Source of the DNA: Nocardioides soli
Lineage (GTDB): Bacteria; Actinomycetota; Actinomycetes; Propionibacteriales; Nocardioidaceae
Direction of reading: 5' to 3'
Assembly: GCF_014191495.1 (NCBI RefSeq)
Contig: NZ_JACHWR010000001.1
Span: 1,240,001-1,304,000, forward strand
Length of the DNA: 64,000 nt
Made by a program: the position numbers and the translations under genes. Under the pieces are notes generated by a model. The model searched no databases. It was not told where the DNA came from and worked only from the letters and a program-made list of their open reading frames with translations. Shown in pieces: positions 1 to 64,000 of the stretch (its first letter is position 1; each line of letters begins with the position of its first letter).

Positions 1-1100
<1,100 letters not shown>

Positions 1101-1108
<8 letters not shown>

Positions 1109-2003
1109 AGGCCACCGGATGTGCCCCGGCGACCGCGCCGGTCGTGACGAGGACGACGTCGTGGCTCGCGCGCAGCTCGGCGGCGGTCGCCCGCGCCGCG
1201 TCGGCGGACTCGCAGAGGAAGACGCAGGTCGGCCCCGAGCCGGTGACGACACCGCGCAGCGCACCGGCCGCCTCCCCGGCGTCGATGAGCCGGGCCAGGT
1301 CGGGCCGCAGGTCGAGCGCGGCGGGCTGGAGGTCGTTGTGCAGGGCGGCCGCGAGGGCGTGGGGATCGCCCGCATCGAGGGCCGCGAGCAGCGCCTCCGG
1401 CATCGGGGGTACGGCGGGGGCGTCCGGGAAGAGCCGGTCGTAGTGGCGGTAGACCTCGGGGGTCGACATCCCGTTCGTCGAGGGGACCAGCACCCACCAC
1501 CACGTGCCGTGGTCGGGGACCGGCTCGACGATCTCGCCGCGGCCGGTGCCGAGCGCGGTGCCGCCGACCAGGGCGAACGGCACGTCGCTGCCGAGCTGCG
1601 CGGCAAGCGCGAGGAGGTCGTCGTCGGAGGTGTTCGCTCCCCACAGCCGGTCGAGGCCGACCAGCGCCGCTGCCGCGTCGGCCGAGCCGCCGGCCATGCC
1701 GCCGGCGACCGGGATCTCCTTGGCGATGTGCACCTCGCCGGTGACCGCGAGTCCGTGGCGGGCGGCCAGCAGCGCCGCCGCCCGGTCGACGATGTTGTCG
1801 CCGGCGAGCGGCACGTGGTCGCGGTCCATCCAGCCGGCGACCGTGAGGTCGACCGACCAACCGTCGGCGTCGGCCAGCGTCAGGTCGTCGTACACGCCGA
1901 CCGCCTGGTAGACGCTCGTCAGCGGGTGGAACCCGTCCTCGCGCGGGGCGCCGACGCCGAGGTGGAGGTTGATCTTCGCGGGGGCGCGGACCGTGATGCT
2001 CAT
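1101..2003 (-). CDS. ispE: 4-(cytidine 5'-diphospho)-2-C-methyl-D-erythritol kinase
   Basis: GHMP-family kinase of the non-mevalonate (MEP) isoprenoid pathway, phosphorylating CDP-methylerythritol at the 2-hydroxyl in the cytosol. The N-terminus RAPAKINLHLGV carries the substrate-binding Lys motif, and PVAGGMAGGSADAAAAL is the glycine-rich phosphate loop. The 300-residue length is normal. I chose the ATG at 2003 because GGAGGG lies 7 nt upstream; an in-frame ATG at 2030 would add nine residues without a site. It lies between rsmA and the ABC-F gene, the usual actinobacterial order, and overlaps the latter. Confidence 0.95.
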
Positions 2004-2043
2004 GCGGCAGCCCTCCGCGGCTCGACGCATGCGACGGCGGCGA

Positions 2044-2094
2044 GCGGTGAGTCAGCAACCAACCCGCCGGTCGGAACGGTTGCTGACTCACCGC
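2044..2094. repeat. 51-bp palindromic element, perfect single copy
   Basis: A perfect inverted repeat with 17-nt arms around a 17-nt loop. The left arm reads GCGGTG-AGTCA-GCAACC and the right arm GGTTGC-TGACT-CACCGC. It lies in the 112-nt gap between rsmA and ispE, which are transcribed in the same direction. It has the same geometry and terminal hexamers as the copies near 52143, 56225 and 58945, but is the only copy whose five middle bases also pair. It could act as a terminator, an RNA processing site or a protein-binding site. Confidence 0.9.
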
Positions 2095-2115
2095 CGCCCG
2101 GCGCCCAGCGCAGCC

Positions 2116-2976
2116 TCATGACGCCAACCCCTCTGCGATCCGCACGAAGTCGTGGACGGTCAGGGTCTCGCCACGGGCCAACGGCGCCACGCCGGCCCGC
2201 TCCAGCGCGGCGTCGACGACCTCGGCCGGGGCGAGCACGCGCAGCGCGCCGCGGAGCGCCTTGCGGCGCTGGGCGAACGCCGCATCGATCACGTCGAAGA
2301 CCCGCTCGCGCGGCACCATGGTGCTCGGCGGCTCGCGGCGGGTCCAGGCGACCAGGCCGGAGTCGACGTTGGGCGCGGGCCAGAAGACGTTGCGGCCGAT
2401 CGCGCCCGCTCGGCGTACGTCGGCGAACCAGGCGGCCTTGACCGACGGGACGCCGTACACCTTGGAGCCGGGCGAGGCGGCCAGCCGGTCGGCCACCTCC
2501 GCCTGCACCATCACGAGGCCGCGCTCGAGCGACGGCAGCAGGGCGAGCAGGTGCAGCAACACCGGGACCGAGACGTTGTAGGGCAGGTTCGCGACCAGGG
2601 CGGTCGGCGGCGGGCCCGGCACCTCGTCGACCCGCATCGCATCGGCGCGCACCACCTCGAGCCGGTCGGCCTGGGCCGGCGCGTACGCCGCGATCGTCTC
2701 GGGCAGCAGCCCCGCGAGCTTGTCGTCGACCTCGATGGCCACCACCCGGCCGACGACCTCGAGCAGCGCGAGGGTCAGCGACCCCAGCCCCGGCCCGACC
2801 TCGACCACCACGTCGTCGGCGGTGACGCCGGCCTCGCGGACGATCCGCCGCACGGTGTTGGCGTCGATCACGAAGTTCTGGCCGCGCTGCTTGGTCGGGC
2901 GCAGGTCGAGGCGCGCCGCCAGCGCACGCACGTCTGCCGGCCCGAGCAGGCGAGGTTCGGCGGACGTGTCGGACAT
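2116..2976 (-). CDS. rsmA: 16S rRNA (adenine1518/1519-N6) dimethyltransferase
   Basis: KsgA/RsmA dimethylates two adjacent adenines near the 3' end of 16S rRNA, using S-adenosylmethionine, during small-subunit assembly. Visible are [17 protein letters not shown] at the N-terminus, the SAM-binding motif [15 protein letters not shown], the acidic motif [10 protein letters not shown] and the catalytic NLPYNVSVP. The length of 286 residues is typical. The ATG at 2976 is probably leaderless: TACGCT on the minus strand (2989-2984) ends 7 nt before the start. Downstream lie a 51-bp palindrome and ispE. Confidence 0.96.
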
Positions 2977-2983
2977 GGTCGTC

Positions 2984-2989
2984 AGCGTA
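2984..2989 (-). promoter_or_regulatory. rsmA: -10 element for a leaderless rsmA transcript
   Basis: On the minus strand TACGCT (TANNNT type) is followed by 7 nt and the rsmA ATG. That spacing places the transcription start at or next to the start codon, a common arrangement in actinobacteria. No convincing -35 box is seen. Confidence 0.5.
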
Positions 2990-3040
2990 GTCAGCGCGAG
3001 GCGGTGCTCCGATTCGGCGGCGGTCGTCGGCGGACGTCGC

Positions 3041-3046
3041 TAGGGT
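3041..3046 (+). promoter_or_regulatory. possible -10 element for the M6 protease gene
   Basis: TAGGGT lies 54 nt upstream of the protease ATG, leaving a 5' leader that contains the ribosome site GGAGG at 3087-3091. The -35 region is not clear, so this is tentative. Confidence 0.3.
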
Positions 3047-3100
3047 CCGAGGCACATCGCTGCGGGCCCGGGTCCGCGACCGACTCGGAGGAACCCATTG

Positions 3101-6100
3101 ATGAGACGTGCCATCTCGACCCTCAGCGCGATCGCGGTCGTCGCCGTGCTGCCGATGGTCGCCACGCCGGCCCAGGCGGCACCGGAGACGTTGCCTGCCG
3201 CGCCCCAGGCGGACCCGGGTGCCAAGAAGCTCGACAACAGGAGCCATCCGCTCTCCGCGCGCCGCACCGCGCTGCGACAGCAGGCGGTGGAGGAGCTGCT
3301 CGACGGCGACGCCGAGCTCAAGGGCAGGGGCCGCAACCGCACCATCGAGATGGCGAACGGCGTCGAGGTGGAGTACGGCGTGACCCAGCACGCGAACCTG
3401 TTGACCTTCCTGGTCGAGTTCGGCGAGGACGACCCGGCCGACCTGGCCAACGAGGACTTCCCCGCCGAGGGTCCGCTCCACAACGAGATCCCCGCACCGG
3501 GCCCGTCGGACAACTCGACGTACTGGAAGGCCGACTTCAACCGCCAGCACTTCGAGGACATGTTCTTCAACGGCATGCCGGAGCAGGGCGGCGAGTCGTT
3601 CAAGGATCTCTACTCAGAAATGTCGAGCGGCCGCTTCGACCTGGAGGGCGACGTCTCCGACTGGGTGCAGGTGCCCCACTCGGAGGCCTTCTACTCCGAC
3701 GAGGACGGCTATGAGAACCAGCCGGAGATGACGGCGTTCATCGGGGACAGCGCGACCGCCTGGTACGACGCCCAGGTCGTCGCCGGGAAGACCGACGACG
3801 AGATCCGGGACTACCTCGCGCAGTACGACCAGTGGGACCGCTACGACATCGACGGTGACGGCGACTACGACGAGCCGGACGGCTACATCGACCACTTCCA
3901 AGCCGTGCACGCCGGCGAGGGCGAGGAGGCCGGCGCGGACATCTGGACCATCTGGTCGCACCGCTGGGCCGCGAACACCGACGGCTTCGGGGAGGACGGC
4001 CCGGAGTGCCCGGCGGGCATGGACGTCGAGGCCCCGGAGTCGGACTGCCTCGTCGGCGGCGTCCAGATCGGCGACACCGGCTACTGGATCTTCGACTACA
4101 CCACCGAGCCCGAGAACGGCGGCCTGGGGGTGTTCGCGCACGAGTTCGGTCACGACCTCGGCCTCCGCGACTACTACGACACCGGCAGTGGCGACAACAG
4201 CAACGGCTTCTGGACCCTGATGGACTCCGGCTCCTGGCTCGGCCACGGCGACGGTGCCACCGGCAACTCGGCCGGCCACATGGGCGCGACGGAGAAGCTC
4301 TTCCTCGGCTGGTACGGCCGCGAGACGGCGGACGGCTTCGCTGACCTCGCCGTTGTCGACGGCGCCGGCGCCTCGGAGGAGGTCGTCCTCGGCCCGTCGT
4401 ATCACGCCACGTCGACCGGCAAGCAGGCCGTCCTGGTCACTCTTCCTGAGGGCCACGACATCGCCACGGGCCCGGTGTCGACTGGCAACTACCTCTATTC
4501 AGGCACGAAGGACGACACGTCGGTCACCGCGACCAGCCCGCACATCTCCCTCCCCGGGGGCTCGCCGCTCCTGACCGCGAACGTCGCCTACAGCATCGAG
4601 AACGGCGCCGACTTCGCCTACCTCCAAGTGCGGCCCGACGGCGGCGACTGGTCGAACGTCATGACCAGCAGTTCGGTCGCCGGCGGCGGTATCACCGGCA
4701 ACCAGCTCTCCTTCGCCGACATCACCGCGGATCTGAGCGCCTACGCCGGACAAGAGGTCCAGTTGCGCTGGGCCTACGTCACCGACGCCAACACCCACGG
4801 TGCGGGGTTCCTGGTGCGCAACGTCTCCGTCGGCACCTACTCGACGGCGTTCGGCGCGACCAACGATTGGGTCCTCGACGGGTTCCACTCCGTGGTCGAC
4901 GGCCAGTACGAGTACGACTTCGCGCACTCGTATGTGGCTGAGAACCGCACCTTCGACGGGTACGACGTGGCCCTGAGCCAGGGTCCGTACAGCCATGACT
5001 ATGCGGTCTCCGCACCCGGGAAGAAGGTGGACCACTACTCCTACGAGGACGGCCTGCTCGTCTACTACTCCAACGGCGCCTACGGCGACAACAACACCAG
5101 TGAGCACCCGGGCTACGGCGCGAACCTGCCCGTCGATGCGAACCCGGCCTCGATCACGTGGAGCGGGACCGGGGCCGATGCCGCGGCGAACGGCCGCCTC
5201 CAGGCGTTCGACGCGACGTTCGACGTCGACGAGACGAATGCCCTCTCGCTGACCCGCGAGGTGGTGGGGGGCGGCTCTCAGTCGGTTGACGTTCCCGCGC
5301 GCCCCAGCGTGCCGGTCTTCGACGACTCGAACGTCGACGGCTACTGGACTGAGGACGCCAACGGCTGGTTCTCCACCAAGGTCGCCGGCGCCGGCACCAT
5401 GATCCAGGTTGTCTCCTCTGACAAGTCCGCCGACAAGATGGTGGTGAAGGTCGGCAAGCGGTTCGTCGCCGCGCTCGGCGGGGCGTCCCTGAGCGGCACC
5501 GCGCAGCCGGGGAGCACCCTGACCGCGACGGCTCCCGCCTGGTTCCAGCAGGGCGTGACCACCACGGCGACCTGGCTGCGCGACGGGACACCGATCCCGG
5601 GCGCAGGTGGCAGCACCTACCAGGTGCAGGGCGCCGATGTCGGCCACACCCTCTCGGCCCGGGTCACCGGCACCAAGGAGGGCTACGCCAGCACGACCGT
5701 CACCACCTCCGGCGTACCGGCGACCCAGGCCGGCGCACCGACCGCCGCCGCCGCGCCGCGGATCACCGGCACGGCGCGGGTCGGCCGCACCCTGAAGGTC
5801 ACCGGCGCGCAGTGGAGCGTCCCGGGCACCTCGACGTACACGTGGACGGTCGGCGGCAAGACCGTCGGCAGCGGCGCGTCGTACCAGCCGAAGCCGGCCG
5901 ACGCCGGCAAGCAGGTGACCGCGACGGAGACGTTCACCGCGGCCGGCTATGCGATCGCCACGGCGAGCGCCACGTCGGGCAAGGTGGCCAAGGCGAAGGT
6001 GAGCCTGAACGTCGGCCACGGCAAGGCCAAGAGGGGCAAGAAGGTGTCCGTCACGGTCCGGGCCACCTCACCCGACCTGAAGGTGCCCGGCAAGGTGAAG

Positions 6101-6265
6101 CTCACCTACGCCGGCGAGAAGCTCAAGGCCGCGAAGCTCAAGAAGGGCAAGGTCACGGTCAAGCTCCCGGCGCACAAGGCCGGCAGGTACAAGCTCAAGG
6201 TCACCTACCCGGGCGCGACCGGGTTCGGCCAGGTCAGGAAGACCGTCAAGATCAAGGTGAAGTGA
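3101..6265 (+). CDS. secreted M6-family metalloprotease (immune inhibitor A-like)
   Basis: A 1,054-residue secreted zinc protease. An N-terminal signal peptide ends near AQA (residues 1-26). The catalytic region contains HEFGHDLGLRDYYDTG, with zinc ligands H347 and H351 and catalytic E348, as in immune inhibitor A-type M6 peptidases. A long middle segment follows, probably the beta-sandwich region of this family. The C-terminus carries two related Ig-like repeats (about 795-960, with SGTAQPGSTLTAT and TGTARVGRTLKVT) and a Lys-rich Ig-like domain (965-1054). ATG 3101 is preferred, with GGAGG at 3087-3091; TTG 3098 is possible. The same C-terminal modules make up most of the next gene's product. 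The substrate is unknown. Confidence 0.88.
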   Translation: MRRAISTLSAIAVVAVLPMVATPAQAAPETLPAAPQADPGAKKLDNRSHPLSARRTALRQQAVEELLDGDAELKGRGRNRTIEMANGVEVEYGVTQHANLLTFLVEFGEDDPADLANEDFPAEGPLHNEIPAPGPSDNSTYWKADFNRQHFEDMFFNGMPEQGGESFKDLYSEMSSGRFDLEGDVSDWVQVPHSEAFYSDEDGYENQPEMTAFIGDSATAWYDAQVVAGKTDDEIRDYLAQYDQWDRYDIDGDGDYDEPDGYIDHFQAVHAGEGEEAGADIWTIWSHRWAANTDGFGEDGPECPAGMDVEAPESDCLVGGVQIGDTGYWIFDYTTEPENGGLGVFAHEFGHDLGLRDYYDTGSGDNSNGFWTLMDSGSWLGHGDGATGNSAGHMGATEKLFLGWYGRETADGFADLAVVDGAGASEEVVLGPSYHATSTGKQAVLVTLPEGHDIATGPVSTGNYLYSGTKDDTSVTATSPHISLPGGSPLLTANVAYSIENGADFAYLQVRPDGGDWSNVMTSSSVAGGGITGNQLSFADITADLSAYAGQEVQLRWAYVTDANTHGAGFLVRNVSVGTYSTAFGATNDWVLDGFHSVVDGQYEYDFAHSYVAENRTFDGYDVALSQGPYSHDYAVSAPGKKVDHYSYEDGLLVYYSNGAYGDNNTSEHPGYGANLPVDANPASITWSGTGADAAANGRLQAFDATFDVDETNALSLTREVVGGGSQSVDVPARPSVPVFDDSNVDGYWTEDANGWFSTKVAGAGTMIQVVSSDKSADKMVVKVGKRFVAALGGASLSGTAQPGSTLTATAPAWFQQGVTTTATWLRDGTPIPGAGGSTYQVQGADVGHTLSARVTGTKEGYASTTVTTSGVPATQAGAPTAAAAPRITGTARVGRTLKVTGAQWSVPGTSTYTWTVGGKTVGSGASYQPKPADAGKQVTATETFTAAGYAIATASATSGKVAKAKVSLNVGHGKAKRGKKVSVTVRATSPDLKVPGKVKLTYAGEKLKAAKLKKGKVTVKLPAHKAGRYKLKVTYPGATGFGQVRKTVKIKVK

Positions 6266-6279
6266 GCCTGGAGTGACCT

Positions 6280-6316
6280 GACGAGGGTCCCGGTGCGCCG
6301 CACCGGGACCCTCGTC
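6280..6316. terminator. rho-independent-type hairpin after the protease gene
   Basis: Nearly perfect palindrome: GACGAGGGTCCCGGTGCG, one base, then its 18-nt complement. It starts 14 nt after the protease stop. Its position argues against starting the next gene at GTG 6293, inside the stem. Confidence 0.75.
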
Positions 6317-6334
6317 ATGTGTTCTGATGGTGGC

Positions 6335-7480
6335 GTGTGGGTGAGACGCGTCGTCGCGACGCTGTGTGTGCTGGCGGTCGCCGCGGTCCCGGTGCTGGTG
6401 AGCCCGGGCGCGCAGGCGGTCGTGCCGACCCAGGGTCCGACGATCGTCGGCACCGCGCAGGTCGGTAAGACGCTGACCGCGCAGGGTGCGACCTGGCCGG
6501 TCGCCGGCACCTCGACGTTCGCCTGGTACGTCGGGCCGAGCAAGATCGCGAGCGGACCGACGTACGTCGTCCGGCCCGCGCGGCTCGGGCAGCAGATCAC
6601 GCTCACCGAGACCTTCACCGCCACCGTCGGCGGCGAGACCGGCACGGCCAGCGTCACCACGCCGCAGGTCGTCGAGGGCGACCCGCCGGCCCCGAACCGG
6701 GCGCTGACCGTCACCGGCCCGGCCGAGGTCGGGGCGTCCCTGGTGGCCAAGCGGGCGACGTTCCCGGTCAAGGGCGTGACGACGCTGACCTGGACGATCG
6801 ACGGCGCCCGGGTCGGCACCGGCCGGTCCTACACGATCCGGCCCGGCGACCTGGGCAAGGTGGTGCGCCTGACGCAGTACTTCTCGAGCAACGGGTACGC
6901 CGCCACCACGCTCACCCTCGACCGCGGACCGGTCGGGCTCGGGCCGGCGCCGGTCGCCTTCGGCCGGCCGTCGATCTCCGGCAAGGTGCAGGCCGGGTCT
7001 CGGCTCAAGGTCACCGGCGGCACCTGGTCGGCACCGGGCAGGTCGACCTACGCCTGGTCGGTGGACGGCACCGAGGTTCGCCGCGGCCGGTCGTACGTCG
7101 TGTCGCTGGCCGACGTGGGCTCGCGGGTGACCGTGACCGAGACCTTCACCAGCCCGGGCTACGAGCCCGGGACGGTGAGCGCTCAGACGCCGGTCGTCGG
7201 GCCGGCACCGGTCCGGCTGCGGATCAAGGTGGGCAAGGCGCGGACCGGCCGACGGGTGGCGGTCATCATCCGCGCGACCTCACCGGGTCCGGAGGTGCCC
7301 GGCAAGGTGCGGATCGGCTACTCCGGCAGGTCCCTCGGGGCGAAGAAGCTCACCAAGGGCAAGACGTCGCTCCGGCTGCCTCGCAAGAAGCAGGACGGCG
7401 AGCACCGGCTCCGGGTGATCTACCGAGGCAAGCACGGCTTCGGCTCGGCCAGCCGGATCGTCATGATCCGGCTGCGCTGA
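6335..7480 (+). CDS. secreted protein of four Ig-like modules
   Basis: No enzymatic domain is visible. A signal peptide (RRVVATLCVLAVAAVPVLV...AQA) is followed by three related modules of about 85-95 residues, each opening with a motif such as IVGTAQVGKTLTA, VTGPAEVGASLVA or ISGKVQAGSRLKV, and by a basic C-terminal Ig-like domain ending in MIRLR. These match the C-terminal modules of the upstream M6 protease, so the gene probably arose from a duplication of that tail. The start is uncertain: GTG 6335 or GTG 6341 keep the signal peptide, ATG 6317 is possible, and GTG 6293 lies in a terminator. A structural or wall-associated role is inference. Confidence 0.72.
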   Translation: MWVRRVVATLCVLAVAAVPVLVSPGAQAVVPTQGPTIVGTAQVGKTLTAQGATWPVAGTSTFAWYVGPSKIASGPTYVVRPARLGQQITLTETFTATVGGETGTASVTTPQVVEGDPPAPNRALTVTGPAEVGASLVAKRATFPVKGVTTLTWTIDGARVGTGRSYTIRPGDLGKVVRLTQYFSSNGYAATTLTLDRGPVGLGPAPVAFGRPSISGKVQAGSRLKVTGGTWSAPGRSTYAWSVDGTEVRRGRSYVVSLADVGSRVTVTETFTSPGYEPGTVSAQTPVVGPAPVRLRIKVGKARTGRRVAVIIRATSPGPEVPGKVRIGYSGRSLGAKKLTKGKTSLRLPRKKQDGEHRLRVIYRGKHGFGSASRIVMIRLR

Positions 7481-7499
7481 ACCTGGAGCCGGGCCGAGC

Positions 7500-8762
<1,263 letters not shown>

Positions 8763-8910
8763 TCAGATCGGGTCCCGATCCCGGCCATCGGTAGTCCAGA
8801 CCACCAGCCTTCCCGGCTCGTTGCAAACTGAACCAGGCGAAATTGTGGAAATCGTGAGCCGCCTCTCAACGCCCCGAAGGCCTCATCCGTCACATCAGTC
8901 CCACCGGCCC

Positions 8911-8948
8911 CGCGCTCGTTTCACCGGCTGCCCGGGGAAACGAGCGCG
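8911..8948 (-). terminator. first of two overlapping hairpins downstream of tatD
   Basis: Arms CGCGCTCGTTTC (8911-8922) and GAAACGAGCGCG (8937-8948) form a perfect 12-bp stem with a 14-nt loop. It shares bases 8944-8948 with the stem at 8944-8977, so the two cannot form fully together. It lies downstream of the tatD stop on the minus strand. Confidence 0.6.
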
Positions 8949-8977
8949 ACACGCCGCGGCGCACCGGCGTGTCGCGC
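8944..8977 (-). terminator. second overlapping hairpin, likely tatD terminator
   Basis: GCGCGACACGCCG (8944-8956) pairs perfectly with CGGCGTGTCGCGC (8965-8977) around an 8-nt loop. It begins 24 nt after the tatD stop in transcription order. It is the more stable of the pair and most likely ends tatD-side transcription before rpfB. No T-run follows, as is common in this GC range. Confidence 0.65.
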
Positions 8978-9000
8978 GCGCTTCGCCTGACAGGCCCGCC

Positions 9001-9828
9001 CTACCAGGACCCGCCGAAGGCGGCGAAGGTGTTCGCCTCGATCGCCGCGCACAGCTCGCCGAGGTCGTCACCGCGCACCTCGGCCATCGCCCGCACCGTG
9101 AGCGGCACCAGGTAGGAGCCGTTGGTGCGGCCGCGGTGCGGCATCGGCGTCAGGTACGGCGCGTCGGTCTCGACCAGCACCCGGTCGCGGGGGGTGACGG
9201 CGAGGGCGTCGCGCAGCGGCGCGGCGTTCTTGAACGTCACGGTGCCGGCGAAGGAGAGGTGCGCACCGCGCGAGAGGCAGGCCCGCGCGAAGTCGGCGTC
9301 GCCCGAGAAGCAGTGCATCACCCACCGGTCGGGGGCGCCCTCGCTGTCGAGCACCCGCAGGACGTCGTCGTGGGCGTCCCGGTCGTGGATCACCAGCGTC
9401 TTGTCGAGCCGCTTGGCCAGGTCGATGTGCCGACGGAAGGACTCCTCCTGCACGGCCCGACCCTCCTCGCCGGTGCGGAAGAAGTCCAGGCCGGTCTCCC
9501 CCACCGCGCGCACCCGGTCGTGCGCGGCCGCGAGCGCCTCGATCTCGGCCATCGCGTCGTCGAGCGACGGGAGCCGCGGCGCCTCGTTGGGGTGCAGCGC
9601 GACCCCGGCGACCAGCGCGTCGTACGTCGCGGCCGCCTCGACCGCCCAGCGCGCGCCGGGCAGGTCGCAGCCGATCTGGACGATCCGCGGCACGCCCGCG
9701 GCGGCGGCCGCCGCGAGCGCGTCGGCCACCGGCAGTGCGGGCTCGTCGCCCCGGGCGATGTCGAGATGGCAGTGGTTGTCGACGACCGGGTGCGGCAAGG
9801 GCTCCGGCGCCGGCAGGAGGGTGCTCAT
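9001..9828 (-). CDS. tatD: TatD family metal-dependent hydrolase
   Basis: A TIM-barrel amidohydrolase-fold protein of about 275 residues; family members are 3'-5' exonucleases or DNases needing divalent metals. Metal-site motifs are present: DNHCHLD near the N-terminus, GETGLDFF, a His in VIHDRDAHDD, MHCFSG, and ETDAPYLTP near the C-terminus. ATG 9828 (MSTLLPAPEP) is preferred; an upstream GTG would translate through a palindrome at 9838-9890. In actinobacteria tatD usually precedes rpfB and rsmA, as here. Confidence 0.92.
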   Translation of the reverse strand: MSTLLPAPEPLPHPVVDNHCHLDIARGDEPALPVADALAAAAAAGVPRIVQIGCDLPGARWAVEAAATYDALVAGVALHPNEAPRLPSLDDAMAEIEALAAAHDRVRAVGETGLDFFRTGEEGRAVQEESFRRHIDLAKRLDKTLVIHDRDAHDDVLRVLDSEGAPDRWVMHCFSGDADFARACLSRGAHLSFAGTVTFKNAAPLRDALAVTPRDRVLVETDAPYLTPMPHRGRTNGSYLVPLTVRAMAEVRGDDLGELCAAIEANTFAAFGGSW

Positions 9829-9837
9829 GCGGGGTCC

Positions 9838-9890
9838 CCGCGGAATCGTGGGCTGGAGGAGCGGAACGGGGGAAGTCCGCGATTTCGTGG
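9838..9890. repeat. imperfect intergenic palindrome between hydrolase and tatD
   Basis: Seventeen-nt arms at 9838-9854 (CCGCGGAATCGTGGGCT) and 9874-9890 (AGTCCGCGATTTCGTGG) pair at 13 positions; the other four could be G-U pairs in one RNA strand. The loop is 19 nt. The arm length resembles the 51-bp elements but the sequence differs, so I keep it separate. Confidence 0.45.
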
Positions 9891-9895
9891 GGTGC

Positions 9896-10747
9896 TCACG
9901 CACCCACCTCGGAGGCGACCACGCGCTCGATGATCGCCGCCGCGCAGTCGTCGGGCGCCTGCGTCGGGATCCAGTGGCTGACGCCGGTCAGCTCGACGAG
10001 CTGGTACGGCGCGTCGACCCACGCGGCAGTGCCGTCGACGCCGATCCGGGTGATCGCCACGTCGCGGTCGCTCCAGACCAGCGTCGTGGACACGGTCACG
10101 CGGTGGTCGGCCGATCCGGGCCGCGCCAGCGGGAGGGCGCGGTACCAGCCGAGCGCGTGCGGCAGCGCGCCGTACTCCACGATCTCGCGGCGGAACCGCT
10201 CCACCTCGGCGTCGCTCATGCCCGCCCGGCGCATGCTCTGGTCGAAGCGACCGCCCGGTCGCCGGGCGCTGAGCTCGGGCAGCAGCGGCAGGTTGAAGAA
10301 CGCCATGTAGCGCGAGCGCCGGCGCTGGGCCGGCGTCCTCATCGCCCGGGCGAAGGCCGCGGGGTGGGGCACGGAGATCGCGGTCCAGCTGCGCAGCAGG
10401 TCGGGCCGGCGCATCGCGACCGCCCAGCCGACCGCCGAGCCCCAGTCGTGACCGGCCAGGTGGACCGGCCCGCCGATCCGCTCGATCAGCGCGACGGCGT
10501 CGCCCGCGAGCCGGGACATCCGGTAGTCCCGACGCCGACGCGGCCGGGCGCCCGGCGAGTAGCCGCGCTGGTCGAGCGCGTAGGTGCGCAGGCCCGCCTC
10601 GTGCAGCAGCGGCGTGACCAGCCGCCAGGTCGTGCTGCGCTCGGGGAACCCGTGCAGCAGCACGATCGGGCGTCCGTCGCTCGGGCCCTCGTCGAGGACG
10701 TCGAAGCTGAGGCCGTCGTGGTGGAGGACCCGGATCCGCTCGCTCAT
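9896..10747 (-). CDS. alpha/beta hydrolase, epoxide hydrolase-like
   Basis: A 283-residue alpha/beta-hydrolase. The oxyanion-hole motif [11 protein letters not shown] (residues 31-41) and the nucleophile elbow GHDWGS, with Asp at residue 101, resemble epoxide hydrolases and haloalkane dehalogenases, which use an aspartate nucleophile. SDRDVAI supplies a probable acid and GVSHWIP the catalytic His. The two lid tyrosines of true epoxide hydrolases cannot be confirmed. ATG 10747 overlaps the rsmI stop (ATGA), so the two are probably co-translated. Substrate unknown. Confidence 0.85.
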
Positions 10748-11622
10748 GCGCCTCCTCCTCCCCCGTGGACGAGGTTGTAGACCTCTCGCTTCGGTACGCC
10801 GGCGCGCCGGGCCACGTCCACGATGGCCTCCTTGCGGGGCAGGCCCGCGGCCTCGAGGTCCCCGACCGCGGCGAGCAGGCTCGCCGGGTCCGACCCGACC
10901 TCGGCGACCGGCGCCGCGCCGGCGACCACGATCGTGACCTCGCCGCGCACGCCCTCGGCCGCCCAGGCGACCAGGTCGGCGAGCGGCCCGCGGCGTACCT
11001 CCTCGTGGGTCTTGGTGAGCTCGCGGCACACCGCCGCGGCCCGGTCGCCGCCGAAGGCCTCCGCCATCGCCGCGAGCGCCGCCTCGGTGCGGTGCGGCGC
11101 CTCGAAGAAGACCATCGTGCGCTGCTCGTCCGCCAGGTCGGCCAGGCGACGGGACCGCTCGCCGGCCTTGCGCGGCAGGAAGCCCTCGAAGCAGAACCGG
11201 TCGACCGGCAGCCCGCTGAGCGCGAGCGCGGTCAGCACGGCCGAGGGGCCGGGGACGGCGGTAACCCGGACGTCGTGCTCGACGGCGGCCGCGACCAGGC
11301 GGTAGCCGGGGTCGGAGACGCTCGGCATCCCGGCGTCGGTGACCAGCAGCACCCGGTCGCCCGCCAGCAGCGCCTCCAGCAGCACGGGGGTGCGCGCGGA
11401 CTCGTTGCCCTCGAAGTACGACACGATCCGCCCGGCGATCGTGACGCCCAGGTCGGTGGTCAGCCGCTTGAGCCGACGGGTGTCCTCGGCGGCGACCACG
11501 TCGGCGCCGGCCAGTTCCTCGGCCAGTCGCGGCGGCGCGTCCCCGACCTGTCCGATCGGCGTCGCCGCCAGCACCAGCACACCGGAGGGGACGCCGGACG
11601 GGGCGGGGTGAGTGGGTGCCAC
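10744..11622 (-). CDS. rsmI: 16S rRNA (cytidine1402-2'-O)-methyltransferase
   Basis: RsmI methylates the 2'-hydroxyl of C1402 in the decoding centre of 16S rRNA using SAM. The tetrapyrrole-methylase fold is shown by [13 protein letters not shown] at the N-terminus, [45 protein letters not shown] and FFEAPHRT. The 292-residue length fits. It starts with GTG at 11622, only 18 nt from the divergent mannosyltransferase gene, so both transcripts must have very short or no leaders. This divergent pair is typical of actinobacteria. Confidence 0.95.
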
Positions 11623-11626
11623 GTCC

Positions 11627-11632
11627 TAGAGT
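11627..11632 (+). promoter_or_regulatory. -10 element for a leaderless mannosyltransferase transcript
   Basis: TAGAGT ends 8 nt before the GTG at 11641, which fits transcription starting at the start codon. There is no ribosome site in the 18-nt gap to rsmI, supporting leaderless translation. Confidence 0.5.
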
Positions 11633-11640
11633 CTTCCATC

Positions 11641-13320
11641 GTGACCACCGCCGCGCCCCCCGAGCCTGCGGAGGAGCGTGTCGGACTCTCCCGTGACGCC
11701 GCCGGCCGGCCGGTCCCGTCGGCGTGGCGGCGCGCCCGGTCGCGGATCCGGGGCGAGGACCCGGTCGTCGGGTGGGCCGCCAGCATCGCGGTGGCGCTGC
11801 TGGCGCTGTTCCTGCGGCTGTGGCATCTCGGCCGGCCGCACGCGTTCGAGTTCGACGAGACCTACTACGCCAAGGACGCCTGGTCGCTGCTGCACTTCGG
11901 CTACGCCCGCGACTACGTCGACAAGGCCAACGATCGCATCCTCGACGGACAGACGACCGACCTGTGGAAGTCGACGCCGGAGATGGTCGTGCACCCCGAC
12001 GTCGGCAAGTGGCTGATCGCACTCGGCGAGAAGGCCTTCGGGATGGACCCCTTCGGCTGGCGGGTCTCCGCGGCCGTCGTGGGCGCCCTCATGGTGCTGG
12101 TGATGTGCCGGCTGGCCCGCCGGCTCACCGGATCCACGCTCCTGGGCTGCGTCGCCGGCCTGCTGCTGTGCTTCGACGGCCTGCACTTCGTGCTGTCCCG
12201 GCTGGCGCTGCTCGACATCTTCGTCGCGTTCTTCATCCTCTGTGGTGTCCACTGCCTGGTGGCCGACCGCGACTGGCACCGCGCCCGGATGGCCCGCCTG
12301 GTGCCGGACCAGGTCTCCGACGGCCGGTCCTGGGGGCCGGTGCGCGGGCTGCTGCTGCGGCCGTGGCTGCTGCTCGGCGGCGTGTGCTGGGGACTCGCGG
12401 TGGGCTCGAAGTGGGAGGCGCTCTACCCCCTCGCGGCGTTCGGCCTCCTCGTCTGGCTGTGGTCGGCCGGCGCGCGCCGCTCCTTCGGCGTCCGGTGGGC
12501 CGTGCTGCGCTCCGCGGTGGTCGACGGGATCCCGGCGTTCGTGCAGCTCGTCCTGGTGGCCCTGGTCGTCTACGTCGCGAGCTGGACCGGCTGGCTGGTC
12601 AACGCCCAGGCCTACGAGCAGCACCTCTCCGCCACCCAGTACACCCACTACGACGGCGGCCAGGACTGGCCGACCCGCACCGAGCCCGACGCCTCCGGCC
12701 TGGGCGAGGTGACCCAGTCGCTGCGGTCGCTCTGGTACTACCACCAGGACGTCTACGCCTTTCACACCCACTTCCTCAACGACAGCACGCACACCTACGC
12801 CTCCAACCCGGCCGGCTGGCTGCTGCTCAACCGGCCGGTCGGCGTCGCCGCCGACACCGACATCCAGCCGGGCACCCAGGGCTGTGCCGCGCCGGCCGGG
12901 AGCGACTGCCTGCGCCAGGTGCTGCTGCTCGGCACGCCCGCGATCTGGTGGGCCGGCTGCCTGGCGATCCTCTACGCGCTGGCGATGTGGGTCGGCGCCC
13001 GCGACTGGCGCTTCGGGCTGGCGGTGGTCGGCGTGGCCTCCACCTGGCTGCCCTGGCTGCAGTACGACGACCGGCCGATCTTCTCCTTCTACGCCGTCAT
13101 CACGCTGCCGTTCCTGGTGCTGGCGCTGACGCTCGCCATCGGGCGACTGCTCGGCACCTCGGCCGCGCCGAGCGGGCGGCGGACGGCCGGCGTCGTGGTG
13201 TCCGGCGCCTTCCTCGTGCTCGTGCTGCTGAACTTCGCCTGGTTCTGGCCGATCTGGACCAACCAGCTCCTGACCCACGGCGAGTGGTTGGACCGGATCT
13301 GGTTCACCCGCTGGATCTGA
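11641..13320 (+). CDS. dolichyl-phosphate-mannose-protein mannosyltransferase family (GT39)
   Basis: Integral-membrane glycosyltransferase of 559 residues that transfers mannose from polyprenyl-phosphate mannose to secreted proteins at the outer face of the membrane, coupled in actinobacteria to Sec export. The first extracellular loop contains HAFEFDETYYAKD with the conserved Asp-Glu pair (D72, E73). Many hydrophobic helices follow (for example IAVALLALFLRLW, LGCVAGLLLCFDGLHF, VVVSGAFLVLVLLNFAWFW). GTG 11641 is taken because it directly follows a -10 box and clears rsmI. The many secreted proteins of this window are plausible clients, but that is inference. Confidence 0.92.
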   Translation: MTTAAPPEPAEERVGLSRDAAGRPVPSAWRRARSRIRGEDPVVGWAASIAVALLALFLRLWHLGRPHAFEFDETYYAKDAWSLLHFGYARDYVDKANDRILDGQTTDLWKSTPEMVVHPDVGKWLIALGEKAFGMDPFGWRVSAAVVGALMVLVMCRLARRLTGSTLLGCVAGLLLCFDGLHFVLSRLALLDIFVAFFILCGVHCLVADRDWHRARMARLVPDQVSDGRSWGPVRGLLLRPWLLLGGVCWGLAVGSKWEALYPLAAFGLLVWLWSAGARRSFGVRWAVLRSAVVDGIPAFVQLVLVALVVYVASWTGWLVNAQAYEQHLSATQYTHYDGGQDWPTRTEPDASGLGEVTQSLRSLWYYHQDVYAFHTHFLNDSTHTYASNPAGWLLLNRPVGVAADTDIQPGTQGCAAPAGSDCLRQVLLLGTPAIWWAGCLAILYALAMWVGARDWRFGLAVVGVASTWLPWLQYDDRPIFSFYAVITLPFLVLALTLAIGRLLGTSAAPSGRRTAGVVVSGAFLVLVLLNFAWFWPIWTNQLLTHGEWLDRIWFTRWI

Positions 13321-13354
13321 CCCCACCGAGCTGCCGACCTGCCAGCATGTGCGC

Positions 13355-13771
13355 GTGACCTCGTGGCAACCCGGGTGGGAAGACTTCCCGCCGTCGCTCC
13401 TGGAGTTCTGGACCGAGCGACACCTGTGCACCCTGACCACCCTGCGCGCCGACGGGCGACCGCACGTCGTACCGGTCGGGGTCGCGCTCGACCTCGACGA
13501 GCGCTGCGCCTGGGTGATCACCTCCGGCACCTCGCGCAAGGCGCTCCAGACGGCGGCCGACCCCCGCGTCGCGGCCTGCCAGGTCGACGGCGCCCGCTGG
13601 TCGACGCTCGAGGGCCGGGCGCAGGTCCGCACCGACGAGGCGGCGGTGCGGCGGGCCGAGGAGCGGTACGCCGCGCGCTACCGCGTCCCGCGGCCGAACC
13701 CGGCTCGGGTCGCGCTCCGGATCGAGGTGGAGCGCTTCCTGATCTCACCGGCATTCGCCGAGCCCGCGTGA
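13355..13771 (+). CDS. PPOX-class F420-dependent oxidoreductase family protein
   Basis: A 138-residue split-barrel flavin/deazaflavin-binding protein. The segment CTLTTLRADGRPHVVPVGVALDLDERCAWVITSGTSRKA matches the pyridoxamine-5'-phosphate-oxidase-like fold used in actinobacteria for F420 or FMN. Its substrate cannot be told from sequence. GTG 13355 (VTSWQPGWEDF) follows CAGCAT by 6 nt and may be leaderless; GTG 13349 would add two residues. It lies 34 nt after the mannosyltransferase gene. Confidence 0.82.
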   Translation: MTSWQPGWEDFPPSLLEFWTERHLCTLTTLRADGRPHVVPVGVALDLDERCAWVITSGTSRKALQTAADPRVAACQVDGARWSTLEGRAQVRTDEAAVRRAEERYAARYRVPRPNPARVALRIEVERFLISPAFAEPA

Positions 13772-13818
13772 CGGGGTCGGTTTCGGACGACGCGCCACGG
13801 GATGTCAGGCTTGGCGCC

Positions 13819-14106
13819 ATGTCCGCCCAGACCCCCGCGCCCGCGCCCCACGGCGGCGACGAGCTCAGCGATCTCGACCGCGAGATCCTCGCGTTCGAGA
13901 GCGACTGGGTCTCGCACGCCGGCGCGAAGGACGAGGCGGTCCGCGAGCGCTTCGCCCTGACGCCGACCGGCTACCACCAGCTGCTCAACCGGCTGATCGA
14001 CCTGCCCGCCGCCGAGGCCCACGCGCCGCGGCTGGTGCGCCGGCTCCGGCGCCGCCGCGCCGCACGCCAGGAGCAGCGCAGCGCCCGGCGGCTCGCCTCC
14101 GGCTGA
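13819..14106 (+). CDS. DUF3263 family protein
   Basis: A 95-residue protein matching a small actinobacterial family of unknown function. The core LSDLDREILAFESDWV...GYHQLLNRLIDLPAAEA and the Arg-rich tail RLVRRLRRRRAARQEQRSARRL are characteristic; the helix-turn-helix look suggests DNA binding, which is unproven. ATG 13819 lies 7 nt after CAGGCT, so translation is probably leaderless. The gene ends 27 nt from a convergent gene. Confidence 0.85.
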   Translation: MSAQTPAPAPHGGDELSDLDREILAFESDWVSHAGAKDEAVRERFALTPTGYHQLLNRLIDLPAAEAHAPRLVRRLRRRRAARQEQRSARRLASG

Positions 14107-14133
14107 CCGGGGCGAGCGCCGTACGCCGGCGGG

Positions 14134-15378
14134 TCAGGACCTGTTCGCCTCGATCACGCCGCGGACCTTCTCCGCCCCCGGGATCGGGACCATGTTGACC
14201 GGATCGACGATCTCGAGGGTGTAGTACTCCTCGTCCTCGGTCTGGCCGTCGCGGTTGATCTTCACGTAGATCGTGCGGGAGCCGGGGAGGAACGACGTGG
14301 GGTCGATGTAGAAGTCCGCGCCCTCGGTCGCCGTGCTCTCCGCGGCGTTCACGCGCACGGTGGCGTAGCCGTGCGAGAAGTCGCCGACCAGCGGGATCTC
14401 CACGAACTTGCCGGCCTTCTTGGTGTACTCGTTGCGCACCGGCGGCGACTGGCCGAACCCGATCGAGCCGAGCGGCGCGACGTACGTCGGGTCGGGGGGC
14501 GGCATCTGGTAGGTGCCGATCGCGGGCCGGTGGTCGGAGCCCTTGACGTTGGTCAGGATCTGGGTGCTGACCGGCGCGCCGGAGTTCCAGATCTGGTCGA
14601 TCAGCGCATTGCTGTGAGTGCCGTACTTCTTCGAGAGCAGTGGGCTCTTCTCCCAGACGGACTTGAAGCCGATCTTCTTGAACTGCTTGACCGGCAGCTG
14701 CTTCTTGCCCGCCCGGATGTCCTCCTTGTAGCCGGCGTTGAAGTCGCCCAGGACGAAGACCTCGTCGCTCGCGCTCCGCTCGGCGCGGGCGGTCTTGACC
14801 AGCGTGCGCAGCTGCTTCAGGTAGAGCTTCTTCGCCTGCGGGCGGCCCGGGACGAACTTGCCGCCCTTCACGGTGCCGGTGAGCAGGTGGACGTTGATGA
14901 AGCTGAGCTGGTGGCCGCTCGCCCGGTGGAAGAGGCGCACCACCGTCGCCCAGTTGGGGGTCTTGGCCTCCTCGCCGCCGCCGTTGCGTCCCTCGATCCG
15001 GTGCGGGTCGGAGAGCTTGACGCCGCTGCCGGAGACGAAGTCGAGCTGGCGACGGTCCCAGATGATCGGGTTCTGCTGCAGCTGCGGCGGCCGGTAGTAG
15101 CCCCAGTTGTAGTCGGCGATGAGCCACTTGTTCTTGTCGTTCATGCCGACCTCCTGGAGACCGAGCACGTCGACCGACGGCTTCACCTGGGTGACGACGT
15201 TCTTGAAGGTGTCGACCGTGGCCCGGGAGATCACGTTGTACGTGCCGATCCGCACCTGGAGCGGGTCCGCCTTGCGCGCGTGCCCGGGAGCGGGCGCGGC
15301 GGTCGAGGCGGACGTCGCGGCGAGAGCGGACAGCGCCAGGGCGGCAGCGGTCAGGACTCGGGTGGCGGCACGGTGCAC
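14134..15378 (-). CDS. secreted endonuclease/exonuclease/phosphatase-fold protein with Calx-beta domain
   Basis: A 414-residue exported protein. A signal peptide (residues 1-27, ending near STAAPAP) is followed by an EEP-superfamily domain: RIGTYNV, DVLGLQEVG with the metal-binding Glu, FINVHLL, VLGDFNAGY and GSDHRPAIG, the usual catalytic Asn, Asp and His residues of DNase I-like enzymes. The C-terminal 115 residues look like a calcium-binding Calx-beta domain (VRVNAAESTATEGADF, TIYVKINRDGQTEDEEYYTLEI). Substrate may be nucleic acid, phosphoinositide or another phosphodiester. GGGAGA lies upstream of ATG 15378 at a long spacing. Confidence 0.85.
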   Translation of the reverse strand: MHRAATRVLTAAALALSALAATSASTAAPAPGHARKADPLQVRIGTYNVISRATVDTFKNVVTQVKPSVDVLGLQEVGMNDKNKWLIADYNWGYYRPPQLQQNPIIWDRRQLDFVSGSGVKLSDPHRIEGRNGGGEEAKTPNWATVVRLFHRASGHQLSFINVHLLTGTVKGGKFVPGRPQAKKLYLKQLRTLVKTARAERSASDEVFVLGDFNAGYKEDIRAGKKQLPVKQFKKIGFKSVWEKSPLLSKKYGTHSNALIDQIWNSGAPVSTQILTNVKGSDHRPAIGTYQMPPPDPTYVAPLGSIGFGQSPPVRNEYTKKAGKFVEIPLVGDFSHGYATVRVNAAESTATEGADFYIDPTSFLPGSRTIYVKINRDGQTEDEEYYTLEIVDPVNMVPIPGAEKVRGVIEANRS

Positions 15379-15425
15379 GAAGGATCTCCCTCAAATTGGG
15401 TACGTCACAGGGTACGGAGGAGACA

Positions 15426-15473
15426 CCCGGTTCGCGGAAATCCGGACGGGCCCGTCCCGAATGGCGAACCGGG
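15426..15473. repeat. inverted repeat upstream of the nuclease-fold gene
   Basis: CCCGGTTCGC (15426-15435) and GCGAACCGGG (15464-15473) are perfect 10-bp arms enclosing 28 nt that contain a second palindrome, GGACGGGCCCGTCC. It shares bases with the terminator stem at 15471-15506. It may be a cruciform, part of the terminator region or a protein site. Confidence 0.45.
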
Positions 15474-15506
15474 CGGCGGCACCGCGATGACGAGGTGCCG
15501 CCGCCC
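15471..15506 (-). terminator. hairpin terminator after the PepSY gene
   Basis: GGGCGGCGGCACC and GGTGCCGCCGCCC form a perfect 13-bp stem with a 10-nt loop, starting 23 nt after the stop of the minus-strand PepSY gene. Confidence 0.65.
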
Positions 15507-15528
15507 GGCGCGCTGCGACCGTCGCGGC

Positions 15529-16965
15529 TCAGGTGGTGCCGAACCACCGGCTCAGCGCCGGCACCCGGCGCAGCACCAGCTGGTCGAGCACCAGGATGAC
15601 GAGCAGCGAGATCCCGAAGAACGGCAGGAACACCCCGAGCGCGACCAGCAGCACCACGAGCGCCGGGGTGCTCCGGACCGGCAGCCGACCGCGCGGTGCG
15701 CCCAGCGTGCCGCTGCCCCGCGGCCGGCGGCGCCACCACATCAGCGGGCCGCTGACGCACATGAAGACGATCGCCACGCACATCAGCGCGGCGCCCCAGA
15801 ACGACCACAGCCCGAGGCTGCGGCCCTCGTGCAGCCCGATGCCCTGGGCGACCACCTTCGCGAGCCGCGGGTAGTCGTCGAAGCCGTACGTCGAGACGAC
15901 CTCGCCGCCGTACCGGCCCACGTGCACGGTGCGCTCGTCCGACGGCGCGTCGAACGCGTAGCCGATCACCGAGTACACCCCGCGCTCGTCGTCGGCCGCC
16001 GGCAGCGCCACCGTCATCGGGTGCCGCAGGCCGGCCAGGCCGGCGACCAGGACCGCGGTGTCGACGTTCGCGACGCTGCGCGCGGCGCCGTGCTCGGGTG
16101 CCGGGGAGGTCGGCACCTCGGACTGCTGCTGGGCCCACGGGATGTCCTGCGTGTGACTGTGCGGCAGCGACTCGTCGAGCGTGGAGATCGGGCTGCTGAT
16201 CGCGCCGTGGTCCATGCTCCACATGGACGTGCCCCGCTGGCTGGCGAGGGTCTGCACCTTCGCGCCCCAGAAGTCCGTCCAGGGCAGGCCGCTGACCAGC
16301 AGCATCAGCAGGCCTACGCCGACTCCCGCCCCGACCAGGCCGTGCCGCCAGCGCAGCCGGGCACCCGCGCGGCCGGCCGACCGCGCCCGGCGCCGGGCCC
16401 GCCAGCCGCGCACGAACAGGTAGTAGCCGGTGAGCGCCATCACGAGCGCCCAGCAGGCGGCGAGCTCGATGACGTAGCCGCCCCACCTGCTCCCGGTCAT
16501 CAGGTCGGCGTGCAGCCGGATCGCCGTGCCCGAGAGCGTCGTGTCGGGATCCATCGAGCCGAGCACGTCGGGGCCGTAGGGGCTGACGTAGACGTCGCGT
16601 GCCTCCCCCTCGGCGGTCTGGATCGAGACGATCGTCGGACGGTCCGCGCTGCGCGGCTCGGCCAGCGAGACCGCGGTCGAGCCGGGGTACGCCGACTCCA
16701 CGACCGCGAGCTGCTGCAGGTAGGGCTGCGCGACCGCCCCCTGCGGGGCGTCGACCTTCATCAGGTCGGGGTGCAGCAGCGGTTCGAGCTGGAACCGGAA
16801 CAGGTAGATCAGGCCGGTCACCGCGAGCAGCAGCAGCACGGGGACGACCACGAAGCTGGCGAAGAAGTGCCAGCGCCACACGGCGCGGAACCATCCGCCG
16901 CCGGAAGGTCTGGGCCGCCCGGGCGGGTCGGCCGGATCGCGCCGGGGCGCGAGGACGTCGGTCAT
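15529..16965 (-). CDS. PepSY-associated membrane protein
   Basis: A 478-residue membrane protein of the PepSY/TM-helix family. The N-terminal segment WFRAVWRWHFFASFVVVPVLLLLAVTG is the characteristic first helix with a conserved His. Further helices occur near IELAACWALVMALTGYYLF, WRHGLVGAGVGVGLLMLLV and in two C-terminal hydrophobic segments. Between them are extracytoplasmic PepSY-like regions (VAQPYLQQLAVVESAYPGST). The family is linked to iron-siderophore reduction or copper handling in other bacteria, but the role here is unknown. ATG 16965 has GGAGAG nearby. The next gene upstream on the same strand encodes a small membrane protein. Confidence 0.82.
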   Translation of the reverse strand: MTDVLAPRRDPADPPGRPRPSGGGWFRAVWRWHFFASFVVVPVLLLLAVTGLIYLFRFQLEPLLHPDLMKVDAPQGAVAQPYLQQLAVVESAYPGSTAVSLAEPRSADRPTIVSIQTAEGEARDVYVSPYGPDVLGSMDPDTTLSGTAIRLHADLMTGSRWGGYVIELAACWALVMALTGYYLFVRGWRARRRARSAGRAGARLRWRHGLVGAGVGVGLLMLLVSGLPWTDFWGAKVQTLASQRGTSMWSMDHGAISSPISTLDESLPHSHTQDIPWAQQQSEVPTSPAPEHGAARSVANVDTAVLVAGLAGLRHPMTVALPAADDERGVYSVIGYAFDAPSDERTVHVGRYGGEVVSTYGFDDYPRLAKVVAQGIGLHEGRSLGLWSFWGAALMCVAIVFMCVSGPLMWWRRRPRGSGTLGAPRGRLPVRSTPALVVLLVALGVFLPFFGISLLVILVLDQLVLRRVPALSRWFGTT

Positions 16966-17049
16966 GGGTCTCTCCTCGAAGCAGGTGGGCGCGCGGGTAC
17001 GCGCGCGCACGCCGGGACCTCGGACGGGTCCGGCGTGGGTGGTGTGCGA

Positions 17050-17742
17050 TCAGGCGGCGAGGAGAGGTGGGCCGCGACGGGAGTCGGGACGGACCAGCCA
17101 GACCGAGCGTGGCCCCGACGGGGCCCGCTCGGCGTCCACGGCGGTGACCCGCGGCGGGCCGAGGGCCGGTCGGAGCACCAGGACGGCCGCGAGCACCCGA
17201 CGCCCGGTCAGCGCGATCAGCGTCCAGAGGCAGCGCTCGCCGTACCCGAGCCACAGCCCGACCAGCGCGGCGGCCGCGAGGTGGGCGGCCATCATCGGCG
17301 CGTGGGCCGACAGGTCGGCGACGAGGTGGCCGACCGGCAGGCTGGGCGCGAGGCCGCCGGCCGCCTGGTCGGCGGCGCCGTCGTAGGCGTCCTGGAGCGA
17401 GCCGATGCGGCGACCGTCGACCACGGGGAGACTGCCCAGCGCACCGGCGCGGGGTGTCGTGCCACCGGCCCGGTCGCCGACGTGGCCGGCGGTGACGGTG
17501 AGCACGAGGTGGATCGCGGCCTGCCCGCCCACGAGCATCCCGGCCAACCGCAGCGGCGAGGCCCGGCGGTTGAGCATCGGTGCGCTGAGCACCACCGAGA
17601 GCACCAGCAGGCCGACGAGGAGCGCCGGCCCGGGCAGCAGGCCGTCGGCGGTGACGTGGCCGACGACGCCGAGGAAGAAGGCGACGACCCCGAGCAGGCC
17701 GGCGCGTGCCCACAGCACGGCCGCGTCCACCCTGGTCGCCAT
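17050..17742 (-). CDS. hypothetical multi-pass membrane protein
   Basis: I do not recognise a family. The 230-residue product has about five hydrophobic helices (AGLLGVVAFFLGVVGHVTADG, LLVGLLVLSVVLSAPML, LAGMLVGGQAAIHLVLTVTAGH, MMAAHLAAAALVGLWLGYG, RVLAAVLVL) and several His residues within or beside them, which could bind metal or heme. It is 84 nt upstream of the PepSY gene on the same strand, so a shared role in metal or redox handling is plausible inference. ATG 17742 is the first clean start. Confidence 0.62.
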   Translation of the reverse strand: MATRVDAAVLWARAGLLGVVAFFLGVVGHVTADGLLPGPALLVGLLVLSVVLSAPMLNRRASPLRLAGMLVGGQAAIHLVLTVTAGHVGDRAGGTTPRAGALGSLPVVDGRRIGSLQDAYDGAADQAAGGLAPSLPVGHLVADLSAHAPMMAAHLAAAALVGLWLGYGERCLWTLIALTGRRVLAAVLVLRPALGPPRVTAVDAERAPSGPRSVWLVRPDSRRGPPLLAA

Positions 17743-17782
17743 GGCCAGCAGTGTCGCACGCTGCGGAGGAGCGAGGAGCCGA

Positions 17783-18289
17783 TCAGTCCGACTCGACGGG
17801 GGCGCCGTCCGCGGGCGGCCCCGCCCACGGGTCGGTGATCTCGCGCAGCCGCAGCAGCGTGCTCCGCAGCTCGTCGGCCGCGTCCGCGCCGAGGTGCCGA
17901 CGCCATTCGCCCTCGATCTGGTCCTGCACCCGACCGGCCACCTCGATCGCCGCCCGGCCGCGGGGCGCGATGGTCACGAGTCGGGCGCGGGCATCGGAGG
18001 GGTCGACGACGCGGGTGACGTAGCCCTGGGCCACGAGCTGGTCGACGAGGAAGCCGGCCGTCTGCTTGGTCACCTGCGCGGCGTCGGCCAGGGTCGTGAG
18101 CCGCGACCCCGCCGGGTCGATCCGCTGGAACACCCGGGCCTGGGAGAGCGTGATCGGGTAGCCGGCGGCGACGACCGCGTCGATGATGCGCTGCTCCAGG
18201 TGCCGGTAGGGCAGGAAGAGCAGGACGCCCAGGCTGATGCCCGGATCCTCGGCCGGCGGACGCGGCCCGGCGGTACGGCGTACGGCCAT
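17783..18289 (-). CDS. MarR family transcriptional regulator
   Basis: A 168-residue winged-helix repressor. The HTH region LTTLADAAQVTKQTAGFLVDQLVAQGYVTRVVDPSDARARLV is classic MarR, including the D-x-R of the wing. ATG 18289 is preferred because GGGGTG lies 7 nt upstream; ATG 18307 would add six residues. It is divergent from a mycothiol-type isomerase gene, and the shared promoter contains a perfect 8-bp inverted repeat (18330-18350) that is very likely its own operator. The ligand is unknown. Confidence 0.88.
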   Translation of the reverse strand: MAVRRTAGPRPPAEDPGISLGVLLFLPYRHLEQRIIDAVVAAGYPITLSQARVFQRIDPAGSRLTTLADAAQVTKQTAGFLVDQLVAQGYVTRVVDPSDARARLVTIAPRGRAAIEVAGRVQDQIEGEWRRHLGADAADELRSTLLRLREITDPWAGPPADGAPVESD

Positions 18290-18329
18290 CAGGTCACCCC
18301 TTGCCATGCGGCGATGCTCGCCGCACACT

Positions 18330-18350
18330 TTAGTCAGTCTCTCTGACTAA
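18330..18350. promoter_or_regulatory. MarR operator palindrome
   Basis: TTAGTCAG, five bases, CTGACTAA: a perfect 21-bp dyad between the divergent genes. It overlaps TAAAGT on the minus strand (18332-18327) and abuts TAATTT on the plus strand (18348-18353), both plausible -10 boxes, so binding would block both promoters. Confidence 0.75.
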
Positions 18351-18400
18351 TTTGAGCCCGGCTCGCCGGATCGGCGAGCCGATCGCGGGCGGGGGCAGGC

Positions 18401-19033
18401 ATGGACATCGAGACCCAGTGGACCCACATCGAGTCCGAACGGCGCAGCCTGGGCGAGCTCCTCGACGGCCTCGCGCCGGAGCAGTGGGAGGCCCCGTCGC
18501 TGTGCACGCAGTGGCGGGTCCGCGACGTCGCCGCGCACCTGACGATGACGACCTGCGGCATGCCCACCCTGGGCGCGACCCTGGGCGGCCTGGTCCGCGC
18601 CCGCGGTCGACTCTGGGACTTCGGCCGCGACGTCGCGGTCGACTGGGCCGCCCGGCCGACCGCCGAGATCGCGTGCACCCTGCGCGAGCGCGCGTCGTCG
18701 CGCTCCCTGCCGGCGGTCGCCCTGGCGCGCAACGTGCTGCTCGACGTCGTCATCCACGGCCAGGACATCACGATCCCGCTGGGCATCGAGCGGCCGGTGC
18801 CGACCGAGGCCGGCCTGGCCGTCTTCGAGCGCGTCTGGAGCATGGGCTGGCCCTTCCACGCCCGCCGGCGGCTCGGCGGGTGCACGCTCCGAGCGACCGA
18901 CGCCGACCTCAGCGTCGGCCGGGGTCCGTCGATCTCCGGGCCGCTCGCCGCGCTGATCCTGCTCGCGTCGGGGCGGGACGCGGCGGCGCTGGCGCGCCTC
19001 GACGGACCGGGGGTCGATCTGGTGCGGGCCTGA
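18401..19033 (+). CDS. maleylpyruvate isomerase family mycothiol-dependent enzyme
   Basis: A 210-residue DinB-fold protein. The N-terminal helix bundle has WTHIESERRSLGELLDGL and the family motif LCTQWRVRDVAAHLT with the metal-ligand His; a second His occurs in DVVIHGQDI. Family members bind zinc and use mycothiol as cofactor, or are uncharacterised transferases. It is divergent from the MarR gene and shares its operator, so it is probably the regulated target, perhaps in detoxification. ATG 18401 is preceded by only a weak purine-rich site. Confidence 0.82.
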   Translation: MDIETQWTHIESERRSLGELLDGLAPEQWEAPSLCTQWRVRDVAAHLTMTTCGMPTLGATLGGLVRARGRLWDFGRDVAVDWAARPTAEIACTLRERASSRSLPAVALARNVLLDVVIHGQDITIPLGIERPVPTEAGLAVFERVWSMGWPFHARRRLGGCTLRATDADLSVGRGPSISGPLAALILLASGRDAAALARLDGPGVDLVRA

Positions 19034-19078
19034 TCCGGCGGCGCGGTGTGGTGGACGCGTCGTGGGTACCGGGTCGGC

Positions 19079-19213
19079 ATGGATGCGTTCGGTCTGGTCG
19101 CGATGGTCGTGGTCACGGTGGGGGTCGTGGTGGCGATCCTGCTGTTCGAACGCCGTCGGGCCGAGGGGATCGAGCGCGATCTCACCGACGAGGCCAGGCG
19201 GAGACGGGAGTGA
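19079..19213 (+). CDS. small single-pass membrane protein, 44 residues
   Basis: A short open frame starting at ATG 19079. One hydrophobic helix of about 18 residues (LVAMVVVTVGVVVAILLF) is followed by a highly charged cytoplasmic tail (ERRRAEGIERDLTDEARRRR), fitting the inside-positive rule. No known family is recognised. It lies between the mycothiol-type enzyme and the amino-acid transporter. Codon composition looks like real coding sequence, but no strong ribosome site is seen, so the call is moderate. Confidence 0.5.
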   Translation: MDAFGLVAMVVVTVGVVVAILLFERRRAEGIERDLTDEARRRRE

Positions 19214-19262
19214 GCCCGTGCGCGCGGCGGGCCGGCGGTTCGCGACGCGGCGGCGCGGGTAG

Positions 19263-20744
19263 ATGGGTCGGGTGCCGCTGCTCCGGGTCCTCGCGCTGCT
19301 CGCGATCGCCGGCGGCGTGCTGCTCGCCGTACCGCCCGCCGCGGCGGTCGACCGGCCGGCCGAGCGGGTCGTGCGGGTGGGCACCGAGGGCACGTATCCG
19401 CCGTTCACCTACCGCGACCCCGACTCCGGGGAGCTGACCGGCTTCGATATCGAGGTGGTCCGCGCGGTGGCCGAGGAGGCCGGGTGGGACCTGCGGCTCG
19501 TGGAGGCGCCCTTCGACTCGCTCTTCCCCGCGCTCGACTCCGGGCGCATCGACGTGATCGCCAACCAGGTCACGATCAACCCGGAGCGGCAGGCGCGCTA
19601 CCTGTTCAGCACGCCGTACACCTACTCCCACGGCGTGATCGTCACCGCCCAGGACACCGACGACATCACGACGCTCGCGGACCTCCGGGGCCGCACCACC
19701 GCGCAGACCTCCAGCAGCAACTGGGCACAGGTCGCGCGCGACGCGGGCGCGAAGGTGCAGTACGTCCAGGACTTCGGCCCCGGGGTCGAGCTCCTGGTCC
19801 AGGGGCGGGTGGACGCGATCGTCAACGACAACATCGCGGTGCTCGACTACCTCGCCACCTCGGGCACCGACGAGGTCAAGATCGCCGGCGACGCGGGCGA
19901 CGAGACCCTCGAGCAGGCGCTCGCCTTCCGCCGGTCCGACCCCGAGCTCCAGCAGCAGGCCGACGCGGCGCTGGCCACACTCGCCGACGACGGCACCCTC
20001 GCGGCGATCTCCGAGAAGTACTTCCGCGCCGACGTCACCGTGCGGGAACGCACCGGCGACGTCGACGTCCAGGCGTCGGACGCACGGACCACCTGGGAGG
20101 TGCTGCGCGACACCGCGGGACCGATGCTCGTCGGCCTGCTCAAGGGCACGATCCCGCTCACGGTCGTCAGCTTCGCGGTCGGCCTGACCCTCGCGGTCGG
20201 CGCCGCCCTCGCCCGGCTGTCGTCGGTGCGCGTCCTCGACGGGATCGCCCGGGTCTACATCTCGATCATCCGCGGCACCCCGCTGCTGGTGCAGCTGTTC
20301 ATCGTCTTCTTCGGGCTCGGCCAGGTCGGCATCAGGCTCGACCCGTACGTCGCGGCCGGCATCGCCTTCAGCCTCAACGTGGGCGGGTACGCCGCGGAGA
20401 TCGTGCGTGCCTCGATCCTCTCGGTGCCGCGGGGGCAGTACGAGGCCGCGACGGTCATCGGGATGGACTACGGGCAGTCGATGCGGCGGATCATCCTCCC
20501 GCAGGCGGCGCGGATCGCCGTACCGCCGCTGTCCAACACGCTGCTGTCGCTGATCAAGGACACCTCGCTGGCCTCGCTGGTGCTGGTGCCCGAGCTCTTC
20601 CGCGAGGCGCAGGTCGCGGCGGCGCTCAGCACGGAGTACCTGCCGCTCTACTGCCTGGCCGCCGTGTACTACTGGGTGGTCTGCCAGCTGGTGACGATGG
20701 CCCAGGCACCGCTCGAGCGACGACTCAGCAGGTACGCCGTATGA
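19263..20744 (+). CDS. polar amino-acid ABC transporter, fused binding protein and permease
   Basis: A 493-residue fusion. After a signal peptide (1-28), residues about 36-265 form a periplasmic-type solute-binding domain (VRVGTEGTYPPFTYRDPDSGELTGFDIEVVRAV, GRIDVIANQVTINPER). Residues about 280-493 form a HisM/YecS-type permease with several helices and the EAA loop EAATVIGMDYGQSMRRIILPQAARIA that contacts the ATPase. The fusion tethers the binding domain to the membrane. It overlaps the ATPase gene (ATGA). Substrate is probably a polar amino acid or cystine, not determinable here. Confidence 0.9.
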   Translation: MGRVPLLRVLALLAIAGGVLLAVPPAAAVDRPAERVVRVGTEGTYPPFTYRDPDSGELTGFDIEVVRAVAEEAGWDLRLVEAPFDSLFPALDSGRIDVIANQVTINPERQARYLFSTPYTYSHGVIVTAQDTDDITTLADLRGRTTAQTSSSNWAQVARDAGAKVQYVQDFGPGVELLVQGRVDAIVNDNIAVLDYLATSGTDEVKIAGDAGDETLEQALAFRRSDPELQQQADAALATLADDGTLAAISEKYFRADVTVRERTGDVDVQASDARTTWEVLRDTAGPMLVGLLKGTIPLTVVSFAVGLTLAVGAALARLSSVRVLDGIARVYISIIRGTPLLVQLFIVFFGLGQVGIRLDPYVAAGIAFSLNVGGYAAEIVRASILSVPRGQYEAATVIGMDYGQSMRRIILPQAARIAVPPLSNTLLSLIKDTSLASLVLVPELFREAQVAAALSTEYLPLYCLAAVYYWVVCQLVTMAQAPLERRLSRYAV

Positions 20745-21505
20745 CCGACCTGATCGAGGTGCGCGGGCTCGAGAAGTCCTTCGGCGACCACCACGTCCTG
20801 CGGGGCGTGGACTTCACGGCCGCCGCGGGCACCGTCACGGTCGTCCTGGGCCCGTCCGGCTCCGGGAAGACCACCGTGCTCCGCTCACTGAACGTGCTGG
20901 AGACCCCGGACGCGGGGCTGGTCCGGATCGACGACGCCGTCCTCGACTTCGGGGCGCCGCCGGCCGACCGGGCGTCGTACCGACGTGCGGTCACGGCGCT
21001 GCGGGCCCGCAGCGGCATGATCTTCCAGGCCCACAACCTCTTCCCGCACAAGACCGTGCTCGGCAACCTCGTCGAGGGACCGGTTCAGGTCCAGCGACGC
21101 GATCCGGACGAGGCGGCGGCCGCCGCCCGCGAGCTGCTCGCCCAGGTCGGCCTCGCCGGCCGCGAGGACGCCTACCCCGCGCAGCTCTCCGGCGGGCAGC
21201 AGCAGCGGGTCGGGATCGCCCGGGCGCTCGCGCTGCGTCCCGAGGTGCTGCTGCTCGACGAGCCCACCTCCGCCCTCGACCCCGAGCTCGTGGGCGAGGT
21301 CCTCGCCGTGATCCGCGACCTCGCCGCCGAGCGCTGGACCCTCGTCATCGTCACCCACGAGGTCCGCTTCGCCCGCGAGGTCGCCGACCAGGTGCTCTTC
21401 ATCGACGACGGCGTCGTCGCCGAGCGCGGCGGCCCCGAGGTGCTCACCGATCCCCGCGAGGAGCGGACCCGGCGGTTCCTCGCGCGGGTGCTCGACGCCG
21501 GGTAG
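20741..21505 (+). CDS. polar amino-acid ABC transporter ATP-binding protein
   Basis: A 254-residue ATPase of the GlnQ/HisP type that powers the fused binding-protein/permease encoded just upstream. It shows Walker A GPSGSGKTTVL, Q-loop IFQAHNLFPHKTVLGNL, signature LSGGQQQRVGIARAL, Walker B VLLLDEPTSALD and the switch His in VTHEV. The ATG at 20741 overlaps the permease stop. No further permease is present, consistent with a homodimeric channel. Confidence 0.94.
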   Translation: MTDLIEVRGLEKSFGDHHVLRGVDFTAAAGTVTVVLGPSGSGKTTVLRSLNVLETPDAGLVRIDDAVLDFGAPPADRASYRRAVTALRARSGMIFQAHNLFPHKTVLGNLVEGPVQVQRRDPDEAAAAARELLAQVGLAGREDAYPAQLSGGQQQRVGIARALALRPEVLLLDEPTSALDPELVGEVLAVIRDLAAERWTLVIVTHEVRFAREVADQVLFIDDGVVAERGGPEVLTDPREERTRRFLARVLDAG

Positions 21506-21650
21506 CCCCGCCGGGGGCCTGCTGTGGCCCACGACACACCCGGCCGGCATCGTCGGTCGCCGGGGCGTCCGCGCCCGGACGCCGAAGCACCCCCGTTCGT
21601 TCACCCGTCTCCCCTTGGCTGAGCCCGGCCGGCTCGACGATGGAGGACGA

Positions 21651-24600
21651 ATGAAGCACAGACCGCGCGGTCGGATCGCGCGCTGCCTCGGTGCAGCGCT
21701 GACCGGGATCCTGGCGACGGGGACGCTGACCGCGATCGCCGTACCCACGGCCCTGGCGGGGACCGCCGAGGAGCAGCGCCCCAGCTACCTGGGCAAGACG
21801 CTCTACACCGGCGAGTTCCACTCGCACACCTCGGTGAGCGACGGCGTGCAGCTGCCCGACGACGCCTTCGCCCACGTGCGCGAGGAGACCGACGCCGACT
21901 TCTTCGCGGTCTCCGAGCACGACGTGATGTGGGACCTGCGCAACGGCGACGACTTCATCGACGACTGGCGCGACGCCGACTCCGAGGAGTGGCGCTACGT
22001 GCACGAGGCGGTCGACCACTTCAACGGCGCCCAGGACGAGCTGGTCGCGGTCCCGTCGATCGAGACCACCTGGTACGACGGCACCGGCCACATCAACGTC
22101 TTCGACGCCGATTGGAAGGCGACCGCCCGCGCCACCGAGAAGGGCAGCGTCGACGGCTTCGCCAACTCCTTCGGGACCGGCGACCTGAAGTACGACGTGT
22201 ACACCTTCTTCGCCCGGCTCAAGCAGGACCCCGAGGCGATCGGCCAGTTCAACCACCCGAGCCCGCAGGGCAAGGGCAACTTCTTCGGCTTCAACGGCCT
22301 CGACCGCGAGGTCGACGAGCGGATGGAGCTGATCGAGGTCCGCAGCGACGCCCAGTTCACCCAGTTCGTCAAGGCCCTCGACACCGGCTGGCACCTCGCG
22401 CCGGTGTGGAACGGCGACGAGCACTCGGCCACCTGGGTCACGAGCAACCAGGCCATCACCGGCGTCTGGGCCACCGAGCACAGCCTCAACGGCCTGTACG
22501 CCGCGATGCGGGACCGCAGCACCTTCAGCACCCAGGACGTCAACGCCACCCTGGCCTTCGGCGGCAACGACCGGCTGATGGGCTCGATCCTGCCCGCCGA
22601 CACCGAGCACGTCGCGTTCGACGTCGCCCTCTCCGACCCCGACACCCGCGACTCCTTCGCCAAGGTCGAGCTGATCGGCAACGGCGGGCAGGTCGTGCAC
22701 GCCTTCCCGGACGTTTCCGGGAACGACCTCGAGCTCCGGCACGAGCTCGACGTACGCGACGGCGACTACTACCTGCTCCGCGCCACGCAGGCCGACGGCC
22801 AGACCGTCGTCTCCGCCCCGATCTGGATCGGCGAGACCACCCGGGGCGCCGACTACGCGCCGCGGATCACCGTCCCCGCCGACTACCCGGCCACCGTGAG
22901 CTACGGCGCGGAGATCGCCCTGCCCGCGGCGACCGCGACCGACGACTCCGGCGCCACGCCAGCCGTCACCTACGAGGTGTACGACGCCGCCGGGCTGGTC
23001 CCCGTCGACAACGACGCCTTCCGGGTGCGCAGCTACGACGACCACTTCGTGGTCGTCAAGGCCGAGGACGCCTCGGGCAACATCGGCGCCGAGCTGATCC
23101 GCCTGGTCGTCGACCAGGCCGAGCTCGACCCCGCCGGCGTGTTCCAGTACTTCGGCAGCACCGCGGTCGTGGCCGAGCGGGCCGGCGGCACCGGCATCGC
23201 GGTGTCCACCGACCGCGCCGTCGAGCGGGTCTACGCCCAGGTGCTGCCCGCCGACCGCGACGACTGGTCCACGGCCGAGGTGCTGACCTCGACCAACGAC
23301 CGGCCCTACGAGGTCAACACGATCGGCAACGACGAGCCGACCTATCAGCACTCCATCACCGGTCAGACCTTGCGCAGCCACGAGTTCGACCTCACCGGCC
23401 TCACCGAGGGCGACCGCTACCACTACCGCTTCGGCGTCGCGGTCGACGGCGCAGCGCCCGCCGCGAGCGACGCGGCCTGGACCGACGTCCAGGGCGAGTT
23501 CGTCGCCGGCGGCAAGGGGAACGAGCCGATCTACGCCATCGGCGACCTGCAGGCCACCACCCACGACCCCGACGACCTCGGACTGCTGCGCGACGTGCTG
23601 GCGCGCCTCCAGGAGGAGGTGCCGGGCGGCCGGACGCTGCTGCAGACCGGCGACCTGGTCGACAACGGCGGACGCGGGCAGTACTGGCAGGAGGTCTTCG
23701 ACCACGTCTTCGACGGACTGGACATCCAGTACGCGCCGGTCGCCGGCAACCACGAGACCTACGGCGACCTGGACTACAACAGCGTCAGCGACGACCGCAC
23801 GACGATCTTCGGCAACATGTTCGACACCCCGAAGAACGGCCGCATCGGGGAGAGCAACTACTCCTTCGACCGGGGCGACGTCCACGTCGCGGTGCTCAAC
23901 TCCGTCGTCGACATGGACCGGCAGCTCGCCTGGCTGGCCAAGGACATCCGGGCCTCGGACCGCACCTGGAACGTCGTGACCGGCCACTACTCCTACTACG
24001 GCGGCTCGCACGGCAACGACGGCCCGCTCGCTGCGGACCGACCCAAGCTGACCGCGGCGTTCGAGAAGCTCGGCGTCGACCTCTACATCGGCGGCCACGA
24101 CCACATCTACAAGCGCTCCACCATCTACGACGGTCGCCTCGCGGAGACGCCCGCGGAGGAGGCCGAGGGCACCACCTTCGTCACGCTCGGCTCCGCCGGG
24201 CCGAAGTTCTACGGCAACGTCGTGCACTGGTGGGACGACGTCGTCTTCGACGAGGACACCCAGCTCGGCACCGTCCTCGAGGTCGTGGACGACGGCCTGC
24301 GGCTCACGACGTACACCCTCGACGGACGCACCGTCGACACCTACACCGTGCGCAAGCCCCAGAGGTCGTGGCGGGTCACCTCCACCGACGTCGAGGGCCG
24401 GGCGATGGAGGGTGTCGGCGTCGTCAGCCACGAGGGCTCCCCCGACGAGGCCACCGTGATCGCGGCGACCTACGACCGCACGGGGCGCACGCTGCGTGAG
24501 GTCCGCGAGGTCCGCGTCGAGCTCGACCACGAGGGCTCGGAGCAGTACACCACCTTCGACACCCCGCTCCCCGTCAACCCGAGCGACACCGTGAAGGTCT

Positions 24601-27600
24601 TCGCCTGGGACGGCCTGGCGACGGCCCGGCCGTTGATGGGCGCCACGCTGGTCCGGGAGGGGATCGAGGGGCAGGGCACCGCCGCGGACCCGTACCTGAT
24701 CAACGCCGCCGGCGACCTCGACAAGATCACCAACGACCCCGAGGGGCACTACCTCCTCACCACCGACCTCGACCTCGGCGGCACCACCCGGTCACAGCTC
24801 GACCGGTTGGTGACCTTCCGCGGCGTCTTCGACGGCGGCGGCCACACGATCCGCGACTTCACCACGCCCGAGACGCAGGGCGTCGGCCTCTTCGCCGACA
24901 ACTACGGCACCGTCCGCAACCTGGTCGTCGAGGGCGAGGTCGAGACCGACCGCGGCACCGTCGGCCTGGTCGCCGACCAGAACCACGGCCTCATCGAGCG
25001 GGTCCGCACCGCCGGATCGATCGCTGGTGCCACCCGGGTCGGCGGCATCGTCGGCGACCACTACGGCACGATCCGCGACTCCTACTCGACTGCGGCAGTC
25101 ACCACCACCGGCCTGTACGCCGGCGGCGTGGTCGCCATCGCGATCGGAGGCTCGGTCACCGAGCGGGTCTACGCCACCGGCACCGTGAAGGCGACCGGAC
25201 GCAACGCCGGCGGCGTGGTCAGCTACGGCTACGAGAACACCCGGGTCGGCAACGTGGTCTCCCTCAACGAGCGGGTGCAGGCCCCGTCCTTCGCCCACGC
25301 GATCGTCGGCCGGGTCTCCGACGGCCAGATCGCCGACCTGGCACGCAACTACACCAGCTCGGCGGTGACCGTCCTCGGCGAGAGCCTCACCGAGCCGCCG
25401 GCCGCGGACAACTGGCGCGGCGAGGTGGTGCCGGCCGCGACGCTGCGCACCGCGGCATTCTTCGCCGACCTCGGCTGGGACCTCGACGGCGTCTGGGAGT
25501 GGCACCCGGACGCGAAGCGCCCGCTGCTGCGCCGGGCGGCCGAGGAGATCGACCTCGGCACCGTCCGGCCGGCGCTGGAGCGGGACGACGACGGCGCCTG
25601 GCTGGTCGCCGCGCCCGACGACCTGCGCCAGGTGGTGCAGTTCCCCGACGAGTCCTACCGGCTGGCGGCCGACCTCGATGTCGCCGGTCACGACCTGCCG
25701 CAGCTGGGCAGCGCCCGCGCCTTCAACGGCGTCCTCGACGGCGACGGGCACCTGATCAGGGGCTGGAGCTCCGCCCAGGGCGGCGTCTTCTCCCTGATCG
25801 GGGCCGAGGGGCGGGTGCAGGACCTCGGCATCGTCGGCCTGGCGGTCACCAAGCCCACGGCGCGGGGCGGCGGCCTCGTCGACACGCTGCGCGGCACCGT
25901 GGAGCGGGTGTGGACCTCGGGCTCGGTGCGCGCGCAGTCCTACGCCGGCGGCATCGCGGGTGAGTCGTTCGGCACGATCCGCGACAGCTACTCCACCGCG
26001 ACGGTCGCCACGACCGGCGGCAACTATGCGGGCGGCATCATCGGCGTCGCCGACTCACCGTCCACCACGGAGCGGGTCTACGCGACCGGCGTGGTCAACT
26101 CCTCCGGCACCTCCGCCGGCGGGGTGAGCGGCTACGCCCGCAACAGCGCCACGATCGTGCGGCAGGCGTTCGCGCTCAACCCCTCGGTCACCGGCACCAC
26201 CACCTCGCAGCGGGTGGTCGCGCGCTCGGCGAACGGCGAGACCGCGACCTTGGAGCGGCTCTACGCCGTCGAGACGCTCTCGGCCGGCGTCCAGAGCAGC
26301 ACCGCCGTCGGCCCGCAGACCCTCAACGGGGAGACCCGGACCGTCGCGCAGGCCGGGTCGCCGGCGACCTGGCGCGACGACGTGGGCCTCGACCTCGACG
26401 GGGTCTGGGCATGGCACGCCGACGGCAAGCGCCCGGTGCTGGTCGAGGCCACCGAGGAGATCGAGGTCGCCGACCACCCAGCGCTCGAGCAGGAGGACGG
26501 CACCTGGCTGGTGTCACGCGCCGTCGACCTGCAGCAGGTGGCGCTCTTCCCCGCCGAGTCGTACCGGCTGACCGCCGACCTCGACCTCGCGGGGCAGCCG
26601 GTGCGGATCGAGAGCTTCAGCGGCAGCCTCGACGGCGGCGGCCACGCGATCCGCAACCTGGCCGCCACCCAGGGCGGCCTCTTCGGGACGATCGCCGCCG
26701 ACGGCCGGGTCCACGATCTCGGCCTGGCGGACGTCGCGATCGCCAAGGCGACGCTGAAGGCGGGCGGCCTGGTCGACACGCTGCGCGGCACCGTGGAGCG
26801 GGTGTGGACGTCGGGATCGGTGCGTGCGCACTCGTACGCCGGCGGCATCGCCGGTGAGTCGTTCGGCACGATCCGCGACTCGTACTCGACCGCCGAGGTC
26901 ACGGCGACGTCGACGAGCTACGCCGGCGGCATCGTCGGCGTGGCCGACTCGCCCTCCACGACCGAGCGCGTCTACGCCACCGGCGCGGTCCGCGCGACCA
27001 CGGCCTCGGCCGGCGGCCTGGCCGGCTACGCCCGCAACAGCGGCTCGGTCGTACGCGGCGGCGTCGCGCTCAACCCGAGCGTGACGGCCACCGCGGACGC
27101 GAGCCGAATCGTGGCGCGGTTCGCGTCCGGCCAGACCGCCACGCTCGCCGACCTCTACGCGCTCGACACCCTGGCGCCGAGCGTGCAGACGAACGCCACG
27201 ACCGGCCCGGGCACGCTCAACGGCGCGTCGCTGACGGCCGAGGAGCTGGCCCAGGCCGCGGCCTGGACCGCGGCCGGCTTCGACCTCGCGTCGGTGTGGA
27301 GCTGGGACGACGAGCGCGGGCGACCGGTGCTGTCCGGCGCCGCCGGCAGCGTGGTCCGGCCGGCGGCGTACCGCCCGCGGAAGGCGGGGCCGGCGCGGGT
27401 GATCTCCGACTCGGCTCCCGCCCGGTCGCACGAGGTCGTCATCGACGGTGACGGCACCGCGACCGTCACCGTGGGCCTCGGCAGCGCCGCCGCCGACGCG
27501 CCGGCCGGCATCCTGGTGCTGCGCACCGGGGCGGACCCGCGTGCGCCGCGCGCGGAGGACATCGTCTTCGTCGACCAGCGCGCCACGGACGCCGCGGGCC

Positions 27601-28337
27601 GGCTGTCCTTCGAGGCCCACCTGGGCGCCTCCACCGACGGCCTGCGGCTCGCCGTCGGCGTAGCGGGCCAGACCGATCGGTACCTCGCCTGGCTCGACCC
27701 GCAGACCGGCGGTGGTGGCCCGGTGGACCCGGTCGACCCCGGCGGATCGGGTGATCTGGAGCGGGCAGTGCCCGAGCTCACGGCGGACCGGCTGGTCGCG
27801 GCCTGGGGCGAGCGGGCGACCCTGCGGGTGCGCGCCGGCGGAGCCCGGGGTCCGGCGAGCGGCGAGCTCCGGATCACCACCGGCAGCCGCACCCTGGCCA
27901 CCGGCACGCTGAGCGGCGGCGCGGCCACCGTCGTGCTCCCCCGCCGATCGCAGACGGTCGGACGACACGTCCTGACCGTGTCGTACGGCGGCGACGGCTC
28001 CTACCTCGCCCGCACCACGACGGTCCGGGTGCGGGTGACCAAGGCGGCCGGCACCCTGCGCGTGGCCACGGTGACACCGAAGAGGATCGAGGCGAAGCGC
28101 ACCCGGGCGAAGGTCCGGCTGCGACTGGACGCGCCCTCGGGCGTCTCGACGAACGGCACCGTGCGGATCCGGGTCGCGGGCCGGACGGTGCGCGCGAAGC
28201 TCCACGACGGCGTCGCGAAGGTCCGGCTGCCCCGGATCCCGAAGCCGGGGGCCACCAGGCTGGTGGCGGTCTTCCCCGGCAACGCCGAGGTGCAGCCGAC
28301 CCGGGCGAGCGTCCGGATCCGGGTGGTCCGCCGCTGA
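21651..28337 (+). CDS. giant secreted PHP / metallophosphatase / GLUG-repeat protein
   Basis: A 2,228-residue exported protein. GGAGG precedes ATG 21651. Signal peptide, residues 1-37. A PHP-type domain follows (about 44-390) with FHSHTSVSDG (H57, H59), SEHD (89-92) and FNHPSPQGKG. An Ig/cadherin-like segment (404-490) and an Fn3-like segment (500-615) lead into a purple-acid-phosphatase-like domain (625-850): AIGDLQ, GDLVDNGG (near 666), GNHET (699-703), GHYSYYGG and GGHDHIY (H816, H818). Three units of about 300 residues (1013-1900) contain GLUG motifs such as GTIRDSYSTA and AGGIVG. Two Ig-like domains end the protein (2043-2228). Role is probably extracellular phosphate-ester hydrolysis plus surface binding; substrate unknown. 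Confidence 0.87.
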   Translation: MKHRPRGRIARCLGAALTGILATGTLTAIAVPTALAGTAEEQRPSYLGKTLYTGEFHSHTSVSDGVQLPDDAFAHVREETDADFFAVSEHDVMWDLRNGDDFIDDWRDADSEEWRYVHEAVDHFNGAQDELVAVPSIETTWYDGTGHINVFDADWKATARATEKGSVDGFANSFGTGDLKYDVYTFFARLKQDPEAIGQFNHPSPQGKGNFFGFNGLDREVDERMELIEVRSDAQFTQFVKALDTGWHLAPVWNGDEHSATWVTSNQAITGVWATEHSLNGLYAAMRDRSTFSTQDVNATLAFGGNDRLMGSILPADTEHVAFDVALSDPDTRDSFAKVELIGNGGQVVHAFPDVSGNDLELRHELDVRDGDYYLLRATQADGQTVVSAPIWIGETTRGADYAPRITVPADYPATVSYGAEIALPAATATDDSGATPAVTYEVYDAAGLVPVDNDAFRVRSYDDHFVVVKAEDASGNIGAELIRLVVDQAELDPAGVFQYFGSTAVVAERAGGTGIAVSTDRAVERVYAQVLPADRDDWSTAEVLTSTNDRPYEVNTIGNDEPTYQHSITGQTLRSHEFDLTGLTEGDRYHYRFGVAVDGAAPAASDAAWTDVQGEFVAGGKGNEPIYAIGDLQATTHDPDDLGLLRDVLARLQEEVPGGRTLLQTGDLVDNGGRGQYWQEVFDHVFDGLDIQYAPVAGNHETYGDLDYNSVSDDRTTIFGNMFDTPKNGRIGESNYSFDRGDVHVAVLNSVVDMDRQLAWLAKDIRASDRTWNVVTGHYSYYGGSHGNDGPLAADRPKLTAAFEKLGVDLYIGGHDHIYKRSTIYDGRLAETPAEEAEGTTFVTLGSAGPKFYGNVVHWWDDVVFDEDTQLGTVLEVVDDGLRLTTYTLDGRTVDTYTVRKPQRSWRVTSTDVEGRAMEGVGVVSHEGSPDEATVIAATYDRTGRTLREVREVRVELDHEGSEQYTTFDTPLPVNPSDTVKVFAWDGLATARPLMGATLVREGIEGQGTAADPYLINAAGDLDKITNDPEGHYLLTTDLDLGGTTRSQLDRLVTFRGVFDGGGHTIRDFTTPETQGVGLFADNYGTVRNLVVEGEVETDRGTVGLVADQNHGLIERVRTAGSIAGATRVGGIVGDHYGTIRDSYSTAAVTTTGLYAGGVVAIAIGGSVTERVYATGTVKATGRNAGGVVSYGYENTRVGNVVSLNERVQAPSFAHAIVGRVSDGQIADLARNYTSSAVTVLGESLTEPPAADNWRGEVVPAATLRTAAFFADLGWDLDGVWEWHPDAKRPLLRRAAEEIDLGTVRPALERDDDGAWLVAAPDDLRQVVQFPDESYRLAADLDVAGHDLPQLGSARAFNGVLDGDGHLIRGWSSAQGGVFSLIGAEGRVQDLGIVGLAVTKPTARGGGLVDTLRGTVERVWTSGSVRAQSYAGGIAGESFGTIRDSYSTATVATTGGNYAGGIIGVADSPSTTERVYATGVVNSSGTSAGGVSGYARNSATIVRQAFALNPSVTGTTTSQRVVARSANGETATLERLYAVETLSAGVQSSTAVGPQTLNGETRTVAQAGSPATWRDDVGLDLDGVWAWHADGKRPVLVEATEEIEVADHPALEQEDGTWLVSRAVDLQQVALFPAESYRLTADLDLAGQPVRIESFSGSLDGGGHAIRNLAATQGGLFGTIAADGRVHDLGLADVAIAKATLKAGGLVDTLRGTVERVWTSGSVRAHSYAGGIAGESFGTIRDSYSTAEVTATSTSYAGGIVGVADSPSTTERVYATGAVRATTASAGGLAGYARNSGSVVRGGVALNPSVTATADASRIVARFASGQTATLADLYALDTLAPSVQTNATTGPGTLNGASLTAEELAQAAAWTAAGFDLASVWSWDDERGRPVLSGAAGSVVRPAAYRPRKAGPARVISDSAPARSHEVVIDGDGTATVTVGLGSAAADAPAGILVLRTGADPRAPRAEDIVFVDQRATDAAGRLSFEAHLGASTDGLRLAVGVAGQTDRYLAWLDPQTGGGGPVDPVDPGGSGDLERAVPELTADRLVAAWGERATLRVRAGGARGPASGELRITTGSRTLATGTLSGGAATVVLPRRSQTVGRHVLTVSYGGDGSYLARTTTVRVRVTKAAGTLRVATVTPKRIEAKRTRAKVRLRLDAPSGVSTNGTVRIRVAGRTVRAKLHDGVAKVRLPRIPKPGATRLVAVFPGNAEVQPTRASVRIRVVRR

Positions 28338-28537
28338 GACACGACCCGGCGGAGTCTCGCCCCGAAGATCCTGGATTGCCTCGACGCCCCGGCAGGGGCA
28401 GGCTGGTGCCCAGGTTGGGAGTCTCCGGGCCCGGCCTCACGCAGATCGGGCCCGGGGACTGCACCGCCTCGGGTGCCGCCGAAGATCCTCAAAACTGACG
28501 AGTTCGGGATGCCCCGGACCGGGGTAGGGATCTCTGC

Positions 28538-28572
28538 GGACCCGTCCGCTTTCCCCCGGAGCGGACGGGTCC
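28538..28572. terminator. bidirectional terminator hairpin
   Basis: GGACCCGTCCGCT (28538-28550) and AGCGGACGGGTCC (28560-28572) form a perfect 13-bp stem with a 9-nt loop, between the convergent giant gene and DUF222 gene, so it could serve both. The rest of 28338-28626 holds a repeated CCGAAGATCCT (near 28361 and 28482) and no gene. Confidence 0.75.
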
Positions 28573-28626
28573 CTTCCACACCCGTCGCCGTCCACCGGGG
28601 ATCTTGGTCTGGCCCGAACCGACCTG

Positions 28627-29871
28627 TCACGTCCGTCGGTGGAAGCGGATCTTCCCGGTGGGGAGGTACGTCGTCTGGTAGGTGGCGTCGTGGATGAGGG
28701 TGTGGTGCCAGGCGCAGAGGGACGCGCCGTCGTGGAGGTTGGTGTGGCCGCCGTCGGTCCATCTGGTCTCGTGGTGGGCGTGGAGTCCGGCCGTGCGGTC
28801 GCAGCCTTCGGCGCGGCAGCCGCGGTCGCGGAGGAACATGGCGATCCGTTGGTGCTCGGTGTGGTAGCGGCTCCGCCGGCCGAGATCGAGCGGGACCGAG
28901 GCGCTGCCGAGGACGGCGGGAATGATGCCCGCCTCGCACGCCAACCGCCGCGCCATGCCGGGGCTGATCTGGTCGCCGGTGTCCAGGATCCCGGCCTTCT
29001 CCAGCCGACCCATCAGGGAGTCCTCGTCGATGACCACCACGACGGTGGCGTTCACACCGCCGGTCTGGGGCAGTCGGTCGACCGGGTAGCGCTCGATCAG
29101 CTCGCACAGCGCCCGACCCAACGCTTCCGGTCCGGGTCGGCGCTCGATGCCGGGGCCCTGGGTAGCCGCCACGTGCTTGGGGGCGGCCAGCGCCATCAGG
29201 ATCTTCTTGAGGGCGGCGGCGTGGTAGGTCGGCAGCACGAACCGGCCGCAGGTCTTCCCGTCCCCGTCGTCGACCATCGTCAGCGAACACGCCCGCAGCG
29301 CGGCCGCCTCTTGCCGTTGCAGGATGTCGGCTTCGTGGGCGTCGGCCTCGTCGGGGGCGATGACCTCCCACAGCCGCCGACCGAGCCGACCGAGCGCCTT
29401 CGCGTCATGGTGCCGACCCTCGGCGAGCAGGTGCGCCTCGGCCTTGGCGAGGGTCTCGGCGCCGAGGTCGGCGGGGATTCGGTCGACCCACCGGATGACG
29501 ACCCGCGCCCGTTCGACGTCGATGTCCCCGGCCGCCAGCGCCTCCCGCGTCATGGCGTGGGCCTCGAGGTCGTGGCCGAGCCGCACCGCGCCGTACGCGG
29601 CCGCCCGGGTCGTCTTGGTGGTGTGGGCCAGCCAGTTCGCCGCACTGGACGCACCGACGTCAGCGCCCACGCGAATCGTGTCGGCGTGCGCGGCCACCCG
29701 GGCCTGCAGCTCGGCGACCTGCGCCGCCAGCCGGGTCAGCTCGACCAGCGTCGCGCCGGCCTCGGCAGGGTCCATGGACCACACCGACGCATCGGCCACG
29801 GCGTCGACGAGCTCGCGCATCCGCGCGGTCGTCGTCGACACCCGGTGTCGCGGCGTGGCCTGTGCTGTCAT
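28627..29871 (-). CDS. DUF222 / 13E12-repeat HNH endonuclease-domain protein
   Basis: A 414-residue member of the family that occurs in many copies in actinobacterial genomes. The N-terminal helical DUF222 region (ELTRLAAQVAELQARVAAHAD and onward) is followed by a C-terminal HNH motif: CRAEGCDRTAGLHAHHETRW, GGHTNLHDGASLCAWHH and a final His. HNH domains of this kind are predicted nucleases; the biological role is unproven. ATG 29871 is chosen; GTG 29877 lies just upstream. The region ahead of it contains repeat elements, consistent with movement of this family, but no terminal repeats or transposase are seen. Confidence 0.88.
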   Translation of the reverse strand: MTAQATPRHRVSTTTARMRELVDAVADASVWSMDPAEAGATLVELTRLAAQVAELQARVAAHADTIRVGADVGASSAANWLAHTTKTTRAAAYGAVRLGHDLEAHAMTREALAAGDIDVERARVVIRWVDRIPADLGAETLAKAEAHLLAEGRHHDAKALGRLGRRLWEVIAPDEADAHEADILQRQEAAALRACSLTMVDDGDGKTCGRFVLPTYHAAALKKILMALAAPKHVAATQGPGIERRPGPEALGRALCELIERYPVDRLPQTGGVNATVVVVIDEDSLMGRLEKAGILDTGDQISPGMARRLACEAGIIPAVLGSASVPLDLGRRSRYHTEHQRIAMFLRDRGCRAEGCDRTAGLHAHHETRWTDGGHTNLHDGASLCAWHHTLIHDATYQTTYLPTGKIRFHRRT

Positions 29872-29998
29872 GCCCACTACTCAAGCACCCGCCACCGACA
29901 CTCAAGGGCCTGGATCCCCTTGTTCCACAGGGGTTTGGGTCACGAACAGGTCACGATCCAGCGTGCTCGTCCACACCCAATGCCGATGTCCTGTGGAG

Positions 29999-30097
29999 GG
30001 GTGGTTTCGAGACAGGCGCTAGCGCGCCTTCCTCAACCACCGTGACCCGAGGACGGTGGTTGAGGAGGTTGCGCTAGCAACCGTCTCGAAACCCACC
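29999..30097. repeat. intergenic inverted-repeat unit A
   Basis: The unit begins with a 46-nt segment (29999-30044) opening GGGTGGTTTCGAGACAGG and ending CTCAACCACCGTG. An inverted, diverged partner (30053-30097) runs from ACGGTGGTTGAGG to CTCGAAACCCACC. Each half also has a small inner palindrome around GCGCTAGCG or GCGCTAGC. The same 46 nt recur at 30142. I recall similar sequences as common intergenic repeats in Nocardioides-type genomes, but cannot check. The 410-nt gap 29872-30281 holds only these repeats and a promoter. Confidence 0.85.
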
Positions 30098-30141
30098 ACG
30101 ACCAACGCGACCCGGCCCCGACCACAGCCCCGCGCACCGAC

Positions 30142-30245
30142 GGGTGGTTTCGAGACAGGCGCTAGCGCGCCTTCCTCAACCACCGTGCTCGGCGACGGTG
30201 GTTGAGGTGCGACGAGCGCCAGCGAGGAGCCTCGAAACCACCGTG
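30142..30245. repeat. intergenic inverted-repeat unit B
   Basis: The first 46 nt (30142-30187) are identical to 29999-30044. The inverted partner (30195-30245) differs from that of unit A: it contains GACGAGCGCCAGCGAGGAG in place of the GCGCTAGC core and ends CTCGAAACCACCGTG. Units A and B start 143 bp apart. Unit B lies directly upstream of the GH4 promoter. Confidence 0.85.
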
Positions 30246-30269
30246 ACCCGCGGCGACGGAGGTGTGGGG

Positions 30270-30275
30270 AAGAAT
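30270..30275 (+). promoter_or_regulatory. possible -10 element for the GH4 operon
   Basis: AAGAAT ends 6 nt before the ATG at 30282, fitting a leaderless or very short leader. A GGAGG lies about 20 nt upstream of the ATG, too far for normal use. Confidence 0.35.
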
Positions 30276-30281
30276 CCAGCT

Positions 30282-31511
30282 ATGAAGGTCACCGTCGTCG
30301 GCGCGGGATCGACGTACACGCCCGAGCTGGTCTCGGGTCTGGCCGCGCAGCGGTCGCGGCTCGCGGTCGACGAGCTCGTGCTGATGGACGTCGATCGCGG
30401 GCGGCTCGAGGTGGTCGGCGGGTTCGCGCGGCGGATGCTGGCCCACCAGGGGCTGGCGACCGACGTCCGTCTGACCACGGACCGCACCGACGCGGTCCGC
30501 GACGCCGACGCCGTGCTGGTGCAGCTGCGCGTGGGCGGGCAGACGGCTCGGCTGGCCGACGAGACGTTCCCGCTGGCGTGCGGCTGCGTGGGGCAGGAGA
30601 CCACCGGCGCCGGCGGACTCGCGAAGGCGCTCCGGACGGTGCCGGTGGTGCTCGACATCGCCGAGGAGGTACGCCGGATCGCCAAGCCCGACGCGTGGCT
30701 GATCGACTTCACCAACCCCGTCGGCATCGTCACCCGGGCGCTGCTCGACGCCGGCCATCGCGCGATCGGGCTGTGCAACGTGGCGATCGGCATGCAGCGC
30801 TGGATGGCGGACCTGCTCGAGGTCGACCCGGGCCGCGTCGAGGTCGACCCGGTCGGTCTCAACCACTTCTCGTGGATGCGGCGGGTGCTCCTCGACGGCG
30901 AGGACGTGCTGCCCCGGCTGCTCGACGGGCGCATGGACGACCTCAGGACGCGCCTGCCCTTCCCCGAGCACCTGATGCGGATGCTGGGCGCGCTGCCGTC
31001 GTACTACCTGCAGTACTACTACCTCCACGACCGGACCGTCGCCGAACAGCGCCGGGAGCGACCGCGCGCCGCGGTGGTGGCCGATCTCGAGACGGAGCTG
31101 CTCGACCTGTACCGCTCCCCCACGCTCGTCGAGAAGCCGACGCAGCTCGAGCAGCGCGGCGGCGCCTTCTACAGCGAGGCCGCCGTCGACCTGCTCGCCT
31201 CGCTGTACGCCGACGAGCCGACCGTCCACGTGATCAACGTGCGCAACGACGGGCTGATCCCCGGCCTCGCCGCCGACGACGTCATCGAGACCCGCTGCCT
31301 CGTCAGCCGGTCCGGCATCGAGCCGCTGCCACAGCCCGACGTGCCGCCGGTCATCCTCGGGCCGATCCAGCACGTCAGCGCCTACGAGCGGATCGCCGCC
31401 GGGGCCGCGCTCTCGGGCGACGCGGACGACGTACGCCGCGCGCTGCTGGCGCACCCCCTGATCGGTCAGTGGGACCTGGTCGAGCAGCTGCTGCCCGGGT
31501 TCGAGCGATGA
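30282..31511 (+). CDS. family 4 glycosidase (6-phospho-beta-glucosidase type)
   Basis: A 409-residue GH4 enzyme, which cleaves glycosides by an NAD+- and Mn2+-dependent redox-elimination mechanism. The Rossmann motif VVGAGSTYTPEL is at the N-terminus; VLVQLRVGG, CGCVGQETTGAGG and DFTNPVGIVT are family motifs. Likely metal ligands are C165 (LCNV) and H195 (GLNHF). It overlaps the downstream BadF-type kinase gene by ATGA. The pair suggests a sugar is phosphorylated by the kinase and then cleaved or processed here. No phosphotransferase genes are nearby. Substrate not settled. Confidence 0.92.
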   Translation: MKVTVVGAGSTYTPELVSGLAAQRSRLAVDELVLMDVDRGRLEVVGGFARRMLAHQGLATDVRLTTDRTDAVRDADAVLVQLRVGGQTARLADETFPLACGCVGQETTGAGGLAKALRTVPVVLDIAEEVRRIAKPDAWLIDFTNPVGIVTRALLDAGHRAIGLCNVAIGMQRWMADLLEVDPGRVEVDPVGLNHFSWMRRVLLDGEDVLPRLLDGRMDDLRTRLPFPEHLMRMLGALPSYYLQYYYLHDRTVAEQRRERPRAAVVADLETELLDLYRSPTLVEKPTQLEQRGGAFYSEAAVDLLASLYADEPTVHVINVRNDGLIPGLAADDVIETRCLVSRSGIEPLPQPDVPPVILGPIQHVSAYERIAAGAALSGDADDVRRALLAHPLIGQWDLVEQLLPGFER

Positions 31512-32464
31512 CGACGCACACCCTGGTGCTCGGCGTCGACGTCGGGAACTCGAAGACCCACGTCGCCGTCGTCGACACGGGCGGCGACGTGGTCGGCGCG
31601 GCCGCCGGCACCGGCTGGAGCTCCGGCGACCTGAGCGCGGCCACGGCCGTCGACCACGTGCTCGGCCTGGCCGAGCGGGCCTGCGGACGGCGTGCCGGCT
31701 TCGCCGCCGCGGCGATCGCGATGGCCGGCCTCGACCTGCCGCACCAGGAGCGGGACATGGTCGACCGGTTCGCCGCCGCGGCACCGGCGCCCGCCGTCAC
31801 CGTCGTCAACGACACCTTCGCGCTGCTGCGCGTCGGCGCGCCGTCCGGCGACGGCGTGGCAGTGGTCGCCGGCGCGGGCATCAACTGCGTGGGCGTGCGC
31901 GGCGACCGGGTGGTCCGCTTCCACTCCCTCGGCCGGCTCAGCGGCGACTGGGGCGGCGGTTACGACGTCGGTGCCGAGGCGCTCGCGCTGGCCTGCCGGG
32001 CCGAGGACGGGCGCGGGGCGGCCACGGCGCTGGAGCGGCTGGTGCCCCGTCACTTCGGCCTCGACCGGCCGCTGCAGGTGAGCGAGGCGGTGCTGGACGG
32101 TACGGTGCGCCGGGACCGGCTGCTGGAGCTCTGCCCGACGGTCTTCGCGGCCGCCGGCGAGGGCGACGCCGTGGCCCGCTCGGTCGTCGAGCGCCTGGGC
32201 ACGGAGGTCGCGGTGTTCGCGCGCACCGCCGTACGCCGCCTGTCGTGGGACTCGGGTCCGGTCCCCGTCGTGCTCGGCGGCGGGCTGTTCCAGTCGCGCG
32301 ACCCCGTGCTGCTCGACTCCGTCACCGAGGCACTCGACGACCGGCTCGAGGTCATCGTGAGCGACGACCCGCCCGTGGTCGGATCGGTGCTGATGGCGCT
32401 CGACCTGCTCGGTGTCCCGCCGCCGGCCCGCCTGACCGCACGTCTCCGGCCGCTGCTCTCGTGA
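31508..32464 (+). CDS. BadF/BadG/BcrA/BcrD ATPase-family sugar kinase
   Basis: A 318-residue ASKHA-fold kinase. Phosphate 1 motif LGVDVGNSKTHVAVVD, phosphate 2 region VVAGAGINCVGVRG and the adenosine motif VVLGGGLFQSRD are visible. Relatives are N-acetylglucosamine or glucosamine kinases. Translationally coupled to the GH4 gene, it probably phosphorylates the GH4 substrate or product. Length is normal for the family. A long palindrome follows the stop. Confidence 0.87.
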   Translation: MTTHTLVLGVDVGNSKTHVAVVDTGGDVVGAAAGTGWSSGDLSAATAVDHVLGLAERACGRRAGFAAAAIAMAGLDLPHQERDMVDRFAAAAPAPAVTVVNDTFALLRVGAPSGDGVAVVAGAGINCVGVRGDRVVRFHSLGRLSGDWGGGYDVGAEALALACRAEDGRGAATALERLVPRHFGLDRPLQVSEAVLDGTVRRDRLLELCPTVFAAAGEGDAVARSVVERLGTEVAVFARTAVRRLSWDSGPVPVVLGGGLFQSRDPVLLDSVTEALDDRLEVIVSDDPPVVGSVLMALDLLGVPPPARLTARLRPLLS

Positions 32465-32478
32465 CCCCTTCCGGGCGC

Positions 32479-32541
32479 GATAGTCCGTCACGTTCTGGTT
32501 GTCTCGCGCGCTCGGAGGCAACCAGAACGTGACGGACTATC
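32479..32541. repeat. 63-bp perfect palindrome, 23-nt arms
   Basis: Arms of 23 nt (32479-32501 and 32519-32541) pair perfectly around a 17-nt loop. The left arm starts GATAGTCCGTCACG and ends CTGGTTG. It lies 14 nt after the kinase stop and could end the GH4-kinase transcript. The stem is longer and less GC-rich than the other terminators here, and the 17-nt loop matches that of the 51-bp elements. Confidence 0.85.
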
Positions 32542-32649
32542 CCAGTCGTCGACACATACGACGATCCAGTTGTCGGCGCACGCGGCAGAGCCAGGCATGC
32601 CGACCAATGAGGGGATGCCAGGCGTGCTCGGCCGGGTCATAGTGGATCG

Positions 32650-33723
32650 GTGAGCGCATCAGACCAGACCGCGGACGAGGTGGCGGAGCGCCTGTTCGGA
32701 TCGATCCTGGGCACGGTGGAGGTGATGTCGGTCTTCCTCGGGGACCGCCTCGGCTGGTACCGGTCGCTGGCCAGCGAGGGTCCGGCCAGCGCGAACGAGC
32801 TGGCCCGACGTACCGGCACCCACGCCCGCTATGCCCGCGAGTGGCTCGAGCAGCAGGCGGTGGCCGGGCTGCTGACGGTCGAGTCCGACGGCGGGCCAGA
32901 CGACCGACGCTTCGCCATCCCGGCCAGCACGGCCGAGGTGATGACCGACCCGACGAGCCTGGCCTACCTGGCGCCCCTGGGCCGGATGTTCGGCGCGGTC
33001 GGCCCCGTGCTCCCCCAGCTCCTCGAGGCCTATCGGAACGGCGGCGGCGTCAGCTGGGACCAGCTCGGCGACGATGCACGGGAGTCCCAGGCCGACGCCA
33101 ACCGGCCGTGGTACGAGAACCGGCTCGGCCCCGCCCTCGCGGGAGTGCCCGCGGTCCACGACACGCTCACTACCCCGGGCTGCCGGGTGCTCGACGTGGG
33201 CTGTGGCGCGGGCTGGTCGAGCATCTCCCTGGCTCGCGCCTACCCGTCGGCCACGGTGCTCGGCGTCGACGTCGACGAGCCCTCGATCGCGCTGGCCGAG
33301 GACAACGCCCGCGCCGCCGGCGTGGACGACCGGGTGCGCTTCGTGGGCCGGGACGCCGCCCTCCTGCCCGAGGGGACGGTCGACGTGGCGTTCGCCTTCG
33401 AGTGCGTCCACGACATGCCCCGACCGGTCGACGTGCTCTCGGCGGTCCGCCGGACGCTCGCACCCGGCGGCTCCCTGGTCGTCATGGACGAGGCCGTGGC
33501 CGACGCCTTCGCCCCGGACGGCGACGAGCTGGAGCGGATCATGTACGGGTTCAGCCTCTTCGTCTGCCTCCCCGACGGGCTCTCCTCGGCCCCGAGCGTG
33601 GGGACCGGCACCGTGATGCGTCCGGCCACGTTGCAGGGCTACGGCGAGGCGGCCGGCTTCGGGACGTTCGAGGTCCTGCCGATCGAGGAGTTCGGATTCT
33701 GGCGCTTCTACCGGCTGTCCTGA
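32650..33723 (+). CDS. class I SAM-dependent methyltransferase with winged-helix N-terminus
   Basis: A 357-residue methyltransferase. The N-terminal 110 residues resemble the winged-helix region of O-methyltransferase-type proteins (ANELARRTGTHARYAREWLEQQAVAGLL). The SAM-binding motif I is CRVLDVGCGAGWSSISLA, with the acidic residue in GVDVDE and motif RFVGRDAALLPEG. Substrate is unknown. The GTG at 32650 follows CATAGT by 6 nt, so translation may be leaderless. It stands alone between the GH4 operon and a convergent two-component system. Confidence 0.85.
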   Translation: MSASDQTADEVAERLFGSILGTVEVMSVFLGDRLGWYRSLASEGPASANELARRTGTHARYAREWLEQQAVAGLLTVESDGGPDDRRFAIPASTAEVMTDPTSLAYLAPLGRMFGAVGPVLPQLLEAYRNGGGVSWDQLGDDARESQADANRPWYENRLGPALAGVPAVHDTLTTPGCRVLDVGCGAGWSSISLARAYPSATVLGVDVDEPSIALAEDNARAAGVDDRVRFVGRDAALLPEGTVDVAFAFECVHDMPRPVDVLSAVRRTLAPGGSLVVMDEAVADAFAPDGDELERIMYGFSLFVCLPDGLSSAPSVGTGTVMRPATLQGYGEAAGFGTFEVLPIEEFGFWRFYRLS

Positions 33724-33749
33724 CGGGACCCGGGCCCAGGCGCGAACGA

Positions 33750-34376
33750 TCAGGCCCGGATGATGCGTCGCTCGATCGCGGCCGCGACCGCACCCGCCCG
33801 GGTGTCGACGCCGAGCTTCGTGTAGATGTGCGAGAGGTGCGACTTCACGGTCGCCTCGGAGACGAAGAGCTCGCGGGCCATCTCCTTGTTGCCCAGCCCG
33901 CGGGAGAGCAGCTCGAGCACCTCGACCTCCCGCTCGGTGATGGTGGTCGCGCCCGGCGTCGTACGCCGGACCAGGGTCGCGGCCACGGACGGCGCGAGCA
34001 CGGTCTCGCCGCGCGCGGTGGCCCGGATGCCGCCGAACAGCTCCTCGGGCGGAGCGTCCTTGAGGAGGTAGCCCCGCGCGCCCGCCTCGAGCGCCCGCAG
34101 GATGTCGGACTCGGTGTCGTAGGTCGTCAGCACCAGCACCTCCGGCGCCGGGTCGAGGGCCCGCAGGGCGGCCGTCGCCTCGGCGCCACCGGGCTCGCCG
34201 GCGCCCAGGCTCAGGTCCATCAGCACGACGTCGGGCCGGTCCGCGGTCACGACGGCGACCGCGGACTCGAGGCCGTCGGCCTCGCCGACCACGGACAGGT
34301 CCTCCTGGCCGTCGACCAGGGCGCGCAGCCCGGCCCGGATCACCGGGTGGTCGTCGACCAGCACGATCCGGATCAT
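33750..34376 (-). CDS. NarL/FixJ family response regulator
   Basis: A 208-residue DNA-binding response regulator. The receiver has VDDHPVIRAG, the phospho-acceptor D54 in VLMDLSLG, and the conserved Lys in YLLKDAP. The LuxR-type HTH is TITEREVEVLELLSRGLGNKEMARELFVSEATVKSHLSHIYTKLGV. It overlaps the histidine kinase gene (ATGA), its cognate partner. Target genes are not evident; the divergent SMP-30-like operon on the far side of the kinase is the nearest candidate. Confidence 0.95.
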   Translation of the reverse strand: MIRIVLVDDHPVIRAGLRALVDGQEDLSVVGEADGLESAVAVVTADRPDVVLMDLSLGAGEPGGAEATAALRALDPAPEVLVLTTYDTESDILRALEAGARGYLLKDAPPEELFGGIRATARGETVLAPSVAATLVRRTTPGATTITEREVEVLELLSRGLGNKEMARELFVSEATVKSHLSHIYTKLGVDTRAGAVAAAIERRIIRA

Positions 34377-35617
34377 CGGTCCTCCTTCGGCAGGTTCGAC
34401 AGCGGGAAGCGGACCGACACGGTCGTGCCCTCGCCCGGGGCGCTCTCGACGTCGGCGCGGCCGCCGAGCGCCGCCGCCCGGTCCCGGATCCCGGCGAGGC
34501 CCCGGCCGCGGGTGCCGGACGGTCGTACCTGCGTGGGATCGAAGCCGCGGCCGTCGTCGCGCACGTCCAGCACCACCTCGTCCAGGTGGTAGGTCAGGGT
34601 CAGCGCGACCCGGCCGGCGCCGGCGTGCTCGCGCACGTTGGCCAGCGCCCCGCGGGCGGTGCGGACCAGGGCCGCCGCCACGTCCGCGGGTACGACGACC
34701 GGCTCGCCGTCGACGCGGACCTCGACCCGCATCCCGGGCGCGGCCTGCTCGGCCGCGCGCCGCAGGGCGGCGGGCAGAGCGTCGGGCAGGGCGGTGCCGG
34801 TGACGTCGCCGGCGAGATCGGCCGGGGCCAGGTCGCGCACCACCCGGCGTACCTCGTCGAGGCCGTCGCGGGCGGTCGCCGCCGCGGTGCGCACATGGTC
34901 GCGGGCGGTCTCGGGCTGGGTGTCCCAGGCCTGCTCGGCGGCCTGGAGCAGCAGGTTGATGCTCGACAGGCCCTGCCCGACGGAGTCGTGGATCTCCCGC
35001 GACAGGCGGGTCCGCTCGGCGAGGGCTCCGGTGCGGTGCTGCTCCTCGGCGAGCTCGGCCTGGGCCTCGACGAGCCGGTCGAGCAGGTCCTGGCGGGCAC
35101 GCGACTCGAGGTCGAGGGCGCGGTAGGCGAGCACGGTGACCAGCGCGACGCCGATCGGCCCGGCGACCTGCACCGGGTCGAAGCCGTCGGCCGACGAGCT
35201 GTCGAGTCGCTGCCAGGCGGCGGTCAGCAGCACGGTCATCAGCACCACGGTGCCGACGGCCCACGCGAACGGGACCACCCGCAGCACGGCGAAGGCCACC
35301 GGCACCGCACACCAGGCGAACGACGGTGCCACTGCAGTCAGCGCCCCCCACAGCACGACCATCCCGGTCACCCACACGGTGGGCCACCAGCTGCGGTCGG
35401 CCAGCAGGCCACGGGTGGCGTACGCGAGGCCGAGCACCAGCGCGCCGGCCAGGACGGCGACCCCGGTGGCGTCGAGGGCGTGCCGGTCGACGTACCGCAC
35501 CGCGCAGGTGACGAGCAGCACCACCAGCACGACCAGCAGCCACCGGTCCAGCCGGTTGGCGGGCGCGAGGATGCCGTGCTCGCCGGGGCGGCGCGAGGCG
35601 GGGTGGAGGACAGACAT
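34373..35617 (-). CDS. DesK/NarX-type sensor histidine kinase
   Basis: A 414-residue membrane kinase. Several hydrophobic helices (about residues 26-170, for example WLLVVLVVLLVTCAVRYV, GVAVLAGALVLGLAYA) form a membrane sensor without a large outer domain. The HisKA_3 box RLSREIHDSVGQGLSS carries the phospho-acceptor H210. The ATPase domain has LANVREHAGAGRV, a degenerate N-box lacking the usual Asn-Ala, and DDGRGFD, GLAGIRDRAAALGG. ATG 35617 is the clear start. It forms a two-component system with the overlapping regulator. Confidence 0.93.
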   Translation of the reverse strand: MSVLHPASRRPGEHGILAPANRLDRWLLVVLVVLLVTCAVRYVDRHALDATGVAVLAGALVLGLAYATRGLLADRSWWPTVWVTGMVVLWGALTAVAPSFAWCAVPVAFAVLRVVPFAWAVGTVVLMTVLLTAAWQRLDSSSADGFDPVQVAGPIGVALVTVLAYRALDLESRARQDLLDRLVEAQAELAEEQHRTGALAERTRLSREIHDSVGQGLSSINLLLQAAEQAWDTQPETARDHVRTAAATARDGLDEVRRVVRDLAPADLAGDVTGTALPDALPAALRRAAEQAAPGMRVEVRVDGEPVVVPADVAAALVRTARGALANVREHAGAGRVALTLTYHLDEVVLDVRDDGRGFDPTQVRPSGTRGRGLAGIRDRAAALGGRADVESAPGEGTTVSVRFPLSNLPKEDR

Positions 35618-35760
35618 GGCTGGCCAAGCCTAGGGAGGAACGGCGGTCCCCGGCATCAACCGATCGGCTATCGAGGGGTAGCCGGCTGCCCGACGTCCGG
35701 ACCCCTCGCGGCCAGCACAGTGGTGGCATCAACCCGAGAGCCACCACCCAGGAGAGATCC

Positions 35761-36774
35761 ATGAAGCGCACGACCATCGCCAGCACGCTGCTCGCCGCGA
35801 CCGCCGTCAGCACCGTCGGCGCGGCCGTCGGCACCGCCACGCCGGCCCTCGCCGACCAGGACCGCGACCACGGCCGCGCCGCGAGCTACCTGCTGACCGG
35901 CGACCCGGTCGACGCCGCCAACCCGGCCGGCTCGAAGTTCGAGGGCATCGGCGCCGACGAGCGGCGCGGCCGGTTCTACGTCAGCGAGGTCACCGGCGGC
36001 GAGATCCACCGCGGCAAGGTCGGCACCGCCCGGACCCGGGAGTGGCTGGCCGGCCACGGCACCGACGGCCGGTTCACCGCCCGCGGCATCACCGTCGACG
36101 ACCAGGGCCGGGTCTACGTCGCCGGCGGCCCGAACGGCATCGGCGACGGTGGCGTCGACAACGGCCGCCCGGACCTGTGGGTCTACAGCAAGGAGGGCAA
36201 GCGGCTCGCCGCGCTGCGGACCCCGGGCAACGACGTCTTCCTCAACGACGTCGCGATCGGCCCCGACGGCGCGGCGTACTTCACCGACTCCAACGACGCC
36301 CAGATCTTCCGCGTCGCGAAGGGCAAGCAGGGCTGGAACGTGCGGCTGTGGGCCGACGCGAGCGACAAGATCACGCGGGAGACCGGCTTCAACCTCGGCG
36401 GCATCGTGCTGACCCGGGACAAGAAGGCGTTCGTCGTCGCCCAGGGCAACGTCGGCACGCTGTGGCGCTTCGCCGTGAAGTCCGGCAAGGTCACCCAGGT
36501 GAAGACCGGCAGCGCCGACCTGGTCAACGCCGACGGCCTGGTCCTGCAGGGCAGCCGCCTCACCGTGGTCCGGAACTTCAGCAAGCAGATCGCCACGCTC
36601 CGGCTCTCCGCCGACGGCCGCCAGACGAAGCTGATCCGCCAGCAGGCCACCTCGCCGGACCGCGTGCTGACCACCGCCAAGGAGCTGCGCGGCCAGATCC
36701 TGTACGTCGACAGCAAGTTCGACGAGCAGGTCGCCTCCGGCCCCTACGAGGTCGTCGCGGACCCGACGCGATGA
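35761..36774 (+). CDS. secreted SMP-30/gluconolactonase-like beta-propeller protein
   Basis: A 337-residue exported protein with a signal peptide (1-31, ending ALADQ). Propeller blades are visible in FEGIGADERRGRFYVSEV, GITVDDQGRVYVAGG, FLNDVAIGPDGAAYFTDS and GFNLGGIVLTRDKKAFVV; the N-D and T-D-S motifs resemble the metal site of SMP-30 lactonases. Activity is not established. GGAGAG lies before ATG 35761. Its stop overlaps the ATG of the ankyrin lipoprotein gene, so both are co-translated and probably act together outside the membrane. It is divergent from the histidine kinase gene. Confidence 0.8.
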   Translation: MKRTTIASTLLAATAVSTVGAAVGTATPALADQDRDHGRAASYLLTGDPVDAANPAGSKFEGIGADERRGRFYVSEVTGGEIHRGKVGTARTREWLAGHGTDGRFTARGITVDDQGRVYVAGGPNGIGDGGVDNGRPDLWVYSKEGKRLAALRTPGNDVFLNDVAIGPDGAAYFTDSNDAQIFRVAKGKQGWNVRLWADASDKITRETGFNLGGIVLTRDKKAFVVAQGNVGTLWRFAVKSGKVTQVKTGSADLVNADGLVLQGSRLTVVRNFSKQIATLRLSADGRQTKLIRQQATSPDRVLTTAKELRGQILYVDSKFDEQVASGPYEVVADPTR

Positions 36775-38066
36775 GGCGCCTCGTCCTGGCCGCCCTCCCG
36801 CTCGCCCTGCTGCTGGGGGCGTGCGGGGGCGGCGGCCCCACCACCACGCCGGAGCCCGATCCGGACCGCGCCGGGAGCCCCGCCTCCCCGGGCGGGTCCG
36901 CGAGCGGGCCGGACGCGAGCGACTCGCCGGGCGACGCCGCCGGCGCGGGGAGCGCTCCGGACGCCGAGGAGCAGGCCGCGCTGGACCGCCGGCTCCGCGA
37001 CGCGGCCTGGGCGAACGACGTCGCCCGGGCCCGCCGGCTGATCCGACAGGGCGCCGACGTGAACGCCAAGGACGAGACCGAGCAGTCGGCGTACCTGGTC
37101 GCCACCAGCGAGGGCTACCTCGACCTGCTGCGGCTCACCCTGCGCTCCGACGCCCGGATCAACGACAAGGACAGCTGGAACGGCACCGGCCTGATCCGCG
37201 CCGCCGAGCGCGGCCACGGCCTCGTCGTGGGCGAACTGCTCCGGGCCGGTATCGACCGCGACCACGTCAACCGGATCGGCTACCAGGCCATCCACGAGGC
37301 GGTGTGGCTCGGCGAGGACACCGCGACGTACGCGACCACCGTCCGGGTGCTCGCCGCGGGCGGCGCACGCCTGGCGAGCCGCTCACCCTCGGCGGGACTG
37401 ACCCCCGTGGAGATGGCCCGCGAGCGCGGGTTCGACGGACTGGAGAGGATCCTGAGGAGCATGACCACTGCCGATCGCCCTGCCGACCCCGACGCCGCCC
37501 TGCTGCGGGCCGCCGCGGACGGCGACGCCGACGCGGTCGCCGTCGCGCTCCGCGCGGGCGCCGACATCGAGGCCCGCGACGAGCGCGACCGTACCGCGCT
37601 GCTGCTCGCCGTCACCTACGACCGGGTGCCGGTCGCCGAGGTGCTCGTGGCCATGGGCGCGAACCCCGACGCCCTCGACGCCCAGCACGACACCCCGTGG
37701 CTGGTCACCGGCGTCACCGGCAGCGTCGCGATGCTCGAGGCCCTGCTGCCGGCCGACCCCGACCTCACCGTCCGGAACCGGTACGGCGGCCTGTCGCCGA
37801 TCCCGGCCAGCGAGCGCGGCCACGTCGCCTACGTGCGCCGCGTCGTGCAGACCGACGTCGACATCAACCACGTCAACGACCTCGGCTGGACCGCGCTGCT
37901 GGAGGCGATCATCCTCGGTGACGGCGGTCCCGACCACCAGGAGATCGTCCGGATCCTGCTGGCGGCCGGGGCCGACCCGACCATCGCCGACCGCGACGGC
38001 GTCTCGCCGCTGCGCCACGCCGAGCAGCGCGGGTACGACGAGATCGCCGCCCGGCTGCGCCGCTGA
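36771..38066 (+). CDS. ankyrin-repeat lipoprotein
   Basis: A 431-residue protein with a lipoprotein signal (LVLAALPLALLLGAC, lipobox Cys near residue 18), a Gly/Ser/Pro/Asp-rich linker to about residue 63, and two blocks of ankyrin repeats (about 68-228 and 240-430). Examples are ARRLIRQGADVNAKDE, AVALRAGADIEARDERDRTALL and LLAAGADPTIADRDGVSPL. An in-frame ATG at 37461, preceded by GAGGAG, begins the second block as if it were once, or still is, a separate start. It overlaps the SMP-30-like gene. Ankyrin lipoproteins outside the membrane are probably binding partners; the ligand is unknown. Confidence 0.85.
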   Translation: MRRLVLAALPLALLLGACGGGGPTTTPEPDPDRAGSPASPGGSASGPDASDSPGDAAGAGSAPDAEEQAALDRRLRDAAWANDVARARRLIRQGADVNAKDETEQSAYLVATSEGYLDLLRLTLRSDARINDKDSWNGTGLIRAAERGHGLVVGELLRAGIDRDHVNRIGYQAIHEAVWLGEDTATYATTVRVLAAGGARLASRSPSAGLTPVEMARERGFDGLERILRSMTTADRPADPDAALLRAAADGDADAVAVALRAGADIEARDERDRTALLLAVTYDRVPVAEVLVAMGANPDALDAQHDTPWLVTGVTGSVAMLEALLPADPDLTVRNRYGGLSPIPASERGHVAYVRRVVQTDVDINHVNDLGWTALLEAIILGDGGPDHQEIVRILLAAGADPTIADRDGVSPLRHAEQRGYDEIAARLRR

Positions 38067-38097
38067 GCCCGGCGACCCCGCCCGCGGCGGCTCGAGC

Positions 38098-38469
38098 TCA
38101 TCGGGCCGCCGCGGGCTCCCTCGGGGTGTCGGCGTCGAACCCCACGGCGACCGGCAGGTCCGTGACGACGCGGGTGTCGAGGAACTCCCACCACTCGTCC
38201 TGCGAGACCCGCTCGGACTCCCAGTCCGCGTTGCTCTTGAGGTTCGCGAGCGCGGCGCGGTACTCCCCCCAGCCGGCCTCGTTCTCGAAGCCGGCCCAGT
38301 TCTCGATGACGTAGACGTCGCCGATCACCGAGTAGTACCAACGCAGCGACTTCACCATCGGCAGGTCGTCGTAGAAGAAGCGCTCGCGGTCCTCCAGCCA
38401 GGACCAGAACTCCTTCATGTTCTGCCGCGCCCGGGGCGCGAGCTTCATCCGGTAGACGAGGTAGATCAT
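38098..38469 (-). CDS. small conserved hypothetical protein
   Basis: A 123-residue protein that I cannot assign firmly. MIYLVYRMKLAPRARQNMKEF, a Trp/Tyr-rich middle (KSLRWYYSVIGDVYVIENWAGF) and the repeated W/E-rich helix resemble dimeric alpha/beta-barrel proteins of the NIPSNAP/EthD type. Its ATG overlaps the DUF1838 stop, placing it last in the transporter operon. It probably works with the DUF1838 protein on the imported compound. Confidence 0.68.
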   Translation of the reverse strand: MIYLVYRMKLAPRARQNMKEFWSWLEDRERFFYDDLPMVKSLRWYYSVIGDVYVIENWAGFENEAGWGEYRAALANLKSNADWESERVSQDEWWEFLDTRVVTDLPVAVGFDADTPREPAAAR

Positions 38470-39263
38470 GCGGGGCTCCCCTGCAGGTGACGCCGGAACC
38501 AGGTCCAGCTGGTCTCGTTGGGCTCGCTCCACGCCTCCGGGGCGCTGGCGTACTCGGGATAGTGGGCGTCGATCTGGACGCGGGTCGTCTCCGGCACCTC
38601 GTCGTACGAGCCGAGCTTGACGCCGCGGGTGTGGAACACCAGGCCACCCGGGCGGTCGCCCATCCGCATCCAGGGCAGCCACGGGGACAGTCGGGCCCAC
38701 GAGAGCTCGCAGGGCACCGAGGTCAGCGACTCGTCGGCGAGCGCACCGGCGCTGGTGAAGAACTGGAACAGCTCCAGCGCGCGGTAGGTGTCGTCGGCCG
38801 AGTGGTCGGGGAACTCCGCGACCGGCAGCGGGGAGGGATAGGCGAGCGGGATGTCCATGTTGAAGCAGATCCGGTCGCCCAGCCGCGTGGTCGGCACCCG
38901 GAACGGGCCCCATCGGGTCTCCAGGGTCCAGCGCTGGTTCACCGGATCGTTGGTGACGTGGCAGACCCGCACCTCCTCCCCGGTCCAGGGGTTCGACCAG
39001 GTGTCCAGGACCTCCCGGGTGCGGGGGTCCTGGTAGAACGCGATCTCCCGCGACAGCAGGTCGTAGCCGTCCTCGGTGGGGACGACGCGCGCGACGTTGA
39101 GGCCCTCGAAGCCGAAGAGGTGCCGGTACGCCTCGCCCGGCGCGTTCACGTAGACGTCGCCGGTCCACCAGACCGGCACGTCGGCGCCGGACAGGTCCGC
39201 GCGGGTGCGGGCCAGGGCGTCCAGCTGCTGACGGGGCGAGTCCAGGGGCACACTCGTGTTCAT
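38466..39263 (-). CDS. DUF1838 family protein
   Basis: A 265-residue cytosolic protein matching the DUF1838 family, whose function is unknown. Typical features are WWTGDVYVNAPGEAYRHLFGFEGLNVARV, WSNPWTGEEVRVCHVTNDPVN, WGPFRVPTTRLGDRICFNMDIPL and many conserved Trp residues. The ATG overlaps the stop of the upstream transporter ATPase gene and the stop overlaps the next ATG, so the gene is embedded in the ABC-transporter operon. Metabolism of the imported substrate is a reasonable inference. Confidence 0.78.
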   Translation of the reverse strand: MNTSVPLDSPRQQLDALARTRADLSGADVPVWWTGDVYVNAPGEAYRHLFGFEGLNVARVVPTEDGYDLLSREIAFYQDPRTREVLDTWSNPWTGEEVRVCHVTNDPVNQRWTLETRWGPFRVPTTRLGDRICFNMDIPLAYPSPLPVAEFPDHSADDTYRALELFQFFTSAGALADESLTSVPCELSWARLSPWLPWMRMGDRPGGLVFHTRGVKLGSYDEVPETTRVQIDAHYPEYASAPEAWSEPNETSWTWFRRHLQGSPA

Positions 39264-40366
39264 CGAACCTCCAGTCGGTCGGTGACGTCGGCCTGCGGGT
39301 GCGGCAGGTCGACGGTCGGGGTGTCGCGGGCACAGTCGGCGGGTGGATCCGGAGCCACGGCCGGCTCCGGCCGGTCCTCCGGAAGGGACCCCGGCATCAG
39401 CAGCGGCATGCCGACGTCCAGGATCCGGTGGCAGGCCACCTCCACGCCGGCGTGCTGGAGCAGCTCCGGCCGCTCCTGGCCGCACTCGTCGCTGGCCAGG
39501 TGGCAGCGCGGGTGGTAGGCGCACCCGTGCGGCGCGGCCGCGGACGAGGGCACCTCGCCCTTCGCCGCCGCGAGCTCGCGGTGGTCGGGGTCGGGGTCGG
39601 GCACGCTGTCCAGCAGCATCCGGGTGTACGGGTGGGAGGGGCGGCGCAGCACCAGCTCGGCGGCGCCGCTCTCGACGAGCCGGCCCAGGTACATCACCGC
39701 GGCCCGGTCGGCGATCATCCGGGCGACGTCGATCTCGTGGGTGATCAGCACGATGCTCAGGTCGAGGTCCGCTCGCAGCTCGCGCAGCAGGTCGATCACG
39801 GTCGCCTTGACGCTCGCGTCCAGGCTCGCGGTCGGCTCGTCGAGGACCAGCACCTTCGGCGAGAGCAGCAGCGCCCGGGCCAGCGCCGCGCGGGCCAGCT
39901 CGCCACCGCTGACGTCGGAGGGCCGCGAGGCCAGGTGGGCCGCGGACAGCCCGACCCGTTCGACCATCTCCTCGATCCGCGCCCGGCGCTGGCGCCGGTC
40001 GGTCTCGACCTTGTTGACCAGCAGCGGCTGGGCCAGGGAGTGACCCAGGGTGCGGCGTCGGTTGAACGCCGACCACGGGTTCTGCGCGACCAGCTGGATC
40101 AGCCGCCGGTCCCGCGCGGTGCGCTCCGGCCGCAGCTCGACACCGTCGACGGCGATCGTGCCCCGGGTCGGCTCGACCAGTCCGACGAGCATCCGCGCGA
40201 CCGTGGACTTCCCGCAGCCCGACTCGCCGACGATCGTCATCACCTCGCCGCGCTCGACGGCGAAGGAGACCTCGCTGACCGCACGCACGAGGACCGAGCT
40301 CTTCTGCCAGCCGCCGTGGTCGATCCGGAAGTGCTTCTCGAGGCCCTCGGCCACCAGCATACTCAT
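39260..40366 (-). CDS. peptide-type ABC transporter ATP-binding protein (DppF-like)
   Basis: A 368-residue ATPase. Walker A GESGCGKSTVARML, signature VSGGELARAALARAL (a variant of the LSGGQ motif), Walker B VLVLDEPTASLD and the switch His in LITHEID are visible. The C-terminal oligopeptide-transporter motif has four Cys (GCAYHPRCHLASDECG and VACHRIL), often an iron-sulfur-like site in this family. A long acidic, Pro-rich tail of about 40 residues extends the end. ATG 40366 has GGAGG 6 nt upstream and overlaps the DppD-like stop. Confidence 0.92.
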   Translation of the reverse strand: MSMLVAEGLEKHFRIDHGGWQKSSVLVRAVSEVSFAVERGEVMTIVGESGCGKSTVARMLVGLVEPTRGTIAVDGVELRPERTARDRRLIQLVAQNPWSAFNRRRTLGHSLAQPLLVNKVETDRRQRRARIEEMVERVGLSAAHLASRPSDVSGGELARAALARALLLSPKVLVLDEPTASLDASVKATVIDLLRELRADLDLSIVLITHEIDVARMIADRAAVMYLGRLVESGAAELVLRRPSHPYTRMLLDSVPDPDPDHRELAAAKGEVPSSAAAPHGCAYHPRCHLASDECGQERPELLQHAGVEVACHRILDVGMPLLMPGSLPEDRPEPAVAPDPPADCARDTPTVDLPHPQADVTDRLEVR

Positions 40367-41373
40367 GTCGCCTCCTCGACCCGGTGGCACCGGACCATCG
40401 ACGTCCGGTCGCCCAGCACGGCCGGCATCTCCTCGGTGCAGCGCGCATCCGCGAGGGCACAGCGCGGCGCGAACGGGCAGCCGGTGGCCCGGTTGGCACC
40501 CGCCGCCGTACCGCGCAGGGTGCTCAGCCGGCCGCGCTCGGGCGTCCAACGGGCCGGCATCGCGCCGAGCAGCGCCTTCGTGTACGGGTGCTGCGGGCGG
40601 TGGAACAGGTCGGAGGTGGTGGCCACCTCGACCAGCCGGCCGCCGTACATCACCCCGACCCGGTCGCAGATCTGCGCGATCACGCCGAGGTCGTGCGAGA
40701 CGTAGACGATCGACAGTCCCAGGGTGTCGCGGATGCCGAGCAGCAGCTTGAGCACCTGGGCCTGGACCGTCGCGTCGAGGGTCGTGGTCGGCTCGTCGGC
40801 GAGCAGCAGCGAGGGCCGGTTGGTCAGCGTCGCGATCGCGATCAGCAGCCGCTGCAGCTGGCCGCCCGAGAACCGCGACGGCAGGTTGTCGAGCCGGCCG
40901 AGCACCGAGTGCAGGCCGATCCGCGCCAAGGAGTCGCGCACGTCGCTGTCGTCGATGCTGTCGCCGAAGTACCACCGCAGCTGCTGCCCGACGGGTGTCG
41001 TCGGCGACAGCGAGGTCATCGGGCGCTGCGGCACCAGGGCGATCTCGGTGCCCCGGATCCCGCGCATCTGCTTGTCGGTGAGCGAGAGCAGGTCGCGGCC
41101 GCCGAACTCCACGCCGGTGGCCTCCACCCGCGCGCTGTTCGGCAGCATCCGCATCAGGGCGTTGCAGATGCTGCTCTTGCCGCTGCCCGACTCGCCGACG
41201 ACGCCGAAAACCTCGCCGCGGCGTACGTCGAAGCTCACCCCGCGCACGGCCGTGACGGCGGCGCCCCGGCCGGCGGCGTACCGGACCGCGAGGTCGCTCA
41301 CCCGGAGCACGACGTCGTCGCTCGCGTGGCGGCCCGGCGTCGAGGTGCCGGGTTCCAGGGTGAGCTCACTCAT
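40363..41373 (-). CDS. peptide-type ABC transporter ATP-binding protein (DppD-like)
   Basis: A 336-residue ATPase with Walker A GESGSGKSSICNALM, Q-loop ALVPQRPMTSLSP, signature FSGGQLQRLLIAIA, Walker B LLLADEPTTTLDA, switch His in VSHDLG, and the C-terminal Cys motif GCPFAPRCALADARC. It pairs with the DppF-like subunit. The start overlaps the end of the binding-protein gene by 8 nt. Confidence 0.93.
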   Translation of the reverse strand: MSELTLEPGTSTPGRHASDDVVLRVSDLAVRYAAGRGAAVTAVRGVSFDVRRGEVFGVVGESGSGKSSICNALMRMLPNSARVEATGVEFGGRDLLSLTDKQMRGIRGTEIALVPQRPMTSLSPTTPVGQQLRWYFGDSIDDSDVRDSLARIGLHSVLGRLDNLPSRFSGGQLQRLLIAIATLTNRPSLLLADEPTTTLDATVQAQVLKLLLGIRDTLGLSIVYVSHDLGVIAQICDRVGVMYGGRLVEVATTSDLFHRPQHPYTKALLGAMPARWTPERGRLSTLRGTAAGANRATGCPFAPRCALADARCTEEMPAVLGDRTSMVRCHRVEEAT

Positions 41374-42958
41374 CGGTGCCCCCGGGGACCAGCGAGAGGT
41401 TCTGGGGGGCCACCCGGCTGATCCGCAGCTGGTCGAGGTTCAGGGGCGAGACCGTGGCCAGCCGGGCGACCACGATCTTCGGGTACACCGGAGGGAACAT
41501 CACGGCCTCCTCGACGAGGATCTCGTTGATCCGGCGCAGGCTCGCGGCCCGCACCTCGTCGTCCGAGGTCCTCCAGACGGTGTCCATCAGCTCGTCCACC
41601 TCCTGGTTGACGAAGCCGCACGAGAGCACGCTCGTGGACTGCGCCGGCGCGAGCGCCATGTAGTTCGCCGGTCCCGAGGTGAAGCCGGACTGGAAGACGT
41701 TCATCAGCATGTCGTAGCTGCGGTCGAGCATCTTGTTCGACCACGGCCCGCCGGCGAGCTGTTGGATGGTGACGTCGATGCCGATCTTCGCCCAACCGGC
41801 GGCCAGCACCTGGGCCATGTCACGACTCGTGTGGTTGGTCCCGATGGTCAGGGTGAAGTCCCGCCGCTCGGTGGTGGCCTGGTCGAGCAGCTCGCGGGCG
41901 TGATCGAGGTCGGGTTCGTCGGGATAGGGCTGGAGGTCGGGATCCCAGCCCATCTCGGCCGGTCCGATGGGCCCCTGCCCGATGACGGCGGCGCCGCCGA
42001 AGACCTTCGACAGCACCCCGTGTCGATCCGTGGCTGCGGCGACGGCCTTGCGGAACCACGGATCGGAGAACGGCTCGCGCATCACCGCGACGTAGCTGAG
42101 GATGTCGTTCGGTCCCTCGACCTCGTCGACGTGCAGGTCCGGGTTCGCCCGCACCGAGCCGATGTTGTGGTACGGCACCGAGGTGAGCAGGTCCACCTTG
42201 CCCTGGCGCAGGCTGATCAAGCGGGTCGCGCCGTCCTGGAAGACGGTGTACTCGATGCCGGTCAGGTCGGGCTTGCCGCCGTGGTAGCCGTCGTACGCGA
42301 CCATCTTGAAGGTCTGGCCCGGGGTGAAGGACTCCAGCCGGAACGGGCCGGTGCCCATCATCGCGTCCTTGCGCTTGGCGTAGTCGCGGTGGACGATCGG
42401 CAGGTTGGTCAGGTGCGACCGCATCAGGCCGTACGGCTTGGTCAGCTCGATGCGGACCGTGTACGCGTCGTCGGCGCCGTAGCTCTGCACGTAGCCGAGC
42501 AGGTAGGTGATCCACTCGCTACCAGACCCGAGGTCGTTGACGTGCGCGAGCGTGGCGACCACGTCGTTGGCGGTCAGCTCGTCGCCGTTCTGGAAGGTGA
42601 TCCCGCTGCGCAGCGGGATCCGCCAGGTCAGCCCGTCCGCGGAGACCTCCGGCTCCCCCGCCGCCAGCAGCGGCACCGAGCGCTGCCGGTCGTCGTAGGC
42701 GTAGAGCGTCTCGACGACGGGCTCGGCGATCCAGCGGGTGACCTCCGACCCGGAGTCGAGCGGGTTGATGTTGCTGGGCGCGGAGGCGACGGCGATCCGG
42801 AGGATGCCGTCGCGATGGCGCTCCTCGATGCGTGAGGCCACCGAGGTGCTCGCGCAGCCCGTCGCCGCGGCCACCGTCACCGCGGTGATCCCGAGGAACC
42901 CGCGCCGGCTGAGCGGGAAGCCCTCCCCCACCACCGATCGAAGTCGCTCCGTGCTCAC
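41366..42958 (-). CDS. Tat-exported lipoprotein, peptide-type substrate-binding protein (family 5)
   Basis: A 530-residue extracellular binding protein. The N-terminus SRRGFLGITAVTVAAATGCAS combines a twin-arginine signal with a lipobox (ATGC), so a folded lipoprotein is predicted. The family 5 fold is shown by LRIAVASAPSNINPLDSGSE, GLTWRIPLRSGITFQNGDELTANDVV and GTGPFRLESF. Its substrate may be an oligopeptide, opine, glycoside or other compound; binding-pocket residues do not reveal it. GTG 42958 overlaps the permease stop (GTGA). Confidence 0.91.
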   Translation of the reverse strand: MSTERLRSVVGEGFPLSRRGFLGITAVTVAAATGCASTSVASRIEERHRDGILRIAVASAPSNINPLDSGSEVTRWIAEPVVETLYAYDDRQRSVPLLAAGEPEVSADGLTWRIPLRSGITFQNGDELTANDVVATLAHVNDLGSGSEWITYLLGYVQSYGADDAYTVRIELTKPYGLMRSHLTNLPIVHRDYAKRKDAMMGTGPFRLESFTPGQTFKMVAYDGYHGGKPDLTGIEYTVFQDGATRLISLRQGKVDLLTSVPYHNIGSVRANPDLHVDEVEGPNDILSYVAVMREPFSDPWFRKAVAAATDRHGVLSKVFGGAAVIGQGPIGPAEMGWDPDLQPYPDEPDLDHARELLDQATTERRDFTLTIGTNHTSRDMAQVLAAGWAKIGIDVTIQQLAGGPWSNKMLDRSYDMLMNVFQSGFTSGPANYMALAPAQSTSVLSCGFVNQEVDELMDTVWRTSDDEVRAASLRRINEILVEEAVMFPPVYPKIVVARLATVSPLNLDQLRISRVAPQNLSLVPGGTDE

Positions 42959-43896
42959 TCCGCACCCCCTTCGCTGCCGCCGAGCAGAGCGTCGCTGAGC
43001 GCGTCGCCCAACAGGTTGAAGCCGAGGATGCCCAGCACCATCACCGCGCCGGGCAGCGTCGCGTACCACCAGGCCCCCTCGAGGATCTGGGAGCCGGCGT
43101 CGGCGATCAGGTTGCCCAGCGTCGGCTCGGGTGGCGCGAGCCCGAAGCCGAGGAAGCTCAGGCCGCCCTCGGCGAAGATCGCGATCGCCATCGCCAGGCA
43201 CGCCTGGACGACCATCGGCGGCAGCACGTTGACCGAGATCTCGGAGAGCAGGATCCGGGTCCGCCCCACGCCGAGCACCTGGAGCATCGCGACGTAGTCG
43301 TCCTGCATCTCCACCAGCGTCGCCGCGCGGACGATGCGGGCGAAGAAGGGCACGAAGCCCAGCGCCAGGCACACGATCAGCCGGGTCCGCATGCCGAAGG
43401 TCACCGGGCCGATCTCGATCGTGCCGGTGCCGGTGAGCGTCAGCACGAACATCACGAAGACGAACATGGGCAGCGCCTGGACCGTCTCCAGTCCGCGCAT
43501 GATGGCGTTGTCGAGGCGGCCGTTGTAGTGGTAGCCCGCCAGCATGCCGAGCGGCATCGCGACCGACAGCGAGAGCAGCACGGTCCCGAGGGAGATCGTC
43601 AGCGAGTTCCAGGCGCCCTCCGCGGTCCGGGCGAAGACGTCGCGCCCGAGGGTGTCGGTGCCGAACCAGTACTCGGCGGACGGCGGCTCCGCACCCGGCG
43701 CGTCGAGCAGGGTGGGGTCACCGATCAGCTGGCCGACGGTGGCGATCAGCAAGAACGCGACCACGCAGCCGACGCCGAACCAGTTGGTGACGCCGTGGAT
43801 CGGCCAGCGTCGTACGTCGACGATCCTCAGCACCAGCGGCCGGGAGGCCGGGCGCGCAGGCACCGGCGCCGCGGTCGGGCTCATCACGGTGGTCAC
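42955..43896 (-). CDS. peptide-type ABC transporter permease (DppC-like)
   Basis: A 313-residue inner-membrane permease. An N-terminal helix (FGVGCVVAFLLIATVGQLIG), the family motif YWFGTDTLGRDVFAR, five further helices and the EAA-like loop VAMLQVLGVGRTRILLSEIS are visible. It forms the channel with the DppB-like subunit. GTG 43896 has GAGGGAG upstream; an internal ATG four codons later is possible. Confidence 0.92.
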   Translation of the reverse strand: MTTVMSPTAAPVPARPASRPLVLRIVDVRRWPIHGVTNWFGVGCVVAFLLIATVGQLIGDPTLLDAPGAEPPSAEYWFGTDTLGRDVFARTAEGAWNSLTISLGTVLLSLSVAMPLGMLAGYHYNGRLDNAIMRGLETVQALPMFVFVMFVLTLTGTGTIEIGPVTFGMRTRLIVCLALGFVPFFARIVRAATLVEMQDDYVAMLQVLGVGRTRILLSEISVNVLPPMVVQACLAMAIAIFAEGGLSFLGFGLAPPEPTLGNLIADAGSQILEGAWWYATLPGAVMVLGILGFNLLGDALSDALLGGSEGGAE

Positions 43897-43930
43897 CGGT
43901 CGGTCTCCCTCGGTTCGGCGGCGGTGGCGG

Positions 43931-44914
43931 TCATGCCATCACCGGTGCGGTACGGCGCTGGGTGCTGGTCCGAGTCCGCGGGTCGACGACGAAGTAGAGC
44001 GCGTCGACCACGAGGTTGAGCCCGAGGAAGATCATCGCGGTGAAGACCGAGCAGCCCAGCGCGAGCGGGTAGTCCTGGCGCAGGAACGCGGTGACCATCA
44101 GCTGGCCGAGGCCGGGGATCTGGAAGACACTCTCCACCAGGACCGTGCCCGAGACCAGGCCGCCGAGCAGCACGCCGACCACCGTGAGCGTGGGGATGAT
44201 CGCGTTGCGGATCGCGATCCGCTTCATCATCTGTCGCTGCGGCATGCCCATCGCGGTCGCGAAGGCGACGTAGTCGAAGGAGAGCACGTCGATCAGGGCG
44301 GCCCGGATGGAGCGGACCACCAGCGCGAAGGTGGACAGGCCCAGCACCAGGGCGGGCAGCAGCATCACCTTGAGGTTGGCGATCGGGTCCTCGGTGAAGC
44401 GGACGAAGCCACCCGCGGTGGGGAGCATGTCGGGATAGCGCTGGCCGATGAAGACCAGCGAGAGGACGGCGAGCCAGTACGCCGGCACCGAGAAGCTCAG
44501 CACCGTCACCACCCGCACCGCGCCGTCGCTCCACGAGCCCCGCCGGGTCGCCGTCCAGCAGCCGAGGAGGAATCCCGGGACCATCGCCAGGAGCGCCGCC
44601 AACCCCCCGAGCTCCAGGGAGACCGGCAGGTGGCTGGCGATCTGGGACATCACCGAGGTCCCGTCGTACAGCGAGGTGCCCAGATCGCCCCGCAGGAGGC
44701 CGAAGAGGTAGTCGAAGTACTGGATGAAGATGTTCTGGTCGAGCCCGTGCTCGGCCTCGTACGCCGCCCGGGCGAGCGGGTCGGCGGCCACCGCCGGCGG
44801 CAGTGAGTTCACCGGGCTGCCCGGCGCCAGGCGGAGCAGGAAGAACATACCGGTGACGACGAGCCAGAGCACCAGGATGGCGTTGAGCGTGCGTCTCACC
44901 ATGAACTCGAGCAT
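43931..44914 (-). CDS. peptide-type ABC transporter permease (DppB-like)
   Basis: A 327-residue permease and the first gene of the operon. MVRRTLNAILVLWLVVTGMFFLLRLAPGSP is the typical DppB opening; the EAA-like loop is FATAMGMPQRQMMKRIAIRNAIIPT. ATG 44914 is preferred because GGGGAG lies 6 nt upstream; ATG 44920 directly abuts that site. The operon continues DppC, binding protein, DppD, DppF, DUF1838 and a small protein with overlaps nearly throughout. No regulator gene is adjacent. Confidence 0.92.
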   Translation of the reverse strand: MLEFMVRRTLNAILVLWLVVTGMFFLLRLAPGSPVNSLPPAVAADPLARAAYEAEHGLDQNIFIQYFDYLFGLLRGDLGTSLYDGTSVMSQIASHLPVSLELGGLAALLAMVPGFLLGCWTATRRGSWSDGAVRVVTVLSFSVPAYWLAVLSLVFIGQRYPDMLPTAGGFVRFTEDPIANLKVMLLPALVLGLSTFALVVRSIRAALIDVLSFDYVAFATAMGMPQRQMMKRIAIRNAIIPTLTVVGVLLGGLVSGTVLVESVFQIPGLGQLMVTAFLRQDYPLALGCSVFTAMIFLGLNLVVDALYFVVDPRTRTSTQRRTAPVMA

Positions 44915-44976
44915 CGTCATCTCCCCACTCGGATACTCCGGACGGTCACTACACGGTCACAGCATGATCGGTGATC

Positions 44977-46098
44977 TCAGCCGAGATTGAGGCCCAACAG
45001 GGATCCGAGTCCGTATGTCGCGGCCGCGGCCAGCGACCCGACCGCCACCTGACGCAGGATCGCGACCCCCATCGGCCGACCGTTGAGGCGGGCCATCACG
45101 GCTCCGACCGCGACCAGCGCGAGCAGGGCGATGCCGATGGCGCCGAGCAGCGCGGCGGTGCCGCCGGTGATCAGGTATGGCAGCACCACGAGCACCGCGC
45201 CGAGCGAGAAGGCGACGAAGCTGGACGCCGCGGCGCCCCAGGGCGAGCCGAGGTCGTCCGGGTCGAGGCCGAGCTCCTCGCGGGCCAGCGTGTCGAGGGC
45301 GATCTCGTGGTCGGACATCACCTGGGCGGCGATGTGGCTCGCGTCCTCCGGGGTGAGCCCCTTCGCCTGGTAGATCAGCTCGAGCTCGCGCTGCTCCTCC
45401 TCCGGCATCAGCCTGATCTCCTCGGCCTCGAGGGCGATCTCGCGCTCGAACGCCTCGCGCTGGTTCGCCATCGAGATGTACTCGCCGGCGCCCATCGAGA
45501 AGGCGCCCGCGAGCAGCCCGGCCAGGCCGGCGAGGAGCACGGTGCCACGGTCGGCGGAGGCGCCGGCGAACCCCATCACGAGTGCCGTGTTGGAGACCAG
45601 CCCGTCGTTGACGCCGAAGATGCCGGCACGCAGGGTGCCGGACTTGTTGCTGCGGTGCCAGCGCTCCCCGACACCGGACTCACCGATCATCTCGCCGAGG
45701 ACGTCGGCGTGTTGGGACTCCTCGAGGAGCATCGACTCCGGCGCGTCCGGGTCGTCGGCGTAGGTGTCGAACCCGTTCCGCTCGTCCTGCTCGATGACCG
45801 GCAGCACGAGGTCCGGCGTGTACTGACGGGCCAGCTCGAGGAGCGACTGGGTCCGCGCCCCCGGGACGAACTCCCCCGGCTCCGGCGGCTCGCCGCCGAG
45901 CCGGCGGATCTCGTTGGCCCAGAAGTCCGCGTGGCGGTCCTCGATCGTGGCCAGCTCCAGGAACGCGTCTCGACGCGTGCCCCGGCTCAGCTGGGCGAGG
46001 CCCCGGTAGAGCGCGGAGGCCTCTCGCTCGGTGGTGATGTGTCGGCGGTATCGGTCGAGCGGGTGCTCGGACCGCGCGGTCGGGTGGGTGGTGCTCAT
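44977..46098 (-). CDS. VIT1/CCC1 family iron/manganese transporter with ferritin-like N-terminus
   Basis: A 373-residue protein. Residues about 10-140 form a ferritin-like helical domain with Glu/His metal-ligand motifs (ERE, EDRHADFW, LEESQHADVL). The rest is a VIT1/CCC1 membrane transporter: GIFGVNDGLVSNTALVMGFAGA, GAFSMGAGEYISMANQREAF and two C-terminal helices. Such proteins move Fe2+ or Mn2+ out of the cytosol, the N-domain sensing or binding iron. It ends the heme-oxygenase operon, which fits disposal of iron freed from heme. ATG 46098 is chosen with GAGG upstream. Confidence 0.9.
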   Translation of the reverse strand: MSTTHPTARSEHPLDRYRRHITTEREASALYRGLAQLSRGTRRDAFLELATIEDRHADFWANEIRRLGGEPPEPGEFVPGARTQSLLELARQYTPDLVLPVIEQDERNGFDTYADDPDAPESMLLEESQHADVLGEMIGESGVGERWHRSNKSGTLRAGIFGVNDGLVSNTALVMGFAGASADRGTVLLAGLAGLLAGAFSMGAGEYISMANQREAFEREIALEAEEIRLMPEEEQRELELIYQAKGLTPEDASHIAAQVMSDHEIALDTLAREELGLDPDDLGSPWGAAASSFVAFSLGAVLVVLPYLITGGTAALLGAIGIALLALVAVGAVMARLNGRPMGVAILRQVAVGSLAAAATYGLGSLLGLNLG

Positions 46099-46141
46099 CT
46101 GTCTGTACCTCGACTCGTTCATTCGGGCGGCGTGCGGCTCG

Positions 46142-46336
46142 TCAGGGCGTCAGGCTGATCGCCTGCTCGGGGCAGGACGTGAGGGCCGTCTGGGCGTCCG
46201 CGAGCTGCGCGTCGGTGAGGTCGCCGGTCGCCGTGACGCGGCCGTAGCCCCACTCGTCGACGTCGAACACGCTGGGCGCGAACCGGGCGCAGTACTTGCG
46301 GCCCTCGCAGCGCGAGGAGTCGATGCTGGCCTTCAT
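46142..46336 (-). CDS. small [3Fe-4S]-type ferredoxin
   Basis: A 64-residue ferredoxin. Cys at 10, 16 and 55 in CEGRKYC and SCPEQAI give the CxxxxxC...CP pattern of single-cluster [3Fe-4S] actinobacterial ferredoxins, which commonly feed P450s. Here no P450 is nearby; its neighbours are the NuoF-like flavoprotein and heme oxygenase, so it may carry electrons from NADH to heme oxygenase (inference). AGGGGAT precedes ATG 46336. Confidence 0.9.
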   Translation of the reverse strand: MKASIDSSRCEGRKYCARFAPSVFDVDEWGYGRVTATGDLTDAQLADAQTALTSCPEQAISLTP

Positions 46337-46374
46337 GGAGATCCCCTGTCGTTGGGTGTCGTGGATGTCGGTGG

Positions 46375-47613
46375 TCAGGTCGGCGGCAGGACCGCGCGGA
46401 ACCTGGTGACCGCCCCGCCTCCGGGACGATCGAGGGTGATGTCCCGGCAGCCGGGACAGGAGCGCTCGCGGTGGGCGAGCAGCTCGGCGGAGAAGTTGGT
46501 GATCAGCGAGCCGATCAGCAGCGAGTCGGCGTCCGGCAGCGCGCAGTTCCCGCGGCCGGCCATCGCCTCGGCCCGCCGTTCGAGCTGTGCGAGGTCGTCG
46601 TCGCTCCCGGTGCCGTTGGCGATCCTGGTCAGCTGCTCGACGACGACCTGGGTGCCTCGCACGCACGACCCGCACTGTCCGGAGCTCGACTCACGGAGGT
46701 AGGTCGCCACGTCGAGGGCGGCCCCGACCACGCACTCGGAGCGGTCCAGCACGATGATCGCGCCGCACCCCCACAGTGCGCCGCGCTCCCGCATGGAGTC
46801 GTGGCCGACGGCCGCCGAGAGGATGTCGGTGGTCCACACACCGCCGGCGAAGCCGCCCACCAGGACGGCTCCGGCCTCGATGCTCGACCACCGCGGGTGC
46901 TCGGCGACGACCGCGGAGAGGGGCTCACCGCGCCGCGCCTCGAGGAGGACCGCCTCGCCGGCGATCAGCACGGTGGCGAGCATGGTGGCTCCGGCGTCGT
47001 GGCCCTCCCGGACGGCCAGCGCAAGCCGGGCGGCGGTCTCGACGTTGACGACCAGGGTGGGTCGTCCGGCGACGCCCTCCTCGTAGGGGCGCGGCGGCTT
47101 CCGCAGCGGCTTGGCCTCTCCCCCACTCAGCCGGTTGACGACCGCGGTCTCCTCGCCGGCGACGTACGCCGCGTCGACCTCCTCGACCGAGGCGCCGGCC
47201 AGCTCGGCCGGCGCCTCGGCGAGGGCCGCGCGGAGGGCCGCCGCGGACTCGGGGTCCGAGACGTAGGCGACCAGGCGGTCGGCGCCCACCGCGGTGGCGG
47301 CGGTGCGCAGACCGTCGAGGACGAGGTGGGGCCGGTTGCGCATCAGCCACCGGTCCTTGATCGAGGCCGGTTCGCCCTCCTCACCGTTGACGACCACCGC
47401 GCGCGGACCGGTGCCGCTCAGCACCGCGTCGAGCTTGACCGCGGTGGGGAACCCGGCGCCCCCGGCGCCTCTGAGCCCGGCCCGCTCCGCGGCGGCGACG
47501 ATGGCCGCGGCGGGCGGGAGCGGGCCGTACCCGCCCGAGCTCCGATAGGCGCCGACCCCATGATCGGGGACGCCGAGGAGCAGCCTCGGATCCGCTGGCG
47601 CGGTGGTCGTCAT
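46375..47613 (-). CDS. NuoF-like NADH-binding flavoprotein
   Basis: A 412-residue protein resembling the FMN- and NADH-binding subunit of complex I but standing outside a nuo operon. FMN loop LRGAGGAGFPTAVKL and NADH motif VVNGEEGEPASIKDR are present. The iron-sulfur segment reads ESSSGQCGSCVRGT, with GNCALPD further on. By alignment with NuoF (ESCGxCxxC) the first of four cluster Cys is Ser here, so a normal [4Fe-4S] cluster is uncertain. It lies 7 nt after the heme oxygenase gene and before the ferredoxin gene, suggesting an NADH:ferredoxin reductase for this operon. Confidence 0.86.
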   Translation of the reverse strand: MTTTAPADPRLLLGVPDHGVGAYRSSGGYGPLPPAAAIVAAAERAGLRGAGGAGFPTAVKLDAVLSGTGPRAVVVNGEEGEPASIKDRWLMRNRPHLVLDGLRTAATAVGADRLVAYVSDPESAAALRAALAEAPAELAGASVEEVDAAYVAGEETAVVNRLSGGEAKPLRKPPRPYEEGVAGRPTLVVNVETAARLALAVREGHDAGATMLATVLIAGEAVLLEARRGEPLSAVVAEHPRWSSIEAGAVLVGGFAGGVWTTDILSAAVGHDSMRERGALWGCGAIIVLDRSECVVGAALDVATYLRESSSGQCGSCVRGTQVVVEQLTRIANGTGSDDDLAQLERRAEAMAGRGNCALPDADSLLIGSLITNFSAELLAHRERSCPGCRDITLDRPGGGAVTRFRAVLPPT

Positions 47614-47620
47614 CGGCAGG

Positions 47621-48301
47621 TCACTTCTTGAGGTAGCGCGGCAGGTCGCGTCCGATCTCGGCGAGCACCTTGGTGTTCAGGCGGTAGGCGAGGACCGCCT
47701 CGTCGATCACCTTCTGCTGCTCCTCCTCGCCCCAGGGCGCGGCGTCGAGCTGGTCGCGGTACTGGATCTTGAAGGCCTTGTAGTCCGGGATCTGGTCGAA
47801 GACGTAGAACTGCACGCCCTGCTGGTCCTTGAACTGGAACGCCCGCTCGACCGCGCCCTTGATGACCTGACCACCGGACAGATCGCCCAGGTAGCGGGTG
47901 TAGGCGTGCGCGACGAAGCCGCCGGGCCAGTCGAAGCAGACCTCCTTGAGCCGGTCGCAGTACTCCTTGGTCGCCTCGTTCGGGGCGATCTGGGTGCGCC
48001 AGTCGTCGCCGAGCAGGAACTGCAGGTCTGCCTCGAGTGCGGGGATCCGGGCGAGCGAGTCGTACACGAAGGGCCCGCCGACGGCGTCGTCGCGCATCTT
48101 CTCGGCCGCCTCCTCGATCACGAGGTAGGCGTAGTAGTGCTGCACGACCATGTCGACGTAGCCCTGGACGTTGCACTGTCCGCCGAGGAGCGCCTGCATG
48201 TACTCGGTGTACTCAGCGTGCTCGTGGTCGTCCCACGTCATCGACTTGAGTTCCTCGGAGAAGCGCGAGCTGGTCGTCGCCGGTTCGCTGCCAACGGTCA
48301 T
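47621..48301 (-). CDS. heme oxygenase (biliverdin-producing)
   Basis: A 226-residue cytosolic enzyme that degrades heme to biliverdin, CO and Fe2+. The proximal heme ligand is probably H26 in WDDHEHAEY, matching the H-x-x-A-E pattern of the family, and the distal helix has YLGDLSGGQ. Length is typical of bacterial HmuO proteins. AAGGAG stands 7 nt before ATG 48301. It is first in a four-gene operon and divergent from two heme-region surface proteins; a strong promoter is seen at 48401-48429. Confidence 0.94.
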   Translation of the reverse strand: MTVGSEPATTSSRFSEELKSMTWDDHEHAEYTEYMQALLGGQCNVQGYVDMVVQHYYAYLVIEEAAEKMRDDAVGGPFVYDSLARIPALEADLQFLLGDDWRTQIAPNEATKEYCDRLKEVCFDWPGGFVAHAYTRYLGDLSGGQVIKGAVERAFQFKDQQGVQFYVFDQIPDYKAFKIQYRDQLDAAPWGEEEQQKVIDEAVLAYRLNTKVLAEIGRDLPRYLKK

Positions 48302-48400
48302 CTGTGACTCCTTCTTCGCCGGCGCTTCGGCCGCTTTCCAATAGGTGGTTGCTCGAAGATGCGCTGTAGCTGTCTGCTCACAGCAGCATCCGACGCACCG

Positions 48401-48429
48401 ATCCTGACCGGTTTATGACGAACTGTCAA
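48401..48429 (-). promoter_or_regulatory. sigma-70-type promoter of the heme oxygenase operon
   Basis: On the minus strand TTGACA (48429-48424), a 17-nt spacer and CAGGAT (48406-48401) make a near-consensus promoter. An 11-bp palindrome CTCGTCACGAG lies upstream at about 48447-48457. No IdeR/DtxR-type iron box was recognised, so iron or heme control is not shown by the sequence. Confidence 0.6.
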
Positions 48430-48534
48430 CACGTTTCTGACTGCTCGTCACGAGTTACAGACAAATAGTCATGAAACTCTTTCCAATGTGACGTGCGTCG
48501 CCTAAAGTCCCACCAACCGACCGAAGGAGTTCCC

Positions 48535-49200
48535 TTGTCACGTTCCATCCTGGTCGCCCGCTCGCGCGGCGTCGGCCGCGCAATCATCGTGCTGCTCATG
48601 GCCGCCGTCTGGCTGGTCGCGTACAGCTCGCCGGCGTCGGCCGACGGCGCCTCCCTCGAGGTCGATCCGTCGACCGAGATCGACCCCGCCGGCGGCGAGG
48701 TGACCGTGACCGGCACCGGCTTCGAGCCCAGTGTCGGGCTGTTCGTGGTCGCCTGTGATCCCTCGGTGCCCAAGGGCGGCGCCTGCGACATGGCGAACTT
48801 CCAGCAGCCCCAGACCGATGCCGACGGATCCTTCGAGGTGACGCTGAAGGTGGTGCCGAAGTTCGGTCAGACCGACTGCGCCAAGACCCCGTGCGGCATC
48901 CAGACCAGCAAGGTCGGCGAAGGCGCGAACCGCACGCAGGAGCGCACCGTGCCGATCGGCTTCGCCGGCGGAGTCGCGCCGGTGGACGGCTGGCCGGGCG
49001 TGGGCTCCGCCGACGCCGACCCCGGCGACACCGCCACCGACAGTGCCGGCGCGTCCGACGACGGCCAGCAGGACAGCGCCGACGAGGACTCGAGTTCGTC
49101 GACGCCGCTCGTGATCGGCGTGATCGCGGCCGTGGTGGTCATCGGGGCCGCCGTCTTCGTGATCGCACGACGCCGCCGTCAGCCCGCCGACATCCAGTGA
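48535..49200 (+). CDS. membrane-anchored protein with one neocarzinostatin-like domain
   Basis: A 221-residue exported protein. It starts at TTG 48535, with AAGGAG 6 nt upstream. Signal peptide 1-36; one neocarzinostatin-family Ig-like domain (about 38-140) with GTGFEPSVGLFVVACDPS, KGGACDMANFQQ and CAKTPCGIQTSKVG, containing two Cys pairs; a Ser/Asp-rich linker; and a C-terminal helix (TPLVIGVIAAVVVIGAAVFVI) with a basic tail, anchoring it in the membrane. This domain accompanies HtaA heme-transport proteins in other actinobacteria, and its neighbour is heme oxygenase, so a heme relay is plausible. TAAAGT at 48503-48508 is a possible -10 box. Confidence 0.8.
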   Translation: MSRSILVARSRGVGRAIIVLLMAAVWLVAYSSPASADGASLEVDPSTEIDPAGGEVTVTGTGFEPSVGLFVVACDPSVPKGGACDMANFQQPQTDADGSFEVTLKVVPKFGQTDCAKTPCGIQTSKVGEGANRTQERTVPIGFAGGVAPVDGWPGVGSADADPGDTATDSAGASDDGQQDSADEDSSSSTPLVIGVIAAVVVIGAAVFVIARRRRQPADIQ

Positions 49201-49222
49201 CCGTCCAACAAGGAGAGAACGC

Positions 49223-52081
49223 ATGACGATGTACACACCCGGCCGGAAGGGCCGCGCCAGGGGCAAGACCCGGCGCGGCCGCCTCTTGGCCGCCTTCACC
49301 GCCACCGTGGCACTCGCTGTGATGCCAGCGCTCGCCGTCGTCTCACCCGCGAGCGCTGCACCGAAGGGCACCCTGGCCGCCGTGAGCGGTACGACGGCTG
49401 GGCTCACCCCGGGTCAGAGTGTCGATCTGACGCTCACCAACTACCCAGCCGAGAACGTGCTGGTGAAGTACTGCGAGCTCGTCATGGTCGGCTTCAGCAT
49501 GACGGTCGGCGACTGCGCCGCTTCTCCGGTCAACGTCACGGTGCCCGACACGGCTGGCGGGCGCGGGAACGCCACCGCCACCGCCGTCGCCCAGAAGATG
49601 ATCGGCGCCAAGGACTGCGCCGCTGCGGCGATGTGCGGGTTCGTCACCGAGTCCGCCGGGGTCACGAAGAATCCCGACTCGGACGTGAAGCTCACCGTCG
49701 CGTTCGACACACCAGAGCTTGAGATCCTCGATCGCGCGCCGACAGCTGCCGACAACAGCCCGGTCACGGTCAAGGGCACCGGATTCCGCCCGAACACCAC
49801 GATGCGGCTCACTCAGTGCAACAACTCGCTGCCCGCGGGCGGGAAGTGCCGCTCGACGCTCGGCCAGGGCTACGCCGAGCCGACCACGGACGCCAACGGG
49901 GAGTTCGAGACCGAGCTGAACGTGTCCGCGTCGTACGTCTCGGGTGCCGACACCCTCAACTGCACCGACGGGTCGATCGTCTGCGGTGTCCAGACCAGCA
50001 GCAAGGTGTCCGGCGCGGACCGGACCCAGCAGGCGATGGTCGATCTGGACTTCGGCGGCACCCTGACGGCCAGCAAGGTCACCGGGATCTCCACCGCCGG
50101 TGAGTCCATCACCGCCACCGGCACAGGCTTCCAGCCGAACATCGACCTCTACCTGGTCAACTGCGACACCGCGGTCCCCGCGGGCGGGGCCTGCGACATG
50201 GCACGGCTCGAGGAGGTGCACACCGACGCGAACGGCGGATTCAGCCAGGCGATCACCGTCGGCTCCTTCACCGGCACCGACTGCCTGGTCAAGGCCTGCG
50301 GCCTGCAGACCAGCAAGGTCGGCGCCGGCGCCGACATGAGCCAGACCGCGACGCTGCCGCTGTCCTTCACTGCGCCGCCGGTGCACACCGCGGCGCTGAC
50401 TGCCAGCAAGACGAGCGGACTGAGCGCGGCCGGTGAGTCGATCACCGCCAACGGCACCGGCTTCCAGCCGAACATCAACCTGTTCCTCGCCCTGTGCGAC
50501 ACCGCCGTCCCGGCCGGCGGCGCCTGCGACATGACGAACTTCAAGCAGGTGACTACCAATGGCTCCGGCGCGTTCAGCCAGGCCATCAAGGTCGGCTCCT
50601 TCACCGGCACCGACTGCCTGGTCAAGGCCTGCGGCCTGCAGACCAGCAAGGTCGGCGCCGGGGCCGACGCCAGCCAGACGGCGACCCTGCCGCTGTCCTT
50701 CGTAAACACCCCGCCGGCGCCCACCGCGACGATGACCGCCAGCAAGACCACCGGCATCAGCATGTCCGGCGAGGACCTGCAGGTGAACGGCTCCGGCTTC
50801 AAGCCCAACGTCTCGCTGTTCGTCGCGCTGTGCAACACCAAGGTCCCCGCCGGCGGTGCCTGCGACATGGCCAACTTCAAGCAGGTCAAGACCGACGGCA
50901 GCGGCGCCTTCCCGAAGACCTCGATCAAGGTGGTCGGGAGCTTCACCGGTGGGAACGGCTCCAAGGTCAACTGCCTGAGCGACCCGTGCGCGCTGCAGAC
51001 CAGCCAGGTCGGCGCGGGCTCGGACGCTACGCAGACCGCCACCCTGCCGCTGGGCTTCGTCAAGGGCTCCGCGACGGGCTCCAAGGCGGCGCTGAACGCA
51101 CCGAAGGTCGTCAAGTCCGGCAGCACGGTCAAGGTCAAGGGCAGCGGCTTCAAGGCCGGCACCAAGGTCCAGACCGCGCTCTGCAAGACGTCGGCCAAGG
51201 TCGGCAAGCAGTGCTGGACCGCGAAGGCCAAGACCGCCAAGGTCAAGAAGAACGGCACCTTCACGGCGAAGATCAAGGTCGCCAAGAAGTTCCAGTCCAA
51301 GCAGGGCAAGGTCAACTGCGGCAAGTCCAAGTGCGCGATCAAGACCTGGAACAAGAAGAAGCCGAAGCAGGCCTCGAACCAGGTCACGCACAAGGTGAAG
51401 TTCGGCAACAAGACCGCCCGCACGACCACGATCGTGTCGACCTCGACCGCGCTGTCCCCGACCTTCGCGGTCCGGGCCGCGCGCGCCGGGGAGAGCCTGT
51501 CGGTGAGTAAGACCTCGGGACTCTCGCCGGCCGGTGAGACCGTGTCGGTCAAGGGCTCGGGCTTCAACCCGAAGGTCGGCCTCTTCGTCGCGCTGTGCAA
51601 CACCGACGTTCCCGCCGGCGGCGCCTGCGACATGTCCAACTTCAAGCAGGTGCAGACCGACGCCAACGGCGCCTTCCCGGCGACCTCCATCAAGGTCGTG
51701 GGCACGTTCACCGGCGGCGACGGTTCCAAGGTGGACTGCTCCAGCGACCCGTGCGCCCTGCAGACCAGCCAGGTCGGGTCCGGGGCAGACGGACAGGCCA
51801 CCGTGCCGTTGACGTTCGGCGGCACCTCCTCGGGCGGCGACTCGGGCGGCGACTCGGGCGACGACGGCGCCTCCGGGGGCGACTCCGGCGGCAACGACAG
51901 TGGCGACGACGGCGCCACGTCCTCCGGTGGCACGTCGGCGAACGGCTCGTCGAGCTCGGGCGGCGGCGCCGTGCTGCCGCAGACCGGTGCCGGCGACGAG
52001 CTGTGGCTCGCCACCGTGGGTCTGCTGATGCTGGTCGGCGGGCTGGCACTGACCCTGCGCAGGAGCGCGCGCGCTTCCTGA
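49223..52081 (+). CDS. LPXTG-anchored surface protein with tandem neocarzinostatin-like domains
   Basis: A 952-residue surface protein. Signal peptide about 1-45 (ending SPASAAP). About seven related domains of 90-110 residues follow; several carry near-identical motifs such as VPAGGACDM, CGLQTSKVGAGAD or CALQTSQVG, each with two Cys pairs, and one Lys-rich divergent domain (about 612-715). A Gly/Ser/Asp-rich linker leads to the sorting signal LPQTGAGDELW, a hydrophobic helix and RRSARAS, so sortase attachment to the wall is expected. AAGGAGAG precedes the ATG. With the upstream gene it probably forms an operon serving heme capture and transfer. Confidence 0.86.
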   Translation: MTMYTPGRKGRARGKTRRGRLLAAFTATVALAVMPALAVVSPASAAPKGTLAAVSGTTAGLTPGQSVDLTLTNYPAENVLVKYCELVMVGFSMTVGDCAASPVNVTVPDTAGGRGNATATAVAQKMIGAKDCAAAAMCGFVTESAGVTKNPDSDVKLTVAFDTPELEILDRAPTAADNSPVTVKGTGFRPNTTMRLTQCNNSLPAGGKCRSTLGQGYAEPTTDANGEFETELNVSASYVSGADTLNCTDGSIVCGVQTSSKVSGADRTQQAMVDLDFGGTLTASKVTGISTAGESITATGTGFQPNIDLYLVNCDTAVPAGGACDMARLEEVHTDANGGFSQAITVGSFTGTDCLVKACGLQTSKVGAGADMSQTATLPLSFTAPPVHTAALTASKTSGLSAAGESITANGTGFQPNINLFLALCDTAVPAGGACDMTNFKQVTTNGSGAFSQAIKVGSFTGTDCLVKACGLQTSKVGAGADASQTATLPLSFVNTPPAPTATMTASKTTGISMSGEDLQVNGSGFKPNVSLFVALCNTKVPAGGACDMANFKQVKTDGSGAFPKTSIKVVGSFTGGNGSKVNCLSDPCALQTSQVGAGSDATQTATLPLGFVKGSATGSKAALNAPKVVKSGSTVKVKGSGFKAGTKVQTALCKTSAKVGKQCWTAKAKTAKVKKNGTFTAKIKVAKKFQSKQGKVNCGKSKCAIKTWNKKKPKQASNQVTHKVKFGNKTARTTTIVSTSTALSPTFAVRAARAGESLSVSKTSGLSPAGETVSVKGSGFNPKVGLFVALCNTDVPAGGACDMSNFKQVQTDANGAFPATSIKVVGTFTGGDGSKVDCSSDPCALQTSQVGSGADGQATVPLTFGGTSSGGDSGGDSGDDGASGGDSGGNDSGDDGATSSGGTSANGSSSSGGGAVLPQTGAGDELWLATVGLLMLVGGLALTLRRSARAS

Positions 52082-52091
52082 CGGCACACAC

Positions 52092-52129
52092 CAGTGGGGC
52101 CGTGACGGATCTCCGTCACGGCCCCACTG
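52092..52129 (+). terminator. strong terminator after the surface protein gene
   Basis: CAGTGGGGCCGTGACGGA and its 18-nt complement lie 10 nt after the stop with only 2 nt between them; in practice the stem is about 16 bp with a small loop. Confidence 0.8.
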
Positions 52130-52142
52130 CTGTGTCCGGCGG

Positions 52143-52266
52143 GCGGTGGGTGATCCACCTTCTCCGCCCGCCAATCGGTGGCTAGGTCACCGCCGCCCGC
52201 GGCCGGACCGGCCCAGCGGTGGGTGATCCACCTTCTCCGCCCGCCGATCGGTGGCTGAGCCACCGC
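52143..52266. repeat. pair of 51-bp palindromic elements, 73-bp period
   Basis: Copies at 52143-52193 and 52216-52266 have identical left arms (GCGGTG-GGTGA-TCCACC) and 17-nt loops that differ by one base. Their right arms are GGTGGC-TAGGT-CACCGC and GGTGGC-TGAGC-CACCGC. A 22-nt linker (starting CGCCCGCGG) sets a period of exactly 73 bp. They sit between convergent genes, after a separate terminator, so they are not needed to end transcription of the surface protein gene. Confidence 0.9.
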
Positions 52267-52322
52267 CGCCCGCAGGGGGTCGCCGAGGTGCGAGCGCAGC
52301 GAGCGTGGTCGACGCCACCGGC

Positions 52323-52922
52323 TCACCAGGAGCGGACCAGCAGCCGATCCACGCGAGCCGGGAGGCCGGCGCCGGCGGGGAGCCACGTCCAGGTCCACCG
52401 CTCGACGTCCAGGGCGTCACGGGCCTTCGCCGCGGGCGCCAGCGGGCCGCTGACGACCTCGGAGCCCCCGTGCCCGGCGCTCGACGCCATCAGCACGCCG
52501 AGGACGTCCGCGGGACCGGAGGCGGTGCGCCGGCGTACGTCGTACCACCCGGGCTGCCAGGTCGGGACCCCGCCGAACCAGGCGAGCGCCAGGGCTCCGT
52601 CCGGCGTGCGGGTGTCCTGTCGACACGCGTCGGCGGGCACGAACGCCCAACAGCCGGCGCCGTGACGCCGACCGTTCATCTCCAACACGCCCGCGAGCAC
52701 CACGAACTCCTCGGCCACCGCGTAGCTGCCCGTCGCCATCCGCTCCCACCCCGGGGGGAAGCGGACCAGCGAGACCGACGCCTTGCTCGCGCGGTCCAGC
52801 CACAATCGGTGCAACCGTACGGGTGCCGAGCCGCCGGGGATCTCCTGATCGACCCAGCCGGCCGAGGTGGCCGCGACCTCGTGAAGGTCGACGGCGCGGA
52901 GGCCGTCGACGGACCCCGTCAT
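52323..52922 (-). CDS. cupin-like protein
   Basis: A 199-residue protein without a firm family call. The region SVSLVRFPPGWERMATGSYAVAEEFVVLAGVLEMNGRRHGAGCWAFVPAD resembles a cupin/ChrR-type beta-barrel, with Glu and His where metal ligands are expected. The ATG overlaps the CitE-type lyase stop. It is the last gene of the catabolic cluster; a small enzyme or sensor role is possible. Confidence 0.65.
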   Translation of the reverse strand: MTGSVDGLRAVDLHEVAATSAGWVDQEIPGGSAPVRLHRLWLDRASKASVSLVRFPPGWERMATGSYAVAEEFVVLAGVLEMNGRRHGAGCWAFVPADACRQDTRTPDGALALAWFGGVPTWQPGWYDVRRRTASGPADVLGVLMASSAGHGGSEVVSGPLAPAAKARDALDVERWTWTWLPAGAGLPARVDRLLVRSW

Positions 52923-53788
52923 GAGCCGGCGCGCGCGAGCACCCGGCGGGCGTTGCGGACGACGGCGAGGTCGATCATCCGGCCGTCCGCGTCGAGCAGC
53001 ACGCCGTCGCCGGCCTGCTCGGCGCGCTCGAACCGGTCCACGATCTCGCGGGCGCGGTCGATCTCGTCGGGCCGCGGGGTGAACACGTCGTTGACGACCG
53101 TGACCTGGGCCGGGTGGATGCAGGCGCGACTGCCGTAGCCCATCCGGCGCAGGGCGTCGGTCGAGGACCGCAGGGCGTCGAGGTCGGTGAAGTCGGTCGT
53201 CACCGGGCCGACCGGGGCCTCGATGCGGGCCGCCGCCGAGGCCAGCACGACCTGACCACGGACCCAGGCCAGCTCGGCACCGTCGGCGCCTGGTTCGATC
53301 CCGCAGTCGGCCGCCAGGTCGACCTCGCCCACCTGGAGCCGCGCCACGCGCGACGCGGCCGCGATCGCGGGCGCAGCCAGCACGGCCGCCGCGTCCTCCA
53401 ACAGGGGCGAGAGCGCCACCGCGCCCACGTCGAGGCCACGAGCGTCCTCGAGCTCGTCGAGGAGCGCCGCCACGGCCGCGACGTACGCCGCGCCGGGGGT
53501 CTTCGCCAGGCAGAGCCCCGAGAGGCCGGGCGCGACGACCGCGGTGACGTCGTCGCGCCACGACTCGGCGTTGACGCGCACCCAGAGCTGGGTGGGATCG
53601 TCGCTGACGGCGTGGCCGGCGACGAACTCCGCCACCGCCTCACGCGCCCGCTGCTTGCGGGGCCAGGCGACCGCGTCCTCGAGGTCGAGGATCAGGGCGT
53701 CGGCCCCGCGCTGCAGCGCCCGGGCGAACAGCTCGGGCCGGTCCCCCGGCACGTAGAGATGGCTGCGGACGGCGGCGCGGGGCTCCAT
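52919..53788 (-). CDS. HpcH/HpaI aldolase / CitE-type CoA-ester lyase
   Basis: A 289-residue TIM-barrel lyase. RSHLYVPGDRPELFARALQRGADALILDLEDAVAW is the classic CitE opening with metal-binding Glu-Asp; LWVRVNAESW, LCLAKTPG and YGSRACIHPAQVTVVNDVF complete the family pattern. Relatives cleave citramalyl-CoA, malyl-CoA or methylmalyl-CoA. It starts 1 nt after the SDR stop, so the two are co-translated. In this cluster it probably splits a short acyl-CoA intermediate late in the pathway. Confidence 0.88.
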   Translation of the reverse strand: MEPRAAVRSHLYVPGDRPELFARALQRGADALILDLEDAVAWPRKQRAREAVAEFVAGHAVSDDPTQLWVRVNAESWRDDVTAVVAPGLSGLCLAKTPGAAYVAAVAALLDELEDARGLDVGAVALSPLLEDAAAVLAAPAIAAASRVARLQVGEVDLAADCGIEPGADGAELAWVRGQVVLASAAARIEAPVGPVTTDFTDLDALRSSTDALRRMGYGSRACIHPAQVTVVNDVFTPRPDEIDRAREIVDRFERAEQAGDGVLLDADGRMIDLAVVRNARRVLARAGS

Positions 53789-53789
53789 C

Positions 53790-54614
53790 TCAGACCGATC
53801 CGGCGACCGCGGTCGACCCCGCCGCGCCGGTGTCGCCCGCGAGCTCCGCCAGGACCTGTGCCGCGCCGGTGGCGTTGAAGTGCCGGCCCGACAGCTGGGC
53901 ACCGTTGACCGCCCGCGACTCGTCGCTGGCGAGCCAGACCGCCGCGGGCACGATGACGCCCGGCTCGGAGTAGCCCATCGGGAGCTGCTTGAGGTGCTCG
54001 GGCATCTTGTCCGGCCCGAACAGGTGCGTGTCGACCATGCCGCCCGGGGTCAGGCAGTTCACCCGCACCCCGCGCTCGGCCGTCTCGCCGGCGGCGATGG
54101 TCACCAGCACGTCGACGCAGGCCTTGGAGACCGCGTAGATGCCGGACCCGGCGCGGGCGATCCGGCCGGTCTCCGAGCCGATCGCGATGAAGCTGGCACC
54201 CTCGTCGAGCACCGGGATGGCGGCCTTCATGCACGACCACATGCCGATCGCGTTGACCCGCATCACCCGCTCGACGATGTCGGCGTCGTAGGTGTCCAGG
54301 GTGGTGTACCGCTTGTCGGTGAGCCCGGGGTACGACGTACCCGCGTTCGCGACGAAGACGTCGATGCCGCCGAGCTCGGCGACGGCGGTGCGCACCAGCG
54401 ACTGAACCTGGTCCTCCTCGGCCACGTCGGTCACGCACACGTGCACCTCGGCCCCGGCGTCGGCGCAGAGCGCCCGCACCCGCTCGAGGTCGTCCCGCGA
54501 GCGCGCGGCGAGCACCAGGCGCGCGCCTTCGCGGGCGTATCCGACGGCCATCGCCTCACCCAGGCCACGGCTGGCCCCGGTGACGACGATCCGCTTGTCC
54601 TGTAGCGCTGCCAT
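53790..54614 (-). CDS. short-chain dehydrogenase/reductase
   Basis: A 274-residue classical SDR. NAD(P)-binding motif VTGASRGLGEAMA, NAG motif VFVANAGTSYP, catalytic Ser in AIGSETGRIA and the Y-x-x-x-K motif IYAVSKA. It likely oxidises a hydroxyacyl intermediate or reduces a ketone within the pathway. ATG 54614 has GAGGTG 5 nt upstream; GTG 54620 is an alternative. Confidence 0.92.
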   Translation of the reverse strand: MAALQDKRIVVTGASRGLGEAMAVGYAREGARLVLAARSRDDLERVRALCADAGAEVHVCVTDVAEEDQVQSLVRTAVAELGGIDVFVANAGTSYPGLTDKRYTTLDTYDADIVERVMRVNAIGMWSCMKAAIPVLDEGASFIAIGSETGRIARAGSGIYAVSKACVDVLVTIAAGETAERGVRVNCLTPGGMVDTHLFGPDKMPEHLKQLPMGYSEPGVIVPAAVWLASDESRAVNGAQLSGRHFNATGAAQVLAELAGDTGAAGSTAVAGSV

Positions 54615-54630
54615 GCTCACACCTCTCGAT

Positions 54631-55791
54631 TCAGCCGATGACTGTCTTGCCCGTGACCACCGCTCGGGCCACGACCGTGCGCAGGATGTCGTTGGTGCCC
54701 TCGCCGATGTTCATCAACATGGCGTCACGGTAGAGCCGCTCGACCTCGTACTCGGTCGAGTAGCCGTAGCCGCCGTGCACCTTCATCGCGTCGATGGCCG
54801 ACGCGAGCGCGACCTCGGAGCAGAAGATCTTGGCCATGCCGGTGGCGCCGTCGGCACGCCCGCGGCGTACAGCGTCGGCGGCCCAGTAGGCCATCAGCCG
54901 CGCCGCCTGCACCTCGGTGGCCAGGTCGCCGAGCTTGAGCTGGATCGCCTGGAAATCGGCGATCGGCTGCCCGAACGCCTTGCGCTGCTGGGCGTACGCC
55001 AGAGCCTCCTCGTAGGCGCGCTGGGCGATGCCCACCGACCGGGCGGCGATGTTGACCCGCCCCCACTCCAGGCCCGAGAGCGCCTGCTGCATGCCCTTGC
55101 CCTCGACCCCGCCGACCAACCGGTCGGCCGGGACCCGGACGCCGTCGAGGAGCACCTCGCACGACTCGGTGCCCTTGTAGCCGAGCTTGTCGATGTCGCG
55201 GAGCACCTCGAAGCCGGGCAGGTCGGCGTCGACCAGCAGCAGGCTCATGCCGGCGTGCGCCGGGCTCGCCTGCGGGTCGGTCTTGACGAGCACCGGCAGC
55301 GGGTCGGCGTACCGCGCGTTGGTGATCCACATCTTGGTGCCGTTGACGACGTAGTGATCGCCGTCGAGGCGCGCGGTGGTGCGGATGCCCTGCAGGTCGG
55401 TGCCGGCGTCGGGCTCGGTCAGGCCGATGCCGGTACGTCGCTCGCCGGTCGCCAGCGCCGGCAGGTACCGCTGCTGCTGCTCCGTCGTGCCGTGCAGGGC
55501 GATGATCCGGCAGGCCAGGGAGTGGCTGCCCAGGATGCCCGCGATGCCCATCCAGCCGCGGGACAGCTCTTCGAAGACCAGCGCGAAGGAGACCGGGTCG
55601 AGGTCGAGCCCGCCGTACTCCTCGGGGACGGTGATGCCGAAGAGCCCCATCTCCTTCATCCCGTCGACGATCTCGGTCGGATAGCGCCCGCTGTGCTCCC
55701 ACTCCCGGGCGACCGGCACGATCTCCTTGTCGACGAACGTGCGCAGCAGGGCCTGGAAGTCGCGCTGCTCCTCGGTCAGGGTGAAGTCCAC
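54631..55791 (-). CDS. acyl-CoA dehydrogenase
   Basis: A 386-residue flavoenzyme introducing an alpha,beta double bond into an acyl-CoA. FAD/substrate motifs are GIGLTEPDAGTDLQGIR, WITNARYAD and RVNIAARSVGIAQRAYEEAL; the catalytic Glu region MNIGEGTNDILR is intact. The GTG at 55791 begins 1 nt after the DUF35 stop. It could supply the enoyl-CoA for the MaoC-type hydratases of the same cluster. Confidence 0.94.
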   Translation of the reverse strand: MDFTLTEEQRDFQALLRTFVDKEIVPVAREWEHSGRYPTEIVDGMKEMGLFGITVPEEYGGLDLDPVSFALVFEELSRGWMGIAGILGSHSLACRIIALHGTTEQQQRYLPALATGERRTGIGLTEPDAGTDLQGIRTTARLDGDHYVVNGTKMWITNARYADPLPVLVKTDPQASPAHAGMSLLLVDADLPGFEVLRDIDKLGYKGTESCEVLLDGVRVPADRLVGGVEGKGMQQALSGLEWGRVNIAARSVGIAQRAYEEALAYAQQRKAFGQPIADFQAIQLKLGDLATEVQAARLMAYWAADAVRRGRADGATGMAKIFCSEVALASAIDAMKVHGGYGYSTEYEVERLYRDAMLMNIGEGTNDILRTVVARAVVTGKTVIG

Positions 55792-55792
55792 G

Positions 55793-56194
55793 TCAAGCCT
55801 TCCGGTCGGGTTGGAACAGCGGCAGTGCTCGCCCGTCCGCGAGCGGCCGCCAGGCGAGTCGGAGACGGTCTCCGACCGCGACGTCGTAGGGGTGCTCGGT
55901 CACCACGTTGGACAACAGCAGCACGCCGCTGGGCAGGCGGACCCGCGCCACGACGTACGGCGCGGTGTGTCCGGGAGCCGGCCGCTCGACGACGGTGCAG
56001 GAGTCCACGACCCCGTGCTCACCCGCGTCGGCCTGACTCAGGCCGTCGGCGCTGCCGCAACGGATGCAGACCGCGCGGGGCGGGTGCTGATGGTGGCCGC
56101 AGGCGCACGCCTGGACGGTCAGCCGGCGCTGCCGGGTGGCGTCCCACCAAGGGGTCGTGACCTCGTCGCCGGGCGAGATCTCAGCGTCCGTCAT
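55793..56194 (-). CDS. DUF35 / OB-fold zinc-ribbon acyl-CoA-associated protein
   Basis: A 133-residue protein. A zinc ribbon near the N-terminus (CACGHHQHPPRAVCIRCGS, four Cys) is followed by an OB-fold (VVDSCTVVERPAPGHTAPYVVARVRLPSGVLLLSNV). Known DUF35 proteins partner thiolase-like enzymes such as the steroid retro-aldolase Ltp2, holding or positioning the CoA substrate. Here the Ltp2-like gene is the next gene upstream, separated by the 73-bp array. AGGAGG lies 8 nt before ATG 56194, so the start itself is normal despite the array. Confidence 0.9.
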   Translation of the reverse strand: MTDAEISPGDEVTTPWWDATRQRRLTVQACACGHHQHPPRAVCIRCGSADGLSQADAGEHGVVDSCTVVERPAPGHTAPYVVARVRLPSGVLLLSNVVTEHPYDVAVGDRLRLAWRPLADGRALPLFQPDRKA

Positions 56195-56224
56195 CGGGCA
56201 GCCTCCTGGCTCGTCGGCCGGGCA

Positions 56225-56786
56225 GCGGTGAGCTGGCAACCATCCGACCCCACCCAACGGTTGCTGACACACCGCCGCACGGCAGCATCGGCCGGCAGCG
56301 GTGAGCACGCAACCATCCGACCCCACCCAACGGTTGCTGACACACCGCCGCACGGCAGCATCGGCCGGCAGCGGTGAGCACGCAACCATCCGACCCCACC
56401 CAACGGTTGCTGACACACCGCCGCACGGCAGCATCGGCCGGCAGCGGTGAGCACGCAACCATCCGACCCCACCCAACGGTTGCTGACACACCGCCGCACG
56501 GCAGCGTCGACCGGCAGCGGTGAGCACGCAACCATCCGACCCCACCCAACGGTTGCTGACACACCGCCGCACGGCAGCATCGGCCGGCAGCGGTGAGCAC
56601 GCAACCATCCGACCCCACCCAACGGTTGCTGACACACCGCCGCACGGCAGCATCGGCCGGCAGCGGTGAGCACGCAACCATCCGACCCCGCCCAACGGTT
56701 GCTGACACACCGCCGCACGGCAGCATCGGCCGGCAGCGGTGAGCAATCCACCGAAGCCCGCCGCGAGGAGGTGGACAGCCCACCGC
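56225..56786. repeat. array of eight 51-bp palindromic elements, exact 73-bp period
   Basis: Left arms begin at 56225, 56298, 56371, 56444, 56517, 56590, 56663 and 56736. Copies 1-7 read GCGGTG, five bases (AGCTG in copy 1, AGCAC in copies 2-7), GCAACC, a 17-nt loop, then GGTTGC-TGACA-CACCGC. Copy 8 differs (GCGGTG-AGCAA-TCCACC, new loop, GGTGGA-CAGCC-CACCGC) yet keeps spacing and ends. The 22-nt linkers are nearly identical (copy 5 differs at two sites). The array fills most of the 619-nt gap 56195-56813, which has no gene; frames stay open through it only because the repeat lacks stops. Confidence 0.93.
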
Positions 56787-56813
56787 CCACCCGGGGCACC
56801 ACCGGCCGGAGCA

Positions 56814-57959
56814 TCATCGGTCCACCCCCAGCAGCACGGTCGCGTGGGACGACAGGATGCCGCCGGTGCCATGGGCCAGCGCCACCTCGGCGCCCGCGAC
56901 CTGCCGCGCGCCGCACTCACCGCGCAGCTGGCGGACCGCCTCGACCAGCAGCAGGATGCCGAACTGGCCCGGATGGCAGTAGGACAGCCCGCCGCCGGAG
57001 GTGTCGAGGGGGAAGTCGCCGCCGGGCCGGATCCGGCCGCCCCCGATCCAGTCGAGGGCCTCGCCGCGACCGCAGAAGCCGAGTGCCTCCAGGCTCAGCG
57101 CGACGGTGATCGTGAAGGAGTCGTAGACCTGGGCGACGTCGACGTCGGCCGGGGTGAGCCCGGCCCGGGCGAAGGCGGCCGCGCCCGAGGCGACCGCCCC
57201 GGTGGTGGTCAGGTCGTCGACGGCGGTCATCGACGTGTTCGTGACCGACTCGCCGTAGCCGAGCACCCGCACCGGCGGTCGCGCCAGGTCGCGGGCGCGC
57301 TCCAGCGAGGTCAGCACGACCGCTCCCCCGCCGTCGGTGACCAGGCAGCAGTCGCCGGTGCGCAGCGGCGTCGAGACCATCGTGGTGGCGAGCACGTCGT
57401 CGGCGGTGAGCGGGCCGGCGTCATGGCGGAAGGCCCGCGGGTTCAGCAGCGCCCACTCCCGGGCCGCGACGGCCACTTCGGCCAGCTTGTCCGGGGTCTG
57501 ACCGTAGCGGTGCAGGTAGGCCTGCGCGGCCATCGCGTAGTAGGAGATCGGGTAGAGCGGGCCGTACGGCGCCTCGAACTGGGCCTCGGGCATCTGGAGC
57601 TCCAGCGTGCCGGTGAGCGAGCGCGACCGGGCCGAGCGCTGGTTGGACGCGAACGAGATCACCACGACCTCGACCTGCCCGGCCTCGATCGCCTGGGCGG
57701 CGCGCGCGACGTACATCTCGAACGCCGAGCCGCCCGCGAAGGTCGACTCCGTCCATGCCGGCTGCAGTCCGAGGTAGTCGGCCACCTGCGTCGCGGAGAA
57801 CCGGGAGACCCCGCTGGTCGCGAGGCCGTCGACGTCGGCGAGGGTCAGCCCGGCGTCGGCCAGCGCCCGGGTGATCGCCTGCGCCTGCAGCGCGAGGATG
57901 CTGCGGCCGGTCACCCCCAGATCGCACTCGGCGGCCCCCACGATCGCCACCCCGCTCAC
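56814..57959 (-). CDS. thiolase-superfamily protein, Ltp2-like (lipid-transfer/retro-aldolase type)
   Basis: A 381-residue thiolase-fold protein. The usual catalytic Cys position reads TFAGGSAFEMYV, lacking Cys, as in SCP2/Ltp-type members that are not true thiolases. Conserved motifs include VAQVYDSFTITV and GGGLSYCHPGQFG; their Tyr residues are candidates for retro-aldol catalysis as in Ltp2. DUF35 and two MaoC-type genes flank it. It probably cleaves a beta-hydroxyacyl-CoA to a ketone plus a short acyl-CoA (inference). GTG 57959 overlaps the MaoC stop (GTGA); GTG 57968 is also possible. Confidence 0.88.
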   Translation of the reverse strand: MSGVAIVGAAECDLGVTGRSILALQAQAITRALADAGLTLADVDGLATSGVSRFSATQVADYLGLQPAWTESTFAGGSAFEMYVARAAQAIEAGQVEVVVISFASNQRSARSRSLTGTLELQMPEAQFEAPYGPLYPISYYAMAAQAYLHRYGQTPDKLAEVAVAAREWALLNPRAFRHDAGPLTADDVLATTMVSTPLRTGDCCLVTDGGGAVVLTSLERARDLARPPVRVLGYGESVTNTSMTAVDDLTTTGAVASGAAAFARAGLTPADVDVAQVYDSFTITVALSLEALGFCGRGEALDWIGGGRIRPGGDFPLDTSGGGLSYCHPGQFGILLLVEAVRQLRGECGARQVAGAEVALAHGTGGILSSHATVLLGVDR

Positions 57960-58393
57960 GGCGCGCACCGCCTCGGCTGCAGCACCAGCAACGACCGGGC
58001 CGGCTCGACGGCGACCCGCTCCTCGACACCGTCGGCGTCGATCACGACGACCCGGTGGCGCAGCTCGACGCCGTCGTCCCCGCTGCGCACCACCTCGGCC
58101 TCGCAGCGCACCCGCTCGCCGGCGAAGACCAGGTTGCGGAAGGTGAACTCGAGCTCGGCCAGGCGCCAGCCGGGTCCCGCCCAGTCCTGGGCCTGGGCCG
58201 CGACGAGGGCGCCGAAGACCTGCCCGTCGACCACGGGTGCGGCGAGCCGCTTCTCCGAGAGGTACGCCGGGTCGTAGTGCAGGCGGTGCCAGTCCCAGGT
58301 GGCGCCTGCGTAGGCGATCATGTCGGCGATCCCGATGGTCAGCTCGCGGACCGCCGGCGGCCCGCTCGGCACCGTGCTCGTCGCCGGGCTCAT
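57956..58393 (-). CDS. MaoC-type dehydratase/hydratase (catalytic half)
   Basis: A 145-residue single hot-dog protein. GATWDWHRLHYDPAY has the Asp and His spacing of the MaoC active site, and FRNLVFAGERVRCEAEVV is the usual fold-closing segment. Its ATG overlaps the stop of the adjacent MaoC-type gene. Together the two likely form a heteromeric enoyl-CoA hydratase, as in the ChsH1-ChsH2 pair of steroid side-chain degradation. Confidence 0.87.
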   Translation of the reverse strand: MSPATSTVPSGPPAVRELTIGIADMIAYAGATWDWHRLHYDPAYLSEKRLAAPVVDGQVFGALVAAQAQDWAGPGWRLAELEFTFRNLVFAGERVRCEAEVVRSGDDGVELRHRVVVIDADGVEERVAVEPARSLLVLQPRRCAP

Positions 58394-58890
58394 CGCGGCG
58401 CCTCCAGGGACACGAAGATGATCGTCTCGGTGTTCTCCACCAGCCGCTCCCCCGCCTGGTTGGTGTACGTCGCCCGGGAGGTGACCACGAGCATCTCCCC
58501 GCCCTGCCGGCCGGTCTTCACCCGCGCGTCGAGGATCTCCCAGGTCGCGGTGATCCGGTCGTCGGGGTGCACCGGCCGGTGGAACACGTAGGAGTTGCCG
58601 CCGCGCACGGTGCGGGTGTCCGGGATCTCGATGCGCCAGGTGTGCCCGGCGTACCCCTCCGCGTCCATCGGCAGGTCGGCGTACTGGTTGGTCTCGCACA
58701 CCAGCGTCGGCGGCGCCACCACGTCGCGGTAGCCGTGCGTGCGCGCGTAACCGGCGTCGGTGTAGAGCCGGTTGTGGTCGCCGACGGCGCGCGCGTAGTA
58801 GCGGAACGCCGCGGCTCCGAACTCCTCCGGTGCCGTGTAGACGGTCCGGCGGCCGACGAGCGCCGCCGCGTGCTCGGCCAGGCCGCTCAT
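58390..58890 (-). CDS. MaoC-type N-terminal (FAS1-like) dehydratase subunit
   Basis: A 166-residue hot-dog protein resembling the non-catalytic N-terminal half of MaoC dehydratases: AFRYYARAVGDHNRLYTDAGYARTHGYRDVVAPPTLV and WEILDARVKTGRQGGEMLVV. It overlaps the catalytic partner gene. In Mycobacterium ChsH2 an equivalent domain is fused to DUF35; here DUF35 is a separate gene further on. Confidence 0.87.
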   Translation of the reverse strand: MSGLAEHAAALVGRRTVYTAPEEFGAAAFRYYARAVGDHNRLYTDAGYARTHGYRDVVAPPTLVCETNQYADLPMDAEGYAGHTWRIEIPDTRTVRGGNSYVFHRPVHPDDRITATWEILDARVKTGRQGGEMLVVTSRATYTNQAGERLVENTETIIFVSLEAPR

Positions 58891-58944
58891 CGCGCCGGCT
58901 CCGGGAGCAGCGCGGTGCGGTGCCCGGCCGCGCGGTGCCGGGCA

Positions 58945-59068
58945 GCGGTGCGCCAGCAACCACTCCAACGCCCGAAACGGTTGCCCACGCACCGCCGCCC
59001 GGGCGTCGCTCCGGGTAGCGGTGCGCCAGCAACCGCTCCCATGCCGGAAACGGTTGCCCACGCACCGC
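58945..59068. repeat. pair of 51-bp palindromic elements, 73-bp period
   Basis: Copies at 58945-58995 and 59018-59068 have identical arms (GCGGTG-CGCCA-GCAACC and GGTTGC-CCACG-CACCGC) and different 17-nt loops. A 22-nt linker starting CGCCCGGGCG gives a 73-bp period. They lie in the 196-nt gap between the triple-RidA and MaoC-type genes, both minus strand. Confidence 0.92.
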
Positions 59069-59086
59069 CGCCCGGGGCGATGCCGC

Positions 59087-60301
59087 TCACAGCCCTGGCT
59101 CCGGGAGAAGTGCGGTGGCGAAGACCTCGAGCAGGAACTCCGGGCGCAGCAGGCCGGCGCACATCGCGCCGGTCGACGCCGGCCACGGCGGCGAGAGCAG
59201 CCGCTCGCGGACGGGCGCGACCAGGCGGTAGTCGCGCAGCGCCTCGATCGCGCAGAACTCCAGGGTCTGCACCAGATGCTCCGGACCGGTGCCGGCGGCC
59301 GCCAGCACGTCGAGGAGGGCCTGGTAGGTGACCTCCGCCTGGGCGCCGATGTCACCGGGGTGCAGCGCCTGCTGGGTCTCCATGTCGAGGGCTGCGAAGC
59401 CGGACATGAACAGCGTCCGGCCGGCCTTCACACCCGGCGAGTAGGTGAGCGTGTCGTAGCGCGACCAGCCGGGGTTGACCGCCTCCAGCGGGTGCCGGGA
59501 CGCGGTCACGTCCAGCGCCACGAGCACCCCGGGCCGGTGCAGCCGGCTCATCACGATGCCGCCGGCGCCCGGGTAGACGCCCGCGCCGCCCAGCCGGTCC
59601 TTCCGGACGTGGTGGACCTTGCGGTAGGTGCCCCGGGTCTCCGGCGTGGTGTAGTCGTAGGTGGTCACCGCATGGTCCAGCGACAGCCCGGCCCGGCGCA
59701 GCAGCTGGTCGGCCCGGTCCAGGCACCAGGCGTACTGCCCGACGAGGTCTCCGGGGTGGACGACCTCGCCGTCCTCCCACGGGATGATCGTGGGCAGGTA
59801 GACCGTGCCCTGGTGGGCCTCCACCACGGGCGAGGAGGTCCAGGTCCCCCGGCCCGCGGTGTCCGAGCGGGCGACCAGCAGCCGGCCGCCGCCGGTGCCG
59901 GCGTGCACCTCGACCTCGAGCAGCGCCGCCGAGCGCACCAGCCGCTCCACGACGATCGTGGTCACCGACGCGACGGCGTCGCCGAGCACCTCCTCGCGCA
60001 CCTGCTCGACCGCGGCGTACTCCGGGAGCCCGGCGAGCGTGACGTTCTCGGTCACCTTGACGATGTCGCCGGCGCCCAGGCCGGCGGCCTCCAGGATCGT
60101 GAGCACCTTGTCGTACGCCGTGCGCGCCTGCTCGGCCATGGACCCGGTGACCACCATCTTCGCGGCGCCCGGGTCCAGGCGGGACGCGGTGTGCCCCGAG
60201 ATCCAGGCGTCCGGGCCGGACGTCAGCCCCAGCGAGAAGGTGAACCCCTCGTAGGGGAACCACGGGAAATCGGCGGGCTTGATCGCCGAGGGGGTGCTCA
60301 T
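59087..60301 (-). CDS. protein of three fused RidA-like domains
   Basis: A 404-residue protein that appears to hold three RidA/YjgF-type domains: about 15-125 (ISGHTASRLDP...LLEVEVHAG), 135-280 (VYLPTIIPWEDG, DVTASR) and 290-404 (RTLFMSGFAALDME, LVQTLEFCAIEA, FLLEVFATALLP). Single-domain RidA proteins hydrolyse reactive enamines/imines; some relatives have other roles. The conserved catalytic Arg of canonical RidA is not obvious in every domain, so activity is uncertain. ATG 60301 overlaps the MmgE/PrpD stop. Confidence 0.78.
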   Translation of the reverse strand: MSTPSAIKPADFPWFPYEGFTFSLGLTSGPDAWISGHTASRLDPGAAKMVVTGSMAEQARTAYDKVLTILEAAGLGAGDIVKVTENVTLAGLPEYAAVEQVREEVLGDAVASVTTIVVERLVRSAALLEVEVHAGTGGGRLLVARSDTAGRGTWTSSPVVEAHQGTVYLPTIIPWEDGEVVHPGDLVGQYAWCLDRADQLLRRAGLSLDHAVTTYDYTTPETRGTYRKVHHVRKDRLGGAGVYPGAGGIVMSRLHRPGVLVALDVTASRHPLEAVNPGWSRYDTLTYSPGVKAGRTLFMSGFAALDMETQQALHPGDIGAQAEVTYQALLDVLAAAGTGPEHLVQTLEFCAIEALRDYRLVAPVRERLLSPPWPASTGAMCAGLLRPEFLLEVFATALLPEPGL

Positions 60302-61692
60302 CGGGCTTCCTCCACAACTGCTTCCAGGAACTGATCGGTCAGGTCGGACAGGTCGCCCAGCTCGTCGAGGGCGACCAGGGAGAGCCACAGCCGGTGGGCG
60401 GCCGGGCCGCCGCCGGCGTTGGCGAGGAACTTGGCGCGCAGGCTCTCGGTCGACAGCGGGGCGTCCGGTCCGCCCGCGCTCCGGTCGACCGCGCCCTCGA
60501 GCACCTGGCCATCACGCAGCCGGATCCGGACCCGGCCGCACGCGTCGGCCGCGACGCGGTCGCTGGGCGCGGACTCGGTCCGCACCCGCCCGGCGAGGGC
60601 CGCGACCTCCGCGCGCTGCACCGAGTCGACCGCGTAGGTGCTCTCGGAGACCGAGCCGTCCAGGAGCAACGCCGCGACCGACCAGGGCAGGGAGAACTTC
60701 GCGTCGTACGGACCGCGTGGCCGGGTGAGGTCGCGGTCGGGGTCGCACACCACCGCCGCCGAGTCGGGGTGCACCGCGGCCACCACCTCGGCGACGTCGG
60801 CGGGCCGGACCTCCCGGCCCGCGACCGCCGCGGCGACCGCGTCGAGGGTGGCGTGCATCAGCTGGCAGGCGGGATAGGGCTTGATGCCGATCCGGCCGGT
60901 CTCCCAGCGTCGCCCGAGGTCGCCGCCGACCACGTCGAGGTCGGGCGGGGCACCGACGAGCGCGGCGTAGAGACCGCGTTGGCCCTCCAGCACGGTGGCC
61001 GGCCCGGTCGCGCCGGCGCCCGCCAGGAGCGCGGCGGTCACGCCGTTCATCGACGCCAGGCCCGGGTGCAGCTGCTTGGTCGACGCGGCGCTGCCGAGGA
61101 ACTCCAGGAGCCCACCGGCCGAGCTGCCGGCGATACCGAGGGCGTCGGTGGCCCGCGCGCCGTCCAGGCCCGACAGCCGTGCGGTGACGAGTGCGGCGGC
61201 GAAGACCCCGGCGGCCGACGTGGCGTGCAGCCCGCGGTCGTGGAAGCCGTTCGGCACCGCCGCGGCGATCCGGCACACGGTCTCGTACCCGACCACGGCC
61301 GCGGTGACCAGGTCGCGCCCGGTCGCGCCCGCGGCCTGGCCGACCGCCAGGGCGGCCGGGAGCACCACCGCGGTCGGGTGCACCAGCCCGCCCGCGTGGG
61401 TGTCGTCGAAGTCGTGCGCGTGCACGAGCGCGCCGGTCGCGAGCGCCGCCGCGGCGCTGCCGACCCGGTCCGGGCCGCCGAGCAGCGTCGCCTCCGGTGG
61501 GCCGCCGAGCCGACGGGCGACCTCGACCACGGGCGCCACCGCGCCCGAGCGGACCGCGGCCGCCGCCGTACCGAACCCGTCGGCCAGGTGCCGGACGGCC
61601 GCCTCCCGGATCCGCCCGGGTACGTCGTCGTCGCGCAGGGCGATGCCCCACTCGGCGAGCGCGGCCGCGACCGGCGTCATGCCTGGGTTCAT
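60298..61692 (-). CDS. MmgE/PrpD family protein
   Basis: A 464-residue member of the family that includes 2-methylcitrate dehydratase and cis-aconitate decarboxylase. Visible motifs include ALVHAHDFDDTHAGGLVHPTAVVLPAALAVG, SAGGLLEFLGSAASTKQLHPGLA and GIKPYPACQLMHATLDAV. The reaction cannot be fixed from motifs. ATG 61692 overlaps the CoA-transferase stop; ATG 61680 is a second possibility. Confidence 0.9.
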   Translation of the reverse strand: MNPGMTPVAAALAEWGIALRDDDVPGRIREAAVRHLADGFGTAAAAVRSGAVAPVVEVARRLGGPPEATLLGGPDRVGSAAAALATGALVHAHDFDDTHAGGLVHPTAVVLPAALAVGQAAGATGRDLVTAAVVGYETVCRIAAAVPNGFHDRGLHATSAAGVFAAALVTARLSGLDGARATDALGIAGSSAGGLLEFLGSAASTKQLHPGLASMNGVTAALLAGAGATGPATVLEGQRGLYAALVGAPPDLDVVGGDLGRRWETGRIGIKPYPACQLMHATLDAVAAAVAGREVRPADVAEVVAAVHPDSAAVVCDPDRDLTRPRGPYDAKFSLPWSVAALLLDGSVSESTYAVDSVQRAEVAALAGRVRTESAPSDRVAADACGRVRIRLRDGQVLEGAVDRSAGGPDAPLSTESLRAKFLANAGGGPAAHRLWLSLVALDELGDLSDLTDQFLEAVVEEAR

Positions 61693-62906
61693 CTCTGGGC
61701 TTCCGTCAGCTCCGCGCCGAAGGCACCCGCGGCGACATGGCCCCTGATCCGGTCGTCGGTCCAGCCGACGACCTCCTTGAGCACGTAGCGGAAGTCCTCG
61801 TTGCGCGACGGCGCCCGCCGGTACTCCACCGGTTCGCTCCCGACCCGCACCGGGGAGGCCACCTGCCGCACCGTGCCGAACGTCGGGTGCTCGGTCTCCA
61901 CCACGAGTCCCCGAGCCTGCGTGTGCGGCTCCTGCAGCGCGGCCGGTACGTCGTTGATGGGCCCGCACGGGATCGCGGCCTCGTAGAGCAGCTTCAGCCA
62001 GGCCGCGACCGGCCGCTCGGCGAAGATCGCCTCCAGCAGCGGCAGCAGCTCCCCGGCGTTGCGCTGCCGGTCGGCGAAGGTGGCGAACCGCGGATCGGTC
62101 GCCAGCTCCGGCCGCTCGACGACCACGGCGAGCCGCTGCCAGAACTTCTCCTTGGCGCAGCCCACCACGAGCCAGCCGTCCTGGGCCTCGAACGCCTGGA
62201 AGGGCACCAGCGACGGGTGGGCGGAGTGGTGGGTGCGCACCGGCTGGAACCCGGCGTTCAGGTGCCAGGTCGCCGGGTAGGTCAGCAGCCCGACCGCGGT
62301 GTCGTAGAGGCTGACGTCGCAGTCCATGCCGACGCCGTCGCGCCTGGCGGCGTGCAGGCCGGCGAGCAGCGAGATCGCGGCGACGAACCCGCCGCTGTAG
62401 TCGACCATCGACAGCCCCGACTTGGTGGGTGGGCCGTCCGGCTCCCCGGTCAGATCCATCCAGCCGGCGAGGCCCTGCAGGATGTAGTCGTAGCCCGGCT
62501 CCTTGGCCCGCGGCCCGGTCATCCCGAAGCCGGTCAGCGAGCAGCACACGATCCGCGGGTTGAGGTGCTTGAGGTCGTCGTAGGTGATGCCGATCTTCGC
62601 CGGCACGTCGCCGCGCAGGTTGGAGTAGACGACGTCGGAGACCCGCACCAGCTCCTCGAAGACCTCACGCCCCTCAGGGGTCGCGAGGTCGAGCGAGAGG
62701 CTGCGCTTGTTGCGGTTGAAGGTCTCGAAGAAGAGCGAGTCCTCGCCCTCGGCGTACGGCGGCACGTAGCGCCCGACGTCGCCGCCGACCCGCGGGTCCT
62801 CGATCTTGATCACCTCGGCACCGAGATCGGCCAGGTGCACGCTGCCGAACGGGCCGGCGCCGTACTGCTCGACCGCGATGATCCGGACGTCCTCGAGGGG
62901 CTTCAT
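61689..62906 (-). CDS. CaiB/BaiF family CoA-transferase
   Basis: A 405-residue class III CoA-transferase, which activates a carboxylic acid with CoA from a donor. MKPLEDVRIIAVEQYGAGPFGSVHLADLGAEVIKIEDPR is the typical start, the catalytic Asp is D140 in EPGYDYILQG, and GRVGxD-type CoA contacts appear in the N-terminal half. It overlaps the LLM oxidoreductase and MmgE/PrpD genes on both sides. It likely makes the first CoA ester of the pathway. Confidence 0.92.
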   Translation of the reverse strand: MKPLEDVRIIAVEQYGAGPFGSVHLADLGAEVIKIEDPRVGGDVGRYVPPYAEGEDSLFFETFNRNKRSLSLDLATPEGREVFEELVRVSDVVYSNLRGDVPAKIGITYDDLKHLNPRIVCCSLTGFGMTGPRAKEPGYDYILQGLAGWMDLTGEPDGPPTKSGLSMVDYSGGFVAAISLLAGLHAARRDGVGMDCDVSLYDTAVGLLTYPATWHLNAGFQPVRTHHSAHPSLVPFQAFEAQDGWLVVGCAKEKFWQRLAVVVERPELATDPRFATFADRQRNAGELLPLLEAIFAERPVAAWLKLLYEAAIPCGPINDVPAALQEPHTQARGLVVETEHPTFGTVRQVASPVRVGSEPVEYRRAPSRNEDFRYVLKEVVGWTDDRIRGHVAAGAFGAELTEAQR

Positions 62907-63937
62907 GCGGCCCTCCCGCTCAGCTCGCCGATCAGGGCGATGATCTGGTCCTGCGCCGCGCGGGTCTCGTCCGCGGGCAGCCCGTGCGTGGGCGGCGAGA
63001 GCTTCACCGCGTCCGCGATGCCGTCGTACGCCGCGAGGCGCTGCCGGACCTCCTCGCGGGTGCCGGTGAGCGTGAGCGCGTCGACCATCCGGTCGGACAC
63101 GACGTCACCGAGGTGATCGGCACCGCGGCCGCCGCGGAAGGCCGCCACCACGGCGTCCTGCTCCTCGGCGAGCCCGTGGAAGGCGAAGAAGTCGGCGTAG
63201 GTGCGCACGCTCGCGTAGAAGCCGACGAGCCCGGCGATCCGGGAGACCGCGCTGCGGCGGTCGTCGGCGATCGAGCAGCACGCGGAGACCACGATCTTGA
63301 ACGCCGACCAGCTGCGCTCGGCACGCTCGATCCCGGCGGTCAGGTCGGGCAGGATCCGCTCGGAGAGGTAGCCCGGAGAGCACAGCTCGTGGGAGATCCA
63401 GCCGTCCGCGATCTCCCCCGCGGTGCGGGTCATCACCGGCCCCATCGCCGCGAGGTAGATCGGGATGTCGGTGCGCAGCACGGGGAACGGGCGCTCGTAG
63501 CCGCGGATCCGCATCGGCTCGTACTCACCGTCGAGGTCGATGGTCTCTCCGGTCGTGCAGGTCTCCCAGAACGTCCGGATGTTGCGCACGGTCTCACGGA
63601 CGTGACCGACCGGCTTGCCCCAGCGGGCGTTGTGCCACTGCTCGTTGAGCCGCTGCACGCCCGAGCCGAGGCCGAGCACGAACCTCCCGCCGGCCAGCTC
63701 GTCGAGGTCGAGTGCCTCCAGGGCGGTGATCATCGGGCTGCGGGTGAAGGCCAGCGCGATCGCGGTGCCCACGGCCGCGCTGGTGGTCGCCTGCGCCATC
63801 GAGGCCGCCGAGATCGTCGCGCTGCGGTGCATCTCCGGCGTCCAGAGCACCGTCGCGCCGGCGCGCTCCGCGCGGCGGGCGGCGTCGTCCTGCTCGGCGA
63901 GCGTCTCGCCCCACGGCTGGTAGGTGAGCTCGAGCAT
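62903..63937 (-). CDS. LLM-class F420-dependent oxidoreductase
   Basis: A 344-residue luciferase-like TIM-barrel protein. LELTYQPWGETLAEQDDAARRAERAGATVLWTPE, GTAIALAFTRSPM, GRFVLGLGSGVQRLNEQWH and the insertion PIYLAAMGPVMTRTAGEIADGWISH are typical of F420-dependent members in actinobacteria. ATG 63937 is preferred; GTG 63949 lies inside the end of the upstream gene. It is translationally close to the CoA-transferase. Confidence 0.88.
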   Translation of the reverse strand: MLELTYQPWGETLAEQDDAARRAERAGATVLWTPEMHRSATISAASMAQATTSAAVGTAIALAFTRSPMITALEALDLDELAGGRFVLGLGSGVQRLNEQWHNARWGKPVGHVRETVRNIRTFWETCTTGETIDLDGEYEPMRIRGYERPFPVLRTDIPIYLAAMGPVMTRTAGEIADGWISHELCSPGYLSERILPDLTAGIERAERSWSAFKIVVSACCSIADDRRSAVSRIAGLVGFYASVRTYADFFAFHGLAEEQDAVVAAFRGGRGADHLGDVVSDRMVDALTLTGTREEVRQRLAAYDGIADAVKLSPPTHGLPADETRAAQDQIIALIGELSGRAA

Positions 63938-63941
63938 TCCC

Positions 63942-64000
63942 TCACGCACCTTCGAGGCTGAGGGCCGTCTCGGCCTGCGGGAACGTGTCGCTGACCTCGG
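63942..64000 (-). CDS. C-terminal end of a further minus-strand gene
   Basis: The last 59 bases on the minus strand read in one frame as EVSDTFPQAETALSLEGA followed by TGA at 63944-63942. The stop lies 4 nt before the LLM ATG, so this gene is probably part of the same operon. Too little remains to identify the product. Confidence 0.6.
   Translation of the reverse strand, partial: EVSDTFPQAETALSLEGA

Follow-up and report, generated by a model that had tools for sequence, protein, structure and literature searches.

The closest described systems are the REP/BIME palindromes and their RAYT (TnpA-REP) partners which, in the excerpted texts of PMC2817692, PMC3733652 and PMC6006769, combine high-copy intergenic palindromes in composite arrays with a repeat-flanked gene that is usually single, the repeat/protein pair differing between genomes; all of these traits are shared by the elements described here. 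In the excerpt of PMC6006769, only the IS-type subclass is attributed to the Actinobacteridae. As regards proteins, AbiEi-type members are described in part of PMC7319586 as binding inverted repeats of 23 bp in pairs; for Rv2827c there are two such pairs, arranged in tandem, and binding shows negative rather than positive co-operativity.

In the window (the whole 64-kb stretch of Nocardioides soli DNA that was analyzed), a pattern scan retrieved 13 exact copies of a 51-bp element, composed of 17-bp arms and a 17-bp spacer, at the same four sites that had been listed in the initial annotation (Table 1), while no match was obtained in 100 dinucleotide shuffles of the window. The elements were intergenic at all four sites, with the pair at 52143..52266 placed between convergent genes. 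Neighboring loops were similar at the three multi-copy sites (mean identity 0.76-0.94), so part of the 13 copies stems from local tandem duplication. No match to Rfam was found in the window and, among the matches listed from the open-licence PubMed Central literature (titles and abstract starts), neither the elements nor the protein-palindrome link was described; the initial annotation had likewise not recognized them as a named REP or BIME family.

Table 1. Elements and associated repeats in the window.
Feature	Position	Boxes or basis	Context
Single 51-bp element	2044..2094	GCGGTG-N5-GCAACC / GGTTGC-N5-CACCGC	Between two minus-strand genes (2116-2931 and 1101-2003; presumably ksgA and ispE, by reading)
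TCCACC inner-box variant, copy 1/2	52143..52193	Pattern match	
TCCACC inner-box variant, copy 2/2	52216..52266	Pattern match	22-bp gap to copy 1
Seven tandem GCAACC-type elements	56225..56713		73-bp period (element of 51 bp plus spacer of 22 bp)
Eighth element of the array	56736..56786	TCCACC-type	Loop differs, 22-bp gap kept
Operon junction with eight-element array	56195..56813		614 bp by the junction measure used across relatives
GCAACC-type element, copy 1/2	58945..58995	Pattern match	
GCAACC-type element, copy 2/2	59018..59068		22-bp gap to copy 1
42-bp imperfect direct repeat, left copy	58876..58917	Candidate duplicated target	Flanks 58945 array
42-bp imperfect direct repeat, right copy	59076..59117	Candidate duplicated target	Flanks 58945 array

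Genome-wide, the relaxed pattern GCGGTG-N6-CMACC-N17-GGTKG-N6-CACCGC yielded 90 exact copies and 114 at ≤3 mismatches, as opposed to none for the reversed control pattern, and 41/43 arrays were located outside genes; neither a chance-level frequency nor an equal occurrence inside genes, both named in the initial annotation as refuting outcomes, was observed. The loop measured 17 bp in 160/162 elements with exact arms (loops of 5-30 bp allowed), and 17, 18 or 16 bp in 361, 10 and 4 cases, respectively, when arms could carry as many as 4 mismatches and loops were restricted to 16-18 bp. The 17-bp loop is nearly fixed, not absolutely: the claim that its length never varies stood for almost every exact-arm case but failed for the 16- and 18-bp loops and for a 27-bp version, longer by about one helical turn, present in some relatives. 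Many orphan half-sites were parts of elements with 16- or 18-bp loops, and no autonomous element bounded by single half-sites was seen by eye. Gaps between neighboring elements clustered near 11, 22 and 33 bp, i.e. whole helical turns, even for neighbors with unrelated loops, and the 73-bp period of the large array represents one rung of this ladder. Within arrays, loops diverged while arms stayed alike. The flank consensus was limited to a purine (R) ahead of GCGGTG and a pyrimidine (Y) behind CACCGC, and the outer boxes were constant in the clade, whereas the inner boxes varied between genomes. Loci L096-L108 (13 of 93) were included in the exact-arm loop-length, covariation, 61-bp-form and gap analyses; the loop-identity, direct-repeat, four-mismatch loop-length and orphan half-site analyses were run without them.

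The gene flanked by these elements spans approximately 310 codons, and its product combines an AbiEi-like part with a Vsr/I-Bth0305I-like nuclease fold; the copy of this genome lies outside the window (G000:C8:15303-16262). The predicted structure was confident (pLDDT 91.3), and the model matched the I-Bth0305I catalytic domain (3r3p; Z 10.2, rmsd 2.4 over 96 residues) and, along residues 1-177, the AbiEi antitoxin (6y8q; Z 9.3 over 170 residues). Lower values were obtained for Vsr (1cw0; Z 7.2) and Rv2827c (1zel; Z 6.4), where a Z below 8 may reflect a common arrangement only, and Foldseek E-values were weak (0.2). E185, D217, E228, E230 and H234, invariant in 26 sequences, are candidate catalytic residues; alignment A1 was built without L233, L240, L247 and L253, which carry stops or truncations. 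At the sequence level, the DUF559 profile (PF04480) scored 12.6 and 14.3 bits in two of four proteins, below the Pfam cut-off of 20.6, and the remaining two proteins had no listed match; the NCBIfam search gave no match, and the sequence search of solved structures nothing credible. The best matches in a viral fold library included DUF559, Vsr and restriction-type proteins, at E-values of 0.003 or worse. Overall, the protein looks like a DNA-binding nuclease, and it probably recognizes the palindromes.

Palindromes with GCGGTG/CACCGC adjoined 45/50 strong-homologue loci from four genera (within 420 bp of the gene; L240 and L253 left out), on both sides in 27/50, the remaining five loci having no element. 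Under the same 420-bp rule, 0/31 distant homologues were flanked. Among control genes of 250-400 codons, taken from stretches of this genome chosen for their elements, 20/214 were flanked and none on both sides, and loci L147-L165 of relatives (89 kb) contained no element. With exact hexamers only, 24/30 Nocardioides loci were flanked (18 on both sides), and genera outside Nocardioides, where the inner boxes differ, showed flanking as well. Element-rich genomes amounted to 37/43 of those with the gene vs. 15/104 of those without (Fisher p 1.4e-16, relatedness ignored), and in three of the 6 gene-carrying, element-poor genomes (G038, G066 and G043) the 61-bp form was found beside the gene. Protein distance and inner-box distance were correlated, and the correlation, which is confounded by descent, was stronger for residues 1-117 than for the nuclease.

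The reading that we favor, with moderate confidence and on sequence-based grounds, is that the elements are predicted double-stranded DNA recognition sites of the fused AbiEi-like/Vsr-like nuclease within a selfish, REP-like system. We infer that this protein binds, cuts and mobilizes them. Each inverted arm of an element would be bound by one of two copies of the AbiEi-like part, with adjacent elements bound on the same helix face; the nuclease part would then nick or cut at the element or at a target, after which host repair might copy elements, or join them, into intergenic places not occupied before, at times with duplication of the target. Elements that stand alone, like the arrays, could be non-autonomous derivatives of a palindrome-gene-palindrome unit, as proposed for REPs and RAYTs, although the enzyme is unrelated. 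On this view, the elements would be a type of selfish DNA repeat without earlier description.

Consistent with mobility, the gene was located at several unrelated chromosomal places (compared without L240 and L253), and gene units and arrays occupied sites that are empty in relatives. The junction holding the eight-element array measured -18 to 90 bp in 19 loci of relatives (L163 masked) vs. 614 bp here; of the genomes compared, this was the only one in which the junction was opened. One gene place was common to ten genomes and the gene was usually single copy in Nocardioides, a pattern unlike that of a very active insertion sequence. Flanking direct repeats showed some excess around arrays, with a few longer imperfect repeats above chance; among the best 10 pairs, those at L211 and L212 belong to another repeat family, and those at L184 and L094 are probably repetitive coding sequence of one gene. 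Neither a short target duplication of fixed length around elements nor a clear one for the gene unit was found. The search of plasmids gave no DNA match to the large array and no protein match, and that of viral contigs no exact GCAACC-type motif and no relative of the protein by peptide patterns. A rather unlikely alternative is a domesticated system, in which the elements are bound by the protein and provide dispersed sites for chromosome organization, local silencing or transcription insulation between genes, having spread long ago by ordinary duplication. Helically phased arrays would suit cooperative binding, array arms remain alike while loops diverge, the intact catalytic residues are compatible with a host role, and the position common to ten genomes implies that the gene can remain in one place over long periods. 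Nevertheless, a selfish element fits better with the patchy presence of motif and gene (strict motif in 28/147 genomes, gene in 47/147), with the unrelated gene places and empty sites, and with inner boxes that vary between genomes.

The placement of elements around the gene bears on a quite improbable explanation, namely a toxin-antitoxin or defence-like protein acting as an AbiEi-type repressor, with the palindromes as its autoregulatory operators and the genomic copies titrating it. AbiEi antitoxins are described as binding inverted repeats in their own promoter (PMC7319586, in part), the median distance of the upstream element, where present, was 114 bp before the start codon, and a PADLOC AbiEi match was obtained, although weak (17.7 bits, in 1/4 proteins). 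On the other hand, elements followed the stop codon (median distance 9 bp) at least as often as they preceded the gene (downstream in 40/50 loci, upstream in 32/50), and the neighbors of the gene in this genome were a CoA transferase (CoA transferase III) and an ABC ATPase, with no dedicated AbiEii (DUF1814) toxin gene found beside it. Moreover, this reading leaves unexplained 90 copies that lie nearly all far from the gene.

Mobilization of the elements by another transposase, with the AbiEi-Vsr gene as a frequent neighbor only, appears very improbable. It would account for the 15 genomes that are rich in elements but lack a strong homologue; by profile search, six of these had distant homologues only and the other nine none at E ≤ 1e-10, so elements persist, or are moved, without the gene, which also counts against the favored reading. 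Against it stand the bracketing of the AbiEi-Vsr gene at different places (0/214 for like-sized genes near elements), the same arrangement in further genera that have different inner boxes, and the lack of a RAYT in this genome: the linked RAYT-type transposase that the initial annotation had suggested looking for was not found, the Y1_Tnp profile (PF01797) giving no match at E ≤ 0.001 in this genome, the search being positive in 5/14 known genomes used as control. The same annotation had proposed selection either on structure or on a protein recognizing the ends, and only the second option was supported, in view of the helical gaps, the absence of paired covariation in the variable arm bases and the flanked protein family with its controls. 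In the covariation analysis (n = 203 unique elements), variable arm positions paired no more than in permutations, and positions 9/41 paired clearly less than expected (0.18 observed vs. 0.34); inner-box positions 11-13 changed concordantly, for which box variants common to both arms offer an explanation. Because the variable arm bases are unpaired and the gaps fall at whole helical turns, the element pattern points to recognition as double-stranded DNA rather than as a hairpin. A role of the elements as RNA or single-stranded DNA hairpins (terminators, mRNA stabilisers or REP-like substrates) is barely credible, despite the fully complementary 17-bp stem of some copies (e.g. 2044-2094) and their position between genes, given the lack of excess pairing, the loop that is fixed or approximately one turn longer, and gaps that track the helical repeat.

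The predicted recognition sites of the AbiEi-Vsr nuclease may extend beyond the GCGGTG family, as palindromes with different boxes accompany homologues that are more distant (e.g. GCAACC inside a different outer box in L321). The chances seem about even that this family is one branch of a broad, undescribed class of actinobacterial mobile repeats, in which AbiEi-Vsr nucleases, each bracketed by its own specific two-box palindrome, spread it between genes, with the outer box set by clade and the inner one exchangeable. If true, REP-like genome-wide palindromes would have evolved twice, the second time with an unrelated enzyme at their center, and the spread of tiny non-coding repeats would become testable in a new setting. 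It would also suggest a function for actinobacterial fusions of orphan-antitoxin-like proteins with DUF559-like domains, and provide numerous natural protein/two-box-site pairs with diverged specificity, useful for a recognition code.

Compared with known systems, the protein has the AbiEi fold (model residues 1-177 on 6y8q) in common with the AbiEi antitoxins, a group that includes S. agalactiae AbiEi and M. tuberculosis Rv2827c, but it also contains a nuclease domain, its sites are dispersed over the chromosome, and this genome showed no dedicated toxin partner. With I-Bth0305I, Vsr and DUF559 it has in common the fold of the C-terminal domain and the conserved acidic residues and histidine, differing in being palindrome-flanked and AbiEi-fused. 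MITEs are short, non-coding and intergenic with inverted arms, as are the present elements, whose arms, in contrast, bracket just 17 bp; no short target duplication of fixed length was found around them, and the gene unit often has a full palindrome at each end (27/50 loci). Unlike in REP/RAYT systems, the gene is AbiEi-like and Vsr-like and not HUH, the flank consensus contains no GTAG- or GTGG-type tetranucleotide at the palindrome end, the arms are not selected for base pairing, and each arm carries a pair of boxes, arranged about a spacer that is fixed or shifted by one turn. As in those systems, a repeat-flanked cognate gene and intergenic dispersal of the repeats were found together, here with an unrelated gene.

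The initial annotation had described thirteen 51-bp palindromes, each with two 17-bp arms around a 17-bp loop, and the family is real: its pattern returned the same thirteen sites, with no match in 100 shuffles. In the N. soli genome (5.8 Mb, 22 contigs), the strict motif GCGGTG-N6-CMACC-N17-GGTKG-N6-CACCGC had 90 exact copies and 114 copies within ≤3 mismatches, and a reversed control pattern had none. When every GTDB species was represented by one genome, at least 93 stretches contained the element; among the matches listed, 90 belonged to records labelled Nocardioides, Aeromicrobium or Nocardioidaceae, and three to a single MAG labelled just Actinomycetes. The strict motif was present in 28 of 147 Nocardioides genomes, one of which (G097) held 15 copies. 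The published description of N. dokdonensis FR1436 lists ten CRISPR arrays that lack cas genes (PMC5526307), some of which might be arrays of 51-bp elements.

The elements had an intergenic bias: 41 of 43 arrays in this genome lay outside genes called with a simple codon-based gene finder, although approximately 90% of the DNA is coding. Thirty arrays lay between co-directional genes, nine between convergent and two between divergent ones (465, 97 and 101 background gene pairs, respectively). The junction holding the eight-element array measured 614 bp vs. -18 to 90 bp in 19 loci of relatives (one masked), while the matching junction of a paralogous acyl-CoA dehydrogenase/thiolase cluster in the N. 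soli genome (320 bp) held an element array of its own. Alignment of the 58945 junction showed 206 bp in the window vs. 6 bp in the relative G088, and 201 vs. 17 bp in G079. Direct repeats flanking arrays were above chance (score ≥16 in 10 of 177 arrays vs. 1.5 expected), yet two of these ten represented another repeat family, two more were probably repetitive coding sequence, and four of the remaining six (window 58945, L053, L123 and L137) contained ATGA or TCAT, a signature of stop codons that overlap start codons.

Locations of the linked gene, element sites and neighbouring features
Feature	Location	Details
Linked AbiEi-Vsr gene of N. soli	G000:C8:15303-16262	elements at 15129 and 16254 onwards
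Eight-element array	window 56225-56786	operon junction
Two-element array	window 58945-59068	
Paralogue of the window's acyl-CoA dehydrogenase/thiolase cluster	G000:C2:1430677-1434351	75-83% identity
952-residue protein	window 49223-52081 (+)	six neocarzinostatin family (PF00960) matches, Gram-positive wall-anchor motif
50-bp-class element, letter-identical in four genomes	G053:C17:7868; G126:C10:309444; G075:C1:647951; G089:C1:618009	

The consensus of 153 unique copies was R-GCGGTG-NSYNR-GCAACC-N17-GGTTGC-YNRSN-CACCGC-Y, in which the boxes are invariant because the copies were gathered by the boxes themselves; a weak A/T preference was found in the loop bases next to the inner boxes. When the loop could range from 5 to 30, its length was 17 in 160 of 162 copies. 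Among 203 unique elements, pairing at the variable arm positions did not exceed that of permuted columns, and positions 9/41 paired less (0.18 vs. 0.34), for which reason the element is best read as two inverted half-sites on double-stranded DNA. Concordant changes in both arms at positions 11-13 would reflect inner-box variants common to both arms. The identical 50-bp-class element of four genomes is perhaps a conserved functional site.

Spacing between neighbours followed a ladder: among 181 distinct pairs with gaps ≤70 bp, 3 fell at 11-12, 147 at 19-24, 20 at 30-33, and one each at 44 and 55, with one at 17 and eight at 50, 52, 58, 64 or 67. Many arrays clearly grew by tandem duplication; however, the ladder held in 74 pairs with unrelated loops (gaps of 12 in two, 20-22 in 52, 32-33 in 14, 44 in one, and five others) and is therefore not solely a product of recent duplication.

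Clustering of element-adjacent proteins identified one family bracketed by elements in several genomes, an AbiEi-like/Vsr-like fusion of ~310 codons. Strong homologues (E < 1e-50) were found in 43 of 147 Nocardioides genomes, mostly as a single copy, and four further genomes had a match near 1e-21. Elements with exact hexamers lay within ~500 bp of the gene in 24 of 30 fetched loci (both sides in 18); of the other six, four (G038, G066, G043 and G098) carried a 61-bp version whose loop is 27 bp long, L236 an element with one mismatch, and L231 none. The inner box varied between genomes (GCAACC, GCCACC, TCAACC, TGAACC, GGCACC, GGACCGG and others). Profile matches at E ≤ 1e-40 occurred in 82 of 391 genomes of the order (8 of 40 genera), and strong homologues in three other genera of the family were similarly arranged, with further inner boxes. 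Across the four genera, 45 of 50 strong loci had an element no more than 420 bp away: upstream in 32, downstream in 40 and on both sides in 27. Median distances were 114 bp to the start codon and 9 bp from the stop codon. Among control genes of 250-400 codons, drawn from stretches of this genome chosen for their elements, the values were 20 of 214 and, for both sides, 0 of 214; 89 kb of relatives' loci contained no elements.

Gene and elements also co-occurred at the genome level. With outer boxes only plus a leading A, the 147 genomes gave 770 51-bp matches vs. 128 in the control and 1739 50-bp matches vs. 174. Element-rich genomes (≥7 matches, taking the larger count) comprised 37 of 43 gene carriers vs. 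15 of 104 others (Fisher p 1.4e-16, which overstates independence because the genomes are related). The link was weaker for the strict GCAACC/TCCACC motif (gene in 15 of 28 motif-bearing genomes vs. 28 of 119 others, p 0.002). In the 15 element-rich genomes that lacked the gene, a profile search found only distant homologues in six, and no homologue at E ≤ 1e-10 in nine.

The structure model of the protein was confident (pLDDT 91.3); residues 1-177 matched AbiEi (Z 9.3) and residues 182-285 the homing endonuclease I-Bth0305I in its catalytic domain (Z 10.2), with a Vsr match at Z 7.2. Foldseek alone gave E ~0.2, with probabilities of 0.99 for 3r3p and 0.77 for 6y8q. Residues E185, D217, E228, E230 and H234 were invariant in 26 sequences. 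AbiEi-type proteins are described as binding paired 23-bp inverted repeats (two tandem pairs for Rv2827c), and AbiEi as bending DNA, with positive co-operativity for AbiEi and negative for Rv2827c (PMC7319586). Distances between inner boxes and between proteins were correlated (r 0.44, n=45); for residues 1-117, allowing for the nuclease, r was 0.23, and for the nuclease, allowing for residues 1-117, it was lower (0.12).

The 28 Nocardioides loci placed the gene at several chromosomal positions: one common to ten genomes, another to six or seven including N. soli, others shared by two genome pairs, and seven loci with no shared neighbour within 1.5 kb. The N. soli place was occupied in five other genomes (1218-1346 bp between flanking matches); among 14 others with both flanks found, the interval was 13-152 bp in nine, and in five it consisted of 184-1162 bp of other sequence. 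A flank was missing from one additional locus. No clear target duplication was seen at this place. The junctions of L346 (G055) and L366 (G109) there contained intergenic palindromes of the type GGACGTCATACG...CGTATGACGTCC, possibly one more family, and similar GACGTCAT strings flanked the arrays in loci L029, L055 and L085.

Under the 420-bp rule, none of 31 distant homologues had a GCGGTG element alongside. A string of ≥13 bp was shared from flank to flank in 16 of the 31 (vs. 5.8% of mismatched pairs) and in 19 of 28 of the strong set (vs. 25%). About ten distant homologues (among L318-L330 and L261) were bracketed, by eye, by palindromes of a different sequence, which supports a putative broad class of AbiEi-Vsr nucleases with specific palindromes. 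Locus L321 had an inner GCAACC inside a different outer box, suggesting that boxes may be exchangeable. The elements in L211 and L212 (G061) adjoined another repeat family, whose palindromes include TGCGGTTTG...CAAACCGCA.

A nuclease-like protein family associated with its own palindromes is apparently an undescribed association; binding, cutting and movement by the AbiEi-Vsr protein are predicted from sequence. The element-gene system is not a member of the REP/RAYT family, but would resemble it in its working.
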